A stretch of DNA of 64,000 nt from Candidatus Saccharimonadota bacterium (GTDB lineage Bacteria > Patescibacteriota > Saccharimonadia > Saccharimonadales > Saccharimonadaceae). Every line of letters starts with the position of its first letter. Within the stretch, counting starts at the first letter, position 1. Position numbers and translations under genes: made by a program. The stretch spans positions 1 to 64,000 of the forward strand of contig JAFWNY010000018.1 of the NCBI GenBank assembly GCA_017510075.1, in the 5' to 3' direction. The notes under the pieces were generated by a model. That model ran no database searches and had not been told where the DNA came from. It was given only the letters and a program-made list of their open reading frames with translations. Below are positions 1 through 64,000 of this stretch, piece by piece.

Positions 1-402
1 TTAACGCTTCGAGAACTGCTCTTTGCGGCGAGCCGAACGCAAACCGTATTTCTTACGCTCTTTCTCGCGTGGATCACGCGAAGTAAAGCCAGCTTTCTTA
101 AGTACCGGGCGCAGATCTGGCGCCTCGGTCACGAGAGCCTTCGATATTGCAAGCTTAATTGCGTCGACTTGCCCAGCCAAGCCTCCGCCTTTCACCAAGA
201 TCGTAATATCATACTCTTTTTGCTTCTCGGCCAGGGCTAGCGGATCAGTAATTTCCGCCAAATAGGTTTTGTTACCCGATAGATACTCTAGTGCAGGCTT
301 GCCATTGATTGTCATTTCACCTTTGCCAGAATAAAGCCGCGCCGTAGCCGTAGCCGACTTCCGTCGCCCTAGTCCATAGGTGTATTTTTTCGTCGCTACC
401 AT
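1..402 (-). CDS. rpsI: Small ribosomal subunit protein uS9
   Basis: A 133-residue protein covering the whole S9 family length. It opens with the family's YGLGRRK segment and ends in a basic tail closing with QFSKR, the arm that reaches the tRNA anticodon in the P site. It follows rplM directly (the rplM stop and the rpsI ATG meet at 402), the usual rplM-rpsI pair, here appended to the alpha operon. The stop codon occupies bases 1-3 of the window, so the gene is complete. Confidence 0.97.
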   Translation of the reverse strand: MVATKKYTYGLGRRKSATATARLYSGKGEMTINGKPALEYLSGNKTYLAEITDPLALAEKQKEYDITILVKGGGLAGQVDAIKLAISKALVTEAPDLRPVLKKAGFTSRDPREKERKKYGLRSARRKEQFSKR

Positions 403-827
403 TATTTAATCTCCTTTGGATTCTGTGCGGTATGTGCGTGCTCTTTCGTCTCAAAGACACGAAGCCTCTTCATCCGCTCTGCAGCTAATTTGTTCTTAGG
501 AAGCATTCCTTTGACCGCTTCGCGAATCGCTCGTGTCGCGTCCTTTTCGATCACTTCCTCGAGCCTCAGCTCCTTAAGCCCGCCCGGGTAGCCACTATGG
601 CGATAATACATCTTCTGCAACATCTTGTCGCCAGTCACCACCAAATTCTTCGCATTGGTTACCACCACGTAGTCACCATTGTCGATATGCGGCGTATAAG
701 TCACCTTCGACTTGCCCATCAGCTTATCAGCAATCACTACCGCCAACTTACCAAGCGGCATCGTCGAAGCATCGATCACCCACCACTCGCGCGCGATTTC
801 GGAACTTTTCTGAGAATAAGTTTTCAT
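402..827 (-). CDS. rplM: Large ribosomal subunit protein uL13
   Basis: A 141-residue protein with the L13 start (MKTYSQKS followed by WWVIDA) and the central GKSKVTYTPHIDNGDYVVV segment, normal for the family. It is an early-assembly 23S rRNA binder. It sits between rplQ and rpsI with one-base contacts on both sides, so the three are co-transcribed and probably translationally coupled. An AGGAGGATAAAT ribosome-binding site lies inside the end of rplQ. Confidence 0.97.
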   Translation of the reverse strand: MKTYSQKSSEIAREWWVIDASTMPLGKLAVVIADKLMGKSKVTYTPHIDNGDYVVVTNAKNLVVTGDKMLQKMYYRHSGYPGGLKELRLEEVIEKDATRAIREAVKGMLPKNKLAAERMKRLRVFETKEHAHTAQNPKEIK

Positions 828-1258
828 TATTTATCCTCCTTCTTCGCTGAGTCCTTAGCCGCCGGCTTCTTTGCCTCTGCCTCTTTAGCTTGCGCAAGAT
901 CAATATCATCCACAAACGAAATCGTACCCATCTCCGCATTATCGCCCCGCCGATATCCAGCCCGCTCAATGCGAAGATATCCCGAATCTCGCTTGATTTG
1001 CGGCGCAATCACATCCACTAGCAATGTCGCCGCCTCTAGATCATTAAGCCTCGCAATCACAAGCCGCCTAGATGCCAGGTCGCCTTTCTTTGCTAAAGTA
1101 ATCAGCTTCTCCGTGGTGCGGCGAATTTCCTTCGCCCGCGCCAACGTAGTTGTTATAGTTTGATATTTAATCAGAGAGCACTGGAGCCCACGGGTGAGTG
1201 CCAATCTCTGATCGGTTTCTCGGCCAAATTTCCGGCCTTTATATCCGTGCCTGTGCAT
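827..1258 (-). CDS. rplQ: Large ribosomal subunit protein bL17
   Basis: A 143-residue L17. The first ~115 residues are the conserved fold (MHRHGYKGRKFGRET start, RGLQCSLI, then a region ending near GDNAEMGTISFVD). The last ~25 residues are an Ala/Lys/Glu tail without structure, a habit shared by several ribosomal proteins in this window. It directly follows rpoA, the standard end of the alpha operon. Confidence 0.96.
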   Translation of the reverse strand: MHRHGYKGRKFGRETDQRLALTRGLQCSLIKYQTITTTLARAKEIRRTTEKLITLAKKGDLASRRLVIARLNDLEAATLLVDVIAPQIKRDSGYLRIERAGYRRGDNAEMGTISFVDDIDLAQAKEAEAKKPAAKDSAKKEDK

Positions 1259-1259
1259 A

Positions 1260-2210
1260 TTAAATATTTAACTCCGTTAACTTTTCTTTTACTTCGTCCA
1301 AAGCCTTGCTACCAAAACCTTTCAAATCCTTAAGGTCACTCTCAGAAAGCGTCACCAAATCCCGAATGGTCTTGATGTCATTATTTAGCAAAGCATTGGC
1401 TGTCCGAGCCGACAAATCCAGCTCTTCAATCGGCAGCATCAGCCCCGAATCGTCGTCTTCTTTATTGGCGCCTGGCGCAGGGGTACGCTCCATCTTTGTA
1501 GCGCCAGCCAGTGCAGTGTACTGATTCACGAGAATCGCCGCCGCTTCTTCAAAAGCTTCGCGCGGAGTAATCGTACCATCAGTATCCACCGTCAAAGTCA
1601 GCTGCTGCAAATTAGTATCTTGCCCCACACGAGTATTCTCTACCTTATAGCGCACCCTAAGCACTGGCGTGAATACTGCATCTACTGCAATCATATCCGA
1701 GTGGACTCTCGAATCACTAGCCTGCTCGATCGTCAGATAGCCCCGCCCCGTCTCCACAATCATGTGCATCTTGAGCGTATACTTCGGGTCATCAATATGA
1801 CAAATCGTCTGATTCGGGTTCGCAATCTCCACCTCAGCCGGCAATTTAATATCGCCAGCCACTACCCGCTTATCGCCGTCCTTCTCAGTTTGCTTATCAC
1901 CCTTAATCTCAAGCGAAAGCTCCACTGGCGCATCAGTATGGCACTTAAACCGGATGTTCTTAAGGTTAAGCATAATATCCACCACATCCTCACGCACCCC
2001 AGGGATAGCGGTAAATTCATGCGTCGTACCCTCTATCGAGAAAGCCGTAATCGCTGCACCCTTCACGCTAGACAGAAGTACTCGGCGAAGCGAGTTGCCC
2101 AATGTGTTGCCATAACCATAATAAAGCGGCTTGATCACAAACTCTGCTTGTGTTTCACTAAGATCTTTTACACTATCAAGTGCTGCTTCGTGAATATTTT
2201 TTGTAGCCAT
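1260..2210 (-). CDS. rpoA: RNA polymerase subunit alpha
   Basis: A 316-residue alpha subunit. Residues ~1-235 form the dimerisation domain that nucleates polymerase assembly (GYGNTLGNSLRRVLLSS is the classic N-terminal motif). Residues ~250-316 are the helix-hairpin-helix C-terminal domain that binds UP elements and activators (LSARTANALL and DLKGFGSKALDEV). It lies in the usual rpsD-rpoA-rplQ order. The C-terminal domain is worth comparing with the alpha-CTD-like module of the protein at 56451-57254. Confidence 0.98.
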   Translation of the reverse strand: MATKNIHEAALDSVKDLSETQAEFVIKPLYYGYGNTLGNSLRRVLLSSVKGAAITAFSIEGTTHEFTAIPGVREDVVDIMLNLKNIRFKCHTDAPVELSLEIKGDKQTEKDGDKRVVAGDIKLPAEVEIANPNQTICHIDDPKYTLKMHMIVETGRGYLTIEQASDSRVHSDMIAVDAVFTPVLRVRYKVENTRVGQDTNLQQLTLTVDTDGTITPREAFEEAAAILVNQYTALAGATKMERTPAPGANKEDDDSGLMLPIEELDLSARTANALLNNDIKTIRDLVTLSESDLKDLKGFGSKALDEVKEKLTELNI

Positions 2211-2219
2211 ATTTTCTCC

Positions 2220-2837
2220 TTAACGTGAGTAGTACTCAACGATTAGTTGTTCGTTAATGCCAGCCTCAGCCTCTTCACGCTTCGGCAAAGCCGTTACTTC
2301 GATTTTCATTTTCTTGCCGTCGACCTTCATCCAGGAAAGTGGCGTTACATTCGCCGCTCCGATGATATTCGGAAGATTCTTGAAGTATTCTGTTTTACCA
2401 GATTTTGGACGAACCTCTAGAACATCACCCGGGTTCAAACGAATTGATGGAATATCAATCCGACGACCGTTCAATAGAAAATGTCCGTGTGAAACCAGTT
2501 GCCTAGCTTGACGACGAGTCAGCGCAAATCCCGCGCGGTAAACCACGTTATCTGCCCGCCTCTCGAGAAACTCCAAGAGCTTCTCACCCGTCAAACCTTC
2601 AGACTTCTGGGCTTCTTTCATTAATTTTGCAAATTGCTTTTCTAGCAAACCGTACATTCGGCGCACTTTTTGCTTTTCGCGTAGCTGCGTAAGGTATAGA
2701 CTCCCACCACGCACCCGCATATCGCCGTGCTCACCCGGAATACCAGATTTCTTCGCCATCACTTTGTGGGCTTTTGGCGCAAGCGCATAACCCTCGCGAC
2801 GACTTTGTTTTACAATTGGTGAATAATCTCTAGCCAT
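2220..2837 (-). CDS. rpsD: Small ribosomal subunit protein uS4
   Basis: A 205-residue S4, a primary 16S rRNA binder. The S4 RNA-binding domain is visible at ~95-155 (ERRADNVVYRAGFA, RQARQLVSHGHFLLNG). The N-terminal region has no cysteine, so this is a zinc-free form. It overlaps the rpsK stop by one base. In other bacteria S4 represses the alpha operon; no comparable leader was recognised here. Confidence 0.97.
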   Translation of the reverse strand: MARDYSPIVKQSRREGYALAPKAHKVMAKKSGIPGEHGDMRVRGGSLYLTQLREKQKVRRMYGLLEKQFAKLMKEAQKSEGLTGEKLLEFLERRADNVVYRAGFALTRRQARQLVSHGHFLLNGRRIDIPSIRLNPGDVLEVRPKSGKTEYFKNLPNIIGAANVTPLSWMKVDGKKMKIEVTALPKREEAEAGINEQLIVEYYSR

Positions 2838-3283
2838 TACGGTTTCCTTTCTCCCTTTGGTCGCACACCACCGTGTTGAATCGGAGTGACATCGGTAATG
2901 CTATCGATCTTAATACCTACAGTAGAAATCGCTCTAATTGCCGCATCACGGCCGAGACCAATTCCACTCACATATACGTCCACCGAATTTAGTGCGTGAT
3001 TCTTCTTCGCAAGTTCCAAGGCTTTCTCTGCTGCCACCCCCGCCGCAAAAGCTGTGCCTTTCTTCGAACCACGAAAACCATTCGCACCCGCCGATGAAGC
3101 CGTCAAGACCCCACCAGTTTTGTCGGTGACACTGATAATCGTATTATTAAAGGTCGCTTGGATGTGTACCTGACCGGCATTGACAATCCGCTTACCTTTC
3201 TTCTCGCGCTTAGCCTTAGGAGCCGCCGTAGTTTCAGTAGCTTCTGGCTGAGCAGTTGCAGTTTTAATTTCTTCTTCTGCCAT
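2837..3283 (-). CDS. rpsK: Small ribosomal subunit protein uS11
   Basis: A 148-residue S11. The conserved body starts at about residue 33 (KRIVNAGQVHIQATFNNTII) and ends with the family tail PIQHGGVRPKGERKP. The first ~32 residues are a low-complexity Ala/Lys/Glu/Thr extension. It lies between rpsM and rpsD in the standard alpha-operon order. Confidence 0.97.
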   Translation of the reverse strand: MAEEEIKTATAQPEATETTAAPKAKREKKGKRIVNAGQVHIQATFNNTIISVTDKTGGVLTASSAGANGFRGSKKGTAFAAGVAAEKALELAKKNHALNSVDVYVSGIGLGRDAAIRAISTVGIKIDSITDVTPIQHGGVRPKGERKP

Positions 3284-3291
3284 ATTGCTCC

Positions 3292-3678
3292 TTAAGTCTT
3301 ACTTGCTGCCTTTGGTTGTGCACCACCGACCGCGATCGCCTTACCCTTACGAGTACGTGCATTCGTACGAGTACGCTGGCCGTTGACTGGTAACTTAGCC
3401 TTGTGGCGGATACCCTTGTAGGAATTAATATCCTTTAAACGTTTAATATTATTGCTCACGAGACGCTTCAGATCACCTTCAACGTGATATTTCTTTGAAA
3501 TAATATCGTTGATTTTCTGTTCGTCAGCCTCGGTGAGATCTTTCACCCGAGTGGTAGGCTCGATTTTAGCCTCCGCAAGGATTTTCTTTGAAGTGGTTCT
3601 ACCAATCCCATAAACATAAGTGAGCGCAATCCACACTTGCTTATCGGAAGGAATTACCACACTAGCTATTCTAGCCAT
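3292..3678 (-). CDS. rpsM: Small ribosomal subunit protein uS13
   Basis: A 128-residue S13. It shows the start [19 protein letters not shown], the helix-two-turn-helix motif [12 protein letters not shown], and the C-terminal [14 protein letters not shown] segment that reaches the tRNAs. It starts two bases after the rpmJ stop. Confidence 0.97.
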
Positions 3679-3680
3679 GT

Positions 3681-3797
3681 TTAACCCTGCCTTTGCTTAT
3701 TCTTAGGTTTTTTCTTATTGATGACACGTAGTACACCCTTCCGGCGCACGATAATGTCATCAGGTGAGATTTTTTTAACACTTGCACGTACTTTCAT
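3681..3797 (-). CDS. rpmJ: Large ribosomal subunit protein bL36, zinc-free form
   Basis: A 38-residue ORF in the canonical place between infA and rpsM. It begins [10 protein letters not shown] and ends KQRQG, both diagnostic of bL36. In most bacteria bL36 holds zinc through three Cys and one His. Here the four positions read Ser11, Asp14, Asn27 and Asn near 32, so no zinc site remains. Many bacteria keep a zinc-free paralogue for zinc starvation; here it is the copy in the main operon. A purine-rich AAGGA stretch precedes the ATG. Confidence 0.93.
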
Positions 3798-3915
3798 AGT
3801 GTCAAAATATCCTTTCCTTTTATACTCCTCCGTCCCGAAATCATACTCGTATGATTTCTTGATTTTTACCCCTGTTATTCGGCAGTTGCAAAAATCATAC
3901 TTTGGAGCGTTAATA
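3798..3915 (-). other. infA-rpmJ spacer with hairpin
   Basis: A 118-base gap inside an otherwise tight operon. It contains a near-perfect palindrome (GAAATCATAC facing GTATGATTTC, 3837-3858) and a third copy of AAATCATAC near 3893. It could be an RNA processing site or attenuator that sets infA against ribosomal-protein output. The function is inferred from structure only. Confidence 0.4.
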
Positions 3916-4140
3916 TTAATCTTTGAGTCGAAAGCTGATTCTGCCCTTTGTAAGATCGTAAGGGGTTAACTCAACTTCCACTCTGTCGCCCGGGACGAGA
4001 CGGATGTAGTTCTTCCGCATCTTCCCGCTCATGTGGGCAACAATAATATGACCATTCTCGAGTTCAACCCGAAACTGGGTATTCGGCAATGCCTCAACGA
4101 CAACGCCCGTGAGCTTAATCACTTCCTTTTGACTAGCCAT
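3916..4140 (-). CDS. infA: Translation initiation factor IF-1
   Basis: A 74-residue single OB-fold protein with the IF-1 hallmarks [38 protein letters not shown] and a LTKGRISFR end. It binds the 30S A site during initiation. It is the first gene of the infA-rpmJ-rpsM-rpsK-rpsD-rpoA-rplQ-rplM-rpsI transcript, with its own promoter at 4154-4182. Confidence 0.97.
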
Positions 4141-4153
4141 AAATTACTACTCC

Positions 4154-4182
4154 ATTATATCACAAAAGGCTACGTCTGTAAA
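4154..4182 (-). promoter_or_regulatory. Promoter of infA/alpha operon
   Basis: TTTACA and TATAAT separated by 17 bp, with the extended -10 context TTTTGTGA. The predicted start is about 7 nt before the infA ATG, giving a very short leader. Confidence 0.75.
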
Positions 4183-4234
4183 GATTAAAATGACTTATTT
4201 TTCCGCAAACAACCACGAGAATAATTTAGTCATT

Positions 4235-4936
4235 TCAATCTTCAATCAATGTAGCTCTGGTAAACTGTCGAGACAGATACGTCTTCTGCGTTTGCGACCA
4301 CTCACCAGTACAAGTAATCAAAGTCACAGATTCAACCCCTGGCACCGGCGAAGCCGCCGCCACCGCCATATATGCATTTGAGTCATCCAGAGATATTTCC
4401 TTATTCTCTACCACCTTATACTTAAACACTTCGCCATCCCCACGCTCAATCTTGATAATGTCACCTTCCTTTAGTTCTGGCAACTTTTTAAATACACCAT
4501 TTATATGCGGGCCGCCATTGTGTCCATCAATAATCAGAGTGCCTCCCTGTCCAGGCTTACCCGACTCCACATACCAGCCCACGTCAAAGATATTGTTTGG
4601 CGTGCCCAGCTCACCTTTTGCATTTACCCCTACCGGCAAGATTCGTGCTTTGTCAACTTTTAGCTTCTCTATCGTCAAGTACCTCGGCCGATCTGCCGCC
4701 ACGGTGTATTCTTTCACCTCCTCCTCAGTAGGCGCCACCTCAATTAGCTCTTCCTCATCCTCTACTTCCTCAGCGACCGCTCGCTCACTACCCTCTTTCT
4801 CGTTATAATAATTCGCCTCAAAAGTCACAACCCTGATGAAGAATACCAAGAACAGCACCCCTAGCACAGACCATATAGCCCACTTTATGATTTTTTTATA
4901 TCCACTAATCTTCAAGCTCATTTTTGAAGTCGTCAT
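4235..4936 (-). CDS. Sortase (class D/E/F-like transpeptidase)
   Basis: A 233-residue membrane-anchored sortase. One N-terminal transmembrane helix (~15-38) precedes an acidic linker and a catalytic domain from ~80. The triad is visible: His in IIDGHNGG, Cys in TLITCTG and Arg in YLSRQFTRA. Sortases attach surface proteins to the cell wall through an LPxTG-like signal. The surface protein at 47305-49221 carries a possible SPNTG signal. The start overlaps the secY end by 32 bases, so the gene is coupled to secretion. In many bacteria adk and map occupy this place. The exact class cannot be fixed by eye. Confidence 0.9.
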   Translation of the reverse strand: MTTSKMSLKISGYKKIIKWAIWSVLGVLFLVFFIRVVTFEANYYNEKEGSERAVAEEVEDEEELIEVAPTEEEVKEYTVAADRPRYLTIEKLKVDKARILPVGVNAKGELGTPNNIFDVGWYVESGKPGQGGTLIIDGHNGGPHINGVFKKLPELKEGDIIKIERGDGEVFKYKVVENKEISLDDSNAYMAVAAASPVPGVESVTLITCTGEWSQTQKTYLSRQFTRATLIED

Positions 4937-6338
4937 ATGTTATCATTAGTGCGCGAGAATCAATCGACCGCAGATTCTCCAATGCCACCGTCACTACGAT
5001 CAGAAGCCCTGTACCAGATATAGACAAACCAATCGGTGCACCAGTCACCATAATAAATATATAGTCAGTAACAAACGGCAACATCGCCACCAAGCCAAGT
5101 GCCAATGCGCCAAACAAATCAAGCCGCGTAACCACCTTGTTCAAATACTTAGAAGTCGCGATGCCTGGGCGAACCCCCTCAATAAACCCACCTTGCTTTT
5201 GCAAATTATCCGCAATCTCTTTCGTGTTAAAGATAATCGACGTATAGAAATAGGTGAATAAGAATACTAGCAAGAAATACATCGCCGGATACACAAACCA
5301 TTGCCCCGTAATCCCATCCGGATAAATCGCGGAAAAATTACTTGCGCTCGGCGCCGAAAAGACCGTCACAAGCGAAGCACCCAATTCGTTTCCTGGATCG
5401 ACGGTAGTTACCACCTGCCCGATCAGTGCCGGCAGCGACAAGAAAGCCGTCGCAAAAATCACCGGAATCACCCCCGCCGCAATCATCTTAATCGGCAAAA
5501 TCGACTTTATCCCACCATAAGACGAATTCCCATGTACCCGCTTCGCATAATTAATCGTAATAATCCTCTGCGCCTCATTCAACTTCACCAAGAAATATAT
5601 CACAACCAGCATCGCAATACTAAATCCAAGCACAATCCAAAATGTAGTCGGATTCACCGGTAACTCCAGCCAGCCGAACAAGCTCAGCGAACCCTGGCTC
5701 GTATCAAACAACGCCGCACCAAGCGAAGCCATCGTCGTCGGCAATTGCGAAATAATCGACGCAAAAATCAACGTCGAGATACCATTGCCTATACCTTGCT
5801 CTGTAATCAGCTCACCCATCCACATCAAAAGAATCGAACCAGCCGTCATCGCTGTCACGGATAGTGCCCAGTCGCCCGCCGTCGGGACAAAATCTGTCGC
5901 AATATTCGCCGATACTGTCGACTGATACAAGATAAAGATATATGCAATTGACTGCACGACAGCCAACGGCACCGTCAAAATCCTCGTCCATTGGTTAATC
6001 TTACGCCGACCAGACTCGCCATCGTTTGACAACTCTTCGAGCCGCGGAATCGCCTTCGTCAAAAGCTGCACCACGATCGACCCCGTAATATACGGCGACA
6101 ACCCCACCAATATGATACTAAACGATGCCAAGCCACCACCCGAGATCAAGTTCAAGAAACTAGAAAAATCCGACTTATCAAGCAAATTGGACACAGCCTC
6201 TTTAAACGTCGAGGCATCACCCATCGGCACCGGAATTTGCGCAAGTAATCTGTACGCTGTAATGATTCCGAGAATCACCAGCACTCGCTTCAACATATCT
6301 TTATTTTTTAGGGATTTGAAAATTGTCTTGAAATGCAT
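4905..6338 (-). CDS. secY: Protein translocase subunit SecY
   Basis: A 477-residue polytopic protein with ten hydrophobic helices. It has SecY motifs: YRLLAQIPVPMGD near the start, GLSPYITGSIVVQLL and WTRILTVPLAVVQ, and the QKQGGFIEGVRPG loop before the last helices. It is the channel of the general secretion pathway. It is longer than typical (~430) because of looser periplasmic loops. It lies between the rpoC terminator and the sortase gene, ~39 kb from its usual neighbour rplO. Confidence 0.97.
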   Translation of the reverse strand: MHFKTIFKSLKNKDMLKRVLVILGIITAYRLLAQIPVPMGDASTFKEAVSNLLDKSDFSSFLNLISGGGLASFSIILVGLSPYITGSIVVQLLTKAIPRLEELSNDGESGRRKINQWTRILTVPLAVVQSIAYIFILYQSTVSANIATDFVPTAGDWALSVTAMTAGSILLMWMGELITEQGIGNGISTLIFASIISQLPTTMASLGAALFDTSQGSLSLFGWLELPVNPTTFWIVLGFSIAMLVVIYFLVKLNEAQRIITINYAKRVHGNSSYGGIKSILPIKMIAAGVIPVIFATAFLSLPALIGQVVTTVDPGNELGASLVTVFSAPSASNFSAIYPDGITGQWFVYPAMYFLLVFLFTYFYTSIIFNTKEIADNLQKQGGFIEGVRPGIATSKYLNKVVTRLDLFGALALGLVAMLPFVTDYIFIMVTGAPIGLSISGTGLLIVVTVALENLRSIDSRALMITYDDFKNELED

Positions 6339-6387
6339 AAAACCTCTTCAGTAACTATCTACCATAATATCATACTTCTCCCAAAAA

Positions 6388-6410
6388 ATAAAGGGCTTTA
6401 AGCCCTTTAT
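6388..6410 (-). terminator. Rho-independent terminator after rpoC
   Basis: A palindrome built on AAAGGGCTTTAAGCCCTTT, followed on the minus strand by ATTTTTT. It ends the rpoBC transcript before secY. Confidence 0.85.
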
Positions 6411-6412
6411 TT

Positions 6413-9400
6413 TTAAAGATTTTCGAGATCCGCCTCAGTTGGAATTTTTGAATCAGGCTGCTCGAAATCAATTAGAGGAGCCACTCCAGTGCCTACCGGA
6501 ATCTTACGACCGATAATCACGTTTTCCTTCAGACCTTTCAGCCGATCTACACGACCATTAATTGCTGCGTTAATGAGCACACGAGTCGTATCTTGGAACG
6601 ATGCCGCCGACAAGAACGAATCTGAGAAAATCGACACTTTTGTAATACCAAGTAGCAAATTGGTATAAGTGGCCGGCTCTTTCCCTTCCGCTTCCAACTC
6701 TCGGTTAGCAATTGTCACTGCAGACTTAGAGGTAATGTCTCCCGATACAAAGCTAGAGTCACCCGGCTCATTAATTTGTACCCTGGAGAACATCTGACGC
6801 ACCAAGATCTCAAGATGCTTTGGCGAAATTTCATGCCCTTGTGCCGCATACACATTAAGCACGTCGTTCATGATGTAGCGTTCAGTCGCCTCTACGCCCT
6901 TGTACTTTAGCAAATCCTGCAAGTTCAAAGAGCCAGTGGTCAATCTATCGCCAGCCTTTACCGAATCATTTGACTTCACAACTAGCTCTGCATCACCAGG
7001 GATCTCTATCCGTACTGGAGCGCTCGCTGCAGCCACCAAGATGATTGCGTCTTTCACCAACTCCACGATTGCATCATGCGGAGCTTTAATCGCTGGGCTA
7101 TCACCACTCTTTCTTACCAAAGTAGTGCCAGCCTTTACTGACTCACCATCTTTTACCAAAGGCTTGCGTGATCCAATCTCAAATCGCTCAACCGATCCAG
7201 ATTGTGGAGTAATTTGTGCCACATAATGGTTGCCATCTTCCCAAACCTCCACCACGCCGTCTATCGGAGTAATAAATGCCTGGCCTTTTGGCGTACGGGC
7301 CTCAAGCAGCTCTTCCACACGAGGAAGACCCCTGGCAATTGCACCAGACCCCGCCACACCAGAGCCATGTTTCGTATCGAGCGTCAGCTGCGTACCTGGC
7401 TCACCAAGTGATTGCGCCGCAATTACCCCCACTGGCTCATGCGCCGCCACCAACGACCTAGTTGCCATATCTACACCGTAACTCTTGCGCGGAATACCAT
7501 CCACCGCAGTCGTAGACAAAATCGACTGGATTTTGACTGATTCGATATTTGCATCATCTTGTATCTGCTCAGCCATCTCTTTCGTGATTAATTCGTCTGC
7601 TTCCAAATACCCTGGTATAGGCTCCGCCGTGTAGCGGCCAGCAATCCTTGCGCTAAACTCAATCCCAGATACTTCAGTCTCATCACGATACACCGTAAAC
7701 CCAGGATCTTCCGCTTCCTCATCAGTCGTAAATACATCTTGCGACACATCTACCAGACGTCGCGTCAAATACCCAGAGTCCGCCGTACGTAGTGCCGTCG
7801 ACACCTGACCCTGACGAGCACCTCGCGTCGCAATAAACGACTCCAAAGTATTAAGACCCTTCTTATACGAAGATTTCACCGGCAACTCAATCTCATTGTT
7901 ATTGATATCCACCATGATGCCAATCTCCGCCGAAGCCAGCTTGATGTTCGAAATATTACCACGAGCGCCAGAGTTCACCATCACCGCGATATCCGTATCC
8001 ATCTCCGACAATTTCGATGCCAAAAAGTCCGAAATCTTCTTGTCAATGTCTCTCCAGTTATTAATGGTCAGCTTATATCGCTCTTCGTCCGTCACTAATC
8101 CATCATTGTACTGTTGCTGAATCAATGCCGTCTTTGCATCACCCTCAGCGATAAAGTCGTCGATCTCATCATAAGTCGGATAATCATCCTTCGCCGTCGA
8201 AATCGAAGCCACCGTCTCATATTCAAACGCCAAATCTTTCAAATCATCAGCTGTTTTTGTCATTACATCCGCCCCATAAAGATCAAAGATATCCGCCATC
8301 ACCTTCGACAAGTGCTTCTTAGTCTGTACAGAGTTATCATATGGATAATCTTTTGGCAAGATCTCGTTAAAGATCACTCGACCAAGCGTCGTATTGCGAA
8401 TCTCCTTCTTCGCAAAAACGCGAATCGGTGTCTGCAAGGCAATAACGCCCTGATCATAAGCCATCTCTGCCTCGTAAACCGACGAAAATGCCTTTGGCTC
8501 ACCGGTATCCGTCCCAGGCTTATCATAAGTCAGATAGTAAGCACCTAGCACTACGTCCTGATAAATCGCGAGCACCGGCGAACCGTCCGCAGGCTTCAAC
8601 AAATTCTTCTTTGCAGACATCAATTCCCTCGCCTCTGCTTGTGCCGCATCAGAGAGAGGTAGGTGTACTGCCATCTGGTCACCATCGTAGTCAGCGTTAA
8701 AGCCCGACGCTACCAATGGATGTAGTTTAATCGCCTTACCATCAATCAATCTCGGCTGGAACGCCTGCACGCTCAAACGGTGCAAAGACGGTGCGCGGTT
8801 CAAAAGCACGTATTTACCCTTGATCACCTCATCTAGAGCATCCCACACGACAGTTTCTTTCGTTTCAATCAATCTCGAAGCCGACCGTATATTATTAGCA
8901 TGCTCATTGCTTATCAACCAAGAAATTACAAACGGCTTAAATAGTTCCAAGGCCATCTGCTTCGGCAAACCACATTCATTAAGCTTTAGCTCCGGCCCTA
9001 CTACGATCACCGAGCGCCCAGAGTAATCCACGCGCTTACCGAGTAAGTTCTGGCGGAAACGCCCTTGCTTACCTTTAAGAAGATCGGATAGCGATTTCAA
9101 TTTCCGACGCCCATTCGTAGCATTCGCACCCCTCGTACCATGTGCTGCAGAGTTGTCAATCAGGGCATCCACCGCCTCTTGCAACATCCGCATTTCATTT
9201 CGGCAAATCACCTCTGGAGCATTCAAGTCTAGCAGCTTCTTCAATCGATTGTTACGATTAATCACTCTTCGGTACAAATCGTTCAAGTCTGAGGTCGCAA
9301 ACCGCCCACCAGGCAATGCAATCATTGGCCTAAGATCTGGCGGAATAACCGGAATAGCCGTCAACATCAAATCTTCAGGGCGAATTCCTGCCGCCTGCAT

Positions 9401-10246
9401 TCCTTCAAGGGTCTTTAGCCGCTTCTGGATCTTCTTTTCCTTTTGGCCTTTTGCCTCTTCCTCTTGAACCTTTAGCTCCTCGATCAATTTCTCAAGATTG
9501 ATCTCATCAAGCATCTTCTTAATTGCCGACGCCCCCATCTCTACCGTAATCAACTCTTCATATTCTTCAGGCAAATTACGATACTCCACCTCCGAGATTA
9601 CGCCACCCTTCCTAAATGACTCCAGCATCCCTTTTCGCGAAACATAATCTGCCTCTAGATCTTGCAATTCTTTGGCCTGTTCATCTGCTAATGCTACTGC
9701 ATTTGCATTTTCTTCCTTCCCCGCCTTCTCGAATCGCAATTTAATCGCATCACGCGCAGCATTCGTCCTCTCCTCCAAAGCCTCTAATTCTTTTGCAATA
9801 TCATCGGTCTTAGCATCCGTAATTAGATACGTCGCAAAATACACCACTCGCTCAATATTCTTCACTGTCATATCCAGAAGCAACGATAAAGCCGAAGGCA
9901 CACCACGCATAAACCAAATATGTGCCACCGGTGCCGCAAGCGCAATGTGACCCATCCGCTCCCTACGCGTAATTGACTTAGTTACGAGATTGCCCTCTTT
10001 ATCTACCGCCTGTTCACGCGACCTCACACCTTTGAGCTTAGAATCATGTGGGTTAATATCTTTAGTTGGCCCAAAGATCCTTTCACAAAACAGCCCGTCA
10101 CGTTCCGGCTTCTGAGTACGATAATTGATCGTTTCTGGTTTAGTTACTTCTCCGTAGCTCCAGTTCAAGATATCGTCTCGACTTGCCACCGATAATCTAA
10201 TCGAATCGAAATCCGAAGCGCTGATAAAATTATCCATCCACGCCAT
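6413..10246 (-). CDS. rpoC: RNA polymerase subunit beta-prime, zinc ligands lost
   Basis: A 1277-residue beta-prime subunit starting at MAWMDNF, preceded by an AGAGGAG ribosome-binding site. The magnesium-binding catalytic loop NADYDGDQ is intact, as is the bridge-helix region with GEPGTQLTLDTKH. Two features depart from the family. In the N-terminal zinc-binding domain, between FCERIFGPTKD and RRERMGHI (residues ~60-92), the four-cysteine pattern is replaced by a cysteine-free stretch. The second zinc site is also gone: the usual DCGT reads EAED, and the CxxxxxxCxxC before the GVIAAQS helix (~900-940) has no cysteine. One base separates it from rpoB. Confidence 0.98.
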   Translation of the reverse strand: MAWMDNFISASDFDSIRLSVASRDDILNWSYGEVTKPETINYRTQKPERDGLFCERIFGPTKDINPHDSKLKGVRSREQAVDKEGNLVTKSITRRERMGHIALAAPVAHIWFMRGVPSALSLLLDMTVKNIERVVYFATYLITDAKTDDIAKELEALEERTNAARDAIKLRFEKAGKEENANAVALADEQAKELQDLEADYVSRKGMLESFRKGGVISEVEYRNLPEEYEELITVEMGASAIKKMLDEINLEKLIEELKVQEEEAKGQKEKKIQKRLKTLEGMQAAGIRPEDLMLTAIPVIPPDLRPMIALPGGRFATSDLNDLYRRVINRNNRLKKLLDLNAPEVICRNEMRMLQEAVDALIDNSAAHGTRGANATNGRRKLKSLSDLLKGKQGRFRQNLLGKRVDYSGRSVIVVGPELKLNECGLPKQMALELFKPFVISWLISNEHANNIRSASRLIETKETVVWDALDEVIKGKYVLLNRAPSLHRLSVQAFQPRLIDGKAIKLHPLVASGFNADYDGDQMAVHLPLSDAAQAEARELMSAKKNLLKPADGSPVLAIYQDVVLGAYYLTYDKPGTDTGEPKAFSSVYEAEMAYDQGVIALQTPIRVFAKKEIRNTTLGRVIFNEILPKDYPYDNSVQTKKHLSKVMADIFDLYGADVMTKTADDLKDLAFEYETVASISTAKDDYPTYDEIDDFIAEGDAKTALIQQQYNDGLVTDEERYKLTINNWRDIDKKISDFLASKLSEMDTDIAVMVNSGARGNISNIKLASAEIGIMVDINNNEIELPVKSSYKKGLNTLESFIATRGARQGQVSTALRTADSGYLTRRLVDVSQDVFTTDEEAEDPGFTVYRDETEVSGIEFSARIAGRYTAEPIPGYLEADELITKEMAEQIQDDANIESVKIQSILSTTAVDGIPRKSYGVDMATRSLVAAHEPVGVIAAQSLGEPGTQLTLDTKHGSGVAGSGAIARGLPRVEELLEARTPKGQAFITPIDGVVEVWEDGNHYVAQITPQSGSVERFEIGSRKPLVKDGESVKAGTTLVRKSGDSPAIKAPHDAIVELVKDAIILVAAASAPVRIEIPGDAELVVKSNDSVKAGDRLTTGSLNLQDLLKYKGVEATERYIMNDVLNVYAAQGHEISPKHLEILVRQMFSRVQINEPGDSSFVSGDITSKSAVTIANRELEAEGKEPATYTNLLLGITKVSIFSDSFLSAASFQDTTRVLINAAINGRVDRLKGLKENVIIGRKIPVGTGVAPLIDFEQPDSKIPTEADLENL

Positions 10247-10247
10247 A

Positions 10248-13200
10248 TTAGAACTCCTCTCCGAGGTCAACGGTACCATCATCCTCGTCTACCTCTGTTA
10301 TTTCAATACCTTCTTCCGCCATCATCGCCTCGGCTTCCGTTTCGTCGAGATCAAGAATCTGCGGCTCGGTTTCTTTTTTGTGCTGATCATAGATGGATTG
10401 ATCATCTTTATCTTTTTCAATTTCTTTGGACGTCTTTTCGATTACGTCGCCCGCGTCAGCTGATTCTCCGTGGTCAAGTAGATCTACCTTGAGCCCGAGA
10501 CCTTGCAATTCCTTCACTAACACGTTAAAGCCCTCCGGAAGCTTCGGCCCCTCAATCGGCTCATGTTTAATGATTGCTTCATATGCTTTCGCACGACCAT
10601 ATACGTCATCCGACTTGATCGTAAGCATCTCTTGCAAGGTAGTAGCAGCACCATAAGCTTCAAGGGCCCACACCTCCATCTCCCCGAAGCGCTGACCACC
10701 ATTCTGAGCTTTACCACCCAGCGGCTGCTGCGTCACCATCGTATAAGGGCCAGTCGAACGTGCATGAATCTTGTCTTCCACCATGTGGTGAAGCTTTAGC
10801 ATATGCATCACGCCCACCGAAGTGCGCTCATTAAACGGCTCGCCCGTCAGGCCATCATACAGCTGCACTCTACCATCACGAGCAAAACCCGCCTTCTCTA
10901 ACTCATCGCTGATCTTTTCATCTGGTACGCCGTTAAACGAAGGGGTCGCCACAGTATATCCAAGCGCCCTCGCCGCCATACCTAGATGCGTTTCAAAGAG
11001 CTGCCCGAGATTCATACGGCTCGGCACACCCATCGGTGAAAGCACAATATCAATCGGCGTTCCATCTTCCATAAACGGCATATCTTCTACTGGCAACACT
11101 CTTGATACCACACCCTTGTTACCGTGGCGTCCAGCCAGCTTATCGCCTACGCCAATTTTCCTCATTTCGGCCACGAAAATCTTAATTTGCATAATCACGC
11201 CAGCTTTCAGCTCATGGCCCTGCTCACGAGTATAAACCCGCACATCTACAACTTTACCAGTAGTTGCGCCATTCATTCTCACTGAAGTGTCACGCACGTC
11301 TTTTGCCTTTTCGCCAAAGATAGCTCGGAGTAATCTTTCTTCCGATGACAATTCCTGCTCACCTTTAGGCGTAATCTTACCCACCAGAATGTCACCATTT
11401 GACACCTCTGAACCTACAGCAACAATGCCGTCCTCACCGAGATGCCTAAGAGCATGTTCTGACACATTTGGAATATCACGCGTTACTTGCTCCGGCCCCA
11501 GCTTAGTCTCGCGCACTTCCACATCAAAATCCTTGATATTGATCGACGTAAGCGTATCGTCCTCGACCAATTTATTCGAGATCACAATCGCGTCATCCAT
11601 GTTGTAGCCACGCCAAGGCATAAATGCCACCAAAAGATCACGCCCAAGCGCCAATTCGCCATTGTTAATGGATGCACCTTCAATCAAAGTGTCGCCCTTC
11701 TTAACTTTCTGTCCTCTTGCCACGACGCATCTTTGATTATAGCAACGGTCATCATTAGTCTTCTCAAAATGTTGCAATTTATACTCACGGTCACCACCCT
11801 TTTCGTAAGTCACAATCACGCTCTCGCCGTCTGCTTTTTTCACCACGCCAGCACCCGATGCCATAATTAGCTGTGAAGTGTTTTTGGCGACTTCACGCTC
11901 AATACCCGTACCCACAATCGGATTGTCCTGCTTGAGTAGCGGCACTGCTTGCTTCTGCATAGCGCAGGCCATTAACGAGCGGTCAACGCGGTTTTTCTCG
12001 ACAAATGGGATCAAGCTCGCCGACACACCGAGAATCTCCTTATGTGCCGCATCAATATGCGTCACCCTCGAAGCCTCCACTTGCGAGGGCGTACCATGCA
12101 CCCTAGCCGATACCCAGTCCTCTACGAATTTGCCATTTTTGTCCAGTTTTACCGAAGCGTCAGCGATAATCATGTCGTTTTCCGTATCTGCGTCCATGTA
12201 CACAACTTCATTAGTCACTTTACCATTCTTCACCACTAGATAAGGCGCTTCTATAAACCCATATTCGTTAATCCTAGCATAAGTCGCAAAGTTAAGCACC
12301 AACCCCACGTTGCCGCCTTCTGGAGTCTCCACCGTACAAATCCTACCATAATGCGTCGGGTGCGCATCCCGCACATCAAATCCTGCACGTTCACGAGTCA
12401 AACCGCCAGGCCCCATACTAGACAGGCGCCTCTTATGTGCCAATTCCGAAAACGGATTAACCTCGTCCATCAGCTGTGAAAGTTGTGAGGTAGCAAAGAA
12501 TTCCTTTACAGCTGCGACAACCGGTCGCGAGTTCAAAAGTTGCGAAGGCGTTACTTCATCAGTATTCGCCATTGACATCCTGTCAAGGATATTGCGCTGC
12601 AAGCGAAGCATACCGAGTCGGAATTGACGTTGCACCAATTCGCCCACCAATTTCACTCGGCGATTCGACAACGAATCGATATCATCAGGCGCCTCTTGCG
12701 TATTATTTAGTCTAATGATTTCTGCCACAATCGCCACCACATCCTTCATCTGCAATGTACGATATTCAGGCTTATTTGGCGTATCAAACCCGAGCCGACG
12801 GTTCATCTTAAACCGTCCCACATTCGAATAATCATACCGCTTCGGGTCAAAGAACATCCTCTCAATCATTGATTTTGCATTCTCTACCGTCGCAAGATCA
12901 CCCGGACGCAACCTTCGGTACACCTCGAGAAGCGCCTCACCTTGGCTCGATGTCGTATCCTTATCTAAAGTTATCTCGATATATTTTTTCTCGCCAGTGT
13001 CAACATCCTTAAATGTATCCACAATCTCTGATTTATTCATACCAAGAGCCCTCAGGAATGTCGTCACCGGAATCTTCCTTCGGCGGTCAATCTTCACGTT
13101 GATCGAACCATTCGCCGCCGTCTCAAACTCCAGCCACGCCCCACGACCAGGAATTACCTTGGCGCCATAGTAACGCTTCAGGCCAATAGTCTCTGCGCTA

Positions 13201-13628
13201 AAGAATACCCCGGCTGAACGAATCAACTGCGATACAATCACGCGCTCAGTACCATTGATGATAAACGTCGCCCGCTCAGTCATCCACGGATAGTCACCAA
13301 AATAGATGTCCTGTTCCTGTTTCTGACCTGTCACTTTATTCTCGAGCTCCACTAGCACATGTAGTGGTGCCTCATACGTTGCAAGATTATATTTTGCCTC
13401 TTGCTCCGTCTCTTTTGGATCTTTAAAATAATAATCCTTAAACCGAAGTGATAGTTTATTGCCAGTGTAATCATCGATCGGATTCAACTCAGCAAAAACC
13501 TCCCTCAGTCCATTTTTGACAAAGTCTTCCCACGAATCTTTCTGGTGTGCCGTTAGATCCGGAATCGGAAGTGCTTGGTCTCCTTCGGTGAAGAACAATC
13601 TTTCACCTGACTTTGGTTTTGTAGCCAT
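10248..13628 (-). CDS. rpoB: RNA polymerase subunit beta
   Basis: A 1126-residue beta subunit. The rifampicin pocket is conserved (SQLSQLMDEVNPF, HKRRLSSMGPGGLTRERAGF), as are GDKLAGRHGNKGVVS and the C-terminal clamp contact GGKAQNGGQRFGEMEVWALEAYGA. It lacks the large lineage insertions of proteobacterial RpoB and ends in a short acidic tail. It forms an operon with rpoC, driven by a strong promoter ~140 bp upstream. rplJ, rplL and other usual upstream genes are absent here. Confidence 0.98.
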   Translation of the reverse strand: MATKPKSGERLFFTEGDQALPIPDLTAHQKDSWEDFVKNGLREVFAELNPIDDYTGNKLSLRFKDYYFKDPKETEQEAKYNLATYEAPLHVLVELENKVTGQKQEQDIYFGDYPWMTERATFIINGTERVIVSQLIRSAGVFFSAETIGLKRYYGAKVIPGRGAWLEFETAANGSINVKIDRRRKIPVTTFLRALGMNKSEIVDTFKDVDTGEKKYIEITLDKDTTSSQGEALLEVYRRLRPGDLATVENAKSMIERMFFDPKRYDYSNVGRFKMNRRLGFDTPNKPEYRTLQMKDVVAIVAEIIRLNNTQEAPDDIDSLSNRRVKLVGELVQRQFRLGMLRLQRNILDRMSMANTDEVTPSQLLNSRPVVAAVKEFFATSQLSQLMDEVNPFSELAHKRRLSSMGPGGLTRERAGFDVRDAHPTHYGRICTVETPEGGNVGLVLNFATYARINEYGFIEAPYLVVKNGKVTNEVVYMDADTENDMIIADASVKLDKNGKFVEDWVSARVHGTPSQVEASRVTHIDAAHKEILGVSASLIPFVEKNRVDRSLMACAMQKQAVPLLKQDNPIVGTGIEREVAKNTSQLIMASGAGVVKKADGESVIVTYEKGGDREYKLQHFEKTNDDRCYNQRCVVARGQKVKKGDTLIEGASINNGELALGRDLLVAFMPWRGYNMDDAIVISNKLVEDDTLTSINIKDFDVEVRETKLGPEQVTRDIPNVSEHALRHLGEDGIVAVGSEVSNGDILVGKITPKGEQELSSEERLLRAIFGEKAKDVRDTSVRMNGATTGKVVDVRVYTREQGHELKAGVIMQIKIFVAEMRKIGVGDKLAGRHGNKGVVSRVLPVEDMPFMEDGTPIDIVLSPMGVPSRMNLGQLFETHLGMAARALGYTVATPSFNGVPDEKISDELEKAGFARDGRVQLYDGLTGEPFNERTSVGVMHMLKLHHMVEDKIHARSTGPYTMVTQQPLGGKAQNGGQRFGEMEVWALEAYGAATTLQEMLTIKSDDVYGRAKAYEAIIKHEPIEGPKLPEGFNVLVKELQGLGLKVDLLDHGESADAGDVIEKTSKEIEKDKDDQSIYDQHKKETEPQILDLDETEAEAMMAEEGIEITEVDEDDGTVDLGEEF

Positions 13629-13767
13629 TCTACCTCTTTTTATTAGTGTTATTAATCTTTTTTGATGGCATCACGCCATCTCAGCGCCGAAGATTACTGC
13701 CCTATTTTCTCCCTAGCCTCGCTACTTCCAGAGATGCACAAAAACAGGACACACTACTTCTTACTAC
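13629..13767 (-). other. rpoB 5' leader
   Basis: A leader of ~130 nt. It contains a small stem-loop (GATGGC facing GCCATC, ~13662-13679) and an AGAGGTAG ribosome-binding region just before the rpoB ATG. No known riboswitch was recognised. Confidence 0.4.
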
Positions 13768-13796
13768 ATTATAGCGCATGATTTACATTTTTTCAA
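13768..13796 (-). promoter_or_regulatory. Promoter of rpoBC
   Basis: TTGAAA and TATAAT with 17 bp between them and a GCGC context before the -10. A strong housekeeping promoter. Confidence 0.85.
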
Positions 13797-13808
13797 GCGT
13801 TTTTCACC

Positions 13809-13845
13809 AAAAAATCCCCATTCTCAACGAATACAGGGATTTTTT
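13809..13845 (-). terminator. Terminator between khpA region and rpoB
   Basis: AAAAAATCCC pairs with GGGATTTTTT, with an inner ATTC/GAAT pair. A- and T-rich arms on both sides make it work in either direction. It isolates the rpoB promoter from upstream transcription. Confidence 0.7.
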
Positions 13846-13971
13846 AGACATAGATAAGCTCTCAACACTAATCTTTTATCTTGTAAGCAAACTCGCAGTT
13901 AGTTAGCTTATGTTTAATTATACTCGCATAGATTCAATTGTCAACACCAAAATTGCACTTTTTTGCAAAAA

Positions 13972-14093
13972 TCTCCAAAAATTCTTAACAAAAATTCTTA
14001 ACAAAAATCCGCCAGATTGGTATTTTCTCCGAGTGAAGCGCGTCTATTGGACAAGCGAACGAGGAAAAATGCCGAGATGGCGGATTTGGCAAT
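13972..14093 (-). other. Long imperfect hairpin and tandem repeat downstream of khpA
   Basis: Immediately after the khpA stop an ~85-nt region can fold on itself. AAATCCGCCA (about 14005) pairs with TGGCGGATTT (about 14081), followed inward by GGTATTTT against AAAAATGCC. On the minus strand it is followed by T-rich DNA with two tandem copies of ATTTTTGTTAAGA. It may be a large terminator or a small RNA. No known RNA family was recognised. Confidence 0.45.
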
Positions 14094-14096
14094 AAT

Positions 14097-14528
14097 TTAT
14101 ATGTCGAGATCGTCGAGATCCGCTAGCTCCGCCCGTGTCTTCTCGGCGAGTTCCGAAGCCTCCTCTGCCTCTTCAGTGTCATCAGTATCTTCCTCAGTGT
14201 TCTCATCTAACACTTCCTCAGTAGCCTCTACCGTCTCTTCCTCACGCGGTTCACTTCGCCGCGAAATCAACTCACCATCCTCATCAGTATTCACAATCTT
14301 CAAATTATACCGCGCATCCTGCTTCGTACCAAGCGCCCGAAGTAGCACTCGAATCGCCTGTGCCGTCACTCCACGCTTACCAATCACCCGCCCCACATCA
14401 TCTGGATCCACCGTCAAAGTCAATAACACGCCTTTTTCATCAATCTTCCGCTCCACCTCTACCTTATCAGGATTATTCACTAGGGTTTTTACGATATATT
14501 CTACGAATTGTTGGTCAATAGTCGCCAT
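14097..14528 (-). CDS. khpA: KH-domain RNA-binding protein KhpA
   Basis: A 143-residue protein. Residues ~1-80 form a single type II KH domain with the RNA-binding GKRG loop (VGRVIGKRGVTAQAIRVLLRA). The remaining ~60 residues are an acidic, Glu/Asp-rich tail. KhpA proteins are small RNA chaperones that affect cell size and division in Gram-positives, and are typically encoded beside rpsP as here. A terminator and a separate promoter lie between the two genes, so khpA can be expressed alone. Confidence 0.88.
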   Translation of the reverse strand: MATIDQQFVEYIVKTLVNNPDKVEVERKIDEKGVLLTLTVDPDDVGRVIGKRGVTAQAIRVLLRALGTKQDARYNLKIVNTDEDGELISRRSEPREEETVEATEEVLDENTEEDTDDTEEAEEASELAEKTRAELADLDDLDI

Positions 14529-14558
14529 ATTTTCTCCATTTAGTTATTATTTTCTACC

Positions 14559-14570
14559 ATTATAACACAA
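14559..14570 (-). promoter_or_regulatory. Promoter of khpA
   Basis: TATAAT preceded directly by TTTTTGTGT. The T-run is the tail of the rpsP terminator, so terminator and promoter share bases. No clear -35. Confidence 0.6.
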
Positions 14571-14596
14571 AAACAGCCCCGCGAAAGGGCTATTTT
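14569..14596 (-). terminator. Terminator after rpsP
   Basis: AGCCC and GGGCT stem with a GCGAAA-containing loop, extended by A/T pairs and followed on the minus strand by TTTTTGTG. Confidence 0.75.
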
Positions 14597-14617
14597 TGTG
14601 AAACATACTGGCAAAAT

Positions 14618-15001
14618 CTACTCTGCCGGAGTCTCAGTCGCAGCCTCCGTAGCCCCTGCCGGAGCTTCTTCTGCTGGAGTTTCTTCCTTCGGCTGGTTCT
14701 TGCGCAATTTGTCAGCATGCTTCGCCACCGCTTTCTTTGCCGCCGGCTCCTTATACCACTTCGGTAACTTCACCCCGTTCTTCTTCAGGATGAAAGCCAC
14801 CCGGCTCGACGGCTGCGCCCCATTACTCAAATATTTCTCCACCTTTTCTCTATCGAGGGTCAAAGCCTTCGTTGCAGGGTTATAGTTGCCGACCTCCGCC
14901 ACGACGCGACCCGACAATGGGTGGCGCTGTGATTCTTGGACGACTATCCGGTACGTAGGGTAATGCGTCCGGCCATTACGTTGCATTCGAATCGCAAGCA
15001 T
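14618..15001 (-). CDS. rpsP: Small ribosomal subunit protein bS16
   Basis: A 127-residue S16. Residues 1-80 are the conserved body (MLAIRMQRNGRTHYPTYRIV; TLDREKVEKYLSNGAQPS). The remainder is a Lys- then Ala/Pro/Glu-rich extension, long for the family (~80-90 is normal). It has its own promoter and terminator and precedes khpA. Confidence 0.96.
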   Translation of the reverse strand: MLAIRMQRNGRTHYPTYRIVVQESQRHPLSGRVVAEVGNYNPATKALTLDREKVEKYLSNGAQPSSRVAFILKKNGVKLPKWYKEPAAKKAVAKHADKLRKNQPKEETPAEEAPAGATEAATETPAE

Positions 15002-15028
15002 ATTTTCTCCTTAAATTATATTTACCCC

Positions 15029-15057
15029 ATTCTACCACAAAATATCAATTTTGCCAA
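15029..15057 (-). promoter_or_regulatory. Promoter of rpsP
   Basis: TTGGCA and TAGAAT with 17 bp spacing and a TTTTGTGG extended context. It begins right at the end of the upstream FemAB-type gene. Confidence 0.7.
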
Positions 15058-15059
15058 CC

Positions 15060-16076
15060 CTACACGTGCCGCTTTTTCTTGCGCGCCGTCTCCACCAGCT
15101 TCGTAATCTGATATTTCGCTGGCTTCAAAACCATATCATGCGCCGGCGTGTATCTCAATTCCTCGCACCCAAACGACCGTTTAAACTCACTCACCCCATA
15201 GAACCGATGCTCCGTCTCCTCTCGCCCCACAATCCCCCACAGATTATACCGTATGCACCCCCGCTTCCTCGCCTCATCCATCGCCTGCATATGCAGTAGC
15301 GGCGCCGCCGAATACTTCGTACCGAGCTGAGATGACACCCCATAGTGATAGCTTGCCTCAGCCCCATAAAAAATCATAAAATTCTGCGCCAACACCTCCC
15401 CATCTTTTCGCGCCGTATAAATCAGCACTTCACCCCCCTCCCGAAAAGCCTCAAACTGTTTTCTCAGAAACTCCCCCGAGAACGCCACATACTGTTGCCT
15501 CTCCGCATGCAACTTCTCCAATCGGCAAAACTCCTTAATCGCCGCCTCATCCGCCGTCGCCGTCACCTCTATATCCAATTTCTCCGCCTTCCGTAACTTC
15601 CGCCGAAATCCCTGCGACGCCCCCGCCAAAATCTCCTCCCGCGACCACCTCAGGTCCAAAATCCCCGCATACTCTACCGATAGATACATCGGTGCCCGCT
15701 TCAACCCCTGTTTTGACAAAATCCGCAAAATATTTTCCGACATTACCTCCTGCGGCCGCACCCGCACAAACACACAGCTATACTTCTCTCCTTGCTCCCT
15801 GATATCAGAAAACACCTCAGAGACGATTTCCTCATCCGCAAAATCAATCAACGGCCCACCCGCAATCGCCAGATACGTCCCCCGTTTCGCCGTCTCTACC
15901 ACCCCCGCATACGCCCCCACAATCTCCTTACCCCTGTAAACTAGCCGCCGCACCACCTTTTTCCCTCTCGCCTTATGAAATTCATAAAAATCCCACGATT
16001 GCAAGAAGTTCGCCGCTTCTAACCCCGCCACAAATCCGTCCCATACACCCCTGTCATCACCATCTGTAATTTTCAT
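15060..16076 (-). CDS. FemAB-type peptidyltransferase, second copy
   Basis: A 338-residue GNAT-fold FemAB/FemX family protein. Family members transfer amino acids from aminoacyl-tRNA to the stem peptide of peptidoglycan precursors and build interpeptide bridges. Visible hallmarks are ANFLQSWDFYEFHKARGKKVVRR at the start, IAGGPLIDFADEE, RVRPQ, and the C-terminal YNLWGIVGREETEHRFYGVSEFKRSFGCEE block. It overlaps the first copy by 4 bases (ATGA). Its amino-acid specificity cannot be read from sequence. Confidence 0.9.
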   Translation of the reverse strand: MKITDGDDRGVWDGFVAGLEAANFLQSWDFYEFHKARGKKVVRRLVYRGKEIVGAYAGVVETAKRGTYLAIAGGPLIDFADEEIVSEVFSDIREQGEKYSCVFVRVRPQEVMSENILRILSKQGLKRAPMYLSVEYAGILDLRWSREEILAGASQGFRRKLRKAEKLDIEVTATADEAAIKEFCRLEKLHAERQQYVAFSGEFLRKQFEAFREGGEVLIYTARKDGEVLAQNFMIFYGAEASYHYGVSSQLGTKYSAAPLLHMQAMDEARKRGCIRYNLWGIVGREETEHRFYGVSEFKRSFGCEELRYTPAHDMVLKPAKYQITKLVETARKKKRHV

Positions 16077-17107
16077 AAATGCCTCCGTTTCTTTCTGGCC
16101 TTTTCCACCACCAGATCTTTCAAATACCCCACTTTCGAAATCACCAGATCATGCGCCGGCACATATTCCACCACCTCGCCCCCAAACCCCGTCTTAAACG
16201 TCGTCACCCCTGCATAGCGATGCTCCGTCTGCCCCGCTGGCGCAATCCCCCACAGGTTAAACCGCTCATACCCCTCTGTCTTCAAATCCCGCATTACCCG
16301 CCACAGCAACGCATACGCCCCTGGCAATTTCCGATTCAACTCCGTCGACGCCGCCTCATAATAATCCCCCTCGCGCCCATTCTTGATAATCAAGCCATAC
16401 GCCACCGGCTTTTTCGCCTTGTTCGTCGGAGTTTCGCTAGGCGCTTCCTTCGCAGCATTATCACTCTCCTCCACCCCTGTTTTCGCCACATAAATCTCCG
16501 CCGCCGCACCGAAGGCCTCTCTCTCCGCTAGCAAAGTCTTCAAAGATGGCGGAATAAACCCTTGTCTCTGCGCCGTTTCCGCCTGCACTGCATGAAATTC
16601 CCTAAAAATCTCCTCCGAATTAGACTTCTCCACCATAATTCCTAGCTTATCCGCCCGCCGCACCTCATATCTAGTCTGTCGCCGCATTTTTGCCAACAGC
16701 TCTTCCTCAGTTAGACTCAAATCAATCATCACCGTATGCTCTGCCGCCAGGTGCATCGGTGACTTCTTCAACCCCAAATCCGCCATTTTTTGCAAATTTT
16801 CCTTATTCGCTAAGAGTTGCGGCCGCACCCGCACAAATACACACTTCTCACGCTTTGCTACCTCTGTAATCCGCTGGAATACCTCTCGCGCCAATTCAGC
16901 ATCGTCCCAGTCAATCAACGGTCCACACGGAATTTCCAGATACCGCCCCCGTTTCGCGTCCCGCACGATCATCTGCGCCCACCCCTTACCGCCAAAATCC
17001 TCGCATGCCACCTTCTCCCCCATTAACTCATTCATCTTCCCATACTCTGGAGATTGCAAGAAATTCGCCTCTGGGAACCGCTTCAACACTTCACACCACT
17101 TGATCAT
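16073..17107 (-). CDS. FemAB-type peptidyltransferase, first copy
   Basis: A 344-residue paralogue of the next gene, with the same landmarks: ANFLQSPEYGKMNELMG, IPCGPLIDWDDAE, RVRPQ, and RFNLWGIAPAGQTEHRYAGVTTFKTGFGGE. A ~25-residue hydrophilic insertion (around 220-245) is absent from the other copy. Two tandem FemAB enzymes commonly add successive residues of a cross-bridge, as FemA and FemB do in staphylococci. It overlaps the DegT-type gene upstream and its twin downstream by ATGA. Confidence 0.9.
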   Translation of the reverse strand: MIKWCEVLKRFPEANFLQSPEYGKMNELMGEKVACEDFGGKGWAQMIVRDAKRGRYLEIPCGPLIDWDDAELAREVFQRITEVAKREKCVFVRVRPQLLANKENLQKMADLGLKKSPMHLAAEHTVMIDLSLTEEELLAKMRRQTRYEVRRADKLGIMVEKSNSEEIFREFHAVQAETAQRQGFIPPSLKTLLAEREAFGAAAEIYVAKTGVEESDNAAKEAPSETPTNKAKKPVAYGLIIKNGREGDYYEAASTELNRKLPGAYALLWRVMRDLKTEGYERFNLWGIAPAGQTEHRYAGVTTFKTGFGGEVVEYVPAHDLVISKVGYLKDLVVEKARKKRRHL

Positions 17108-18222
17108 TCCGCCTCCTTGTACTCCTTAATTATCCTCCGCACTTCCGCCAACTCCTTCTCTGTATAATAATTCGGTAAATTCACGATATGCTCCGACACC
17201 CACACCGCCTCTGGGCATTCCTTCTCTGGGAAATGCACCTTTTTGTAATATCGCTCCGGCGAAACCGGCTTCTCATACCAAAACCCACCAAAATAATATC
17301 CCGCACTAGCCAACTTCCGCAGTACCTCACCTCTATCCCGCACCAAATAGAACTCTCTTAAAGGCCGCTTCGCCAATTTCCCCCGCTTTTTCAACTGCAC
17401 CAAAGCCATCTTCGCCTGAAAATCCCCTAGCGGCACTTTTTTATAATCCACCTCCCCTTCTGCCGACCTCCTCACCAACCCCGTCTTCAGCATCAGCCGC
17501 ATAAACACCCCAGAGAGATGCACATACGATAGCCCCCGATAAATATACCCAATCGTCGGATAAATCCGCGCCCGAAACTCTGCCTTGTCATCTGGCTCTC
17601 CGCAAGGCTCACTCATCAAGGGCATTTTAGGATCACGAAACACCACCGCTCCGCCCCCACACACATCAATCGACTTCTCCTTACCAAACGAAAAAGCCAC
17701 CGCCGCCCCCACCATGCCAGCCTCCCGCCCATCTGCATAAAACCGCCCCGCACAGTGCGCCAAATCCTCGATCAACACCAGCTTATGTTTCCGGCAAAAC
17801 TTCTCCACCGCCTCAATATCTACCATATTCCCCAGCGTATTCTGCACAATCACCGCCCTAGTCTGCGGCGTCAGCACTTTTTCCAAGCTCTCAATCGTAA
17901 AATTCAGCGTCCCCCTATCTATATCCGCATAAGCCGGTATAAATCCCGCCGCTTTCACCCCTTGCACCACCGCCCGGCAAGTAAACCCATTGATAATCAC
18001 CTCGCCCCCATCCCCCCAAACGCACTCCCGATAATTCGCCAGTATCGCCGCAATCGCCGACCGCCCATTTATCAGAGGTATCGCCTGCCTACCCCCATAT
18101 TCCTTCACCAAATACTCTTGCAAAGCCACATAATCCTCATGATGCCCCTTACCTTTTCGCATCATCACCCGCCACTTTTTGGAAAACCCCGCCGCCGTAC
18201 CCAGGAAATAATGTCTCTTCAC
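17104..18222 (-). CDS. DegT/DnrJ/EryC1-type PLP-dependent enzyme
   Basis: A 372-residue fold-type I PLP enzyme. The cofactor-contacting LIEDLAHCAG motif (~150) and the likely Schiff-base lysine in SFGKEKSIDVCGGG (~185) are both visible. The family makes amino sugars or other amino-transferred envelope precursors. The GTG start follows a GGAGG site at good spacing. It lies between the alpha/beta hydrolase gene and two FemAB genes in a coupled operon, so a role in supplying or modifying an envelope building block is likely. The substrate is unknown. Confidence 0.85.
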   Translation of the reverse strand: MKRHYFLGTAAGFSKKWRVMMRKGKGHHEDYVALQEYLVKEYGGRQAIPLINGRSAIAAILANYRECVWGDGGEVIINGFTCRAVVQGVKAAGFIPAYADIDRGTLNFTIESLEKVLTPQTRAVIVQNTLGNMVDIEAVEKFCRKHKLVLIEDLAHCAGRFYADGREAGMVGAAVAFSFGKEKSIDVCGGGAVVFRDPKMPLMSEPCGEPDDKAEFRARIYPTIGYIYRGLSYVHLSGVFMRLMLKTGLVRRSAEGEVDYKKVPLGDFQAKMALVQLKKRGKLAKRPLREFYLVRDRGEVLRKLASAGYYFGGFWYEKPVSPERYYKKVHFPEKECPEAVWVSEHIVNLPNYYTEKELAEVRRIIKEYKEAE

Positions 18223-18235
18223 CGCACCGCCCTCC

Positions 18236-18994
18236 TCATTTTTGCAACCTCTTTACTAGCGCCGTTAAAGCCCGCGCCAACCCCTCCGGGTCCGAAATAT
18301 ACGGCGCGTGCGTCCAATTCGCATAAAACTTCAACTCCGCATGAGGCAACTTCTCATACATCGCCGTTGCCTGCCGCGGTGGCGTCGTCGTGTCTTTCTT
18401 ACCCCACAAAATATAAGTCGGCGTCGTCACCTTTGCAAAATCCAACGTCTTATCCGACTCCAACATATTCGCCAGCGTCTTTTTCATGTTTTCCGGCGCC
18501 CGCGAATAGTCCGTCGAGCCAGTCAGCCGATGAAAAGCCTTATCCACTACCGTTATTTTCTTCAACGGCTTGCCCAGCTTCGCCACCTTCTCCACAAACT
18601 TCTTCCTCGCCGACGGCTCATAAATCCCCGCCGCATCTAGCAAAATCAAATATTTCAACTTCTCTGGCTTCTCAGCGCACAGATTCAATAATATCCTACC
18701 CCCGTTCGAATGCCCCAGCGCCACCGCCCCATCTGGTATCTCGCGGTCCGCCCACTTCACATAATCCGCAATCTCAAATACCTTCTCTGACTTTTCCGTC
18801 AGCCCCGGCACCTTCAGCATCTTCACATTTAGTCCATTTTTCTTCAAAATCGCAAAAGTCGTCCGCCACGGCTCCACCGTATAAGTCCACCCGTGAATCA
18901 CATACAAATCCACCGGCTTTCCTTTTGCCGAACTCACCACCTCTTTTACCGCCGGCTTCTTGTCTTTTCTCTCTATTAGACCTGTCCCGCTCAT
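18236..18994 (-). CDS. Alpha/beta hydrolase
   Basis: A 252-residue alpha/beta-hydrolase. The first strand and oxyanion region are visible (LYVIHGWTYTVEPW). The nucleophile elbow is GHSNGG with Ser in the centre, a late acid lies near YILWGKKDTTTPP, and the catalytic His is in NWTHAPYISDP. No signal peptide, so it is cytoplasmic. Its ATG overlaps the stop of the Mur ligase-like gene (ATGA). It may remove an ester or amide group during envelope precursor synthesis; this is inferred from context only. Confidence 0.85.
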   Translation of the reverse strand: MSGTGLIERKDKKPAVKEVVSSAKGKPVDLYVIHGWTYTVEPWRTTFAILKKNGLNVKMLKVPGLTEKSEKVFEIADYVKWADREIPDGAVALGHSNGGRILLNLCAEKPEKLKYLILLDAAGIYEPSARKKFVEKVAKLGKPLKKITVVDKAFHRLTGSTDYSRAPENMKKTLANMLESDKTLDFAKVTTPTYILWGKKDTTTPPRQATAMYEKLPHAELKFYANWTHAPYISDPEGLARALTALVKRLQK

Positions 18995-20262
18995 GAATCT
19001 AGCCCCCAGCTCTTACGCCGCGCCACCGCCGCCTTTTCTCGCCGACATAATTTCTTCGCATCGGCCGGATTCTTCAGCAACTTTTCAATTATCCACTCCA
19101 AATACTGGCTCCCCTTAAAAATCAATGTTTCGTTCCCCCGAATTCGCTTCTCGATATATTCCAACGCCTTCCGCGGATCCGTCGTCGCCACCGCCGACAC
19201 CCCGAGCTCCTTCAACTCTGGCGCCGTCCACTCCTTCGTCCGCCGCCCCACCAGTATCACCTTGTCTGGCTTCACCGCCGCAATCAACTTTGCCAACTTC
19301 CGATGCTCCTCCTCCTCCAAAGCCCCTTGGTCCACAATATCTCCTATCACCAGCCATTTCTTCTCCGCGTGCATCCTTTTCGCCATGTCTAGCACCGAAG
19401 TCATACTAATCATGTGCGCATTATAGCTACTATCCACAATCTGTATCCCCTTCACCCCCTCGAAATACGAGCATCGCCCCGGCGCCATCTCCATCCCCGA
19501 AAAATCCGGGTTAAACTTCAGCTTCAGATACTTCATCAAATCCTGCACCACAAACAAATTAAATGCAATATCCTTTGGCTCCGGATGATTAAAATGAAAA
19601 GTCGTATCCCCATAAGTAAAGTCCGTCGAATCCGGATATACCACGTATTTCTTAATCAGCCCCTTCTTAATCGGCACTACCTTCGCCTTTATCCCCTCTG
19701 TCGCCTCCACCATAATCTTCGAATCCGCATCAATATACACCCGCTTCGAAGTATTCGCCGGCAAATTCGCAAACTCCGCCGTAATCGCCTCCCCCACATC
19801 CGCATACTTGCCCTCTGCCACCACCTTCTCAAACTGCACCGCGTGCGAAAGCCCGATCGACACCCATATCGTCACCTCTGGCTTCAGCCACTCCGCCAAA
19901 AACTCCGCTTCATGCGGCCGCTCCCCGTCTATCTCCACCACATAAAACTCTTGCTTCCTCCGATAAAACCACCCCCGAAAAGGCGCCACCGCAAGCAGCC
20001 AAAACCACTTCAGTTTCGACCCCTTCACCCCCGAAAGCCCCAGCATATCAAACGGTATCCCAAATGCCGAATTAGCATCATGCGAATAGTGCGCCTTATC
20101 ACCTATCTCATGCTCCAGCATCTTCATCATCGTAGTCTTGCCCGCCGACCCCGTCACTGCAATCACCCGTGGGTTCCACCTCTTGAAAGCCTTATCTGCA
20201 AAATGCCGAAAATACTTCGCCACCTTGAAGTACAATTTCTTCTTAAGCTTACTCACACTCAT
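18991..20262 (-). CDS. Mur ligase family protein (MurF-like, without N-terminal domain)
   Basis: A 423-residue ATP-dependent amide ligase. The P-loop VTGSAGKTT lies at residues ~36-44. Further MurF-type motifs are NSAFGIPFDML, the SYNAHMISM motif of the C-terminal domain and VIGDIVDQGALEEEEH. In E. coli MurF the P-loop comes after a ~100-residue UDP-MurNAc-tripeptide-binding domain; here only ~35 basic and aromatic residues precede it. It could still serve as the cell's MurF or attach another residue to a precursor. MSVSKL is taken as the start because a TATAAT box lies 7 nt before it (leaderless). First gene of a five-gene operon. Confidence 0.88.
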   Translation of the reverse strand: MSVSKLKKKLYFKVAKYFRHFADKAFKRWNPRVIAVTGSAGKTTMMKMLEHEIGDKAHYSHDANSAFGIPFDMLGLSGVKGSKLKWFWLLAVAPFRGWFYRRKQEFYVVEIDGERPHEAEFLAEWLKPEVTIWVSIGLSHAVQFEKVVAEGKYADVGEAITAEFANLPANTSKRVYIDADSKIMVEATEGIKAKVVPIKKGLIKKYVVYPDSTDFTYGDTTFHFNHPEPKDIAFNLFVVQDLMKYLKLKFNPDFSGMEMAPGRCSYFEGVKGIQIVDSSYNAHMISMTSVLDMAKRMHAEKKWLVIGDIVDQGALEEEEHRKLAKLIAAVKPDKVILVGRRTKEWTAPELKELGVSAVATTDPRKALEYIEKRIRGNETLIFKGSQYLEWIIEKLLKNPADAKKLCRREKAAVARRKSWGLDS

Positions 20263-20269
20263 ACACCCC

Positions 20270-20275
20270 ATTATA
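20270..20275 (-). promoter_or_regulatory. -10 box of the envelope operon
   Basis: TATAAT 7 nt before the Mur ligase-like ATG, predicting a leaderless transcript. Confidence 0.65.
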
Positions 20276-20304
20276 CTATTCATTGACTTATTCGTCAAAA
20301 AATT

Positions 20305-21018
20305 TTACTCCAGTGCTTTTTTACCACTCTTATAAAACTTTATCCCCTCTTCTGCCGCATGCGTTTGAGCATCTTGCTTCGAATGTCCCACGCCCACACC
20401 AATCTGCTTCTCATCCACATACACGCCCACCGTAAAGGTCTTGTCATGATCTGGCCCCTCTTCATGCAAAGTCCGATACAAAGGAGTTATACCATCTTTC
20501 TTCTGCGCCAACTCTTGTACATACGACTTCGGATCACGCCAAAGCCCCTCTTCTATCACCGTCTCAGTTTTCACTAAAATATGCTCAGCAATAAAATCTC
20601 GCGCTACACCATATCCCTGATCCAGATAAATCGCTCCGATCACCGCCTCAAAACAGTCCGCCAATATCACATCATGCGCACGCTCCGTCCCATTCTGCTC
20701 GCCCCTAGACAATCGCACCAACGATTCATACCCCAGTTCTTTCCCAGCCGCACAGATTGATTCCGTCCGCACCAGGGCCGCCCGAATCGCCGTCATGATC
20801 CCCTCCGGATAATCAAAATTCCTAAACAAAAAATCCGAAGTGACAATCTCCAGCACCGCATCACCCAAAAACTCCAACCGCTCATTATGCTCACTTACCT
20901 TTTTATGTTCATTAACATAACTCCGATGCGTCAGCGCCACCACCAGCAAATTAATATCATTAAATTTAAACCCTAATTTCTCCTCTGCAAATTCCTGATA
21001 AGGTATAGTATCAATCAT
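20305..21018 (-). CDS. rnc: Ribonuclease III
   Basis: A 237-residue enzyme with the catalytic signature HNERLEFLGDAVLEI (~45) and a second acidic site DCFEAVIGAIYLDQG. A C-terminal double-stranded RNA-binding domain ends in GVGHSKQDAQTHAAEEGIKF. It cuts structured RNAs, including rRNA precursors. An AAAGGAAT site precedes the ATG. It lies downstream of the nusB-Nudix group, so RNA-processing functions cluster here. Confidence 0.97.
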   Translation of the reverse strand: MIDTIPYQEFAEEKLGFKFNDINLLVVALTHRSYVNEHKKVSEHNERLEFLGDAVLEIVTSDFLFRNFDYPEGIMTAIRAALVRTESICAAGKELGYESLVRLSRGEQNGTERAHDVILADCFEAVIGAIYLDQGYGVARDFIAEHILVKTETVIEEGLWRDPKSYVQELAQKKDGITPLYRTLHEEGPDHDKTFTVGVYVDEKQIGVGVGHSKQDAQTHAAEEGIKFYKSGKKALE

Positions 21019-21108
21019 TATTCTAATTCCTTTCTTTCACTTCGCTCTACTCTTAAAAAGCCACATTCAAGATCTAACTTTTTAACACAGAACCAATTAA
21101 TTATTATT

Positions 21109-21792
21109 TTAATATTCTCCTGCGCGAATTTTACGCCGCGCGATCAACATCAGCTTCTCAATATCCTCATATTCCACCGAGTTCAACGCTTCGTTAAAAC
21201 TAAACCACCGAATCCCTTTCATCCATTTTTCGGGGATCGGCCTCTCGTGGCTATCAAGAGCCTGCACCAAATAAATCTGTGTCGTCATCAAAACCAACTT
21301 ATCCGCTCTCCGATACTTGAAGTGAATTTTCCCAAGCCACCCCAAGATTGAAAGATTCTGCAGGCCAGTCTCTTCCTCCACCTCACGCCGCGCCGTCATC
21401 TTCGCCGTTTCCCCAGGCTCGATATGCCCCTTCGGGATCGTCCATCGCTCCTTCGAGTCCTGAATCAGTAAAATATCGATATCTTTCTTATCCTTCGTAA
21501 ACCGAAAGACAATCCCTCCCGAAGTCGGTTCCCTCACAATCGACTGAATCGCCACCGATTTTTTACGAAAAACCGCCGACTTCAGCTTAGTAAAAGCATT
21601 TTCCTTTACTTTATCTTCGGTCGGCAAAGCCTCCGGCACTTTCAATTTGCGCCGTTCCAAAGGCTCACTAGACCTCGTCCCGCCAGCAGTGAAGCCTCGG
21701 TAGTTAGTCGTCTTTCTGACCGGTCGATTCGTCCTCGCTTGATCCGGCCTTCTCGGCCTCGACGCGTTCAGTCTTGTTCTCTGATTCTCCAT
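21109..21792 (-). CDS. Nudix hydrolase
   Basis: A 227-residue protein. The Nudix box is at ~125-147: GHIEPGETAKMTARREVEEETG, matching Gx5Ex7REUxEExG. It hydrolyses a nucleoside-diphosphate-linked compound; similar enzymes act on (di)nucleotides such as Ap4A. The first ~60 residues are Arg/Pro/Lys-rich with no domain. The start chosen (MENQRTR) overlaps the end of nusB by 89 bases; a TTG five codons earlier is also open. A later start would avoid the overlap but no good ribosome-binding site was seen. Confidence 0.85.
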   Translation of the reverse strand: MENQRTRLNASRPRRPDQARTNRPVRKTTNYRGFTAGGTRSSEPLERRKLKVPEALPTEDKVKENAFTKLKSAVFRKKSVAIQSIVREPTSGGIVFRFTKDKKDIDILLIQDSKERWTIPKGHIEPGETAKMTARREVEEETGLQNLSILGWLGKIHFKYRRADKLVLMTTQIYLVQALDSHERPIPEKWMKGIRWFSFNEALNSVEYEDIEKLMLIARRKIRAGEY

Positions 21793-22234
21793 TTTTTTCT
21801 TCAACAATCCCGAGCTGCTTATAAGCCGTACCGAGCACTCCGTTCACAAACCGCGATGAATTATCCGAGCCAAATGCTTTAGCCAGCTCCACAGCTTCGT
21901 TAATAGCCACTTTCGGCGGGATTTTATCCCTGCATTCCGAAAGTTCATATAATCCCATCCGTAAGACATTCCTATCAATCGCAGCAATTGATTTAATCGG
22001 CCATTCTGGCGCCATCGGTGCCAACGCCTTATCCAGCGTCTCAAAATTCTCCGATACCTTGTGAGCCAGATCATAAACAAACTCCGTATCCCCAAGTGTC
22101 TTCTCGTAAGGCTCAATATTTTTAGCGACAATAGTATCTAGATCGACTTCCGGATCGTTTGACAGAGTTCTTATCTCAAACTCATACAAACTTTGTAAAA
22201 CAATTACTCTACCTAAATGTCGATTACTAGCCAT
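21704..22234 (-). CDS. nusB: Transcription antitermination protein NusB
   Basis: A 176-residue protein. Residues 1-145 match NusB (ASNRHLGRVIVLQSLYEFE; the C-terminal VAINEAVELAKAFGSDNSSRFVNGVLG helices). NusB works with NusE (uS10) in rRNA antitermination. The last ~33 residues are an acidic tail encoded in the stretch that also encodes the start of the Nudix gene in another frame. It begins 5 bases after rpmF. Confidence 0.95.
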   Translation of the reverse strand: MASNRHLGRVIVLQSLYEFEIRTLSNDPEVDLDTIVAKNIEPYEKTLGDTEFVYDLAHKVSENFETLDKALAPMAPEWPIKSIAAIDRNVLRMGLYELSECRDKIPPKVAINEAVELAKAFGSDNSSRFVNGVLGTAYKQLGIVEEKNGESENKTERVEAEKAGSSEDESTGQKDD

Positions 22235-22239
22235 ATCTT

Positions 22240-22419
22240 TTAATTTTCTCTTTTTAATGCTTTTTTATTGGTTTTTACTTTAAGGTTAGGGGTCTTCTTC
22301 TTAGTCTCAAACGCTTTCACCGGCGAAGTCTTATTCACTCTCCGAGCCAGCGTCAGCCTAAGATGACTCCTCCGCAGACCGGTCTTACGCGGGCTGCTCT
22401 GTTTCTTAGGTTCAGGCAT
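22240..22419 (-). CDS. rpmF: Large ribosomal subunit protein bL32, zinc-free form
   Basis: A 59-residue basic protein, too short for standard ORF cut-offs. It starts MPEPKKQSSPRKTGLRRSH, matching the bL32 N-terminus, where a Pro-Lys-rich stretch leads to RRSH. The zinc-binding CxxC pairs of many bL32 proteins are absent; there is no cysteine at all. An AAGGAG site lies 5 bases before the ATG. It heads the rpmF-nusB-Nudix group. The assignment rests on the N-terminal motif and size. Confidence 0.82.
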   Translation of the reverse strand: MPEPKKQSSPRKTGLRRSHLRLTLARRVNKTSPVKAFETKKKTPNLKVKTNKKALKREN

Positions 22420-22453
22420 ATTACTCCTTGAAATTTAATAGATAATTTCACTC

Positions 22454-22482
22454 ATTGTACCACGGATCCGCCCAAAAATCAA
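22454..22482 (-). promoter_or_regulatory. Promoter of rpmF-nusB-Nudix
   Basis: TTGATT and TACAAT separated by 17 bp, with GTGG before the -10. About 35 nt upstream of rpmF. Confidence 0.7.
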
Positions 22483-22502
22483 CTATTACTTTTGCCCCAG
22501 AC

Positions 22503-22709
22503 CTATTTTTTCGCTGTTTTCAATGCTCGCTTGATCGCCGGTCGGTCGAATCCCACAATTCTCTCACCGTTAATTTCCGTTACCGGCACCGCCGCTATAT
22601 CTGGTTCCTTTGTCGCATCCATCTCGACATATTCTACCCCCATCTTGTCAAGCCAATCCATCAAAGCGTGACAATACGCGCAAGTTTGTGTTGTATATAC
22701 TTTTACCAT
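22503..22709 (-). CDS. Glutaredoxin-like protein
   Basis: A 68-residue single thioredoxin-fold protein with the redox motif CAYC near the start (VYTTQTCAYCHALMDWL). The cis-proline loop VPVTEINGERIVGFD matches NrdH/glutaredoxin-type proteins. It reduces disulfides, perhaps for ribonucleotide reductase. TAAAAT lies 6 nt before the ATG, so the transcript is predicted to be leaderless. Confidence 0.9.
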   Translation of the reverse strand: MVKVYTTQTCAYCHALMDWLDKMGVEYVEMDATKEPDIAAVPVTEINGERIVGFDRPAIKRALKTAKK

Positions 22710-22757
22710 ATATCTATTTTACCACACAATTTACTTTGAGGCTAGTGCTAAATAAGC

Positions 22758-22786
22758 TTGACTTTTTTAGCATTTTGTGATACAAT
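22758..22786 (+). promoter_or_regulatory. Promoter of the orphan gene at 22831
   Basis: TTGACT and TACAAT with exactly 17 bp spacing and TTTTGTGA before the -10. Confidence 0.8.
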
Positions 22787-22830
22787 AAAGATACGTACCT
22801 TTACACCCATATTACTAAGGAGGAATGAGC

Positions 22831-23607
22831 ATGCCTACCCCTACCTGCAATACTAGTACCCTGTATCGCGAGATCGCGAGCAGCTGCCTCAAAAAGCAGC
22901 TGGACACTTTCCCTCTATTCTGTAAAGAATTACTCGATGAGGGCGCCTACAGCAAGATTGACGCCTTTGCCGAGTGCGGCACCACCATTTCCGCCGCCTT
23001 CTTGACACTGAATAAGTGTTTGCAGGAGCTCGGCTTCGGCCTAAGCGACAACGTCGCTGAGGTGGCGTCGAAAAATATCCTGCACACCGACAGCATCCTG
23101 ATCGATGACCTGCGAAAGACCATCGACCAGAACCGCCTCGAGGACGCAGAAGACGCCGCCGCCGAAGCCGCCAGCATCGCCTGCCTCGTGTTGCAAGATG
23201 TACACGACTTTCGAGTCGGCGAGTTCGCCGACGACTTCAAGGAAGCGGAAACCGTCAAGGAGATACTCCGCTTCTACCCCGCGCCCATCATTGGCTTCGA
23301 GTTATTCTACGAGAATAACATCTACGTGGAGCCGCTCCTGCGCCGCGTCGGCCTCGAAGTCGACATTGCTGATGTCCAGGCAGCCTACGGCAGACTGCAA
23401 GAAATCTACCTGGATAGCCATGGCATCCGCTCTTGCGCCGCTCTCGAGCAACACCTCCGCACCCTCCAGTACCCCGCCGCCCCGGAGTCGATAGTGACGG
23501 CCATCCGTCACTATCGCTCCACCACAAGCGAGTCCATGATGCCCCGCATCATTCGGGGTATCGAGCAGAGAAGCCAGCTCCCCTGGCTCGTCTGCAAGAG
23601 GGCTTAA
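22831..23607 (+). CDS. Orphan soluble protein, function unknown
   Basis: A 258-residue acidic, mostly helical protein not recognised as any family. It has no signal peptide and no transmembrane segment. Several cysteines lie in the first 60 residues, and Ala/Glu-rich helices cover ~85-130. The start (MPTPTC) follows an AAGGAGG site by 7 bases. It has a near-consensus promoter and a strong terminator, so it is a single-gene, probably well expressed unit. It is richer in GC than the intergenic DNA around it. Nothing nearby points to its job. Confidence 0.75.
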   Translation: MPTPTCNTSTLYREIASSCLKKQLDTFPLFCKELLDEGAYSKIDAFAECGTTISAAFLTLNKCLQELGFGLSDNVAEVASKNILHTDSILIDDLRKTIDQNRLEDAEDAAAEAASIACLVLQDVHDFRVGEFADDFKEAETVKEILRFYPAPIIGFELFYENNIYVEPLLRRVGLEVDIADVQAAYGRLQEIYLDSHGIRSCAALEQHLRTLQYPAAPESIVTAIRHYRSTTSESMMPRIIRGIEQRSQLPWLVCKRA

Positions 23608-23615
23608 TATGGGAG

Positions 23616-23642
23616 AGCGCCGCTTATCAAGCGGCGCTTTTT
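23616..23642 (+). terminator. Terminator of the orphan gene
   Basis: AGCGCCGCTT pairs with AAGCGGCGCT around a 3-base loop, followed by TTTTT. Confidence 0.92.
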
Positions 23643-23667
23643 CCTGCCCATTTACCCCTAAATATGC

Positions 23668-23673
23668 TATAAT
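23668..23673 (+). promoter_or_regulatory. -10 box of leuS
   Basis: TATAAT with TGC before it, 6 nt before the leuS ATG; leaderless transcript predicted. Confidence 0.65.
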
Positions 23674-23679
23674 ATAGAA

Positions 23680-25950
23680 ATGGATAGATATGACCCAATC
23701 AAAATAGAACAAAAATGGCAACAAATCTGGGCGGACACCTCCGCTTTCAAAGCCACCGAGCAAAATGGCACTCCTAAAATGTTTCTCGCCGAAATGTTCC
23801 CTTACCCCTCCGGCGCCGGGCTTCACGTCGGTCACGTCCGTAATTTCACTATCGTCGACGTCCTTACCCGTTTCTACGCCCAACAAGGGCTAAATGTCCT
23901 CCGCCCCTTCGGCTACGACACTTTCGGTCTACCTGCTGAGAATTACGCCATCAAGACCGGCATCGCTCCGCAGGAAGTCACCAAGACCAATATTGACAAC
24001 TTCCGTACTCAGGCCAAGCGCCTCGGCTTCGCCATCGACTGGTCTCGCGAAATCAACACTAGCGACCCCGAGTACTACCGCTGGACCCAATGGTGTTTCC
24101 TCCAGCTTTACAAAAAAGGCCTAGCTTATCAGAAAGAATCCTACCAATGGTGGTGCCCCGTCGACCAGACCGTCCTCGCCAACGAGCAAGTCGAGAATGG
24201 CAAATGCTGGCGCTGCGGCCACGAAGTCGAAAAGAAAAAGATGAAACAATGGTTTTTCAAAATCACCGAATACGCCGATGAACTCCTCGAATCTATCGAT
24301 TCTCTCGAATGGCCGGACAAAATCAAGACGATGCAAAAGAACTGGATCGGCCGTTCCATCGGCGCGGAGATCGACTTCCATCTTACCGATAGTCAAAAAA
24401 TCACGGTCTTCACCACCCGCCCCGACACAATCATGGGCGCCACCTTCTTAGTAGTCGCTCCCGAATATGCCGGCCTCGATTATTTATTGACCGACGACAC
24501 CCGCGAAGAAGTATTGGCCTACAAATCTGCCGCCCTCAAAAAATCCGAAATCGAACGTCAAGAAAACAAAGAAAAAACCGGCGTTTTTACGGGTTCTTAT
24601 GCGATTAACCCCGCCACCAAAGAAAAAATCCCCATCTGGGTCGCCGACTATGTGCTGGCTGGCTATGGCACTGGCGCGATTATGGCGGTGCCCGCCATGG
24701 ACGACCGTGATCGCGAATTCGCCGAAGCCCACAATTTAGCTATCGTCGAAACCGAGCTAGTCGACCGCGACCTCTACGGCACACCAAAGACCATGTACAA
24801 AATGCGCGACTGGCTAATTTCCCGCCAACGCTACTGGGGCTGCCCTATTCCAATTGCTTATGACAGCGAGGGCGATCCTCACCCCATTCCCGAAGATCAA
24901 CTCCCCGTCATGCTCCCCGAAGTCAAAGATTACCAGCCGGATAGTTCTGGCCGTTCCGCCCTTGCCAAAGCCACCGATTGGCTCAAAGTCAAGGTTTATA
25001 ACGAGAAAACCGGTAAAATCGAAGAAATGACCCGCGAGACGGATACCTTAGATGGCTACGCTTGCTCCTCTTGGTACCTCTGGCGCTATGCCTCCCCACA
25101 CGATACAAAAGCTGCCTGGGATCCCGAAGCCATCCGCTACTGGGAGCCAGTCGACATCTACGTCGGCGCCGACCATGCCGTTGCACATCTCCTATACATC
25201 CGTTTCTGGTGCAAATTCTTCGCCGACGAAGGCTACTTGCCTTTCCGCGAACCTATTAAGAAACTAATCTACCACGGCTACATTAATGCCCCTGATGGCA
25301 AGAAGATGAGCAAAAGCAAAGGCAACGTCATCGACCCCCTCGACGTCATCAATGACGGCTACGGCGCCGACACCCTCCGCACCTACGAAATGTTCATCGG
25401 TCCAGTCGAGCTCGACGCCGCTTGGGACCCCCGCTCCGTCGGCGGCGTCTACCGCTTCTTAAATCGCTGTTACAACTTGCTTGATAGTATTTCTGATATT
25501 GATAATAATATTACTATCAGAAATAAAACTATTAAAAAAGTTACCACAGATATACATAAATATAACTTCAACACTGCCGTAGCGGCTCTAATGGAATACG
25601 TCAATGAATTATATAAGACGGGCGCCTGCCACGAAGACTTAGTAGCACTAGCAAAGTTACTCAAACCCTTCGCCCCGCACCTCGCTTCTGAAATGCTCGA
25701 GCGCCTCGACGCAAACGACGAATGGCCCACTTGGGACGACAAATATCTCGTTTCTGATACTGTCGAACTAGTCATCCAAGTCAACGGCAAGCTCCGCGCC
25801 AAGCTCACTCTCGATGCCTCCGACCTCGACGACGAGGAAAAGATCAAATCCCTCGCCCTCGCCGACCCCCGCATCGCCAAGTATACCGCAGATGGCATCA
25901 AGAAATCCATCTTTGTCCCCCGCGCCAAACTCCTCAACCTCGTCGTCTAA
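23680..25950 (+). CDS. leuS: Leucine-tRNA ligase
   Basis: A 756-residue class I aminoacyl-tRNA synthetase. HIGH appears as HVGH (GAGLHVGHVRNF) and KMSKS is exact (KKMSKSKGNV). The CP1 editing domain is present (VFTTRPDTIMGATFLVVAPE; GTGAIMAVPAMDDRD) but the link back to the catalytic core (YKMRDWLISRQRYWG) is shortened, making the protein ~100 residues shorter than E. coli LeuRS. A zinc knuckle is kept (WCPVD and CWRCG). The ATG follows the -10 box directly, with no ribosome-binding site. Confidence 0.98.
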   Translation: MDRYDPIKIEQKWQQIWADTSAFKATEQNGTPKMFLAEMFPYPSGAGLHVGHVRNFTIVDVLTRFYAQQGLNVLRPFGYDTFGLPAENYAIKTGIAPQEVTKTNIDNFRTQAKRLGFAIDWSREINTSDPEYYRWTQWCFLQLYKKGLAYQKESYQWWCPVDQTVLANEQVENGKCWRCGHEVEKKKMKQWFFKITEYADELLESIDSLEWPDKIKTMQKNWIGRSIGAEIDFHLTDSQKITVFTTRPDTIMGATFLVVAPEYAGLDYLLTDDTREEVLAYKSAALKKSEIERQENKEKTGVFTGSYAINPATKEKIPIWVADYVLAGYGTGAIMAVPAMDDRDREFAEAHNLAIVETELVDRDLYGTPKTMYKMRDWLISRQRYWGCPIPIAYDSEGDPHPIPEDQLPVMLPEVKDYQPDSSGRSALAKATDWLKVKVYNEKTGKIEEMTRETDTLDGYACSSWYLWRYASPHDTKAAWDPEAIRYWEPVDIYVGADHAVAHLLYIRFWCKFFADEGYLPFREPIKKLIYHGYINAPDGKKMSKSKGNVIDPLDVINDGYGADTLRTYEMFIGPVELDAAWDPRSVGGVYRFLNRCYNLLDSISDIDNNITIRNKTIKKVTTDIHKYNFNTAVAALMEYVNELYKTGACHEDLVALAKLLKPFAPHLASEMLERLDANDEWPTWDDKYLVSDTVELVIQVNGKLRAKLTLDASDLDDEEKIKSLALADPRIAKYTADGIKKSIFVPRAKLLNLVV

Positions 25951-25951
25951 A

Positions 25952-25978
25952 AATAACCCCTAACAGGGGGTTATTTTT
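25952..25978. terminator. Bidirectional terminator between leuS and glycosyltransferase
   Basis: AATAACCCC pairs with GGGGTTATT and is flanked by A- and T-runs. It serves both convergent genes. Confidence 0.88.
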
Positions 25979-27176
25979 TCATTAGCCTATTATATATATT
26001 AATAAACTTATCCAGCGTCTTTTCAAAATCATGTTCATGCGCAATCTTCACCGAAGCCTCCGCGAATTTAGCCCTCAACTTGTCATCGGACAATATCTCC
26101 CACATCGCCTCACTCATCCCATCCACATCCCCCACTGCGCACAAATACCCATTCACCGAGTCACGGCATACTTCGCTCACCGCCCCTGCATCCACCGCGA
26201 TCAAAGGCAACCCCGACGCCGCCGCCTCTATCAGCACTATCCCTTGCGTCTCTATCGGACTAGCCGTCACAAACACATCCCCCAACTTATACACTTCATA
26301 TAATTCCGGCGGCACTATCCGCCCCAAAAAATGAATATCAGAGCGCTCCTCCGCCATCTTCATCAGTCGCGCTTTATCCACCCCATCCCCCACTATCACC
26401 AGCTGCGCATCGGCCACATCCGCCCGCATAAACGCCTCTATCACCGCCCCCACATTTTTCTCTGGATCCACTCGCCCCACATATAGCACCGTCAACATCC
26501 CAACATCCAGCCCGTACCGTTTATACACCTCCGCCCCCGCTCGTCCCGGCGTAAAGCACGACAAATCCACCCCATTCGACACTGCCGCTACCGGCACTGG
26601 AAACTCCTCCCCCTTCCCTAGCAAATCCCGAATTGCCTTCTCCGTCGGCATCGTCACAAAATCACTCTTACTCTGCCGATTCCGAAAATACGCCGCAAGT
26701 ACTGCATTCGCCGGTTTCTTAAAAAACCTCGGTATTTTTAGTGGATCAGTAATCACCTCCGGCTGATTATGTTCCGTCGTCACCACCGGCACCCCCATCT
26801 TCCGCGCCCAAGACACCACCGACAACCCGATCGGGTCCGACACCTGCACATGCACTACATCCGGTCGAAACTCATCTAGCACTGCCTTGACTTCTTTCCT
26901 AGGAAATACCGACACCTTAAATCCATGTTTATACAACAGCCCCCGCTTTTGCGAAGAATCGTGTATCTGATCCGGATAAATTTTCGCCTCCACCGACTTC
27001 AAATATACCGTCCTCACTCCATCCATTACCCGCACATAATTCTTCCCCGTTTGCGACGGGCAAATCACCGTCACCTCATGCCCCCGCTGCACCAGCCCAC
27101 AAGCCAAATTATGCGAAAATACCGCCACCCCATTAATCTGAGGATAATACACTGCCGTCGCGATCACAATTTTCAT
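25971..27176 (-). CDS. Glycosyltransferase family 4
   Basis: A 401-residue GT-B glycosyltransferase. The N-terminal acceptor domain has YYPQINGVAVFSHNLACGLVQRGHEVTV. The C-terminal donor domain has VLYVGRVDPEKNV and the EX7E-type SPIETQGIVLIEAAASGLPLIAVDAGA. The family includes enzymes that glycosylate diacylglycerol or phosphatidylinositol, so a glycolipid or surface glycan is plausible. The start is MKIVIATAVYYP, after a strong GAGGGGGTGAG site; a longer upstream reading adds 10 unlikely residues. It is last in the ftsE-ftsX-pcsB-ctpA group. Confidence 0.92.
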   Translation of the reverse strand: MKIVIATAVYYPQINGVAVFSHNLACGLVQRGHEVTVICPSQTGKNYVRVMDGVRTVYLKSVEAKIYPDQIHDSSQKRGLLYKHGFKVSVFPRKEVKAVLDEFRPDVVHVQVSDPIGLSVVSWARKMGVPVVTTEHNQPEVITDPLKIPRFFKKPANAVLAAYFRNRQSKSDFVTMPTEKAIRDLLGKGEEFPVPVAAVSNGVDLSCFTPGRAGAEVYKRYGLDVGMLTVLYVGRVDPEKNVGAVIEAFMRADVADAQLVIVGDGVDKARLMKMAEERSDIHFLGRIVPPELYEVYKLGDVFVTASPIETQGIVLIEAAASGLPLIAVDAGAVSEVCRDSVNGYLCAVGDVDGMSEAMWEILSDDKLRAKFAEASVKIAHEHDFEKTLDKFINIYNRLMKK

Positions 27177-27240
27177 CTCACCCCCTCGAAATAAGCGCCT
27201 AGCCAAACTCCGACTCCACCCCTGTTAAACGGTATCATTC

Positions 27241-28437
27241 TCATAATTTCTTCGCTTTATCCATCTGTGGATCTTTCATCGCATTGATATCATCATACGA
27301 CCTTTCCACCTCCACATCTGGCGTAATCCCCTCACCGTTAATTGATCTCCCCTCTGGTGTATACCATGCAGCAGTCGTCACTTTCAGTTTAGTCCCACCA
27401 GACAAATTAAACAACTCCTGTACCACACCTTTCCCGTAAGTCGCTTCGCCTAACACCGTCGCTTTATCATAATCTTGTAGCGCCCCCGCCACAATCTCGC
27501 TCGCCGATGCCGTCGAACCATTCACCAATACCACCGTCTTCATATCCTTCAAAACCGCTTTGCCAGAATACGCCGAAGTCACTACGTCATCTGCCGACTT
27601 TGATTTCTGTATCAAAATCGGCTCACCATCAATCCACAAACTCAGCAAATCTTTCGCCGCACTTACATACCCCCCACCATTACCCCTGAGATCCAAAATC
27701 ACCTTCTTCACCCCCTTACCGGCAAACTCCTTGGCAAATCCTTGTATCATCGTCCCGGTATCATTATCGAATCGCGTCACCGTCACAATCGCCGTCGATC
27801 CATCATATTCAACATACGCCGACACATTATTAATAGTCTCACGTTTCATCGTAAATGATTTCTCTTCCCCATCACGCACCACCGTTACTGTTACCTCAGT
27901 GCCACTCTCACCCCGCACTTTTTTAGAAATCTCCTCAGTGGACAAATTATACACTTCTTCCCCATCGACCTTATACAAAATATCACCAGCCAAAATCCCC
28001 GCCTTGCGAGCCGGATTATCTGGCAAAGTACGAAGCACTCTCACATAACCATCACGTAATCCCATCTCCACGCCAATACCAGACCCCACATTACCATGCA
28101 AATCATCGTCAAATTCCGCTGCTTCCTCCGCATCCATATATACAGTATACTTATCCCCTAGCGAATCTACTAATCCTTTCTTCGCCCCTTCCACCACTTC
28201 ATCAACCACTACTTCGCCGTTGTATGTACTGGCGAGCTTATTATATACCTCATCTAGCGAAGACCAGTCAACATTTGAATTATGCCCCGTACCTAACCCC
28301 AAATAAGGCGCCATCCCGCCAAACCAAGAATTCCAATTAGCGCCAATCACCACCCCCACAACCGCACATACCGCCGATATTATAATCGCGCTACCAAGAT
28401 TAACCTTTCTAACTTTCCACTCAACTTTTTCTTCCAT
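27241..28437 (-). CDS. ctpA: C-terminal processing peptidase (S41 family)
   Basis: A 398-residue secreted or anchored serine protease. A hydrophobic helix lies at ~14-35. A PDZ domain follows at ~115-195 (GIGVEMGLRDGYVRV, LAGDILYKVDGEEV). The S41 core holds DLRGNGGGYV, the nucleophile in GSTASASEIVAGALQD, and the general-base Lys in GEATYGKGVVQ. It trims C-termini of exported proteins. It follows the PcsB-like hydrolase; in several bacteria Ctp proteases regulate peptidoglycan hydrolases. TAAAAT is 6 nt before the ATG (leaderless). Confidence 0.95.
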   Translation of the reverse strand: MEEKVEWKVRKVNLGSAIIISAVCAVVGVVIGANWNSWFGGMAPYLGLGTGHNSNVDWSSLDEVYNKLASTYNGEVVVDEVVEGAKKGLVDSLGDKYTVYMDAEEAAEFDDDLHGNVGSGIGVEMGLRDGYVRVLRTLPDNPARKAGILAGDILYKVDGEEVYNLSTEEISKKVRGESGTEVTVTVVRDGEEKSFTMKRETINNVSAYVEYDGSTAIVTVTRFDNDTGTMIQGFAKEFAGKGVKKVILDLRGNGGGYVSAAKDLLSLWIDGEPILIQKSKSADDVVTSAYSGKAVLKDMKTVVLVNGSTASASEIVAGALQDYDKATVLGEATYGKGVVQELFNLSGGTKLKVTTAAWYTPEGRSINGEGITPDVEVERSYDDINAMKDPQMDKAKKL

Positions 28438-28443
28438 AATACT

Positions 28444-28449
28444 ATTTTA
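28444..28449 (-). promoter_or_regulatory. -10 box of ctpA
   Basis: TAAAAT in the context TTTTGTGG, 6 nt before the ATG. Confidence 0.6.
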
Positions 28450-28459
28450 CCACAAAATC

Positions 28460-29635
28460 CTAATCAAAGTGAATATAGTTATACCTACCTGCCTCACTAG
28501 CCGAAATTTTACGTGCACCAAAGTCACCCACATGGTATGACCCAGTCAATTGCCCCGTAGACCAATAATTATTATACTCCGTCACATTAATAGAACCATC
28601 TTCGTTTACACTTTCCACCCAAAAGACATGTCCATAAGGTCCATCATCCATCTGACCAATCGTCCCCGCAGCAGGTGAATTGTCAACTCTGTAACCAGCC
28701 GCACGCGCTCCAGAATCCCACGAATAAGCATTACCCCAAGCCGGCGCCACACCGTAAGCTTCATATGCCTTCCACCCAGCATAACTTACACATTCACACA
28801 CATACCCACCAATCTTTAGCCAAGAACTCTCACCTACCTGAATCCAAGTAATATGCGAGTCCTGCCCACCGGGACATTCATCCTGCCACGGGTAAGTATT
28901 AGCGCCAGAATAAGCACTACCTTGGAAATATTGCCGATGAGTCTCCTGATATTCCTGTATCGCCGCCTGCTGCGCCAATTGCGCATCCTTTGCTTCCGCT
29001 GCATAAGCCTCCGCATCATTCTCGTATTTTGTCACCAACTCCTGCTGCTCAGTCCTCGCCGTCATTAATTCCTTCTTTGCCACTTGCTGCTGCGACAACA
29101 AATCTTCCACCGCCGCCTTATTGGCCTCTAATTGCGCCTTCATTTCCTTAACCTTGGTCGCCGAAGCACTTATCTGCTCTTTCACCACCTCCTCACGCGC
29201 CGCTTTCTCCGCTAAATCCGAAATAGAGCTCGCCCCAGCCAAAATCTTAATCGGCTCCGCATCTGATTCAAAATGCATCGTCACCAGTAACTCAGCCAAA
29301 GCGTCTTGTTCCTCAGTTAATTTCTTCTCCGCAGCAATAATCTCCGCCTTCAAAGCTTTAATCTGCGCTTCCGTATCCGCAATCTCGGCTTCCTTACTAG
29401 CAATATCCACCGACAACTCATTCACCTTGGCCTGATAAGCATTTGCCGAATTTTCCGCCTCCGCCGCATTCTTATTTGCCTCAGCTTCCTTCGCAGCTGC
29501 CTCCATACATTTCTCACTCTTCTTACATATTTCCGAAACCGCGCCCACATTACTTGACGCCGGCAAAATCCCCACCAAACATACCACGATAACAAATAAA
29601 TTTTTGATCAATTGTTTGTTTTTAAGCATAACCAT
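28460..29635 (-). CDS. Secreted coiled-coil CHAP-domain peptidoglycan hydrolase (PcsB-like)
   Basis: A 391-residue protein with a signal peptide (~8-32). A long Ala/Glu/Lys-rich coiled coil spans ~40-235. The C-terminal CHAP amidase/endopeptidase domain has its catalytic Cys in GGYVCECVSYAGW, His in GPYGHVFWVES and a polar residue in NVTEYNNYW. This is the PcsB architecture, in which FtsEX opens the coiled coil to activate the hydrolase at division. ftsE and ftsX lie directly upstream. TATAAT is 6 nt before the first ATG. Confidence 0.93.
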   Translation of the reverse strand: MVMLKNKQLIKNLFVIVVCLVGILPASSNVGAVSEICKKSEKCMEAAAKEAEANKNAAEAENSANAYQAKVNELSVDIASKEAEIADTEAQIKALKAEIIAAEKKLTEEQDALAELLVTMHFESDAEPIKILAGASSISDLAEKAAREEVVKEQISASATKVKEMKAQLEANKAAVEDLLSQQQVAKKELMTARTEQQELVTKYENDAEAYAAEAKDAQLAQQAAIQEYQETHRQYFQGSAYSGANTYPWQDECPGGQDSHITWIQVGESSWLKIGGYVCECVSYAGWKAYEAYGVAPAWGNAYSWDSGARAAGYRVDNSPAAGTIGQMDDGPYGHVFWVESVNEDGSINVTEYNNYWSTGQLTGSYHVGDFGARKISASEAGRYNYIHFD

Positions 29636-29641
29636 AATACC

Positions 29642-29647
29642 ATTATA
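29642..29647 (-). promoter_or_regulatory. -10 box of the PcsB-like gene
   Basis: TATAAT preceded by GTGC, 6 nt before the ATG; leaderless start. Confidence 0.65.
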
Positions 29648-29673
29648 GCACGCTTCTATATATTGTCAAACAA

Positions 29674-30705
29674 TTATGCCTTGTTCAAATACTTATGCAC
29701 CGCCAACCTTGCCGATATTCTCCCGATCACCACACCAACCGCTATAAATACCAGAAATACTAAAATCAATTGGTTAGATTCCATAATCTCACTGATAGAT
29801 TCTACATTAATTCCGTATCCAGCCAGTTTCGGCGCCAGAAAACTAAATCCAAAATACGAAGCAGTAGCTGCAATCAACCCAGCAATTAGCCCGCATATCT
29901 CAGCCTCAACCAAGAACGGCCCCCTAATAAAACTTTTCTCTGCACCAACCAACTTCATCATATAAATCTCTTCCCGTCGCGAGAAAATCGCCATCCGAAT
30001 TGTCGAGAAAATAATCAAAATCGAAATGATCAAGAATACACCGGCTAGAATAATTCCACCAGTACGCGCAATTCTCGCCCACGAAGTAATCGTCGAAATC
30101 TCCGCCCGGTTCACATCATAAGTTGGCGCCTTATCTTTATCAACAAAGCTCACAAACAACTCATCATTTTCAACAATATTCTTTATACTATCTAGATTAT
30201 CTACATCATTCACTTTTACACGCATTGTAGATTGCATCTTGCCAATCATCAACGCCGACATCTCATCATCCAGCACATTGAGCACTTCGTCGCTATCCGC
30301 ATTTTCCGCCAAAAACTTCGCATACTCCTCTTCAGATGTCGAAGTCTCTACGGATTTGATGTTGCTATCTTTGGAAATAATCTCAGTTAATTCCGCCAAT
30401 ATCTCTTCTGACGTATTCGGCTTAAAGTACACCGTAATGTCAATCTTATCCTTCATCATCTCCGCCGTATTAGTCAAAATCACACTCGCCACCACCGTCA
30501 CAAACAAAATTATCAAAGTGATCGCCATTACAACAGTCGCCGCCGTAGACAGCCAAATATTTCTACCAAAGCTCTTCGTACCATATTTTACAATTCGTAC
30601 TTTTTCACGCACCGGATGACGATTACGATTTCGGCGCATCGTCCTCAAGCTCTTCTTCGAAGCCTTTTTCAATTTCTTCTCTTTGCCCACCTTCTCTGCC
30701 ACCAT
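29674..30705 (-). CDS. ftsX: Cell division protein FtsX
   Basis: A 343-residue permease. The N-terminal ~55 residues are basic and cytoplasmic. Helix 1 (~57-85) is followed by a large external domain (~86-225, with VYFKPNTSEEI) that would bind the PcsB-like hydrolase, then three helices (~235-330). It shares one base with the ftsE stop. With FtsE it couples ATP hydrolysis to cell-wall splitting. Confidence 0.95.
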   Translation of the reverse strand: MVAEKVGKEKKLKKASKKSLRTMRRNRNRHPVREKVRIVKYGTKSFGRNIWLSTAATVVMAITLIILFVTVVASVILTNTAEMMKDKIDITVYFKPNTSEEILAELTEIISKDSNIKSVETSTSEEEYAKFLAENADSDEVLNVLDDEMSALMIGKMQSTMRVKVNDVDNLDSIKNIVENDELFVSFVDKDKAPTYDVNRAEISTITSWARIARTGGIILAGVFLIISILIIFSTIRMAIFSRREEIYMMKLVGAEKSFIRGPFLVEAEICGLIAGLIAATASYFGFSFLAPKLAGYGINVESISEIMESNQLILVFLVFIAVGVVIGRISARLAVHKYLNKA

Positions 30706-31583
30706 TATATTACTCTCCTTTTATTCGCACCACGCTGGACATTCGTACTACGCTGAACCTGCCTCGACGCCGGCGCCTTAGTTCTAGCTGGCTCAGTAGT
30801 GGTACTTCGAGTCGCAACATTAGCCACTGGCCGTGGTTTCAAGGCGTGACCAGGTGTCTGCACTATGCGCACCGGCGCCTTAGGCACGGGACGCTCGCTC
30901 AGCTCATAAATCCCGTTATTCTTCTGATCATTTACAACCTTGCCATCTTTAAGCGTAATTACGCGCTTCTGCAAATTATTCACCACACTTTCATCGTGCG
31001 TCGACACCAGTATCGTCGTCCCAAAATCATTAATCTTCTTGAGCAGAGCAATAATCTCCGCCGTAGTCAATTTATCGAGATTCGCCGTCGGCTCGTCCGC
31101 AATCAAAATCTTCGGCTGCCTCGCCACACTCCTAGCAATCGACACGCGCTGTTGCTGCCCACCCGACAGCTGATCCGGAAATTTCTTTGCCTGATCCAAC
31201 AAATCCACCAGCTCCAGTACCTTCGGCACCGTCTTCCTGATGTCTCTACCGCTCATCCCCGCAATTTCCAATGCAAAAGCCACATTCTCATAAACCGTCC
31301 GGCGCGGCAAAAGCTTAAAGTCCTGAAATACCACGCCTAGCCTACGACGATATCCGGGAATATGTCGCCTCTTCACATAATCCAAGTCAATCCCGCCCAC
31401 AATTATCTTACCTGAATCCGGTATTTCTTCTTTCGTAATCATTTTAATCAAAGATGATTTCCCCGCCCCGGATTTCCCCACCAGAAACACAAACTCATTC
31501 GGCTCAATATGAAGTGAGACCGAATCAAGCGCCGGTGAAGCATCCCCAGCATACTGTTTAGATACCGAATCAAGCAATATCAT
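30705..31583 (-). CDS. ftsE: Cell division ATP-binding protein FtsE
   Basis: A 292-residue ABC ATPase. Walker A is GKSGAGKSS, the Q-loop lies in VVFQDFKLLP, the signature is LSGGQQQRVSIARS, Walker B is ILIADEPTANLD, and the switch His is in VSTHDE. Beyond the ~225-residue core is a ~65-residue Arg/Pro/Thr-rich tail of unknown role. TAAAAT lies 7 nt before the ATG, predicting a leaderless start for the ftsE-ftsX transcript. Confidence 0.96.
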   Translation of the reverse strand: MILLDSVSKQYAGDASPALDSVSLHIEPNEFVFLVGKSGAGKSSLIKMITKEEIPDSGKIIVGGIDLDYVKRRHIPGYRRRLGVVFQDFKLLPRRTVYENVAFALEIAGMSGRDIRKTVPKVLELVDLLDQAKKFPDQLSGGQQQRVSIARSVARQPKILIADEPTANLDKLTTAEIIALLKKINDFGTTILVSTHDESVVNNLQKRVITLKDGKVVNDQKNNGIYELSERPVPKAPVRIVQTPGHALKPRPVANVATRSTTTEPARTKAPASRQVQRSTNVQRGANKRRVI

Positions 31584-31590
31584 ACTTATG

Positions 31591-31596
31591 ATTTTA
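31591..31596 (-). promoter_or_regulatory. -10 box of ftsEX
   Basis: TAAAAT with TATGC before it, 7 nt before the ATG. Confidence 0.55.
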
Positions 31597-31613
31597 GCAT
31601 AAACATTTAAAAT

Positions 31614-34109
31614 TTACAACTTTTCTAGCTTTTCCATAACGTCATCGGTCATTTGCGCAAACTCCAAATGCACCGACACCTTCTTTTTCTTGCTACCATC
31701 CGGCTGGTATATTCCAATTGGCATTATCTCGGCAGCTGCCCCCACATCTTTCAAAACACTCTCGATCTTCTCCACAAGCTCCGCATAAGTATCGTTGGTC
31801 TCTATTGTCAAATCTCGCTTTTCTTTTTCTCTTAAATCGATTTTCTTCTCATTACCTCGCAATCGCAACAACTTATCAAGATCCAGCTCAAATCCCGCCA
31901 AATACGGCAAAAGTTTGAATTCGCTTCGTACAGAATTTTTAAACTCTCCCACCACGCCCACATATTCGCCTTTAACCAAAACCTCCGCAGAGCGCTTCGG
32001 CTCAAACATTTTAGCTTCCGCAATTTCAGCATGCGAAAGCGGCACAAATTCTGCCTCAACATTGAGACTTTTAAGTAACTCAGACGCATACTTCTTGGCT
32101 TTATAATATGCCGTCTCCGTATTTTTACGTTCTGCAAGCACACATCCTATCCTCGTCCCTTCCACCGGCACATTTTCCTCATTCATACCCCATTCTTTAC
32201 GATATACCTTGTTCATTTCAAAAATCGCGAATTTGTCCACCGGCAACTTTTGGTTCATATAGGCTTTCTCAAGCAAACTCGGAACGATCGATTGTCTCAC
32301 ATATTGCAGCTCGGGCGAAATCGAATTTACAATTCTGTATGAGTTGTCCGTATCCTGCCCAGCCTTAGCCAGCAACCTCCCGCTCACAAAACTATAAGTA
32401 AGCACTTCATTCGCCCCCCACCGACTCGTCAAGTCGCGTATCTCATGTTTAAATTCAAACATCTCGTTCCTACTAGCAGTACCATGCAAAGGTAAAACCG
32501 GTTTAATATTATCATATCCCAAGAGTCGTCCCACTTCCTCAATTATATCTTCCTTGATATGAATATCCGTCCTCCACTCAGGAGCAGATATTTCCAGCAC
32601 TTCAGCCCCTGATTCAGTAGAAGCTTTAGAGCCCCGCTCAGACTTAATAGTAACGCCAAATCCCACATTCGTTAAAGTTGTCGCAATCAAATCCTTGCTA
32701 TATTCCGCCCCAAGCAAATCATTTACCTCACTTGTTGTAATTTTTACAACAACCTCTGGAGCTTTCATTGGATACTCATCTACCACCGCAGCTATCCTGA
32801 ATCCATCTGCCAACATCTCGGCACACGCCTCCGCCACCGCAAGAGTTTGATATGGTGGTTGCCCTTTCGTAAATCTCGTGATCGCTTCCGAGAAAATCCC
32901 ATGCGCCATCTGTGTCTTACGCAAATTATATAAGCTAAATGTCGCCGATTCTAATATAATATTCCGCGTATTTTTATCAACTTCTGTCGATTTACCACCC
33001 ATCGCTCCCGCAAGCGCCACCGGCACCTCGCCCGAACAAATCACAATGTCATTTTCGTTCAGTTCGATTTCCTTATCATCAAGCAATGTCAATTTCTCAC
33101 CCGCTCGCGCCAACCGCACTTTAATTTCCACCTCATCTCCGCCCCCCACTGTCACGAACTTATCATAATCAAACGCATGCAGCGGCTGCCCAGTGAGCAG
33201 CATCAAATAATTCGTCGCGTCCACAATCCTGTCCACCGGCCTCATCCCCGACTTGCTAAGCACCGTATCCATCCATGTCAGATACTTCTTCTTCATCTCC
33301 CCGTGCTTCTCTAAAATAATTGCGGTATACCGCTGACAGATGGAGGGGTCTTTGATGTCGATATTCAATGAACCTAAATTTTCTGAATCATAATATGATT
33401 TGGACTTTTGGAAATGTATATTCCTGCCGGACCGGACAGGTTCGTCCCGTAGGGACGGTTCTGCCCGCGTCCCAGCGTATGACATTTTCGAAAGTCCAAG
33501 TCCAGATGAAGAAAAATTAGGTTCATTGAATCTAGCGCCAAGTATCCCCGCCACTTCCCGCGCAAACCCAATTATCCCAAAACAATCCGGCCGATGCGTC
33601 AACGACTTGTTTTCAATTTCCAGCACCAAATCCGACAGCTCAAACACATCCGCAAGTAAATCCCCTGGGGCAGCCACGTCTGGATCAATTTCCACAATCC
33701 CCGAATGGTCATCACCAAAATCCAATTCATCCGCCCCGGCAAGCATTCCACAAGATTCATATCCTTGCATTTTTCGCTTACCAATCACAAACGGTACGTC
33801 TTCATGTACCGACGCCGGCACAACCGCCCCAGGTGCAATCCATACCGCCAGCATCCCCTCACGCACGTTCGGCGCCCCACACACTACCTGAACCAAACGG
33901 TCCCCAACATTTATTTGACAAAGTGTCAAATGTGTGTCAGGAATACGCTCGGCCCGCTCCACTCGCACTATATATATATTATCGTATTTATGGGTTTCAT
34001 CTATCACCCCCTCGACCTCCACCAACCGCGATCCTATCAAGCGGATCAACTCATCATCACTCACTGGCACTTCTACGTATTTTTTCAACCAATTCAGACT
34101 TATTTTCAT
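31614..34109 (-). CDS. pheT: Phenylalanine-tRNA ligase beta subunit with inserted palindrome
   Basis: An 831-residue PheT with the expected domains: an EMAP-like tRNA-binding part (~40-150), B3/B4 editing core (~220-400), B5 and the catalytic-like domain, and a C-terminal anticodon-binding domain (~735-831). Between FAREVAGILGARF and the conserved SICQRY (residues ~193-249) lies extra sequence encoded by a ~170-bp imperfect palindrome. E. coli PheT appears to have only ~30 residues here. The reading frame stays open, so the protein is probably functional. It starts one base after pheS with a GGGAG site. Confidence 0.96.
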   Translation of the reverse strand: MKISLNWLKKYVEVPVSDDELIRLIGSRLVEVEGVIDETHKYDNIYIVRVERAERIPDTHLTLCQINVGDRLVQVVCGAPNVREGMLAVWIAPGAVVPASVHEDVPFVIGKRKMQGYESCGMLAGADELDFGDDHSGIVEIDPDVAAPGDLLADVFELSDLVLEIENKSLTHRPDCFGIIGFAREVAGILGARFNEPNFSSSGLGLSKMSYAGTRAEPSLRDEPVRSGRNIHFQKSKSYYDSENLGSLNIDIKDPSICQRYTAIILEKHGEMKKKYLTWMDTVLSKSGMRPVDRIVDATNYLMLLTGQPLHAFDYDKFVTVGGGDEVEIKVRLARAGEKLTLLDDKEIELNENDIVICSGEVPVALAGAMGGKSTEVDKNTRNIILESATFSLYNLRKTQMAHGIFSEAITRFTKGQPPYQTLAVAEACAEMLADGFRIAAVVDEYPMKAPEVVVKITTSEVNDLLGAEYSKDLIATTLTNVGFGVTIKSERGSKASTESGAEVLEISAPEWRTDIHIKEDIIEEVGRLLGYDNIKPVLPLHGTASRNEMFEFKHEIRDLTSRWGANEVLTYSFVSGRLLAKAGQDTDNSYRIVNSISPELQYVRQSIVPSLLEKAYMNQKLPVDKFAIFEMNKVYRKEWGMNEENVPVEGTRIGCVLAERKNTETAYYKAKKYASELLKSLNVEAEFVPLSHAEIAEAKMFEPKRSAEVLVKGEYVGVVGEFKNSVRSEFKLLPYLAGFELDLDKLLRLRGNEKKIDLREKEKRDLTIETNDTYAELVEKIESVLKDVGAAAEIMPIGIYQPDGSKKKKVSVHLEFAQMTDDVMEKLEKL
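33363..33532. repeat. Palindromic element inside pheT
   Basis: The left arm (from TTCAATGAACCTAA at 33364) and right arm (ending TTAGGTTCATTGAA at 33530) are inverted copies. TTGGACTTT and AAAGTCCAA lie further in, and a GTCCC/GGGAC centre lies near 33450. The arms match over most of their length with small gaps. This resembles the protein-coding palindromic elements of Rickettsia and Wolbachia, which insert in frame. No second copy was found in the window. Confidence 0.8.
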
Positions 34110-34110
34110 A

Positions 34111-35067
34111 TTAAAACTCCCTTAAGAAATTAAGATTGCCCGACTCAAACATCCGTACATCATTTAGCCCATACCTCAGCATCACCAATCTATCAATCCC
34201 CCCGCCCCAGGCAAACCCATGATATTTCTCCGGATCAATCCCTGCCTGTTTAAGCACGTTCGGATGGATCATTCCACATCCAAGCATTTCCAGATAGTCA
34301 CCCTTTTTACCTCCCAAAGATTCCGGCTTCTCAATCATAAACTCTAAGCTCGGCTCCGTAAACGGGAAATACCCTGGCTGCGTCCGGATATTCAACTTCT
34401 GCTCATAGTACTTCTCAAAAAACTCGCGCAAAATCCCCAACATCTGCCCCATACTACAATCTTGCGATACGTACACTCCTTCACATTGATAGAAAGTATG
34501 CTCGTGTGTCGCATCCACATCTTCGTTCCTAAACACCCTTCCTGGCACCACCACTGCCAGCCGCCCCCTCTCTTCTAGCTGCTTCCGATACTTCTTCAAT
34601 ACTCGATGCTGCATCGTCGAAGTATGTGCCGGCGGTATCAGCCCCTCTTCCGTCCGAAACGTATCATATCCATCCCGCGCCGGATGCTCCTTCGGAAAAT
34701 TCAAAGTATCAAACATGTGATACTCATCATCCAGCTGCCTAGATTCCATCACATCGAAACCCATCAGCTGATAAATCTCGACCACCCTATCCATCTCAGC
34801 CATCAAGGGATGGCAAGTCCCCATCTCCGTAGTATAAAACTCCGGCATCTTTTCATTCACGCCCGACCATGCCGTCACATCGATCGGCTGCACTTCCACA
34901 TCAAGCAATGCTTTCTCAGCTGCAGCAATCTTACCCAGCAAATCCTGCCGCTCCAGATTAATCTTCCGCCCAAACTCAGCCCTCTGCTCCACCGGCAAAT
35001 CACGAATCCCCGCCGCCTTAGCATTCAGATCCTTCAATTCTTGTTTTAACTTCTCTATCTCTACCAT
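34111..35067 (-). CDS. pheS: Phenylalanine-tRNA ligase alpha subunit
   Basis: A 318-residue class II synthetase subunit. An N-terminal coiled coil (~1-60) is followed by the catalytic domain: motif 2 in RVFRNEDVDATHEHTFYQCEG, the Phe-pocket stretch FPFTEPSLEF, and motif 3 in GFAWGGGIDRLVMLRYG. The start MVEIEKL was chosen over a longer reading because TATAAT lies only 9 nt before it, leaving a 2-3 nt leader. Operon with pheT. Confidence 0.97.
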   Translation of the reverse strand: MVEIEKLKQELKDLNAKAAGIRDLPVEQRAEFGRKINLERQDLLGKIAAAEKALLDVEVQPIDVTAWSGVNEKMPEFYTTEMGTCHPLMAEMDRVVEIYQLMGFDVMESRQLDDEYHMFDTLNFPKEHPARDGYDTFRTEEGLIPPAHTSTMQHRVLKKYRKQLEERGRLAVVVPGRVFRNEDVDATHEHTFYQCEGVYVSQDCSMGQMLGILREFFEKYYEQKLNIRTQPGYFPFTEPSLEFMIEKPESLGGKKGDYLEMLGCGMIHPNVLKQAGIDPEKYHGFAWGGGIDRLVMLRYGLNDVRMFESGNLNFLREF

Positions 35068-35076
35068 ATATAATAT

Positions 35077-35082
35077 ATTATA
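35077..35082 (-). promoter_or_regulatory. -10 box of pheST
   Basis: TATAAT 9 nt before the pheS ATG; nearly leaderless. Confidence 0.5.
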
Positions 35083-35183
35083 CCTCATTAATGGTATTTT
35101 TTACCAAAAACCCGCCAAAACATCCTATATATTATATAGTAACTAATGCTTTCGTGCAAAAATAACCGCCAAATCACAATCAA

Positions 35184-35420
35184 CTACATAAACGCAATCG
35201 CCAATATCGACGCAATTGCCAGCACAATCAGAATAACCCACACCCAGCCAAATCGACCAGTTTTCTGGAATTCTTTTACATATTCAGACCCTTCCGCAAA
35301 ATCCGGATCCGCATTATCGCTGTCAATATTTACAGTTTCCAGCGCCTTCGCCCTGAGATCAGCATTAATCCTCCGCGAAAGTTCATCATTGTTATTTTCT
35401 TTTTTAACTATTATACCCAT
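35184..35420 (-). CDS. Small single-span membrane protein
   Basis: A 78-residue protein of unknown function. A charged N-terminal part (~1-50) is followed by one C-terminal transmembrane helix (VWVILIVLAIASILAIAF), suggesting a tail-anchored protein. The start MGIIVKK was chosen because a longer reading would begin inside the -10 box; AGGA precedes it. It is divergent from the MIP-channel gene and shares its promoter region. Confidence 0.65.
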   Translation of the reverse strand: MGIIVKKENNNDELSRRINADLRAKALETVNIDSDNADPDFAEGSEYVKEFQKTGRFGWVWVILIVLAIASILAIAFM

Positions 35421-35451
35421 CTTTTTCCTAAATAAATTATTACTTTTTTTC

Positions 35452-35478
35452 ATTATATCACAAAAATCGTGCTATAAT
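35452..35478. promoter_or_regulatory. Back-to-back -10 boxes (small membrane protein / MIP channel)
   Basis: Minus-strand TATAAT (35452-35457) and plus-strand TATAAT (35473-35478) face away from each other with 15 bp between. Each has a GTG extended context. Confidence 0.65.
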
Positions 35479-35507
35479 AATATAAATATAACTTAATGGA
35501 GGTTAAA

Positions 35508-36458
35508 ATGGCGACCAAAAAGTCGAAATCATCGAACAAGTCCAACAAGACTAAATCGACCAAACCCAAAACTGCAGACAAGCCTATCGAGAAAGTAGAG
35601 CTCGAAGCAGTTGACACCACAATAGTAGAAGAAACCGAGACAGTTGAAAAGACCCGGCCGGTTTCCTCCAGCAGCAAGAAATCCTGCCTTAGCGGATTCT
35701 TCGCTCGCAAATACGAAGAGAAAGAGAGCATTCTCACCGTATTCAAAAACCACAAATTCTACGGCGCATTGCTAGGCGAGATTATCGGCACCATGCTAAT
35801 TGCATTGCTTTTATTCTCCCTATCGCTCATGGGCATTGCTAATATTGCTACCTACGGCTTCGCCGTCATAGCAGTACTTATCGCAGTCTACGCCTTTTCG
35901 GGCGCCTGCCTTAATCCAATTGTCACCGTAGGCATGATGGCATCTCGCCGTATGTCGGTTATCCGCGGCATCATGTACATCATCGCCGAAGTCATCGGTG
36001 CCTGGCTCGGCTGGCTCATCTTCAACGCATTCCACCTAGCTGGCGGCGAAACTGCCTACGACATCCCTGCAATGTCAGCAATCGGTGAGGGCGGTTTCTG
36101 GACGGTGGCATTCGTTGAGCTCCTAGGCGCAGCAATTATCGCATTTGCTTTTGCCCGCGCACTCAAGTACAAGCGCAGCGTCTTTACCTTCGCTGCCGTT
36201 ATCGCAGGCGGCATTGCCTTAGCTGTAATTGTAGGATACGTTGTCTCAGCTGCCTTCTTAGGCCTAAATAGCAACTTCATCTTCAACCCAGCCGCAGCTA
36301 TGATGATGCAGATCTTCCCGCAATCAGGCGAAAGCTTCGGCGAAATTCTCGGTGGTATTTGCCAAGCTCTCAGCGCCTACGCAATCATCCCAATGATTGG
36401 TGGCGTTATCGGCTTCTACTTGTCCGATTTCACCGCTAAGCTATCCGGCGAAGAATAA
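35508..36458 (+). CDS. MIP-family channel (aquaporin/glycerol facilitator type)
   Basis: A 316-residue membrane protein. A ~75-residue Lys/Thr/Ser/Glu-rich cytoplasmic N-terminus precedes about six helices. The two half-helix motifs are NPI in ACLNPIVTVG and NPA in FIFNPAAAMMM, so the first NPA is altered. Such channels pass water or small neutral solutes; the substrate cannot be decided. The start follows a GGAGG site. It ends at a bidirectional terminator shared with metG. Confidence 0.85.
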   Translation: MATKKSKSSNKSNKTKSTKPKTADKPIEKVELEAVDTTIVEETETVEKTRPVSSSSKKSCLSGFFARKYEEKESILTVFKNHKFYGALLGEIIGTMLIALLLFSLSLMGIANIATYGFAVIAVLIAVYAFSGACLNPIVTVGMMASRRMSVIRGIMYIIAEVIGAWLGWLIFNAFHLAGGETAYDIPAMSAIGEGGFWTVAFVELLGAAIIAFAFARALKYKRSVFTFAAVIAGGIALAVIVGYVVSAAFLGLNSNFIFNPAAAMMMQIFPQSGESFGEILGGICQALSAYAIIPMIGGVIGFYLSDFTAKLSGEE

Positions 36459-36475
36459 ATTACAGCCGCAATTAA

Positions 36476-36504
36476 ATAATCCCCTTAAATTAAGGGGATT
36501 ATTT
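36476..36504. terminator. Bidirectional terminator (MIP channel / metG)
   Basis: AATAATCCCCTTAA pairs with TTAAGGGGATTATT, followed by a T-run on the plus strand. Confidence 0.9.
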
Positions 36505-36505
36505 T

Positions 36506-37924
36506 TTAATCTTTCGGGAACAACGGCGTCTCGGGTGGAGCAATCGGATCCGCAAAAATCCCTTTTATCTTTTCGGCCGTATCAGGCAGAAACGGACTCA
36601 GCAAATAATTTGCCTCCAACAAATCCCGCATTAAGCTTTTCAGACATTTATCAAGTTTTTCCTTTTCGCCATTTTTAGCCAAACTCCAAGGCTTTTCTTC
36701 ATCAATACGCCGATTCAACTCTTGCAATTTCCCCCACACATAATCAAAACACTTCCCTAATTCATAGTTATTCATCAATTCCGCATATTCATCTGGAAGT
36801 TTTGCAACATTTGTGTCATTTCCGATTTTGACATCATTTTTCGCCGCCAATGTCGCCAATCTTTGCACCAAATTCCCCAAATCATTCGCTAGTTCATTAT
36901 TATACGCATTCTCATACTTCTCCCAAGTAAAATCCGAATCATTAAATGTATCTATATGTCTCAAGAAATAATAACGAAACGCGTCCGGTCCATGTCTATC
37001 CAACACTTCTACCGGATCTACTACATTCCCGAGTGATTTTGACATCTTCTGCCCATCCGACAATATAAATCCATGCGCCACTATGTTTCTTGGTAGCGGT
37101 AGCCCGAGCCCCGACAACATCGCCGGCCAAATAATCGCATGGAACCGCAAGATATCCTTTCCCACAAATTGCGCCACTGGCGGCCACCATTCACTCACAT
37201 CCTCATCCGGATACCCCAGCACCGTCAAGTAATTAGACAACGCATCGATCCACACATACATCACCTGCGATGGATCATCTGGGACATCTACACCCCAGCT
37301 TAATTGCTCACGCGGACGCGACACCGACACATCTGGCGAATCCTGAAGCAGCCTCAATATTTCCTTTCGCCGAAACTCCGGCAGTATTCGCATCTCGCCA
37401 TTTTCTATCGCGGCTTTTATCTGCTCTTTAAAATCACTTATCCTGAAATAATAATTCTCCTCCTCTAGCTTTTCATAAGGCTTCTGATGATCTGGGCATA
37501 TTCCATTATTCTCGTCATATTCCTTTTGTGTTATATATCGCTCACACCCAGCACAATACCACCCCTCATACTTACCCATATATATATGGTCACGAAGTTT
37601 TTGCCAGATTTCCTGTACTCGACGCTCGTGGTCTGGGCCAGTCGTCCGCACAAAATCCGTATACGACACGCCCAGCTTAGCAATAAAGTCCTTAAACTCT
37701 TTTACATTTCCGTCCACATATTGCTGCACCGGCACCCCCGCCGCCTCGGCCTTCTGATAGATCTTCGTCCCATGCTCGTCCGTACCAGCCTGCAATCGCA
37801 CCTCATCACCTAGCAATATATAGTACCTCGCACAAACGTCCGCCTGGCAATAATCTATAGCATGACCAATATGCGGCTTACCGTTCACATACGGTATCGC
37901 CGTCGTCAAATATACTTTATTCAT
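36506..37924 (-). CDS. metG: Methionine-tRNA ligase
   Basis: A 472-residue class I synthetase. The signatures are HIGH (GKPHIGHAIDYCQ) and KMSKS (GQKMSKSLGNVVDP). A zinc knuckle with Cys pairs and a His (CAGCERYI, CPDH) is kept. It lacks the C-terminal EMAP-like dimerisation domain of longer MetRS proteins. TAAAAT lies 6 nt before the ATG and no Shine-Dalgarno site is present. Confidence 0.97.
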   Translation of the reverse strand: MNKVYLTTAIPYVNGKPHIGHAIDYCQADVCARYYILLGDEVRLQAGTDEHGTKIYQKAEAAGVPVQQYVDGNVKEFKDFIAKLGVSYTDFVRTTGPDHERRVQEIWQKLRDHIYMGKYEGWYCAGCERYITQKEYDENNGICPDHQKPYEKLEEENYYFRISDFKEQIKAAIENGEMRILPEFRRKEILRLLQDSPDVSVSRPREQLSWGVDVPDDPSQVMYVWIDALSNYLTVLGYPDEDVSEWWPPVAQFVGKDILRFHAIIWPAMLSGLGLPLPRNIVAHGFILSDGQKMSKSLGNVVDPVEVLDRHGPDAFRYYFLRHIDTFNDSDFTWEKYENAYNNELANDLGNLVQRLATLAAKNDVKIGNDTNVAKLPDEYAELMNNYELGKCFDYVWGKLQELNRRIDEEKPWSLAKNGEKEKLDKCLKSLMRDLLEANYLLSPFLPDTAEKIKGIFADPIAPPETPLFPKD

Positions 37925-37930
37925 AAATAT

Positions 37931-37936
37931 ATTTTA
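37931..37936 (-). promoter_or_regulatory. -10 box of metG
   Basis: TAAAAT 6 nt before the ATG. Confidence 0.5.
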
Positions 37937-39085
37937 CAATACTTCGCAGGTATAATCAAGCACCTCATAGTTCATCTGCACATTATCCAAAGCAGAAAGC
38001 AACTTACCGTTTTCATTTACCGGTAATTCATATAGCAAGGCACTTTCACCATTTAGATCATTGATCGTAGCAGACTGCGCCGTGGTAGATGTAGGCTTCA
38101 CCTCTTCAGTGACCTCTGCCGTATCATAAAGCGCCTTTGTCATTGCGATATTAGACAATATGTCGCTGCTATTAAAATCAGCCACCACACTAATCGTGCC
38201 AAATACCGCAGTAGGATCAAGCGCCGCAATCTCTTCCGCCGTCATATTGCGCACACAGCTCAAACTCGTTGCTTCGCCGGTCATAGTGCCGCCAGCCGCA
38301 GCACTATTAGTCGAGCTACTAGTATTATTATCAGTCGCACTAGAAACAGTGCTGCTATTGTCGGTAGTTGCACTATTGCTGCTGCTAGCATCACTACTAG
38401 CAGTTGATGAGCCACCACTGGCATTCCCGCCCGGAGCTATAAACTGCATGATCAATATAACAATCAGCGCCACTACAACAACCGAGGCCACCGCAATCAA
38501 GACAATCAAAGTAGTTTTATTCTGTTTTTTACCAGCCGGCTTTGCTGCTCCTCCTACCATTGAATTATCTGCTGGCAAAGCAGCCGGGTCATTAAACGGC
38601 ACGCTCGGCGTAACTTCCTTGGGCTTATTGTTGAAAGGGTTTTCAGCCGGGCTCACTGCTCCATTTACCACCCCTTCCGCCGGTACCGATACCGCCGAGC
38701 CAATCGACCCTGGCACTGGCCCCGCCGCCTTCATTGGAGCCTTCAACTCTTCCTCAATCGGATCCGGCTTCGGCGCAGGCTCAGGCATCATAATCGGATC
38801 CGTAGCCGCTACCGTTACATTGTTATTGCTCGGCTGGAATACCGGATTTACCGGCGCAGGACCCACCGGAGCTGGGCCGACTGGTGCCGGATTCACTGGC
38901 GCCATCGGAGCCGCCGACATTGTCGGAGCTGACGCCGCCGGATTAGCCGATGCCACTGGACTGGCTGGCACCACCGGGGCGGCCGACGACGGATTTACTA
39001 CCGGAGGCACCGGATTTGGATTTACTTCCGGACTAGGTGTGCCTACCGGATTGGGCGTTGGAGTAGGATTATTCATTGGATCCAT
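37934..39085 (-). CDS. Proline-rich single-span membrane protein
   Basis: A 383-residue protein of unknown function. Residues ~1-195 are a disordered Pro/Ala/Asn-rich region, including a tandem PVGPA repeat, and are probably cytoplasmic. One transmembrane helix lies at ~197-222. A Ser/Thr/Asn linker (~225-275) follows, then an external domain of ~105 residues with two cysteines (SLSCVRNM and DYTCEVL) that may form a disulfide. AAGGA precedes the ATG. Confidence 0.8.
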   Translation of the reverse strand: MDPMNNPTPTPNPVGTPSPEVNPNPVPPVVNPSSAAPVVPASPVASANPAASAPTMSAAPMAPVNPAPVGPAPVGPAPVNPVFQPSNNNVTVAATDPIMMPEPAPKPDPIEEELKAPMKAAGPVPGSIGSAVSVPAEGVVNGAVSPAENPFNNKPKEVTPSVPFNDPAALPADNSMVGGAAKPAGKKQNKTTLIVLIAVASVVVVALIVILIMQFIAPGGNASGGSSTASSDASSSNSATTDNSSTVSSATDNNTSSSTNSAAAGGTMTGEATSLSCVRNMTAEEIAALDPTAVFGTISVVADFNSSDILSNIAMTKALYDTAEVTEEVKPTSTTAQSATINDLNGESALLYELPVNENGKLLSALDNVQMNYEVLDYTCEVL

Positions 39086-39131
39086 CTTTTTTCCTTACAT
39101 TAAAATTATTATGCTTTAACTTATTAAATCC

Positions 39132-39137
39132 ATTATA
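39132..39137 (-). promoter_or_regulatory. -10 box of the proline-rich protein gene
   Basis: TATAAT with TGA before it, ~47 nt upstream of the ATG; a weak TTTAAA -35 lies 17 bp further up. Confidence 0.55.
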
Positions 39138-39190
39138 TCATACATCTCGACATTTTTAAAAATATCAAGTCACAATCGTTATGCTTATGC

Positions 39191-39196
39191 TATAAT
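39191..39196 (+). promoter_or_regulatory. -10 box of ldh
   Basis: TATAAT preceded by TATGC, 6 nt before the ldh ATG. Confidence 0.65.
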
Positions 39197-39202
39197 AATT
39201 AT

Positions 39203-40117
39203 ATGGACAATAATAAAATCATGATCGTCGGGACTGGTAACGTAGGAGCTAGCATTGCTTTTGCCATCATGAACCAGCGCACCGCCGTCAACGAAATCGT
39301 TTTAACAGATATTATCGCTAAAGACGCCGAGGGCGAAGCCATGGACCTTCGCGACGCCCTTGCCGTCGCCCCCAGCTACGTCAAAATAAGTAACGGCACC
39401 TACAAAGACGCCAAAGATTGCGATGTCGTCGTCATCACCGCCGGCGCCGCCCAGAAGCCCGGCGAGACCCGTATGGATCTCCTCAAGAAGAATGCCAATA
39501 TTCTGAAAGGTATGATCGAGCAGATCATGGACAGCGGCTTTAACGGCATCTTCCTTATCGTTACTAACCCTATGGATGTCCTCACCTATTATGCCATGAA
39601 GTTTTCCGGCCTCCCCTCCGAGAAAATCATCGGCTCTGGCACCGTCCTCGACTCCGCCCGTCTCCGCGCCCGCATTTCCAGCTACCTCCACGTCAATCCC
39701 AAGTCCATCCACGCCTATCAGGTTGGCGAACATGGCGACACCGAGCTAACGTTGTGGTCTCTCGCCGACGTCGGCGGGCAGAAAGTCACCGAATTCCTAG
39801 CGAAAGACCTTCGCACCGGCATCTCCGATTTCGTCAAGAACGAAGCCTACGATATCATCGAGAAAAAAGGCGCCACCTACTACGGCATCGCCACCTGCGT
39901 CGTCAGCATCCTGAATTGTATCTTCAATGACGAAATGCGCGTCCTCCCCGTCTCCTCTTACGACCACTTCTCCGACACTTCCTTCGGTTGGCCTACCGTC
40001 GTCGGGCGCGAAGGCATCATCCGCCGCCTCGACCTCAAGATCTCCGAGCATGAAGGCGTCGAACTCCAAAAGTCCATTAACGCCCTGAAATCTGCCATTA
40101 AATCTGTCAAATACTAA
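39203..40117 (+). CDS. ldh: L-lactate dehydrogenase
   Basis: A 304-residue NAD-dependent 2-hydroxyacid dehydrogenase. It has the Rossmann motif GTGNVGASIAFA, the NAD-specific acid in LTDI, NPMDVLTYYAMK and the catalytic His in YQVGEHGDTELTLWS. The substrate-loop arginine in KPGETRMDLL fits lactate or malate. GEHGDTE and overall similarity favour lactate dehydrogenase, consistent with fermentative growth, but malate dehydrogenase is not fully excluded. The ATG follows the -10 box directly (leaderless). Confidence 0.92.
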   Translation: MDNNKIMIVGTGNVGASIAFAIMNQRTAVNEIVLTDIIAKDAEGEAMDLRDALAVAPSYVKISNGTYKDAKDCDVVVITAGAAQKPGETRMDLLKKNANILKGMIEQIMDSGFNGIFLIVTNPMDVLTYYAMKFSGLPSEKIIGSGTVLDSARLRARISSYLHVNPKSIHAYQVGEHGDTELTLWSLADVGGQKVTEFLAKDLRTGISDFVKNEAYDIIEKKGATYYGIATCVVSILNCIFNDEMRVLPVSSYDHFSDTSFGWPTVVGREGIIRRLDLKISEHEGVELQKSINALKSAIKSVKY

Positions 40118-41435
40118 GCGATTGCAGATATAACAGCAGCTCTTCCCGCACGAAGTCATCTGTCACTTTCTTAAGCTCCTCCATAAACTTCGGCAATTGT
40201 CGCTCTAGTCTCGCCCGTCGGTATTCTTCATATTTAGTGGCCTCCGACTCACTTAACGATTGCGGGAAATTCCGCCCTTTATAGTGCAACAATAGTTCCG
40301 GCAACCTCGGATCATGAAAATCCGGATGAAAATCCGCCAATCTTGACGCGTCCGCATTCCGCACCGCCGCCACCTTAATCCTATCCGAATCATTCAAAAA
40401 ACCATCATACAGTGCTGCCTCCGGCTCCAGACTAGGCGGAAACTCTGGCCGCTCCTCATGTTCCGTCCGCATTCGCTCCGCAAACTCTGGATGAGCCATC
40501 AAAACCCGCAAATTCTCCTCTACCGTCGCCTTATCCAAGCCAATCTTCCTCCACCCATCACCACTATCCAATACCGCCAACGGCGCCACCGCCGGGCACT
40601 TATTATAGCACAGCTCCTTCACGATCGGGTAAGTTTTTTCCTCGTCAATTTCATTCAAATTATACCGGAGGTCATATACTAGCACATTCCCATTCCGCCC
40701 AGGCGCAATTGGCACCACCACGGTAGTTTTATTAAATTCATTCGCATACCTCCCCGAAGCATATACCACCGGCTTCGGGTCCTGCAGGTTCACCAACTTC
40801 TGCACTTCCCGCTTCTCCCGCATCCGATACAAGTAATCAAACAATTTCGGCTGCTTCTCTCGTATTAGCCGCGCCACCGCAATCGTCGCATACACATCAG
40901 ACAAAGCATCATGTGCATGCTCATGCTCCACCCCATTTAGCTTAGTCAGCAGTTCTAGTCGGTTCGTCGGCTTCCCGTCCTCCGTAAACGGCCACTCTAT
41001 CCCCTCCGGCCGAAGCGCCCGTGTCAGCCGCACCACATCCAGCATATCCCAGCGGCTTCTACCATCCTTCCACTCCCACTCATACGGATCATAGAAATTC
41101 CGCCACAAGCAAGCCCGCATAAACTCATCATCAAATCTCACCGTATTATATCCCACCGCCACCGTGCCCGGCACAAACACTTCCTCCGTCACAAATCGAC
41201 AAAACTCCGCCTCGCTCACCCCATCCATTAAGGTAGCCTGCGGTGTAATCCCCGTCACATTAATCGCCCCCGGGCTCGGCAAGGCATCATCCGTCATTTT
41301 CACCAATATATTCACCGGCTCCCCTATCGGCTCAAGCTCCATCGAAGTCCTCTGCCCCGCAAACTGCATTATCCTATCCTCCCGCGCCTTCAGCCCCGAA
41401 GTCTCCAGATCATAAAAGAAAAACGTCTTCTCCAT
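40107..41435 (-). CDS. sbcB: Exodeoxyribonuclease I
   Basis: A 442-residue single-strand 3'-5' exonuclease of the DEDDh family. The first acidic motif is in FFYDLETSG, the second in VGYNTVRFDDEF, and the third in HEHAHDALSDVYAT with the catalytic His. The C-terminal part matches the ExoI SH3-like and helical domains (PKPVVYASGRY). The start MEKTFFFYDLE was chosen because TATAAT lies 6 nt before it. The end overlaps the convergent ldh 3' end by 11 bases. Confidence 0.93.
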   Translation of the reverse strand: MEKTFFFYDLETSGLKAREDRIMQFAGQRTSMELEPIGEPVNILVKMTDDALPSPGAINVTGITPQATLMDGVSEAEFCRFVTEEVFVPGTVAVGYNTVRFDDEFMRACLWRNFYDPYEWEWKDGRSRWDMLDVVRLTRALRPEGIEWPFTEDGKPTNRLELLTKLNGVEHEHAHDALSDVYATIAVARLIREKQPKLFDYLYRMREKREVQKLVNLQDPKPVVYASGRYANEFNKTTVVVPIAPGRNGNVLVYDLRYNLNEIDEEKTYPIVKELCYNKCPAVAPLAVLDSGDGWRKIGLDKATVEENLRVLMAHPEFAERMRTEHEERPEFPPSLEPEAALYDGFLNDSDRIKVAAVRNADASRLADFHPDFHDPRLPELLLHYKGRNFPQSLSESEATKYEEYRRARLERQLPKFMEELKKVTDDFVREELLLYLQSLSI

Positions 41436-41441
41436 ACCTCT

Positions 41442-41447
41442 ATTATA
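41442..41447 (-). promoter_or_regulatory. -10 box of sbcB
   Basis: TATAAT 6 nt before the ATG; leaderless transcript predicted. Confidence 0.6.
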
Positions 41448-41480
41448 TCTTAAAACACCCGTTTTTAACACCCCAATCTC

Positions 41481-41519
41481 ATAACAGAGGTAGGCTCACC
41501 GAATAACAGAGGTAGCCTC
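41481..41519. repeat. Direct repeat next to a -35 box
   Basis: ATAACAGAGGTAGGCTC (41481) and ATAACAGAGGTAGCCTC (41503) repeat with a 22-bp period, two helical turns. They end 5 bp before a consensus -35, so they are a candidate operator. Confidence 0.55.
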
Positions 41520-41524
41520 CCCTC

Positions 41525-41553
41525 TTGACATTTTATACCGCTTGTGGTATAAT
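41525..41553 (+). promoter_or_regulatory. Consensus promoter of the orphan membrane gene
   Basis: Perfect TTGACA and TATAAT with 17 bp spacing and TTGTGG before the -10. Confidence 0.9.
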
Positions 41554-41643
41554 AAAAACATTGAGTTGGCTATACCAACCCAATAAGAACCTTAAGAGAG
41601 TAACCCGGCACAGCCGGTGATAAAAAAACAGGGGGAATCGGAA

Positions 41644-42141
41644 ATGAATACTTTTTATCACAAAATGAGCATTTTAGACATGCTCACCGGCAACTGGTGG
41701 ACGATAATAGCTGCGGTATTCATCATCGTAGCCATTGTCATCGCCGTGAACCAATACGGCATCAGAAACAGCCGCCTCGTCAAGAATTTTGGCGATACGC
41801 CCTATTTTCTGCTCGGTGCAGCAGCCGCACTGACGATTAGCGTACTACTCGTAGTCGAATCGCATGCCGGCATTATCCAGCTTCTGGATAATGCCCTGCG
41901 CGGCAACGAATCGCCATTACTGTCAGGTCTGCTTTTAGGCCCAACCGCAATGGTATTCGGCGGAATGTTTGGGTTCGCACTGATAATTCTCAGCGAAGCC
42001 ATCGCAACATTCCGTAAGCGGAGTCTCATCAAGAAGCTCCGCCGCATCTCGGAGCAACGTCGCAAAGCCCAAGCCAAGCGGCATAAGGTCAACCACCACA
42101 CCAACCGGGTCAGCACCGGCAAAGGCATGCGCCGGTGCTGA
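41644..42141 (+). CDS. Orphan membrane protein
   Basis: A 165-residue protein not recognised as any family. It has three likely transmembrane helices (~19-36, ~53-72, ~98-122) and a very basic C-terminal tail (~125-165, Arg/Lys/His-rich) that could touch nucleic acid or membrane lipid. The ATG at 41644 follows a GGGGG purine site; an upstream GTG at 41617 is less likely. It has a perfect-consensus promoter, a ~85-nt leader and a strong terminator, so expression is probably high. Confidence 0.7.
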   Translation: MNTFYHKMSILDMLTGNWWTIIAAVFIIVAIVIAVNQYGIRNSRLVKNFGDTPYFLLGAAAALTISVLLVVESHAGIIQLLDNALRGNESPLLSGLLLGPTAMVFGGMFGFALIILSEAIATFRKRSLIKKLRRISEQRRKAQAKRHKVNHHTNRVSTGKGMRRC

Positions 42142-42148
42142 CACTCTC

Positions 42149-42180
42149 AAGCCCCCGAATTACACATTCGGGGGCTTTTA
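42149..42180 (+). terminator. Terminator of the orphan membrane gene
   Basis: AAGCCCCCGAAT pairs with ATTCGGGGGCTT, followed by TTA. Confidence 0.88.
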
Positions 42181-42228
42181 ACATCAACCGCATCCCCCAA
42201 AAATCACCATTTCTAGAGAATCCAAAAA

Positions 42229-42260
42229 CCGCCCGCTTAAGTCCAAGTCTAAGCGAGCGG
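42229..42260 (-). terminator. Terminator of the variable surface-protein gene
   Basis: CCGCTCGCTTA facing TAAGCGGGCGG (one mismatch), followed on the minus strand by TTTTT. It ends a 3' untranslated region of ~170 nt. Confidence 0.75.
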
Positions 42261-42392
42261 CTACCTAACGGGTTCAAAACCCCAACCCCTACTCCTTTCT
42301 CGTCCAGAAATGCCTAGGCTGATTTTATCATGAAATACTAAACGGCGCAAATTGAGCAATGAAAGTTCCTTTGGGGTTCCGGAAAGGCGGGA

Positions 42393-42406
42393 AGCGCGAA
42401 AGCGCT
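42393..42406. other. GAAA-tetraloop hairpin downstream of the variable region
   Basis: AGCGC-GAAA-GCGCT, 20 bp beyond the stop of the surface-protein gene. In characterised diversity-generating retroelements, a short hairpin with a GRNA-type loop just past the variable region promotes mutagenic homing. Confidence 0.55.
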
Positions 42407-42425
42407 AAACACGGAATGCCTACGG

Positions 42426-44183
42426 CTACCGAGCCACGCAGCGCACCGAGTAGCCGTAGTTGCGACTGAGGCAGCTCTGGGGGTAGAGGTAGCCATCAAC
42501 AGCGAAGTCGAGGCCGTACGCGCCGCCGGACGAGTAGACCACCGACGACCAGTAGCCGCCGCCGGAGCCAACGCCGTACGACGACCCGCCCCAGTACCCG
42601 CCAAACACGAAATACACAGGCGAGTTTTGTATATTACCACTTGTTCCAGAAGTGAGGCTCAGTTGATTTACTAAGTACTGGAATGATTTGGAACCAGTAT
42701 TAGTAGTGCCACTAATTGGAAGTCGCCAACCTGCTGGGCAGATGGATTGGTTTACATCGGTATTCTGGGTGGTGTAGCTGCTAGAATCGTTCATGGCGAC
42801 GGCTGCAGTCCAGTTGTAATAGTTGCCGATATGATAGTGTTTATCGTCACCGCAAGTCGTCGTACCGTTGCTAAGAGTTGTTCCCCAGTTCTCGTCTAAC
42901 ATCCCGTTCCAGCAGAGGTCGCCCGGATCATAAGAGCGTGGGGTAGTCCTTCCCGTAGCAGAAGTATCCCAAGTGGTAGTAGTGGTTGTGGCATTGCTCG
43001 GCACCCAAGCCGAAGATACATCTGTAGTGGTAGAATCATAAGTCACGCTCCCGTCTGTGACAATGTCATGGTCTAGATTTTGTGTCATCCAGATATTACC
43101 ATCTGCGAGTTTAGCTACCGTGTATTCTTTATTATCTCTTGTGTCCACGGCGGTTATCTCATCACCGGTGCTGAGTGTACTGCCCCATGTGGTTACGTCT
43201 TGCATGGCGAGGACGGAAGGAGCTGGGCTTCTCCATGTAGCATACATATTCACATTAACCGTACTTCCACTTCCTTGGCTTGCGGCTGGGATGATGTAGA
43301 TTCTGCCCGGTTCGTAAGTAGTGCCAGGGCAAGTAGTTGGATCACTTGAGTTATTAGTGTCGCACCAACCCTTGAATACATACCCGTCCCTCGTTGGGGC
43401 AGTCGTGGATATATTGACTATGCCATCATTAGTGGTTTGGCTAGGCAGACTAGATGGTAGTCCAGTCCCTTCATTGGTAGTATCTATGTAGTTTAGATTA
43501 TAAGTAGTAGTTACTACTTTGCCTACACCAATGAAGTTGATGGTGTTGGTGTAAGTACCTGCTATTTGATTAAGTGAGGCTTTGGCTCCGATTTTGAACT
43601 TGAGTTCTGTTTCGCTAGGAGTAGTGGTATTTGCCAGCATTACGCCAGTAGTGTTACTACTAGCATTGTATTGTGGTAGACCATTATAGCCATTTGCTGT
43701 ACTGCCACTATTACCACTAACCCAGTAAGTATTGTCTGTGTCACAATCGTTAGTAGTAAGACAGTAACTATAGCCCCAAGTATTGTCATTGAAGTTAGAG
43801 AGTTCTGTTACGTTAGAGGATAGGTTAGTGAAGACATTGGTAGTATTGGAACTAGTGATCCTTAAATCTGTATAGTTATTAGTGCTACTACCTACTGTAC
43901 TATATAGTGTATAACCATGTGTGTCATTACTGCCAGCTGTGACTGTAATGATATTGCTATCACTACTACTACCTGGTGCTAAATCTGGGATGATTAAGTC
44001 TCCTGTGACATTAATACTAACAGTAGGGTTGAAGGTGAATTGCATGTCTACCTGAGACTGATAGGTCAGCGCACTCGCCTCCCCACCAAAAAGCTCCGCC
44101 ACCCCCACGGAGCCACCAACAACCGCCCCCATTGCCATTAACATTAATAAAAATGTTGATATTCTTTTCGTACGCCTTTTCAT
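42426..44183 (-). CDS. Secreted surface protein with retroelement-type variable C-terminus
   Basis: A 585-residue exported protein. It has a signal peptide (~8-40), a Ser/Thr/Asn-rich region to ~245, and an InlB/Listeria-Bacteroides-type repeat (~250-335, GYVFKGWCDT). A C-type-lectin-like Fib_succ_major domain runs from ~350 to the end (LADGNIWMTQNLDH, CPAGWRLP, GYWSS, YSVRCVAR). The last 58 codons are GC-rich, dominated by NNC codons such as TAC, GGC and CTC, and end in a GC-rich stretch, unlike the AT-richer rest. MKRRTK is the start, 6 nt after TATAAT. Confidence 0.88.
   Translation of the reverse strand: MKRRTKRISTFLLMLMAMGAVVGGSVGVAELFGGEASALTYQSQVDMQFTFNPTVSINVTGDLIIPDLAPGSSSDSNIITVTAGSNDTHGYTLYSTVGSSTNNYTDLRITSSNTTNVFTNLSSNVTELSNFNDNTWGYSYCLTTNDCDTDNTYWVSGNSGSTANGYNGLPQYNASSNTTGVMLANTTTPSETELKFKIGAKASLNQIAGTYTNTINFIGVGKVVTTTYNLNYIDTTNEGTGLPSSLPSQTTNDGIVNISTTAPTRDGYVFKGWCDTNNSSDPTTCPGTTYEPGRIYIIPAASQGSGSTVNVNMYATWRSPAPSVLAMQDVTTWGSTLSTGDEITAVDTRDNKEYTVAKLADGNIWMTQNLDHDIVTDGSVTYDSTTTDVSSAWVPSNATTTTTTWDTSATGRTTPRSYDPGDLCWNGMLDENWGTTLSNGTTTCGDDKHYHIGNYYNWTAAVAMNDSSSYTTQNTDVNQSICPAGWRLPISGTTNTGSKSFQYLVNQLSLTSGTSGNIQNSPVYFVFGGYWGGSSYGVGSGGGYWSSVVYSSGGAYGLDFAVDGYLYPQSCLSRNYGYSVRCVAR
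42430..42602 (-). other. Candidate variable region of a diversity-generating retroelement
   Basis: The pattern GGGYWSS...AYGLDF...G...PQ...R..GYSVRCV matches known retroelement target proteins. Positions that carry AAC-encoded Asn in templates are here Tyr, Gly, Ser, Val, Leu or Asp in NNY codons. No template repeat or reverse transcriptase was seen in the window. Confidence 0.65.
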
Positions 44184-44189
44184 ACCCCC

Positions 44190-44195
44190 ATTATA
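44190..44195 (-). promoter_or_regulatory. -10 box of the variable surface-protein gene
   Basis: TATAAT in the context TTGTGC, 6 nt before the ATG; possible TTGCGT 18 bp upstream. Confidence 0.65.
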
Positions 44196-44268
44196 GCACA
44201 ACCACTATCGCCCACGCAACCACATTTTTAATTTTCCACACTTTTCCACAACTAACGACACCGCCAGA

Positions 44269-44997
44269 CTATTGCTGGCTCATCATCTCATCATAATCAA
44301 TCCCGTACTGCGCATACTGTACCTTCATATAGGCCGTATCGAGCTCCTGTGCCAATGTCTTTAACGGGTCTTCCTTCGCTACCGCCATCACCAAGAACCT
44401 CAGCGGCTTATTATAACCACCGCATATCTCCATTGATTCTCCATAAGCTAATTCTCCTGGCACCGTAATTCGTCGCACACCGCCTAGTTTCATACCGTCC
44501 ACACCTTGTACCCACCCTTCAATCATCCCTAGCGAAGCATCCAGCACCTTCGCAAACGCCGTCGGGTTGCTATTGTCGTCAAACGATGAGTCAAACACTG
44601 TCTCGTCCGCACACCATCCCACATAATATGCCAGATAATCCGAGTCCTCAGTCGTTAGTGCCTTTCCCGATCCTTCCTTCAAGTCCTTCACCTGCACGCC
44701 ACCTTCATTTGCTGTAGTTTCATTATATGCCTTGATCTCCGACTTATACTGGATGAATTTATCGTAGTCGCCCTTCGTCTTTTCCTTAAATTCCGCTACC
44801 TTTTCCTCATATTCGTCCGCATACTGCTGCGCCTTCTCTTCGCTAATTTGTGATTCCTCACCAGTACTAGCACTCGAGCTCGATCCCCCCGCCACAATCA
44901 AAGCATACCCCGCAATCATCGACCCCAGCATCAATATCGCAATCACCCCAATAAAAATTCGCTGCTTCATACTAGTTTTTAATTCTTTTTCTTCCAT
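44269..44997 (-). CDS. Membrane-anchored FKBP-type peptidyl-prolyl isomerase
   Basis: A 242-residue protein. An N-terminal transmembrane helix (~12-32) and a Ser-rich linker lead to a helical region (~45-95), then an FKBP domain (~105-215: VYFD-like DETVFDSSFDD, IEGWVQGVDGMKLGGVRRITVPGELAYGE). It probably helps fold exported proteins outside the membrane. It follows rplO but has its own promoter after the rplO terminator. Confidence 0.88.
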   Translation of the reverse strand: MEEKELKTSMKQRIFIGVIAILMLGSMIAGYALIVAGGSSSSASTGEESQISEEKAQQYADEYEEKVAEFKEKTKGDYDKFIQYKSEIKAYNETTANEGGVQVKDLKEGSGKALTTEDSDYLAYYVGWCADETVFDSSFDDNSNPTAFAKVLDASLGMIEGWVQGVDGMKLGGVRRITVPGELAYGESMEICGGYNKPLRFLVMAVAKEDPLKTLAQELDTAYMKVQYAQYGIDYDEMMSQQ

Positions 44998-45017
44998 AAT
45001 AACTCCTATTTCACCCT

Positions 45018-45028
45018 ATTATAACACA
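45018..45028 (-). promoter_or_regulatory. Promoter of the FKBP gene
   Basis: TATAAT directly after TTTTTGTGT, the T-run being the tail of the rplO terminator. Same fused design as at khpA. Confidence 0.6.
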
Positions 45029-45029
45029 A

Positions 45030-45053
45030 AAATAACCCCCTCAGGGGGTTATT
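45030..45053 (-). terminator. Terminator after rplO
   Basis: AATAACCCCC pairs with GGGGGTTATT around a short loop, followed by TTTTTG on the minus strand. Confidence 0.9.
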
Positions 45054-45057
45054 TTTG

Positions 45058-45522
45058 TTATTCTGCCTTTTTCTCAGGTCTTTTTAAGAGCGCAACCTGT
45101 TTGAACGAGCCACCAGCCTTCTTAATCGCTTCCACGGCAGTTTTTGATGCAAACTGCGTTTCGAGATCGATTTTTGCTGTCAACTCACCGCGCGTAATTA
45201 CCTTCACCTTCACAAACGGCGAAGAAATTAACGCAGCTTCAGCCAACTTATAATTGTCAACCTTGCCAGACAATTCATTCAAACGATCAGTATATACCAC
45301 CTCAGCCTTCGGATGGAACGACTTAAAGCCCTTTAGTTTCGGCACCGCCTGCATAATCGCACGCTGGCCGCCCATGAAGCCTGCCGGCATCTTGCGATGA
45401 CCGGTACGAGCCTTCTGGCCTTTAGTACCACGGCCGGCAGTCTTACCCTGCCCCGCCGCAGTACCACGACCCTTGCGACTCGGGCGAGTATTCTTCTCTA
45501 CAGTCAAATCATTGTATTTCAT
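45058..45522 (-). CDS. rplO: Large ribosomal subunit protein uL15
   Basis: A 154-residue L15 with the Gly/Lys/Arg-rich N-terminal arm (RKGRGTAAGQGKTAGRGTKG) and an L15 core. It directly follows rpsE with a one-base overlap, so rpmD (uL30), normally between them, is absent, as generally in CPR bacteria. secY, the usual next gene, is 39 kb away. Confidence 0.97.
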   Translation of the reverse strand: MKYNDLTVEKNTRPSRKGRGTAAGQGKTAGRGTKGQKARTGHRKMPAGFMGGQRAIMQAVPKLKGFKSFHPKAEVVYTDRLNELSGKVDNYKLAEAALISSPFVKVKVITRGELTAKIDLETQFASKTAVEAIKKAGGSFKQVALLKRPEKKAE

Positions 45523-46292
45523 TACTTAGTCTCCTTTTTAGCGGTGGACTTTTTCGCCGTAGTCTTCTTAGTGGCTGGTTTCTTCTCAGCAGCAGCCTCA
45601 GCAGTCTTAGCCGTAGCCTTCTTCGCAGCCGGCTTCTCCGCCTTAGTTTCAGCCTTTTTAACCTTCACTCCAGCCTTCTCCGCCTTCGTACCAACCCACT
45701 CGCTCCTCGGCACCTGCGCCTTCAAGCCCTCAATCACCGCGTAGGCAATGTTGACTTTATTGGTCGAACCAAGCGACTTCGAAATCAAATTCTTCACGCC
45801 AGTCAGACCCATAATCGATCGCACTGTACCACCAGCGATAATACCAGTACCAGGTGCCGCTGGCTTCATCAGTACATCTGCACCAGTCACCTTAGTTCGG
45901 CTCTCATGACAAATCGTCTCACCATTCATGTTAAAGGTGATCATCGACTTCTTCGCCTTACGTGAGGCCTTGCTTACCGCCGTCGTCACGTCGTTACCCT
46001 TAGCTACGCCGATACCAACTCTGTTCTTATGATCACCAATCGCCACCAATGCCTTAAATCGCATCCTACGACCACCGGCCACCGTACGCGACACGCGGTC
46101 TACCGCAATCGTAATCTCGTCAAATTCCTTCGGCCCCGCATCTGCACGCACGCGGTCACGACGATTCCGACGATCCATCCGCTTACCCGAAATATCCCGA
46201 GTCTGGCGCGTCGCCGCCGTCTTGTCGTCCATCTTCAGCGTACCAGATTTATTAATTACTCTTGGGGCTTTCTTCTCAGTATTGTCAGCCAT
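45522..46292 (-). CDS. rpsE: Small ribosomal subunit protein uS5
   Basis: A 256-residue S5. A ~50-residue basic N-terminal extension precedes the conserved double-stranded-RNA-binding and S5 domains (DEITIAVDRVSRTVAGGRRMRFKA; GTGIIAGGTVRSIMGLTGVKNL). A ~65-residue Ala/Lys/Thr-rich tail ends it. The family norm is ~165, so both extensions are lineage-specific. Confidence 0.97.
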   Translation of the reverse strand: MADNTEKKAPRVINKSGTLKMDDKTAATRQTRDISGKRMDRRNRRDRVRADAGPKEFDEITIAVDRVSRTVAGGRRMRFKALVAIGDHKNRVGIGVAKGNDVTTAVSKASRKAKKSMITFNMNGETICHESRTKVTGADVLMKPAAPGTGIIAGGTVRSIMGLTGVKNLISKSLGSTNKVNIAYAVIEGLKAQVPRSEWVGTKAEKAGVKVKKAETKAEKPAAKKATAKTAEAAAEKKPATKKTTAKKSTAKKETK

Positions 46293-46294
46293 AA

Positions 46295-46624
46295 TTAAAA
46301 CTCCAATCCTTCTTTGCGAGCCGCATCAGCTAATGCCGACATCCGCCCCGCATATAATTTAGCACCACGGTCAAATACAACCTTCGAAATCTTCGCGGCT
46401 TTTGCCTTTTTCGCAATCTCCGTACCGATTTCTGCTGCTTTTTCCGACTTCGACCCAGTTAGTTTACCACCAACCGTCGTCACATAGCATAACGTGGTTT
46501 TCTTGTCATCATCGATAATCTGCGCTATAATGTGCTGGTTCGAAAAATGCACTGTAAGCCGCGGCCGTTCCGCCGTCCCGTGAATCTTCGCGCGCGTGCG
46601 CTTTGCTCTAAATTCGCTTTTCAT
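46295..46624 (-). CDS. rplR: Large ribosomal subunit protein uL18
   Basis: A 109-residue L18, a 5S rRNA binder (RAKIHGTAERPRLTVHFSNQHI; VVFDRGAKLYAGRMSALADAAR). Co-transcribed with rplF upstream and rpsE downstream. Confidence 0.97.
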   Translation of the reverse strand: MKSEFRAKRTRAKIHGTAERPRLTVHFSNQHIIAQIIDDDKKTTLCYVTTVGGKLTGSKSEKAAEIGTEIAKKAKAAKISKVVFDRGAKLYAGRMSALADAARKEGLEF

Positions 46625-47160
46625 TACTTCTTACCTGCCTTTCCAGCCTTGCGGATAATCACCTCGTCCACGTACTTGATGCCTTTACCCTTGTAAGGCT
46701 CCGGCTTCTTCAAAGCGCGAATCTCCGCGGCCACCTGACCAACTTTCTGCTTATCGATGCCCGAAACGGTGATTTCCATTTTATTGGTGGCGAGCTGTAC
46801 GCCCTCTGGCGCCTTGTATTTCACTGGATGTGAAAACCCAAGTGCCATTTCGATTTCCTGTCCACCACCTGATAGACGAAAACCTACACCATTAATTTCT
46901 AGTTTTTTCTCGTAGCCTTTAGTCACGCCCTGCACGGCATTATTAAGTAATGCCCTTTGCAAACCGTGCCAAGCTCGAGATTTTGGCTCGTCATCCTCGC
47001 GAGTGACCGTAGCCTGAGTGCCTTCGACCGTAACCTTAGTCTTCGGCTGAACCGGAACGATGAGCTGACCCTTCGGCCCAGCGACAGTAATCTCACTCTC
47101 GCCGACCGTAATTGTCACTCCCGCCGGAATCTCGATGGGTTGTTTTCCGATACGACTCAT
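46624..47160 (-). CDS. rplF: Large ribosomal subunit protein uL6
   Basis: A 178-residue L6 with start MSRIGKQPIEIP, two repeated halves and the C-terminal PEPYKGKGIKYVDEVIIRKAGKAGKK. It is the first gene of the second ribosomal block (rplF-rplR-rpsE-rplO). Two promoters lie upstream, because the block has been separated from rpsH by an inserted surface-protein gene. Confidence 0.97.
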   Translation of the reverse strand: MSRIGKQPIEIPAGVTITVGESEITVAGPKGQLIVPVQPKTKVTVEGTQATVTREDDEPKSRAWHGLQRALLNNAVQGVTKGYEKKLEINGVGFRLSGGGQEIEMALGFSHPVKYKAPEGVQLATNKMEITVSGIDKQKVGQVAAEIRALKKPEPYKGKGIKYVDEVIIRKAGKAGKK

Positions 47161-47190
47161 ATCTTTTCCTTTTAGTTAATATTACCCCTA

Positions 47191-47219
47191 ATTATACCAC
47201 ACTTCACCCCTATATGCAA
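47191..47219 (-). promoter_or_regulatory. Proximal promoter of rplF
   Basis: TTGCAT and TATAAT with 17 bp spacing and GTGTGG before the -10. Confidence 0.75.
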
Positions 47220-47221
47220 GC

Positions 47222-47246
47222 AAAATCCCCCATTTCTGGAGGATTT
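47222..47246 (-). other. Hairpin between the two rplF promoters
   Basis: AAATCC pairs with GGATTT with inner CC/GG pairs; TTTTG follows on the minus strand. It may end the surface-protein transcript or attenuate the distal promoter. Confidence 0.45.
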
Positions 47247-47264
47247 CACTTATACTATAAGTCC

Positions 47265-47293
47265 ATTATAGCACACTTTCTTGTTTTTGTCAA
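47265..47293 (-). promoter_or_regulatory. Distal, perfect-consensus promoter of rplF
   Basis: TTGACA and TATAAT with 17 bp spacing and GTGTGC before the -10. It starts ~12 bp beyond the surface-protein stop codon. Confidence 0.85.
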
Positions 47294-47304
47294 GATTACC
47301 CCTG

Positions 47305-49221
47305 TTACTTACGCTTTGCCACCACCGCTGCACCGGCCAATGCTACCGTCGCCATAGCTACCGCTCCAGCCACAGCCATATTAGAGCTTGCCGAAGCACC
47401 TTCGCTTGTTGCAGCACCAGTATTTGGCGAAGTCACGGAAGTGGTTACTGTTACCACCGGAGCCAAAGTGTCAACATAACCAACACCGTAAGCCGAGAAC
47501 TTGTCAGCGCGAACGTAAATCACGCCGTCTTTGATATAGAAATCTTCGCCTTCCACAAGCTCCTCAACCTCGCCGTTGTGATAACGGACTACGTAATAGG
47601 TACGTACATAGCCATCTGCAGGAGTACCAGTGGTATCATAAGGCACTGCTACAATGATCTTATCATCCAATTGGTGCAACTGGCCAGACCACACCAGCTC
47701 GTCCTCATACATCGCCTCTGCCCAAGCTGTAATGTCATAATACTTTACGTTCGTAGCACCGAGTTCTGCCATTTTAGCTACCAATGCTTCATCTACATCC
47801 GCCTCATCAAGCTCTTCTACGCTAGCCCCAGTAGTCATCTCGCAGCCATAATACACGCATTCAAGGAACATATTAATAGCCGACTCTTCATATTCTTCTT
47901 CATCAATTACAGCGTCAGCATCATAAGTCTCACCAAAGACCTCTTCGGCTTTCTTCAAAAACTCTTCCCATGTTTCTTCGGTATCTGCAGCCAAATATTC
48001 ATCAAGAAGGTTCTTTAAGGTATCCGCAGTAGCGGCATAATCCTCATCTGGATATTCGCCGTCAATTGCATTAATATCATAAATCACGACAAACGCATAT
48101 TTCAATTTACTAATAAGACCGCCATCAAATACATGTAAAAACTCGATAGGGTGGATGCCTAACTCCATCTCAGTTGTATCAATCGTAACTGCACCATCAA
48201 CCACTTCAATTGGCTCACCTGCACGCAGGTCAAACGCAAAATCCACGTCGAAGGCACTCTCGCTGTTGATAGTGGCTGTTTCACCTCGAGCTATTGCAAT
48301 ACTTTCTTGAGTCATATTTACCACAAAGAAAGTAGTGCTCAAAGTTTCAGTCGGATATGATGTGTTCACGACTTCAATAGAATATACACCTTCACTAGAT
48401 GTGTCGATCGCGATAGCTTCAAAACCATCAGCCTCATCAACCACCTCACCATCTATTGAAACGGTAGTATGAATCTTACCGAAAGTATCATCACTAATCG
48501 AATATTCTACGGTATCGCCTGGAGCATAGAATAAACCATCAGGAAATGTCACATCCAAATTATAAACTGCTACCGTCACAGTTCTCCAATCACGATATTG
48601 CGAACCCGGGTTATACCCTCTCCGTCTAATATTTACAGTGTACTCGCCAGCCTTACTAGCAGTCACCCTAATACCACTATTGGTTGTTTCACAGGTCAAA
48701 CCACTGTCTTCTGCTACGCTACAATTATACCTATATCGGAAACTATCCCACCCATCGACATTGAAATTCTTCGAGCCATCGGTAAGCTCCATTTCGTAAG
48801 TTGGGTCTTCGATAGTCGGCTCTGCTGCCAAAAGCGAAACCGCCCCGTCATTAACCAAGGCCACATTATCATTGACGCCTCGTAGATTCACTGCAGTAGT
48901 CCCAGCTACTGGCTGGCTAGACTCATTCTCCACTGTAGCCGGCTCAGCTACTTCCTCACCCTCGGCCCCACCTGCCACTTCGTCATCATTGGCTTCGTTG
49001 CCATTCACTTCATTATTATTCGCTTCACCTTCGACCTCTCCACCTTCACTGGTCTCCTCCCCACTAGCCTCATCCCCACTCTCGGCGCCAGCAGTGCCAG
49101 CAACTTCTGCCGCATCCCCGTCGCCAGTCGGTTCTTCAGCAAACGTCGCAGCCGCATTAGTAATACTTACACCCACCAGCATCAGTGCAAATAATGCACA
49201 AAGAAATCTTTTAAGTCTCAT
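47305..49221 (-). CDS. Large secreted surface protein with C-terminal wall-sorting-like signal
   Basis: A 638-residue exported protein. It has a signal peptide (~1-28), a Glu/Gly/Ala/Asn-rich linker (~29-95), and several beta-rich segments that look like Ig-type modules (~120-365; PGDTVEYSISDD). An acidic helical part (~370-500) and a ~100-residue terminal domain follow. The C-terminus has SPNTG, a hydrophobic helix and a KRK end, the layout of a sortase signal with Ser for Leu. The sortase at 4235 could attach it. It sits between rpsH and rplF. MRLKRF follows an AGGAG site. Confidence 0.82.
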   Translation of the reverse strand: MRLKRFLCALFALMLVGVSITNAAATFAEEPTGDGDAAEVAGTAGAESGDEASGEETSEGGEVEGEANNNEVNGNEANDDEVAGGAEGEEVAEPATVENESSQPVAGTTAVNLRGVNDNVALVNDGAVSLLAAEPTIEDPTYEMELTDGSKNFNVDGWDSFRYRYNCSVAEDSGLTCETTNSGIRVTASKAGEYTVNIRRRGYNPGSQYRDWRTVTVAVYNLDVTFPDGLFYAPGDTVEYSISDDTFGKIHTTVSIDGEVVDEADGFEAIAIDTSSEGVYSIEVVNTSYPTETLSTTFFVVNMTQESIAIARGETATINSESAFDVDFAFDLRAGEPIEVVDGAVTIDTTEMELGIHPIEFLHVFDGGLISKLKYAFVVIYDINAIDGEYPDEDYAATADTLKNLLDEYLAADTEETWEEFLKKAEEVFGETYDADAVIDEEEYEESAINMFLECVYYGCEMTTGASVEELDEADVDEALVAKMAELGATNVKYYDITAWAEAMYEDELVWSGQLHQLDDKIIVAVPYDTTGTPADGYVRTYYVVRYHNGEVEELVEGEDFYIKDGVIYVRADKFSAYGVGYVDTLAPVVTVTTSVTSPNTGAATSEGASASSNMAVAGAVAMATVALAGAAVVAKRK

Positions 49222-49251
49222 TGACTCCTCTCCTCTATTAATTATGTTTCC

Positions 49252-49280
49252 ATCATACCGCATCTTAATTCCAAACGCAA
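49252..49280 (-). promoter_or_regulatory. Promoter of the surface-protein gene
   Basis: TTGCGT and TATGAT with 17 bp spacing. The tandem repeats at 49342-49398 lie ~60 bp upstream. Confidence 0.65.
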
Positions 49281-49341
49281 GCATAAGCTTAAAACAAACT
49301 TAAAAAATCCCAAAATCCTTCAAAACCCAGTCCCGACCCCT

Positions 49342-49398
49342 AAAAACATCCCAAAAAACATCCCAAAAAACATCCCAAAAGCATCCCAAAAGCATCCC
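49342..49398. repeat. Five tandem 11-12 bp repeats upstream of the surface gene
   Basis: Units of A(4-6)-C/G-CATCCC: one AAAAACATCCC, two AAAAAACATCCC, two AAAAGCATCCC. A C7A8 tract follows at 49401-49415. Tandem units upstream of a surface-protein promoter could slip and vary expression. Confidence 0.8.
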
Positions 49399-49432
49399 AA
49401 CCCCCCCAAAAAAAACCATTTTTCACAAAAAA

Positions 49433-49457
49433 CTCACCCCTGTCAAACAGAGGTGAG
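49433..49457 (-). terminator. Terminator after rpsH
   Basis: CTCACCTCTGT faces ACAGGGGTGAG with one mismatch and a 3-base loop, followed on the minus strand by TTTTTT. It ends the first ribosomal block. Confidence 0.88.
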
Positions 49458-49479
49458 CCACCATATATTATATATATGT

Positions 49480-49881
49480 TTACCAAACTTTCACTAAGAT
49501 TTCGCCGCCCAAGCGATTTTTCTTCGCTTCACGACCCGTCATCAAGCCTTTAGACGTTGAAACGATGATCATTCCACGTCCAGACTTAATCGTTGGCAAA
49601 TCCTCCGCCGCGGAATACACCCGCCGTCCCGGCTTTGAAACTTTAGTAATCTCGTTAATCTTGGCAATCGTGCCCGGCTCGTTAATTACTACGTGGAGCA
49701 TCCCTCGCGGCTCCCCCTCCACCACTTCATAAGACGACACATAGCCATTCTTTGCCAGTACCTCGACCACCCCCACCTTCAATTTCGAAGTAGGAACGAG
49801 GATTTCATTTTTGCCGACCAATACCGCATTACGAATACGTGTCAAGAGGTCTGCAATTTGATCAGTAGATTGTAATGACAT
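49480..49881 (-). CDS. rpsH: Small ribosomal subunit protein uS8
   Basis: A 133-residue S8 with ADLLTRIRNA at the start and IVSTSKGLMTGREAKKNRLGGEILVKVW at the end. The start MSLQSTD follows AGGAG. It is the last gene of the rplC-to-rpsH block; a terminator follows at once, whereas in most bacteria rplF comes next. Confidence 0.97.
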   Translation of the reverse strand: MSLQSTDQIADLLTRIRNAVLVGKNEILVPTSKLKVGVVEVLAKNGYVSSYEVVEGEPRGMLHVVINEPGTIAKINEITKVSKPGRRVYSAAEDLPTIKSGRGMIIVSTSKGLMTGREAKKNRLGGEILVKVW

Positions 49882-49895
49882 ATTTCTCCTTTCTC

Positions 49896-50165
49896 CTACC
49901 AACTACTCTTAGTTACACCCGGAATTTCGCCCTTACTTGCCTTCTCCCGGAAATTAATACGACTTAGACCAAACCGGCGCATATACCCCCGCGGTCGCCC
50001 ATCGAGCATATCGCGGTTCTTGAGCCGTGTCGGCGAAGCGTTACGTGGAAGCTTCTGCAAGCCCTCCAAATCGCCTGCCGCCTTCAGCTCAGCCCGTTTA
50101 GCTTTATATTTATCGTACATTTTCTGCCGCTTGGCGTCGCGCAGTACTGCAGATTTCTTCGCCAT
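49896..50165 (-). CDS. rpsN: Small ribosomal subunit protein uS14, zinc-free form
   Basis: An 89-residue S14. The start is [20 protein letters not shown] and the C-terminal half has [36 protein letters not shown]. The CxxC pairs of the short zinc-binding S14 are absent; this is the cysteine-free type used by E. coli and by the zinc-starvation paralogue of Bacillus. One base after rplE. Confidence 0.96.
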
Positions 50166-50166
50166 A

Positions 50167-50796
50167 CTACTTCGCCTCCTTTTCAAACGGCATCCCAAAG
50201 AGTTCTAGCAATTTATAGCTTCCTTCCTTCGAACCATTTTTAATAATAAACGTCACTTCAAGCCCGTGCAAAACCGCCGCATCCTCAAAGGTAATCTCTG
50301 GGAACACCGTCTGCTCCTTCAGGCCCAAGTTGTAATTCCCCTGCACGTCAAACGCATTTCTCGACACGCCGTGAAAATCGCGCACGTGTGGCAAAGCGAT
50401 ATTGATCAACCGATCTACAAATTCGTACATCTTGGCACCTCGCAAAGTCGTGAGGTAGCCAACCGGTGCACCCATCCCTTTCCGAATCTTAAAGGTCGCA
50501 ATCGATTTTTTCGCCAGCCTCGAAGTTGGCGCCTGACCCGTAATCTTGGCCAGTGTCAGCTCCACCGTCTCGGTAAACCGCTTGTCTTCGCGCTTCTTCC
50601 CCACACCAGAAGAAACGACCACTTTCTTGAGCTCCGGCACCTGATTGATATTCTCGAGGCCCAGCTCTTTTTGTAATTTCGCCTTTAGCTCGTTGTTGTA
50701 GAGAGCCTTGAGGCGTGGTTGTGCTTTAGCCGCAGCCTTAGCTGTCTTTGCAGCCGGCTTCACCGCAGCCTTAGCAGCCGTTTTCTTTTCCGCCAT
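50167..50796 (-). CDS. rplE: Large ribosomal subunit protein uL5
   Basis: A 209-residue L5 that binds 5S rRNA and contacts the P-site tRNA. A ~27-residue Ala/Lys N-terminal extension precedes the normal start ([19 protein letters not shown]). The C-terminal part reads [19 protein letters not shown]. Overlaps rplX by one base. Confidence 0.97.
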
Positions 50797-51083
50797 TACT
50801 TAGCTCCTTTCTTTGACTTAGCTTTTTTGTCGGTCTTGCCAGCAGCCTTAAACTCCGCCGCCTCGACCAACTTCAAATTCGACATATCGATCCCTACGTG
50901 GATAGTTTTCTTACCGCCCGCTGGATTATAATAAGTCTTTTTCATGTGCCGCTCGACCATGCCGATCCCCTCTAGGCAAGCTTTGCCAGCCTTCCGGTCG
51001 ATTCGTACGATCTTCGCTTCTACGCCTTTATTCGCACCGCTGATAATCTTCACCTTATCATTTATCTTCAAACTCTTACTCAT
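50796..51083 (-). CDS. rplX: Large ribosomal subunit protein uL24
   Basis: A 95-residue L24 with a KOW motif at the start (NDKVKIISGANKGVEAKIVRID) and the EGIGMVERHMKK region. It ends in a basic tail. One of the two proteins that start 50S assembly. Confidence 0.96.
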   Translation of the reverse strand: MSKSLKINDKVKIISGANKGVEAKIVRIDRKAGKACLEGIGMVERHMKKTYYNPAGGKKTIHVGIDMSNLKLVEAAEFKAAGKTDKKAKSKKGAK

Positions 51084-51084
51084 C

Positions 51085-51453
51085 TTACAATACCTCCGGT
51101 GCTAAACTAATAATCTTGCTAAATCCGAGGTCACGCAGCTCCCTAGGAATCGGGCCAAACACACGTGTACCCTTCGGTGTCTTGTCATCATTTACGAGCA
51201 CTGCCGCATTCTCATCGAACCGAATGGTCGAACCATCTGGCCGGCGAATCGGCGCCACCGTCCGCACGATTACCGCACGTACGACCGCTTTCTTCTTCAC
51301 GTTGCCCGTCGGCGAAGCTTCCTTCACCGAGCAGGTCACAATGTCACCTACCCGTGCATACCTCGCCCGCGTCCCACCAAGTACCCGAATCACCCCAAGC
51401 TCTTTCGCACCTGAGTTATCGGCTACCTTTAATCTAGTTTCTTGCTGTATCAT
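51085..51453 (-). CDS. rplN: Large ribosomal subunit protein uL14
   Basis: A 122-residue L14 of exact family length ([27 protein letters not shown]; the end [20 protein letters not shown]). It lies between rpsQ and rplX in the usual order. Confidence 0.98.
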
Positions 51454-51845
51454 TATTTGTCCTCCCCTTCCGCGGCCGTCTCGGCTTCAGCCTCGGCCAC
51501 CTCAGTAGCTTCAGCAGTAGCCTTCTCGGCCTTCGCGATTTCATCCGCGCCAACTTTCTTCTCATGCACGACTTCCGTCACGCCTTCTTTCAGCTCCACG
51601 GTACCACGCGACTTCTCAATTACCTTCACCAAAGTATAAGCCTTGGTCTTAGAAATCGGACGTGTCATCGCAATCTCCACACGATCCCCCACGTGAGCTT
51701 CATTTTTCTCATCATGTGCCGTGTATTTGCGAGTCTTGGTGTACTGCTTACGGTACAGCGGATGAGTTTCCCGTGACACGATCGAGACGGTAATGGTCTT
51801 ATCGCGCTTGTCGGAAGTTACGACCCCAATCAAAGTGTGTGCCAT
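51453..51845 (-). CDS. rpsQ: Small ribosomal subunit protein uS17
   Basis: A 130-residue S17. The OB fold fills ~1-82 ([40 protein letters not shown]), followed by a ~45-residue Ala/Glu-rich acidic tail. It starts one base after the rplP stop, leaving no room for rpmC (uL29), which normally lies between them. Confidence 0.96.
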
Positions 51846-51846
51846 C

Positions 51847-52266
51847 TTAAAACTCCTCTTTCTTAATTATTTTACATTTCACCGGCAATTTGTGTGAAGC
51901 GAGTCTCAGGGCTTCACGCGCCTGCTCCTCGGTCACATCGGCGATTTCAAACATCACCGTACCAGCCTTCACCTTCGCTACGTAAAACTGCGGCTCACCC
52001 TTCCCCGAACCCATTTTTACGTCTAGAGGTTTCTTCGTCACTGGCGTATGTGGGAAAATCCGAATCCAAATCTTACCACCACGTTTAATATAACGCGTAA
52101 TCGCCTGGCGAGCCGCCTCAATCTGGCGCGAGTTAATCCGCTCGTTATCAAGCGACATCAACCCAAACTCACCAAACGCTACCGTATTGCAACGTGTTGC
52201 CACGCCTTCGTTCTTGCCTTTGCGCACCTTGCGGTGTGCGGTTTTTCTTGGAAGTAAAATAGCCAT
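51847..52266 (-). CDS. rplP: Large ribosomal subunit protein uL16
   Basis: A 139-residue L16 ([45 protein letters not shown]). It helps place the A-site tRNA. The arginine-bearing [12 protein letters not shown] loop is normal. Confidence 0.98.
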
Positions 52267-52267
52267 T

Positions 52268-52894
52268 TTATTTCTCCCCCTTATAAATCCAGACCTTTAC
52301 CCCTACGATACCGGCAATCGTCGGTGCGTGATGACAATAAAAGTCAATATCCGCGCGCAACGTATGTAGCGGCACCGACCCCTCAATAAACTTCTCACGA
52401 CGCGACATCTCAGCGCCATTCAGACGCCCAGACACTTCGATACGTACGCCCTTCGCGCCCGCGTTCATCGTCGACTGCAAAGCCATCTTGACGGCTCGGC
52501 GGAAGTTCATCCGCTTCCCAAGCTGGAAACCAATGTTCTCTGCGACCAATTTCGCATTGAGCTCCGGTTTCTTCACTTCCTCGACGTTGATCCGAATCGG
52601 ACCCTCGACGATTTTCTCGAGCTGTTTCTTCAGCTCATTGATCCCCGCGCCCTGCTTACCAATTACGGCACCAGCCTTCGCTGTCAAAATCGTAATCGTA
52701 GTAAGATTGGCGGAGCGTTCTATATTAATTCGCGCAATCGTCGGACGAGCCTTAAATCGCTCCTCGATCGTCTTGCGAATTTTGTCGTCTTCCACGAGCC
52801 AGCGCCGGAAATCGCTCTTGCGGGTAAACCACTTCGAGGACCAGTCCTTGCTGATCTGGAGACGGTAAGAGATGGGATTAACCTTCTGACCCAT
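52268..52894 (-). CDS. rpsC: Small ribosomal subunit protein uS3
   Basis: A 208-residue S3 with the N-terminal GQKVNPISYRLQISKDWSSKW, a KH domain around GAVIGKQGAGINELKKQLE, and the C-terminal GRLNGAEMSRREKFIEGSVPLHTLRADIDF. It lines the mRNA entry tunnel. Confidence 0.98.
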   Translation of the reverse strand: MGQKVNPISYRLQISKDWSSKWFTRKSDFRRWLVEDDKIRKTIEERFKARPTIARINIERSANLTTITILTAKAGAVIGKQGAGINELKKQLEKIVEGPIRINVEEVKKPELNAKLVAENIGFQLGKRMNFRRAVKMALQSTMNAGAKGVRIEVSGRLNGAEMSRREKFIEGSVPLHTLRADIDFYCHHAPTIAGIVGVKVWIYKGEK

Positions 52895-52895
52895 A

Positions 52896-53333
52896 TTACT
52901 TTTTCTCCTTTTTCGCCGCTGCTTTCTCAGACTTCACTGGCTTTTCAGCCTTTTCCGCCTTTGGCGCAGCTTTTTTAACTTTCTCTTCGCCGGCGACCTC
53001 GACGAATATATTACTACTAATCTTCTCATATGGAAGCGCTCGGCCCCTAGAAGCTGGTACATAACGACGCATCCGTGTCCCTGAGGTCACGAAAATCCGC
53101 GCAATTCTTACCGTCTTCGGGTCAATCGACTTCCCGGAATTATTCAGCAAATTCGCATTTGCCGACTCCACCGCTTTCAAAACTGCTCGCGCTGCCCGCC
53201 GTGGTGTATGTTCCAAAATCACCACCGCATCCGCTACATAGCGGTCACGTACGAGTGAAGCCACAATGTTGGTCTTCCTCGGCTGCGAGTCAATTCCTTT
53301 CTCATATGCATGTGCAAAATATGTGTCCGCCAT
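52896..53333 (-). CDS. rplV: Large ribosomal subunit protein uL22
   Basis: A 145-residue L22. The conserved region runs ~15-115 (SLVRDRYVADAVVILEHTPRRAARAVLKAVESA; RGRALPYEKISSNIFVEV), followed by a Lys/Ala/Glu tail. It reaches the peptide exit tunnel. Confidence 0.96.
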   Translation of the reverse strand: MADTYFAHAYEKGIDSQPRKTNIVASLVRDRYVADAVVILEHTPRRAARAVLKAVESANANLLNNSGKSIDPKTVRIARIFVTSGTRMRRYVPASRGRALPYEKISSNIFVEVAGEEKVKKAAPKAEKAEKPVKSEKAAAKKEKK

Positions 53334-53336
53334 AAT

Positions 53337-53627
53337 TTATTTTCCTTTCGCGGCTGCAGCTTCTGCAGCTTTCTTGCCACCATGGCGCTTAAATTTACGA
53401 GTTGGCGCAAATTCACCGAGCTTATGACCAACCATGTTTTCCGAAATAAACACCGGTACGTGCACCTTGCCGTTATGCACAGCAATCGTCCGCCCCACCA
53501 TCTCTGGCGAAATCGTGGACTGGCGCGCCCAAGTCTTAATCACGGTGCGGTCTTCGCTGGAGAGGGCTGCCACCTTCTTTGCGAGTTTGTAGTCCACAAA
53601 TGGACCTTTCTTTAGGCTCCTCGACAT
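53337..53627 (-). CDS. rpsS: Small ribosomal subunit protein uS19
   Basis: A 96-residue S19: [38 protein letters not shown], and [20 protein letters not shown] short Ala/Lys tail follows. Located between rplB and rplV as usual. Confidence 0.98.
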
Positions 53628-54463
53628 TATCTCCTCTTTCCTTCGTGGCGACTGCGCACGATCATTTTATTAGTTTTCTTATTGTGACGGGTACGATAAC
53701 CCAAAGTGAGCTGACCCCACGGCGTCCTCGGTGCCTTACCTGAGCCATGACGACCACCGTCACCACCACCATGTGGGTGATCCGTTGCGTTCATCACGAC
53801 ACCACGTACGGTTGGGCGAATACCCTTGCGGCGCTTCCGACCAGCCGCACCGATTTTCACATTCTGATGCTGCAAGTTGGATACAGTACCGATCGAAGCT
53901 TCACACCCTACGAGCACCTTACGCACTTCACCAGATGGCATCTTGAGCGTAGCGTAACCATTCTCCTTTGCCATCAACTGAGCCGAAGCACCTGCCGCGC
54001 GCACCATCTGGGCGCCCTTACCAGGAGTAAGCTCCACTGCATACACAAAGGTGCCCACTGGGATATTCTCGAGCGGCATCCGGTTGCTTTCTTCTACTTC
54101 AATCTCCGCCCCAGTCTTAAAGGTAGTACCCTTCGTCATCTTGGTATCCGCGAGCACATAATAATACACACCGTTCTGGTCTTTCACCCGTGCGATTCGA
54201 GCTGAACGATTCGGATCATACTCAATTTCCTCTACCGTCAAAGTTAAACCCTTAGGTAGATTGTAAGTCATGATCCGATAATGTCGCTTCACCCCGCCAC
54301 CACGGTGTCGCACCGTAATCCGACCTTGGTTATTTTTACCCGCTTGTTGTTTCTTCGCTCTTGTCAACGATTTCAGCGGCTTTCGCGTCGTAATCTGATC
54401 GAAATCCTGCGTCGTCTTTTGACGCTGCGCCGGCGTAATCGGGCGATATGCTTTAATAGCCAT
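53627..54463 (-). CDS. rplB: Large ribosomal subunit protein uL2
   Basis: A 278-residue L2 near the peptidyl-transferase centre. Visible landmarks are [37 protein letters not shown], and [18 protein letters not shown] with the functionally important His. Full family length. Confidence 0.98.
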
Positions 54464-54879
54464 TACTTATTCTCCTTCCCTGCATTCTTGTCCGCCTTCT
54501 TGGCCTCTTTCTCGGCCTTTTTGGCTTCCTTTGCGCTGGTTTTATTATTCTCTTCAGGCTCATCAAATACCTTAATTGAATCGCCTTTCTTCAAACGTAC
54601 ATAAGCGTACTTCTTATCCTGACGATGTGTAATCCCCGGATAAGCATGCTTACCCTTGCTGTACTTAGTCTTCTTGCCGTTACGAATCAGAGTCCGTACA
54701 TCAGTTACCGTCACGTTAAACTCTTTTTCGACCAACTTTGCGATCTCTTGCTTGCTCATCGCCCGCTTCACTGGGAACACATAAGTCCGATTAGTTTGCT
54801 CGAGATAACTTTTCTCGGTCGCCCGCGGCTCCAAGAGATGAAGCTGCAAATTCACTTTTTCAGTTGTATTCTCTGCCAT
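54463..54879 (-). CDS. rplW: Large ribosomal subunit protein uL23
   Basis: A 138-residue L23. The fold covers ~10-105 (LLEPRATEKSYL, AKLVEKEFNVTVTDVRTLIRNGKKTKY). A ~35-residue Lys/Ala/Glu tail is additional. It marks the exit-tunnel docking site for trigger factor and SRP. Confidence 0.95.
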   Translation of the reverse strand: MAENTTEKVNLQLHLLEPRATEKSYLEQTNRTYVFPVKRAMSKQEIAKLVEKEFNVTVTDVRTLIRNGKKTKYSKGKHAYPGITHRQDKKYAYVRLKKGDSIKVFDEPEENNKTSAKEAKKAEKEAKKADKNAGKENK

Positions 54880-54880
54880 T

Positions 54881-55480
54881 TTACTTCTCCTCTCCGATTA
54901 ACCAAGCTTCGACCGCCTTCAATGCCTGCTCGCTAAACACGATCGCATCTGCATTCATAATATCAAACACATTAAGATACGTCGCGCGCACCAGCTTCAC
55001 ATTCGGTAAATTATTTGTTGAGCGCATTACTTCTGGCGTCTTCTCTGCGGCTACCGCCAGCACGTTCTTGCCATCTAGCTTCATATCCTTCAAAACCTTC
55101 GCAGCATCCTTAGTTTTACCAGTCAATTTCACATCCTTAGCCAGTACAAATACTGCCTTATCTGCATTTTTCATGCTAAGAGCCTGACGTACTGCCAATT
55201 GTTTGCTGCTCTTCGAAATCTTCTTGGTGAAGTTCTCATTGCCCGTGCGACCAAACGCCACACCACCATGACGCCAAATCGGGTTACGCGTAGAGCCAAA
55301 CCGTGCCCGACCAGTTCCTTTCTGCTTCCATGGTTTCTTGCCACCACCGCGAACTTCACCCCGCTTCAAAGTTTTCGCATGCGAACTGCGCGAGTTGGCC
55401 AGATATGCATCGTAAGCAAGCTTGACGAGTTCATGATTTTCTACGGTCAGACCGAATATATCTTTATTCAAAGTTGCCAT
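54881..55480 (-). CDS. rplD: Large ribosomal subunit protein uL4
   Basis: A 199-residue L4. The tunnel loop is conserved (RGEVRGGGKKPWKQKGTGRARFGSTRNPIWRHGGVAFG). In E. coli L4 represses its own operon through the leader RNA; the structured leader upstream of rplC here is a candidate for similar control. Confidence 0.97.
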   Translation of the reverse strand: MATLNKDIFGLTVENHELVKLAYDAYLANSRSSHAKTLKRGEVRGGGKKPWKQKGTGRARFGSTRNPIWRHGGVAFGRTGNENFTKKISKSSKQLAVRQALSMKNADKAVFVLAKDVKLTGKTKDAAKVLKDMKLDGKNVLAVAAEKTPEVMRSTNNLPNVKLVRATYLNVFDIMNADAIVFSEQALKAVEAWLIGEEK

Positions 55481-55481
55481 A

Positions 55482-56102
55482 TTACTCCTTTCCCTCCACG
55501 CTTACAATTCCCTTACGTGGACCAGGCACAGCACCCTTAAGACCAATGAGGTTGTTCTCTGCGTCAATATAAGCGACAACAAGGTTCTTCACGGTTACTT
55601 GATCATGCCCCATCCGGCCCGGCATCTTTTTGCCTTTCCAAACCTTCTGCGGGTACATCGAACCAATTGAACCAACCTTACGAATGTCGCCCTTAAACCC
55701 GTGCGTATTGCGCGATTCATTAAAATTGTGACGCTTCACCGTACCAGCATAGCCTTTGCCTTTACTCGTACCGGTCACCGTCACCTTATCACCTAGCTTA
55801 AAGCTCTCGACCGTGAGGGAATCCCCCAGCTTCATTCCTTCAGGAATCACCTCTACGCGGAATTCCTTCAGGACTTTAGGATTAATATTTTCACCAGCCT
55901 TCTTAACGTGGCCAGCAACCGACTTGCTCAGATTCTTACCCTGACCGTAGCCCACTTGCACAGCATTATAACCATCGGTATCGACAGTCTTTATCTGAGT
56001 CACTGCACACGGACCAGCTTGGAGGATAGTCACCGGGGTAACTACACCGTCTTCGCCGATAATCTGGGTCATACCAATTTTGGTGCCGAGAATGACTTGC
56101 AT
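55482..56102 (-). CDS. rplC: Large ribosomal subunit protein uL3
   Basis: A 206-residue L3 (ILGTKIGMTQIIGEDG; GKGYAGTVKRHNFNESRNTHGFKGDIRKVGSIG). First gene of the rplC-to-rpsH block. rpsJ, the usual first gene of the S10 operon, is not upstream. An AAAGGAA site precedes the ATG. Confidence 0.97.
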   Translation of the reverse strand: MQVILGTKIGMTQIIGEDGVVTPVTILQAGPCAVTQIKTVDTDGYNAVQVGYGQGKNLSKSVAGHVKKAGENINPKVLKEFRVEVIPEGMKLGDSLTVESFKLGDKVTVTGTSKGKGYAGTVKRHNFNESRNTHGFKGDIRKVGSIGSMYPQKVWKGKKMPGRMGHDQVTVKNLVVAYIDAENNLIGLKGAVPGPRKGIVSVEGKE

Positions 56103-56341
56103 CCTATTCCTTTCCTTTATTTATAGAGTTTTGCCTCTGATCATCAGGCAAAACCACTTTTATTATTTCCGCCTACCTCTAGTAGACTATTCCAGACGTA
56201 ATTTTACCTCTGTACACCAAGTAAAATTACCTCTATAACACAGTTCTCACCCTCCACAGGCAAAACTGCACGTTTAAAACTAGACTTTTGACCGGTTTCC
56301 CTAATTCGGGACCTTGTCTTATGCCTAGATGTAACCCCTCA
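56103..56341 (-). promoter_or_regulatory. Structured 5' leader of the S10-type operon
   Basis: A leader of ~230 nt with several inverted repeats. GTTTTGCCT/AGGCAAAAC (56128-56154) is the hairpin nearest rplC. GTAATTTTAC/GTAAAATTAC (56198-56230) is a perfect 10-bp stem. A third copy, AGGCAAAACT (56258-56267), can pair for 10 bp with AGTTTTGCCT (56127-56136), competing with the local hairpin. This is the layout of a switchable attenuator or autoregulatory site. No named element was recognised. Confidence 0.6.
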
Positions 56342-56370
56342 ATTATAGCACACTTTCCCCACCTTGTGAA
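56342..56370 (-). promoter_or_regulatory. Promoter of the S10-type operon
   Basis: TTCACA and TATAAT with 17 bp spacing and GTGTGC before the -10. Confidence 0.8.
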
Positions 56371-56406
56371 CCCCTATTTTATCAAAGTATTTTTAGAAAT
56401 TAAAGT

Positions 56407-56429
56407 CCCCCGCACTGGCTGTGCGGGGG
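56407..56429. terminator. Terminator after the sigma-4/alpha-CTD gene
   Basis: CCCCCGCAC pairs with GTGCGGGGG. Its best T-run is on the plus strand; on the minus strand ACTTTAATTT follows, a weaker tail. Confidence 0.75.
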
Positions 56430-56450
56430 CTTTTTATTTTAGAAAGATAC

Positions 56451-57254
56451 TCAGTGACCGATGCTGAAATCGTATCCGATCTTCTTCATCTTGTCATTGA
56501 TTTCTGCTACCTCGAAAGGGCCAATGCCTCTCAAACCACTCCAAGACTCCTGAGGGCGATTGACAACGTCCGAAATCGTGTCGATTCCGGCACGTCTCAG
56601 AGCATTATACGCCCCAACAGTAAGGTTGAGCTCAGCAAGCCCTCCCATTCGGTTCTTCTGCAAATCAGCAAACTCAACGATGGCCTCGTTAAGCTCCTTC
56701 GAAGCAACGAAGTTTATAACGGGGAGGTTGTTTCTCAGCCTCAGTTTTCTAATGGCTCTAGCCTCAAGCTGACGAGCATACTCTGCAGTAACACCGAGAG
56801 AACGCCCGACATAGTCAAGGCTCTGACAAACCTCGTAATCAAGGCCGAAACGTCTGCTAAGGACTTCGTACTCCTTGTCAGAAAGACGATCCCGAAGAGA
56901 AAGCTTCACACTCTCAAGATCATCATCACTAATCCCGACAAAGTTTTCATACTCATCGCTGGAAAACTTATAAAGGTAATCCGCGAGACTCTCCCGTCTC
57001 CTCAGGAAGACAGCCATATAAACATCTCTTACTCGAAAAGACATGACAAAATCCGTCTCAGGACGAATAAAGCCAGCCTGATTGAGCGCGGAGACGAGCT
57101 CCGCTTTCCACTTCGGAAGGTTATCCTCATATGCGACAGATCTGCCACACTGAATAACCTCCTCATCGGAATCGAAATGTTTCTTCAAATAGGTTCGAGT
57201 AAGTGAAGACAAGTTCAACTTGTCCACCAAACAAAAAGCTTTTGCCAAAATCAT
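56451..57254 (-). CDS. Sigma region 4-like / RNA polymerase alpha-CTD-like fusion protein
   Basis: A 267-residue soluble protein. Residues ~1-110 are an unrecognised N-terminal region. Residues ~115-173 look like sigma-70 region 4, a helix-turn-helix for -35 recognition (LSDKEYEVLSRRFGL, VGRSLGVTAEYARQLEARAIRKLR). Residues ~207-261 look like the alpha C-terminal domain (LTVGAYNALRRAGIDTISDVV, LRGIGPFEVAEINDKMKKIG). There is no sigma region 2 or 3, so it should not open promoters; an activator or polymerase-binding adaptor is likelier. It has a perfect promoter and an AAGGAGGT site. Assignments are by eye. Confidence 0.75.
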   Translation of the reverse strand: MILAKAFCLVDKLNLSSLTRTYLKKHFDSDEEVIQCGRSVAYEDNLPKWKAELVSALNQAGFIRPETDFVMSFRVRDVYMAVFLRRRESLADYLYKFSSDEYENFVGISDDDLESVKLSLRDRLSDKEYEVLSRRFGLDYEVCQSLDYVGRSLGVTAEYARQLEARAIRKLRLRNNLPVINFVASKELNEAIVEFADLQKNRMGGLAELNLTVGAYNALRRAGIDTISDVVNRPQESWSGLRGIGPFEVAEINDKMKKIGYDFSIGH

Positions 57255-57349
57255 CTACCTCCTTGGTATACATTTTACTTGAACAGAAAACTTTTCCTTT
57301 CTTAAAAATTTTAATGTTCTACTTGCCCTTGTTTTTACCCTTAATAAAC

Positions 57350-57378
57350 ATTATAGCACAAATACTTATTTTTGTCAA
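57350..57378 (-). promoter_or_regulatory. Consensus promoter of the sigma-4/alpha-CTD gene
   Basis: Perfect TTGACA and TATAAT with 17 bp spacing and TTTGTGC context; leader of ~90 nt. Confidence 0.9.
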
Positions 57379-57429
57379 TATAAAAACAGTATGATTATCA
57401 TACAACAAACTATACAACTAGCATAAAAT

Positions 57430-57453
57430 CCCCCGGTCACCACGGACCGGGGG
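57430..57453 (-). terminator. Terminator of the C-type-lectin-like gene
   Basis: CCCCCGGTC pairs with GACCGGGGG; ATTTTATG follows on the minus strand. Confidence 0.88.
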
Positions 57454-57468
57454 GTCACTGAATTTAAG

Positions 57469-58086
57469 TTACTTATCTCTGACAAGGCGCACACGATATG
57501 CTTCACGCGCGGCAGAACCACAAGTACCAACATACTCGCACCCATACACCCTATCTTTTTCCTTCAGAAAGTAAAAATAACGGTTAAGCGCAGTGGGATC
57601 CCGAGAATCGTCGTTCACTCCACAACTAGAAGCATAGCAACCACTATTTCCGACATTATGGATAAAGCTGGGGTCATGAGGATGCCAGTTATAATTGCTA
57701 ACATCATCTTCCTGCACATACCCACCATAGACCAACCCCAATTTAGCCATCAAGATTCTATGATCGGTATCGCCATCCTCCGTTCCGAACTCCTCTAGCA
57801 ACATATGCCACTCGTCGTCAGTTGGCAAGCGCCAGCCTCCGAGCGGATCATAGTCACCACTTTCGTCTTTAGACACTCTAGGCATCTTAAACGCCTCGAA
57901 TTCATCTCGGGTCCAATAAAGCTTCAGGTTATTAGCCTCGACAACCCATAAATCTTCCGGAGCAACAATAATTTTAAGCCGCTCAGAGTGTACACCATTA
58001 TCAGCCCAAGCATCAAAACTAGGGCACGCTTCACTTCCTCGTTTTTTCAACACGTCATACATGCCGATTTCTTTACTTAAATCCAT
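57469..58086 (-). CDS. Cytoplasmic C-type-lectin-like (Fib_succ_major/DUF1566-type) protein
   Basis: A 205-residue protein without signal peptide or membrane segment. The central GGWRLPTDDEWHMLLEEFG is the hallmark of Fib_succ_major/DUF1566-type domains, and the protein ends AYRVRLVR, typical of formylglycine-generating-enzyme and C-type-lectin folds. Four cysteines lie in the last 60 residues. The fold is shared with the variable surface protein at 42426, but there is no NNC bias here, so no sign of mutagenic variation. Its own promoter and terminator make it a single-gene unit. Function unknown. Confidence 0.7.
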   Translation of the reverse strand: MDLSKEIGMYDVLKKRGSEACPSFDAWADNGVHSERLKIIVAPEDLWVVEANNLKLYWTRDEFEAFKMPRVSKDESGDYDPLGGWRLPTDDEWHMLLEEFGTEDGDTDHRILMAKLGLVYGGYVQEDDVSNYNWHPHDPSFIHNVGNSGCYASSCGVNDDSRDPTALNRYFYFLKEKDRVYGCEYVGTCGSAAREAYRVRLVRDK

Positions 58087-58133
58087 TTAAGGTTCACCCC
58101 TTTTCATTTTCTCATCCACAAAGGGATATTTCT

Positions 58134-58161
58134 ATTGTAACATAATCGCCAAAAAAATCAA
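58134..58161 (-). promoter_or_regulatory. Promoter of the C-type-lectin-like gene
   Basis: TTGATT and TACAAT with 16 bp spacing and TATGT before the -10. Confidence 0.65.
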
Positions 58162-58212
58162 CCCCCCACCAAGCTCTACAACCTCTTCTCCCAAATTTTC
58201 ACCAAATAAAAC

Positions 58213-58234
58213 AAACCCCGCCGTAGCGGGGTTT
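58213..58234 (-). terminator. Terminator of the DUF3841-HicB-like operon
   Basis: AAACCCCGC pairs with GCGGGGTTT around a 4-base loop; TGTTTTATTT follows on the minus strand. Confidence 0.88.
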
Positions 58235-58260
58235 ATCACTTCCTTTCAGTCCTCATAATA

Positions 58261-58806
58261 TTACTTCAAATTCACTGCCTTCACCACGGCATCGGTCAGC
58301 AACCGGCTGAAGTTAACGCCAGCCTTAATGCCGATCTCGTTGGCCCAGTCAGGGATGGTAATCGTCTTCCTGACGTAATCACCACCGTTACTGGCACAAG
58401 CTTCCTTAACCAGCGCCTCGGTCAGCAACCGGCTGAAATTAACGCCAGCTTCGGCGCCAATTTCGTTTACTTTTTTAGGGATCGTCAGCGTCTTCTTGAC
58501 GAGACGGCTATCCCCGTTGATAAGACATTCACTAACCGGCACGAAGTGCAGACAGCAATTACGCATACCTGCCATCATACGGGCCGCTGTATCGGCGGAA
58601 GTTGGGGCAGGGATCACGACTTTCGGATCCCATCTTTTGGTCTTCGAACACCTATCAAAGATGTACGATGCCAAAACCGACTCGGCTCTTTCAATAGCCT
58701 CATCGAACTCAGTAGCCTTATACCTGAGAAATGGGAAATCGAGAAAGAATACATTATAAACATCCTTATCTTTCTCGATGAGAACAGGGTAATTTACGTA
58801 TTTCAT
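58261..58806 (-). CDS. HicB-like antitoxin-type protein with duplicated C-terminal motif
   Basis: A 181-residue protein. Residues ~4-70 resemble the HicB RNase H-like fold (YPVLIEKDKDVYNVFFLDFP, FDEAIERAESVLASYI, IPAPTS). The C-terminal part contains a ~32-residue motif twice (103-134 and 145-176), sharing NEIGxxAGVNFSRLLT; this resembles the DNA-binding end of HicB. The DNA of the two copies is also similar, so the duplication is recent. No HicA toxin is adjacent. The partner gene is the DUF3841-like gene, whose stop overlaps this ATG by 4 bases. Confidence 0.72.
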   Translation of the reverse strand: MKYVNYPVLIEKDKDVYNVFFLDFPFLRYKATEFDEAIERAESVLASYIFDRCSKTKRWDPKVVIPAPTSADTAARMMAGMRNCCLHFVPVSECLINGDSRLVKKTLTIPKKVNEIGAEAGVNFSRLLTEALVKEACASNGGDYVRKTITIPDWANEIGIKAGVNFSRLLTDAVVKAVNLK

Positions 58807-59357
58807 TTACACTCCTCCTCACCAAAATGTTCTTCCTGTTCTGGCACAACAAACAAGGTAACACCAATCACGTCTTCAAGCCTCAGCTCCCAAAACGTAA
58901 TCTGACATCCTTCATCTGAATGCTCTCGAAAAATCCTCTGCCAAGAGTCAAGTTTCACCTTCTCTTGACATTCGCTATCCATTTCTTCAAAGGAATCATA
59001 TTCCTCATAGGTATCGAAAAACGGGTAATCATTTAAAACCGAATGCCAGCCATCAAAGTCCGACATTACTACACGGGATTCATCAATTTCGACATCAACC
59101 CTTATCATCACATCACCAGGTACACCAAATCCCCCAGACATCCAATTAGGATTATCAATATCGGCAAAAGCCCACACAGGATACTCTATCTTCTCAGGCG
59201 GAACCCCAACACGACTAATCATCTGCTCGACCATCCAATCATAGGCATCCTTAAATCCCCACTCTTGAATAAAGCCAGACTTTTTCGCATCGCAAACATA
59301 CCTTCCCAACGCCAACTGGTTCAATATATTCAAGGACTGAATCGTGTAAAGCTTCAA
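58803..59357 (-). CDS. DUF3841-like protein
   Basis: A 184-residue soluble protein. The start MKLYTIQSL, then AYDWMVEQM, YPVWAFADIDNP and MSDFDGWHSVLNDYPF, are the marks of the DUF3841 family as I remember it; its biochemistry is unknown to me. The TTG start at 59357 was chosen because it lies 6 bases after GGAGGTG; a GTG six codons earlier would overlap that site. It is first in an operon with the HicB-like gene, so it could be the toxin or target half of an unusual pair. That pairing is an inference from overlap only. Confidence 0.68.
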   Translation of the reverse strand: MKLYTIQSLNILNQLALGRYVCDAKKSGFIQEWGFKDAYDWMVEQMISRVGVPPEKIEYPVWAFADIDNPNWMSGGFGVPGDVMIRVDVEIDESRVVMSDFDGWHSVLNDYPFFDTYEEYDSFEEMDSECQEKVKLDSWQRIFREHSDEGCQITFWELRLEDVIGVTLFVVPEQEEHFGEEECK

Positions 59358-59396
59358 AGCCTTCACCTCCCCCACAGAATAAAAACTTATGCTTTA

Positions 59397-59425
59397 ATTT
59401 TAACACACATTATCAAAAAAGTCAA
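59397..59425 (-). promoter_or_regulatory. Promoter of the DUF3841-HicB-like operon
   Basis: TTGACT and TAAAAT with 17 bp spacing and ATGTGTGT before the -10. Almost identical to the promoter region at 60055-60081. Confidence 0.75.
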
Positions 59426-59467
59426 TACTATATATATTTTTCTATATTTTGTCAAACAAAAGAAAGA

Positions 59468-59485
59468 GGCGGTCTTTCGACCGCC
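59468..59485 (-). terminator. Terminator of the two-small-gene operon
   Basis: GGCGGTC-GAAA-GACCGCC on the minus strand, followed by TCTTTCTTTT. Confidence 0.88.
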
Positions 59486-59493
59486 AATAGGAT

Positions 59494-59790
59494 TCACCCC
59501 CAACAATATTCGAAGCATACCACACCCCACTCCTTGTCCTCGCTCCAAGACGAGAAAGTTACATAAGTCATCATCGCGCTACCGAACTCGTAATCCCAGC
59601 GATGTTCAATCTTGACGATGTCAATATTAGTTCGCTTGATGAGCTTAGTGATCTTCTTACTTTCCCCACTGACATACGGAGAATAACCAGAAACCTCAAG
59701 CAATTGCTTGAGCAAGTCGAAAATCCTCTCACAAGGAGTCGGGATACCTCGGTAGGCATCATTGATTTTAGTGATGATGTCGTTCAACAT
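59494..59790 (-). CDS. Small orphan protein
   Basis: A 98-residue soluble protein not recognised as any family. Its N-terminal half is helical (MLNDIITKIND, RIFDLLKQLLE); the C-terminal half looks beta-rich with aromatic residues and ends CFEYCWG. The start MLND follows a GGGGGTG site; a start three codons earlier is open. It lies 1 base after the small membrane protein gene, so the two form an operon. Confidence 0.6.
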   Translation of the reverse strand: MLNDIITKINDAYRGIPTPCERIFDLLKQLLEVSGYSPYVSGESKKITKLIKRTNIDIVKIEHRWDYEFGSAMMTYVTFSSWSEDKEWGVVCFEYCWG

Positions 59791-59791
59791 T

Positions 59792-59992
59792 TCACACACC
59801 CCCTTTCTTCATAAGGTCTTTTCTTCGCCAGTAATACCTAGTGACACCCATGACCACTAACAGCTGGACGATCAACTCAACACCAGCTACCAATACGAAC
59901 ATGTTCTGAACGCCAACCAAAGTCAAGTAAACGTACAGAGCCATCTCAATGAAGATAACGAAGTAAAGGAAAACCAAAGTACGCTTCAACAT
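59792..59992 (-). CDS. Small two-span membrane protein
   Basis: A 66-residue hydrophobic protein with two likely transmembrane helices (~4-24 and ~28-50) and a basic C-terminal end (RYYWRRKDLMKKGGV). Not recognised. The start MLKRTL follows an AAGGAGG site. It is the first gene of a two-gene operon. Confidence 0.65.
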   Translation of the reverse strand: MLKRTLVFLYFVIFIEMALYVYLTLVGVQNMFVLVAGVELIVQLLVVMGVTRYYWRRKDLMKKGGV

Positions 59993-60046
59993 TCTTGCCT
60001 CCTTCTTAATGTACAGAGATAATTTATAAAACTGCAACTACCCTAT

Positions 60047-60078
60047 ATTATATATAACACACATTATCAAAAAGTCAA
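60047..60078 (-). promoter_or_regulatory. Promoter of the two-small-gene operon
   Basis: TTGACT (60073-60078), then ATGTGTGTTATATATAAT; the -10 is TATATA at 16 bp or TATAAT at 20 bp. The module repeats the promoter at 59397-59425. Confidence 0.55.
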
Positions 60079-60117
60079 TACTTTTTACATATTTTTTCAT
60101 CTACGCAAGCATAATTA

Positions 60118-61200
60118 TCATACACACGTATACTTATCCAACCACGCCTCCATAAACCCTTCAATCTTCCCATCCAGCACCCCATCCACATCACTAGTCT
60201 CATATCCAGTCCGCGTATCCTTCACTAATTTATACGGCTGCATCACATAATTCCGTATCTGTTGCCCCCATCCTGCCGATTCACCAGCACGCAAATCCAC
60301 CAAGCTCGCCGCATGCTGTTCCATTTGCATCTGCGCTAATTTCCCACGCAATATTTCCATCGCCTTCTCCTTATTCTGATGTTGCGAGCGCTCATTCTGA
60401 ATCGCCACCGCAATCCCAGTCGGCAAATGCGTAATTCGCACCGCCGAATCCGTCGTATTCACCCCTTGCCCCCCGTGCCCACCGCTATGATACACATCTA
60501 TCCGTAAATCTTTATCATCAATCACCACCTCGTCCGGCGCAGAGATCACCGGCAACACCTCCACCAGCGCAAAAGACGTCTGCCGTTTCTGATCCGCATT
60601 AAACGGCGATAACCTTACCAATCGATGTACCCCATGCTCCGACTTCAACCACCCATAAGCATTAGTACCAGAGATTTCATACACCGCCGTTTTAATTCCA
60701 GCTTCTTCCCCCTCCACTCGCTCAATCCGAACAGCTCTAAACCCCTTCTTTTCACAAAACCTCAAATACATCCGCTCCAACATTCCTGCCCAATCCATTG
60801 CCTCAACTCCTCCAGCCCCCGAAGTTATCCTAAGAATCGCATCGTCTCCATCATATTTTCCAGTAAATCTAAGCGCTTTCTTTAGCTCATCATACTGCCT
60901 CTCCATCGCCTCAATCTGCCCAGTAATCTCATCCTTCAGATCCTCTCCCCCAATTTCCATCAATTCCTTCAAATCCTCAATCTGTGTCCTCAAAATCTCC
61001 CACGGCTCCACTTCCTCGTTCAGCCGTGCCAACTCTTGATTCTTCTCAGTCGCCGCCTTCACATCTCGCCAAATCTCCGGCTCTGCCACCTCACGCTCCA
61101 ACTCTGCGACCTGCTCAACTTTCTCCGCAATCTCAAGCTTCTCATAACTCTTCAAAAACTCCCCCTCAAGCACTGTCAATCTCTTCATCAAATCCTGCAT
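60118..61200 (-). CDS. prfB: Peptide chain release factor 2
   Basis: A 360-residue class I release factor. The catalytic GGQ is in GGHGGQGVNTTDSAVR. The stop-codon-reading motif is SPF (RLSPFNADQKR), which marks RF2, reading UGA and UAA, in line with UGA being a stop here. The start MQDLMKRL lies 6 nt after TATAAT. There is no in-frame UGA, so the programmed frameshift that regulates prfB in many bacteria is absent. Confidence 0.96.
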   Translation of the reverse strand: MQDLMKRLTVLEGEFLKSYEKLEIAEKVEQVAELEREVAEPEIWRDVKAATEKNQELARLNEEVEPWEILRTQIEDLKELMEIGGEDLKDEITGQIEAMERQYDELKKALRFTGKYDGDDAILRITSGAGGVEAMDWAGMLERMYLRFCEKKGFRAVRIERVEGEEAGIKTAVYEISGTNAYGWLKSEHGVHRLVRLSPFNADQKRQTSFALVEVLPVISAPDEVVIDDKDLRIDVYHSGGHGGQGVNTTDSAVRITHLPTGIAVAIQNERSQHQNKEKAMEILRGKLAQMQMEQHAASLVDLRAGESAGWGQQIRNYVMQPYKLVKDTRTGYETSDVDGVLDGKIEGFMEAWLDKYTCV

Positions 61201-61206
61201 ACACCT

Positions 61207-61234
61207 ATTATACCACACAAAATTGTGCTATAAT
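61207..61234. promoter_or_regulatory. Back-to-back -10 boxes of prfB and the TrmH-family gene
   Basis: Minus TATAAT (61207-61212) and plus TATAAT (61229-61234) with 16 bp between, each preceded by GTG. Both genes start 6-7 nt downstream. Same layout as at 35452-35478. Confidence 0.7.
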
Positions 61235-61241
61235 TACCCCT

Positions 61242-61745
61242 ATGAACCTCATTCTTATCCTCGATAACATCCGCTCCACTTACAATGTCGGCGCCATTCT
61301 GCGCACCGCCGAGGGTTTTGGCGTCTCCAAAGTCATCCTCTCTGGCTACACTCCTAGACCACACGACCCAAATCTCCTCCCCCACCTCCGCGCCAAGCTT
61401 GACCGCGAAATCCACAAAACCGCCCTCGGTGCCGAAGATATGCTCGATATTTATTCATCTGATGATATAATTTCCGACCTCCGCAAGCTCAAAGCAAGGG
61501 GGCACCAAATCCTCGGCCTCGAGAACAATATCACCACCCCTCACCTCTATAGAATAAACGACCCCGCCCTCAAATCCCACCTCCAAAGCCCTGCCGCCCT
61601 CATCCTCGGCGAAGAAGTTCACGGCATCGATAATTCGCTCCATGATATAATTGACCTGTTCCTCGAAATCCCCATGCGGGGCCAAAAAGAATCTTTCAAC
61701 GTCTCCGTCGCCACTGGCATCGCTCTCTATGCCCTCACCAGCTAG
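61242..61745 (+). CDS. SpoU/TrmH-family RNA 2'-O-methyltransferase
   Basis: A 167-residue SPOUT enzyme. The three family motifs are present: NIRSTYNVGAILRTAEGFG, LILGEEVHGID, and IPMRGQKESFNVSVATGIALY, which form the knotted AdoMet site. No N-terminal substrate domain. It methylates a ribose in tRNA or rRNA; the position cannot be told. The ATG at 61242 follows the -10 box by 7 nt; a longer upstream reading is rejected. Confidence 0.92.
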   Translation: MNLILILDNIRSTYNVGAILRTAEGFGVSKVILSGYTPRPHDPNLLPHLRAKLDREIHKTALGAEDMLDIYSSDDIISDLRKLKARGHQILGLENNITTPHLYRINDPALKSHLQSPAALILGEEVHGIDNSLHDIIDLFLEIPMRGQKESFNVSVATGIALYALTS

Positions 61746-61783
61746 CTTTTGGTCACTTCACCCCCCCCCAAGGTAGTGCCAAG

Positions 61784-62353
61784 CTATTCCACTAACCCAC
61801 CATCCACCCGCTTCGCCTCAAACAACACACACGGTACCGCAGGTGGCGGCGTAAAATCCGACGACTTTAATGGTAGCCGTATCTTCGTCGCATACTCCGT
61901 CGTCAGCTGATACCCCAGCTTCGACGTATAATGCCTCGTATTATTCAGCAGTTTCAACACAAACTGTTTTTGCAAAATTAGATATATCGCGCTGGGCGAC
62001 ACCTCCGCCTCAATCAATTTATGCAAAATTTCCGAACTCATATGAAACGGCGGGTTCGAAAACACCTTATATTCCTCTTTTGGCAGCTCAAACTCCCGAA
62101 AGTCCTGCTCCACCACTGTTACATTCTCAATTCCCCGCTTCGCCAAATTCTCCATCAACTTAGCCGCTGTCGCCGGCTCTGGCTCTATCGCAATCACTCG
62201 TCGCACCCGATGCGCCAGTGCCGAAGTAATCACCCCTGACCCCGCCCCAATCTCTACCACCAAATCTCGCTTCTTCAAATTCGAATGCCCAATCAATACG
62301 AGCGCCAACCTCGGCGACCGCAGGAAATGTTGCGACATCTTATAATCACGCAT
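61784..62353 (-). CDS. rRNA adenine N6-methyltransferase (KsgA/Erm family, short form)
   Basis: A 189-residue Rossmann methyltransferase. Start MSQHFLRSPRLA, motif I VVEIGAGSGVIT, acidic VIAIEPEPA, motif IV NPPF. The C-terminal helical domain of KsgA (~80 residues) is missing, and KsgA normally reads NLPY in motif IV. Short length and NPPF recall Erm-type 23S A2058 methyltransferases of the Erm(37) kind, so macrolide-related modification is possible, but KsgA-type action on 16S cannot be excluded. TATAAT is 6 nt before the ATG. Confidence 0.85.
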   Translation of the reverse strand: MRDYKMSQHFLRSPRLALVLIGHSNLKKRDLVVEIGAGSGVITSALAHRVRRVIAIEPEPATAAKLMENLAKRGIENVTVVEQDFREFELPKEEYKVFSNPPFHMSSEILHKLIEAEVSPSAIYLILQKQFVLKLLNNTRHYTSKLGYQLTTEYATKIRLPLKSSDFTPPPAVPCVLFEAKRVDGGLVE

Positions 62354-62359
62354 AAAATC

Positions 62360-62365
62360 ATTATA
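62360..62365 (-). promoter_or_regulatory. -10 box of the rRNA methyltransferase gene
   Basis: TATAAT with GTGA before it, 6 nt before the ATG. Confidence 0.6.
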
Positions 62366-62372
62366 TCACGTC

Positions 62373-62401
62373 TTGAATATCAGAGGCAGATATGCTAAAC
62401 T
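62373..62401 (+). promoter_or_regulatory. Plus-strand promoter of the micro-ORF locus
   Basis: TTGAAT and TAAACT with 17 bp spacing and TATGC before the -10. The predicted start is at the left arm of the inverted repeat. Confidence 0.55.
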
Positions 62402-62424
62402 AAATCCCAGTGGGGGTTGAAACG

Positions 62425-62535
62425 TTAACAAATAAGTCTGGTCAGGAAAGGAGGTTTTATGGAAGTAGAAGTCAAAGACATAAACGTCACGATCAAACTA
62501 AAAATTACTCCTGCTAAGAAACAGAAGTAATTCAT
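62425..62535 (-). CDS. Possible hydrophobic micro-protein, antisense to the 62459 micro-ORF
   Basis: A 36-codon ORF for a small hydrophobic peptide with one possible membrane helix (FCFLAGVIFSLIVTFMS). AAAGG lies 3 nt before the ATG, and a TTGACT-17-TAGGAT promoter lies just upstream. Size and hydrophobicity fit type I toxins. It overlaps the plus-strand micro-ORF completely, so one of the two may be incidental. Confidence 0.4.
   Translation of the reverse strand: MNYFCFLAGVIFSLIVTFMSLTSTSIKPPFLTRLIC
62459..62530 (+). CDS. Possible 23-residue micro-protein
   Basis: A 23-codon ORF with a strong AGGAAAGGAGG ribosome-binding site 5 bases before the ATG. The peptide is polar, alternating Val/Ile with charged residues, and ends in PAKKQK. 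It may be a translated micro-protein, or the Shine-Dalgarno stretch may be part of a structured RNA. Confidence 0.45.
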   Translation: MEVEVKDINVTIKLKITPAKKQK

Positions 62536-62549
62536 AAACCTTTAATACA

Positions 62550-62578
62550 ATCCTACCACACAAACTTTCGAAAGTCAA
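62550..62578 (-). promoter_or_regulatory. Minus-strand promoter of the micro-ORF locus
   Basis: TTGACT and TAGGAT with 17 bp spacing and TTTGTGTGG before the -10. It overlaps the right arm of the inverted repeat. Confidence 0.6.
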
Positions 62579-62588
62579 CCCCCACTTT

Positions 62589-62594
62589 TATTAT
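62589..62594 (+). promoter_or_regulatory. -10 box of dusB
   Basis: TATTAT 7 nt before the dusB ATG; leaderless transcript predicted. Confidence 0.5.
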
Positions 62595-62601
62595 AACGCA
62601 T

Positions 62602-63552
62602 ATGTCAAATATTTGGAATACTTTACCCAAACCTTTTTTAATTCTAGCCCCCATGGAAGGCGTCACGGACATCATATTTCGTCAAGTCATCGCTCACGCC
62701 GGCCGGCCAGATTTATTTTTCACGGAATTTACCAATGTTTCCAGCTACGCCTCCGACAAAGGCCGCGCCAACGCCTTAGAGCGCCTCGAAATCGCCCCCA
62801 CTGACCACCCCATCATCGCCCAAATTTGGGGCAAAGACCCCGCACATTTCGCCAAAACCACCAGCGCCCTCAAACACTTAGGTTTCGCAGGCGTCGACCT
62901 CAACTTCGGCTGCCCCGACAAAAACGTCAACAAAACTGGCGGTGGCGCCGCCATGATTAGGACCCCTGACCTCGCCATCGCCTGTCTCAAAAACGCCCAA
63001 AACTCCACCGACCTCCCCGTTTCCGTCAAAACCCGCCTCGGCTGGTCTGCTCCAGCAGAATATCAAATCTGGCTGAAAACTCTGCTAGAACAATCACCCG
63101 CCGCCCTCACTGTTCACCTCCGCACCCGTAAAGAAATGTCCAAAGTCCCCGCCCACCACGAACTCATCCCCGATATTATCAAACTTCGCGACCAAATCAG
63201 CCCCGACACCAAGCTTATCGTCAATGGCGACATCAAAGACAAAGCCCACGCCCTCGCACTCCATACCAAATATCCCGAGGTCGACGGCTTTATGATCGGC
63301 CGCGGCGTCTTCCAAAACCCTTACTGTTTCACCGACCACCAACCCACCCGTGAGGAGCTGATGGAGCTCTTAAAAATGCACCTAAATTTATACGAAAAGA
63401 CCCATTCACGAGTTCTCCCATACGAACCTCTAAAGCATTTCTTCAAAATCTACATCAACAATTTCCCTGGGGCAGCAGACTTACGCGCTAAACTCATGGA
63501 CACCCACTCCGTCCCCGAAGCCCGCAAAGTCCTCGATTTGTGGTATAATTAA
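62602..63552 (+). CDS. dusB: tRNA-dihydrouridine synthase
   Basis: A 316-residue flavoenzyme of the Dus family. The TIM barrel shows APMEGVTDIIFRQV, the catalytic-Cys loop NFGCPDKNVNKTGGGAAM, KTRLGW and the FMN phosphate site GRGVFQNPYCF. A C-terminal helical domain (~240-316) binds tRNA. It reduces uridines in the tRNA D-loop; the DusB label is approximate. Confidence 0.93.
   Translation: MSNIWNTLPKPFLILAPMEGVTDIIFRQVIAHAGRPDLFFTEFTNVSSYASDKGRANALERLEIAPTDHPIIAQIWGKDPAHFAKTTSALKHLGFAGVDLNFGCPDKNVNKTGGGAAMIRTPDLAIACLKNAQNSTDLPVSVKTRLGWSAPAEYQIWLKTLLEQSPAALTVHLRTRKEMSKVPAHHELIPDIIKLRDQISPDTKLIVNGDIKDKAHALALHTKYPEVDGFMIGRGVFQNPYCFTDHQPTREELMELLKMHLNLYEKTHSRVLPYEPLKHFFKIYINNFPGAADLRAKLMDTHSVPEARKVLDLWYN
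63544..63549 (+). promoter_or_regulatory. -10 box of the small gene at 63695
   Basis: TATAAT with ATTTGTGG before it, overlapping the last codons of dusB; leader of ~140 nt. Confidence 0.6.
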
Positions 63553-63555
63553 ATT

Positions 63556-63694
63556 ACTCATGCTAAACTTCGGTCCCTGGCAATGAGAAAAGTTTACGGT
63601 TGCGGGGATTTGTCATTTGACCCGTAACTATGAGCCAATAAAACAGCGGCTCACATAAATGACTCTAAAATTAACCATAATTAAGGAGTCTTTT
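63556..63694 (+). other. Leader of the small gene at 63695
   Basis: A 5' region of ~140 nt with two possible stems: TTACGG/CCGTAA near 63594-63628 and GAGCC/GGCTC near 63631-63653. An AAGGAG site precedes the ATG. No known riboswitch was recognised. Confidence 0.4.
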
Positions 63695-63949
63695 ATGAAA
63701 AACTTTAACAAAAACAACAAAACAGAACAAGTCGAGGTCATGGCGCTTTTCGGATACGAAATGACGCCGTGCCAACCGCTGACTTTCCGGCGACGGGGAG
63801 AAAGCGAGACTGAGGTCACGGAGTTACTCCGCACCCAGATTCGCTTCATCGGCGGGGTGGCCGTCCACCTTTTCGACATTCTGGTCGGTCGGGAGCAAAT
63901 GACGCTCGAGTTCAACTCGCGCGACCTCTCCTGGCATCTCACACAATAG
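63695..63949 (+). CDS. Small orphan protein
   Basis: An 84-residue soluble protein not recognised as any family. A Lys/Asn-rich start leads to MALFGYEMTPCQPLTFRRRGESETEV and a hydrophobic stretch (RFIGGVAVHLFDILVGRE). The start MKNFNKNN follows AAGGAG at good spacing. With its own promoter, a structured leader and a strong terminator, it is a single-gene unit like the other orphan genes in the window. Confidence 0.65.
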   Translation: MKNFNKNNKTEQVEVMALFGYEMTPCQPLTFRRRGESETEVTELLRTQIRFIGGVAVHLFDILVGREQMTLEFNSRDLSWHLTQ

Positions 63950-63953
63950 AATT

Positions 63954-63974
63954 AGCCCCCCTCGGGGGGCTTTT
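63954..63974 (+). terminator. Terminator of the small orphan gene
   Basis: AGCCCCCC pairs with GGGGGGCT, followed by TTTTCT. Confidence 0.9.
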
Positions 63975-64000
63975 CTATCTTGAATTATATTTTTCGATGT

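Follow-up and report, generated by a model that had tools for sequence, protein, structure and literature searches.

The region at positions 42426-42602 of the 64,000-nucleotide stretch of DNA analyzed here (the window) is very probably the variable region (VR) of a target gene of a diversity-generating retroelement (DGR), remote or orphan, in a ruminant-gut Candidatus Saccharibacteria genome. The terms remote or orphan follow from the absence of a template both beside the VR and in the assembled genome. On the basis of established DGR biology, an error-prone reverse transcriptase (RT) would copy an adenine-rich template RNA, misincorporating opposite the adenines, and the cDNA would then replace the 3′ end of the target gene (homing). 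The residues changed in this way would belong to a secreted C-type-lectin-like domain, of which they would form a binding face. Most likely, the cognate template was not found because it, perhaps together with a dedicated RT, lies in an unassembled, repeat-rich part of the genome.

Variable region and target protein

The sequence-only reading had claimed a DGR-type variable region, with a C-terminal pattern (GYWSS...AYGLDF...PQ...R..GYSVRCV) and a run of NNC/NNT codons. Both are present at 42426-42602 on the minus strand, the pattern within the target open reading frame (ORF), where it ends in GYSVRCVAR, and the region is GC-rich. The close relatives found belong to Candidatus Saccharibacteria, and most of them come from ruminant guts. 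One of them, RGIG5750 (hereafter G009; sheep ileum, JAFWHS010000014.1), carries target, template repeat (TR), RT, and accessory gene all together, and its VR differs from its own TR at 27 sites, all 27 being adenines.

Over 174 bases, a gap-free alignment joins the window VR and the G009 TR. The template adenines are changed at 39 of 54 sites and the other bases at 17 of 120 (Fisher p = 9.1e-14), in a test that is not fully independent of protein selection because the adenines of the G009 template sit in exposed-loop codons. Among the adenine-site differences, 35 of the 39 fall on codon positions 1-2. Among the non-adenine ones, 11 of the 17 fall on codon position 3, the excess that drift of the template itself between species should produce. 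Outside adenines, the G009 template matches the window VR at 86% of sites; the differences are enriched at adenines and not confined to them, as expected since this template is non-cognate. As an upstream control, the comparison of 193 codons of the target with G009 showed no adenine bias (odds ratio 1.01, p = 1). The adenine excess over the G009 template goes beyond what chance would give and, together with the predicted fold of the protein, upholds the identification of 42426-42602 as a genuine DGR variable region of the target gene.

The N-terminus of the target protein is signal-peptide-like on inspection, with a basic start, a hydrophobic stretch, and small residues. Profile searches matched the List_Bact repeat (TIGR02543) and, above its curated cut-off, the FISUMP family (TIGR02145; E = 2.7e-11, 44.4 bits versus 41.65), while PF09603, the Pfam counterpart of TIGR02145, scored under its cut-off. 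The AlphaFold2 model of the FISUMP domain has high confidence (pLDDT 96.9, pTM 0.93) and places the VR inside a predicted C-type-lectin-fold domain at the C-terminus of the target. A Foldseek search with the model found no significant PDB match. VIA-align ranked the DGR target TvpA of Treponema first (Z 7.5) and, beneath it, Legionella Lcl, Mtd (Z 5.2-5.3), which is the other DGR target among the fold matches, and C-type lectins; all Z values are below 8, which gives support for fold likeness and not proof. The resemblance of the model to the C-type-lectin-fold DGR targets TvpA and Mtd is thus to be taken as supportive only. Outside the window, at positions 67735-68727 of the same contig (C16), a gene is 77% identical to the N-terminal half of the target (residues 33-370).

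After the stop codon of the target gene lies a conserved element that reads TTTAGCGCTTTCGCGCTTCCCGCCTTTCCGGAA on the coding strand. Counterparts are present after both the VR and the TR of G009, and after the targets of RGIG5735, RGIG524, and others, and the alignment of the 3′ flanks of the window and G009 scores above 1000 of 1000 shuffles. The element is unique within the window, according to a pattern derived with the window included. A GAAA hairpin near the stop codon had been noted earlier. The hairpin exists, inside the conserved element, but a role for it as the recognition element is not supported: its pairing is not conserved, and no such hairpin forms at the equivalent position in G009, which has a complete cassette; its orientation is opposite; and its fold energy is unremarkable in that context, with z = -0.76 across 56 nt and -2.4 across the 28-nt core. 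On these three grounds, it was rejected as the recognition element. Guo et al. (PMC3240598) define the hairpin that follows the VR as a 7-10 bp GC-rich stem with a sense-strand GRNA loop, a definition made for phage DGRs and not shown to be universal; after the window VR, the stem has 5 bp and the sense loop is TTTC. The homing site may rather be marked by the conserved sequence, which is the better candidate.

Table 1. Coordinates of the features discussed, as positions of the window
Feature	Position	Strand	Basis or remark
DGR target gene (probable)	42426..44183	-	ORF; secreted 585-aa protein, FISUMP domain at C-terminus
Signal-peptide-like N-terminus, residues 1-38, boundary approximate	44070..44183	-	Read by eye from sequence
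FISUMP domain with predicted C-type-lectin-like fold, residues 321-585	42429..43223	-	AlphaFold2 model and VIA-align
Variable region (VR; probable)	42426..42602	-	Adenine-biased differences versus G009 template
Conserved DNA element after stop, candidate homing/recognition site (putative function)	42377..42409	-	Counterparts in relatives
Hairpin noted earlier, not conserved	42393..42406	-	5-bp stem; loop TTTC (coding strand) or GAAA (+ strand)
Exonuclease-like gene, bordering the syntenic locus on the left	40107..41471	-	At locus in 21/21 relatives examined
Small membrane-protein gene (context)	41617..42141	+	In G034, a related gene separates target and FKBP
FKBP-type isomerase-like gene, bordering the locus on the right, then ribosomal protein genes	44269..44997	-	Synteny

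Retroelement machinery of the genome

The window belongs to contig C16 of a 667,633-base assembly that is 83% complete. PF00078 matched two RT genes in this genome, on contigs C9 and C24 only, and no RT, Avd, or template was found in the window or in the rest of C16; the template scan of the window, which accepted only the VR base or A at each template position, returned the VR alone. This agrees with the earlier claim that the window holds neither RT nor template. The adjacency of RT, Avd, and template to the target is not obligatory, as remote and partial targets are known.

Both RTs share the motif [IV]GxxxSQ with known DGR RTs and lie in cassettes with adenine-only VR/TR pairs, so that DGR-type RTs are encoded in the same genome as the window VR. 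The C9 cassette (L011) is complete, with the target at 6732-8480, the accessory gene at 8655-9611, the RT at 9613-10926, and the template near 11253-11437; its VR and TR differ at 24 sites, every one of which is a template adenine. The C24 RT is adjoined by an Avd-like gene (PHROG 3206, E = 1.2e-4) and by a DUF6273-like target, and the sole non-adenine mismatch in the C24 template scan lies at the 3′ edge of the template. This second cassette has its own TR, its target is truncated by the contig end, and its RT (L012:6609-7713) is broken into two overlapping frames just past YMDD, by a frameshift or an assembly error. The RT-adjoining genes L011:8655-9611 and L072:6940-7845 both encode proteins of about 300 aa, with 22% mutual identity and a single weak Avd match in the C-terminal part (NF033474, E = 0.004, under cut-off); these proteins are possibly enlarged Avd-like proteins.

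The sequence-only reading had expected, elsewhere in the genome, an RT and a near-copy of the VR differing mainly at adenines. The RTs are there and the near-copy did not emerge: scanning the assembly with the central 65 bases of the VR, with adenines free and at most 3 mismatches, gave only the VR itself, and a synthetic AAC-rich template gave strong matches only to the VR and the C9 TR. Compared with the window VR, the C9 template has mismatches at 35 of 116 aligned non-adenine sites and was excluded as its source because of this excess, and the C24 template was excluded as it serves a different, DUF6273-like target. The proposal of a remote target is therefore borne out as regards DGR RTs encoded elsewhere in the genome, but no resident template fits and the cognate one was not found in the incomplete assembly.

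The same assembly contains nine further VRs of one family (B), on six contigs (C2, C3, C6, C8, C10, and C17; among them L019, L020, L021, L022, L068, and L069), in which variation falls mainly on codon positions 1-2 and for which no template is visible in the assembly. Two FISUMP targets, on contigs C32 (L066:2-1750) and C27 (L067:2-1729), are related to the C9 VR and have 13 common non-adenine differences from the C9 TR, which suggests that they probably have their own unseen template. In general, many VR genes of this genome are located at contig ends, making it likely that the assembly breaks at these repeated genes.

Related genomes and competing explanations

The order of exonuclease, target, FKBP, and rplO is syntenic across the genus. 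At this locus, a gene with the N-terminal or the FISUMP domain of the target is present in 15 of the 21 relatives, and an RT, an accessory gene, and a TR lie beside the target in G034 only, where VR and TR differ at adenines alone. A related C-terminus of VR type also occurs at this locus in another relative, G106. The G034 arrangement prompted the idea of a recent cassette loss from the locus; the loss was not demonstrated, the RT-less state being the usual one. The adenine-only VR/TR differences in G009, C9, and G034 show that the mechanism operates on the protein family of the target.

Two near-complete relatives, G003 (97% complete, 7 contigs) and G018 (99%), contain VR groups with strong variation at codon positions 1-2 (e.g., 12, 14, and 1 differences by codon position in a G003 group). 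These groups include L188 and L192 in G003, and L196, L200, and L201 in G018. No RT was found in either genome by Pfam or protein search, and no template was found. Template loss or uncaptured machinery is thus a real alternative, and loss is favored as much as missing assembly. Across the genus, 95 of 170 genomes have RT genes by PF00078, which also matches non-DGR RTs, and 51 of 174 have a match to the G009 template, such matches being VRs as well as templates. Two scans of viral contigs found no relatives of the FISUMP domain or of the G009 RT, with single-protein queries that reach close relatives only.

It is quite conceivable, if short of probable, that the window VR is a fossil, diversified by a DGR in the past and now frozen after the loss of its cognate template and RT. 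The template missing from the assembly, the same condition in G003 and G018, and the presence of an RT at the locus in just one relative out of 21 are consistent with this explanation, as is the suggestion of a possible fossil nature for the partial DGRs of Nanoarchaeota (PMC4372165). On the other side, the assembly is incomplete and breaks at VR genes, and the target gene keeps an intact reading frame and an intact element past its stop codon.

An unlikely explanation is that the resident C9 RT acts on the window VR in trans, through a second, unseen template. Coherently with it, the C9 RT is 49% identical to the RT of G009, which serves a related VR, and the C9 and G009 targets are both FISUMP proteins; however, the C9 template is not the source of the window VR, and no second template was found in the assembly. 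A similarly doubtful idea is that Saccharibacteria of this genus keep a large repertoire of DGR-diversified surface lectins without stably carrying the templates and RT alongside them in one genome. A transient or separately carried DGR would then make variants that are later kept as template-less genes. Cases in point would be the window VR, the nine VRs of family B, and the two RT-less genomes, G003 and G018.

FISUMP domains are also known outside DGRs, and in a GC-rich region ordinary divergence of such a lectin-like domain could give NNC codons through base composition and loop residues with no retroelement, an explanation that is highly improbable and disfavored because the differences cluster at the adenines of the G009 template, the upstream part of the domain is unbiased, and sister VRs differ from their own templates at adenines only.

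Known systems and biological meaning

Like Treponema TvpA (2y3c) and Mtd of Bordetella phage BPP-1 (1yu0, 1yu1), the probable remote or orphan target in the window has a C-type-lectin-like domain with the VR at its C-terminal end. Unlike them, it belongs to the FISUMP family, has no adjacent RT, Avd, or template, and lacks a sense-strand GRNA-loop hairpin as in Guo et al. (PMC3240598). The complete DGRs of G009 and G034 have the same target family, that of G034 at the same locus, and differ from the window in that RT, accessory gene, and TR adjoin the target. Cellular DGRs of CPR/Patescibacteria were reportedly described by Paul et al. in 2017, and the window resembles these in coming from a CPR bacterium and encoding a C-type-lectin-like target.

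In Roux et al. 2021 (PMC8144416), cellular DGRs of CPR with C-type-lectin targets make up DGR clade 2. The CPR DGR targets described earlier are most commonly a C-lectin fused to an AAA ATPase (PMC10907252), whereas the present case is host-associated with a secreted FISUMP target. The partial DGRs of the DUSEL4 Nanoarchaeota consist of target, VR, and cis elements only, with adenine mutagenesis without RT (PMC4372165), and raise the same fossil-or-remote question; in contrast to them, the host here is a bacterium (Saccharibacteria), a relative is known to carry a matching template, and the genome has further template-less VR families. A partial literature search found no paper on DGR-diversified FISUMP proteins or on DGRs of rumen Saccharibacteria. 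Both CPR DGRs and partial DGRs reduced to the target have been published before, and the window VR belongs to a known kind.

Saccharibacteria are host-dependent and ultrasmall, and they must recognize partner cells and adapt to new ones. A hypervariable secreted lectin-like family would make a direct candidate for a role in recognizing or evading partners. As RT-anchored DGR surveys are blind to remote targets (PMC8144416), they miss remote or orphan ones, and the diversified repertoire of Saccharibacteria is likely underestimated. The template-less VRs in near-complete genomes make it testable whether such regions are active in trans or frozen.
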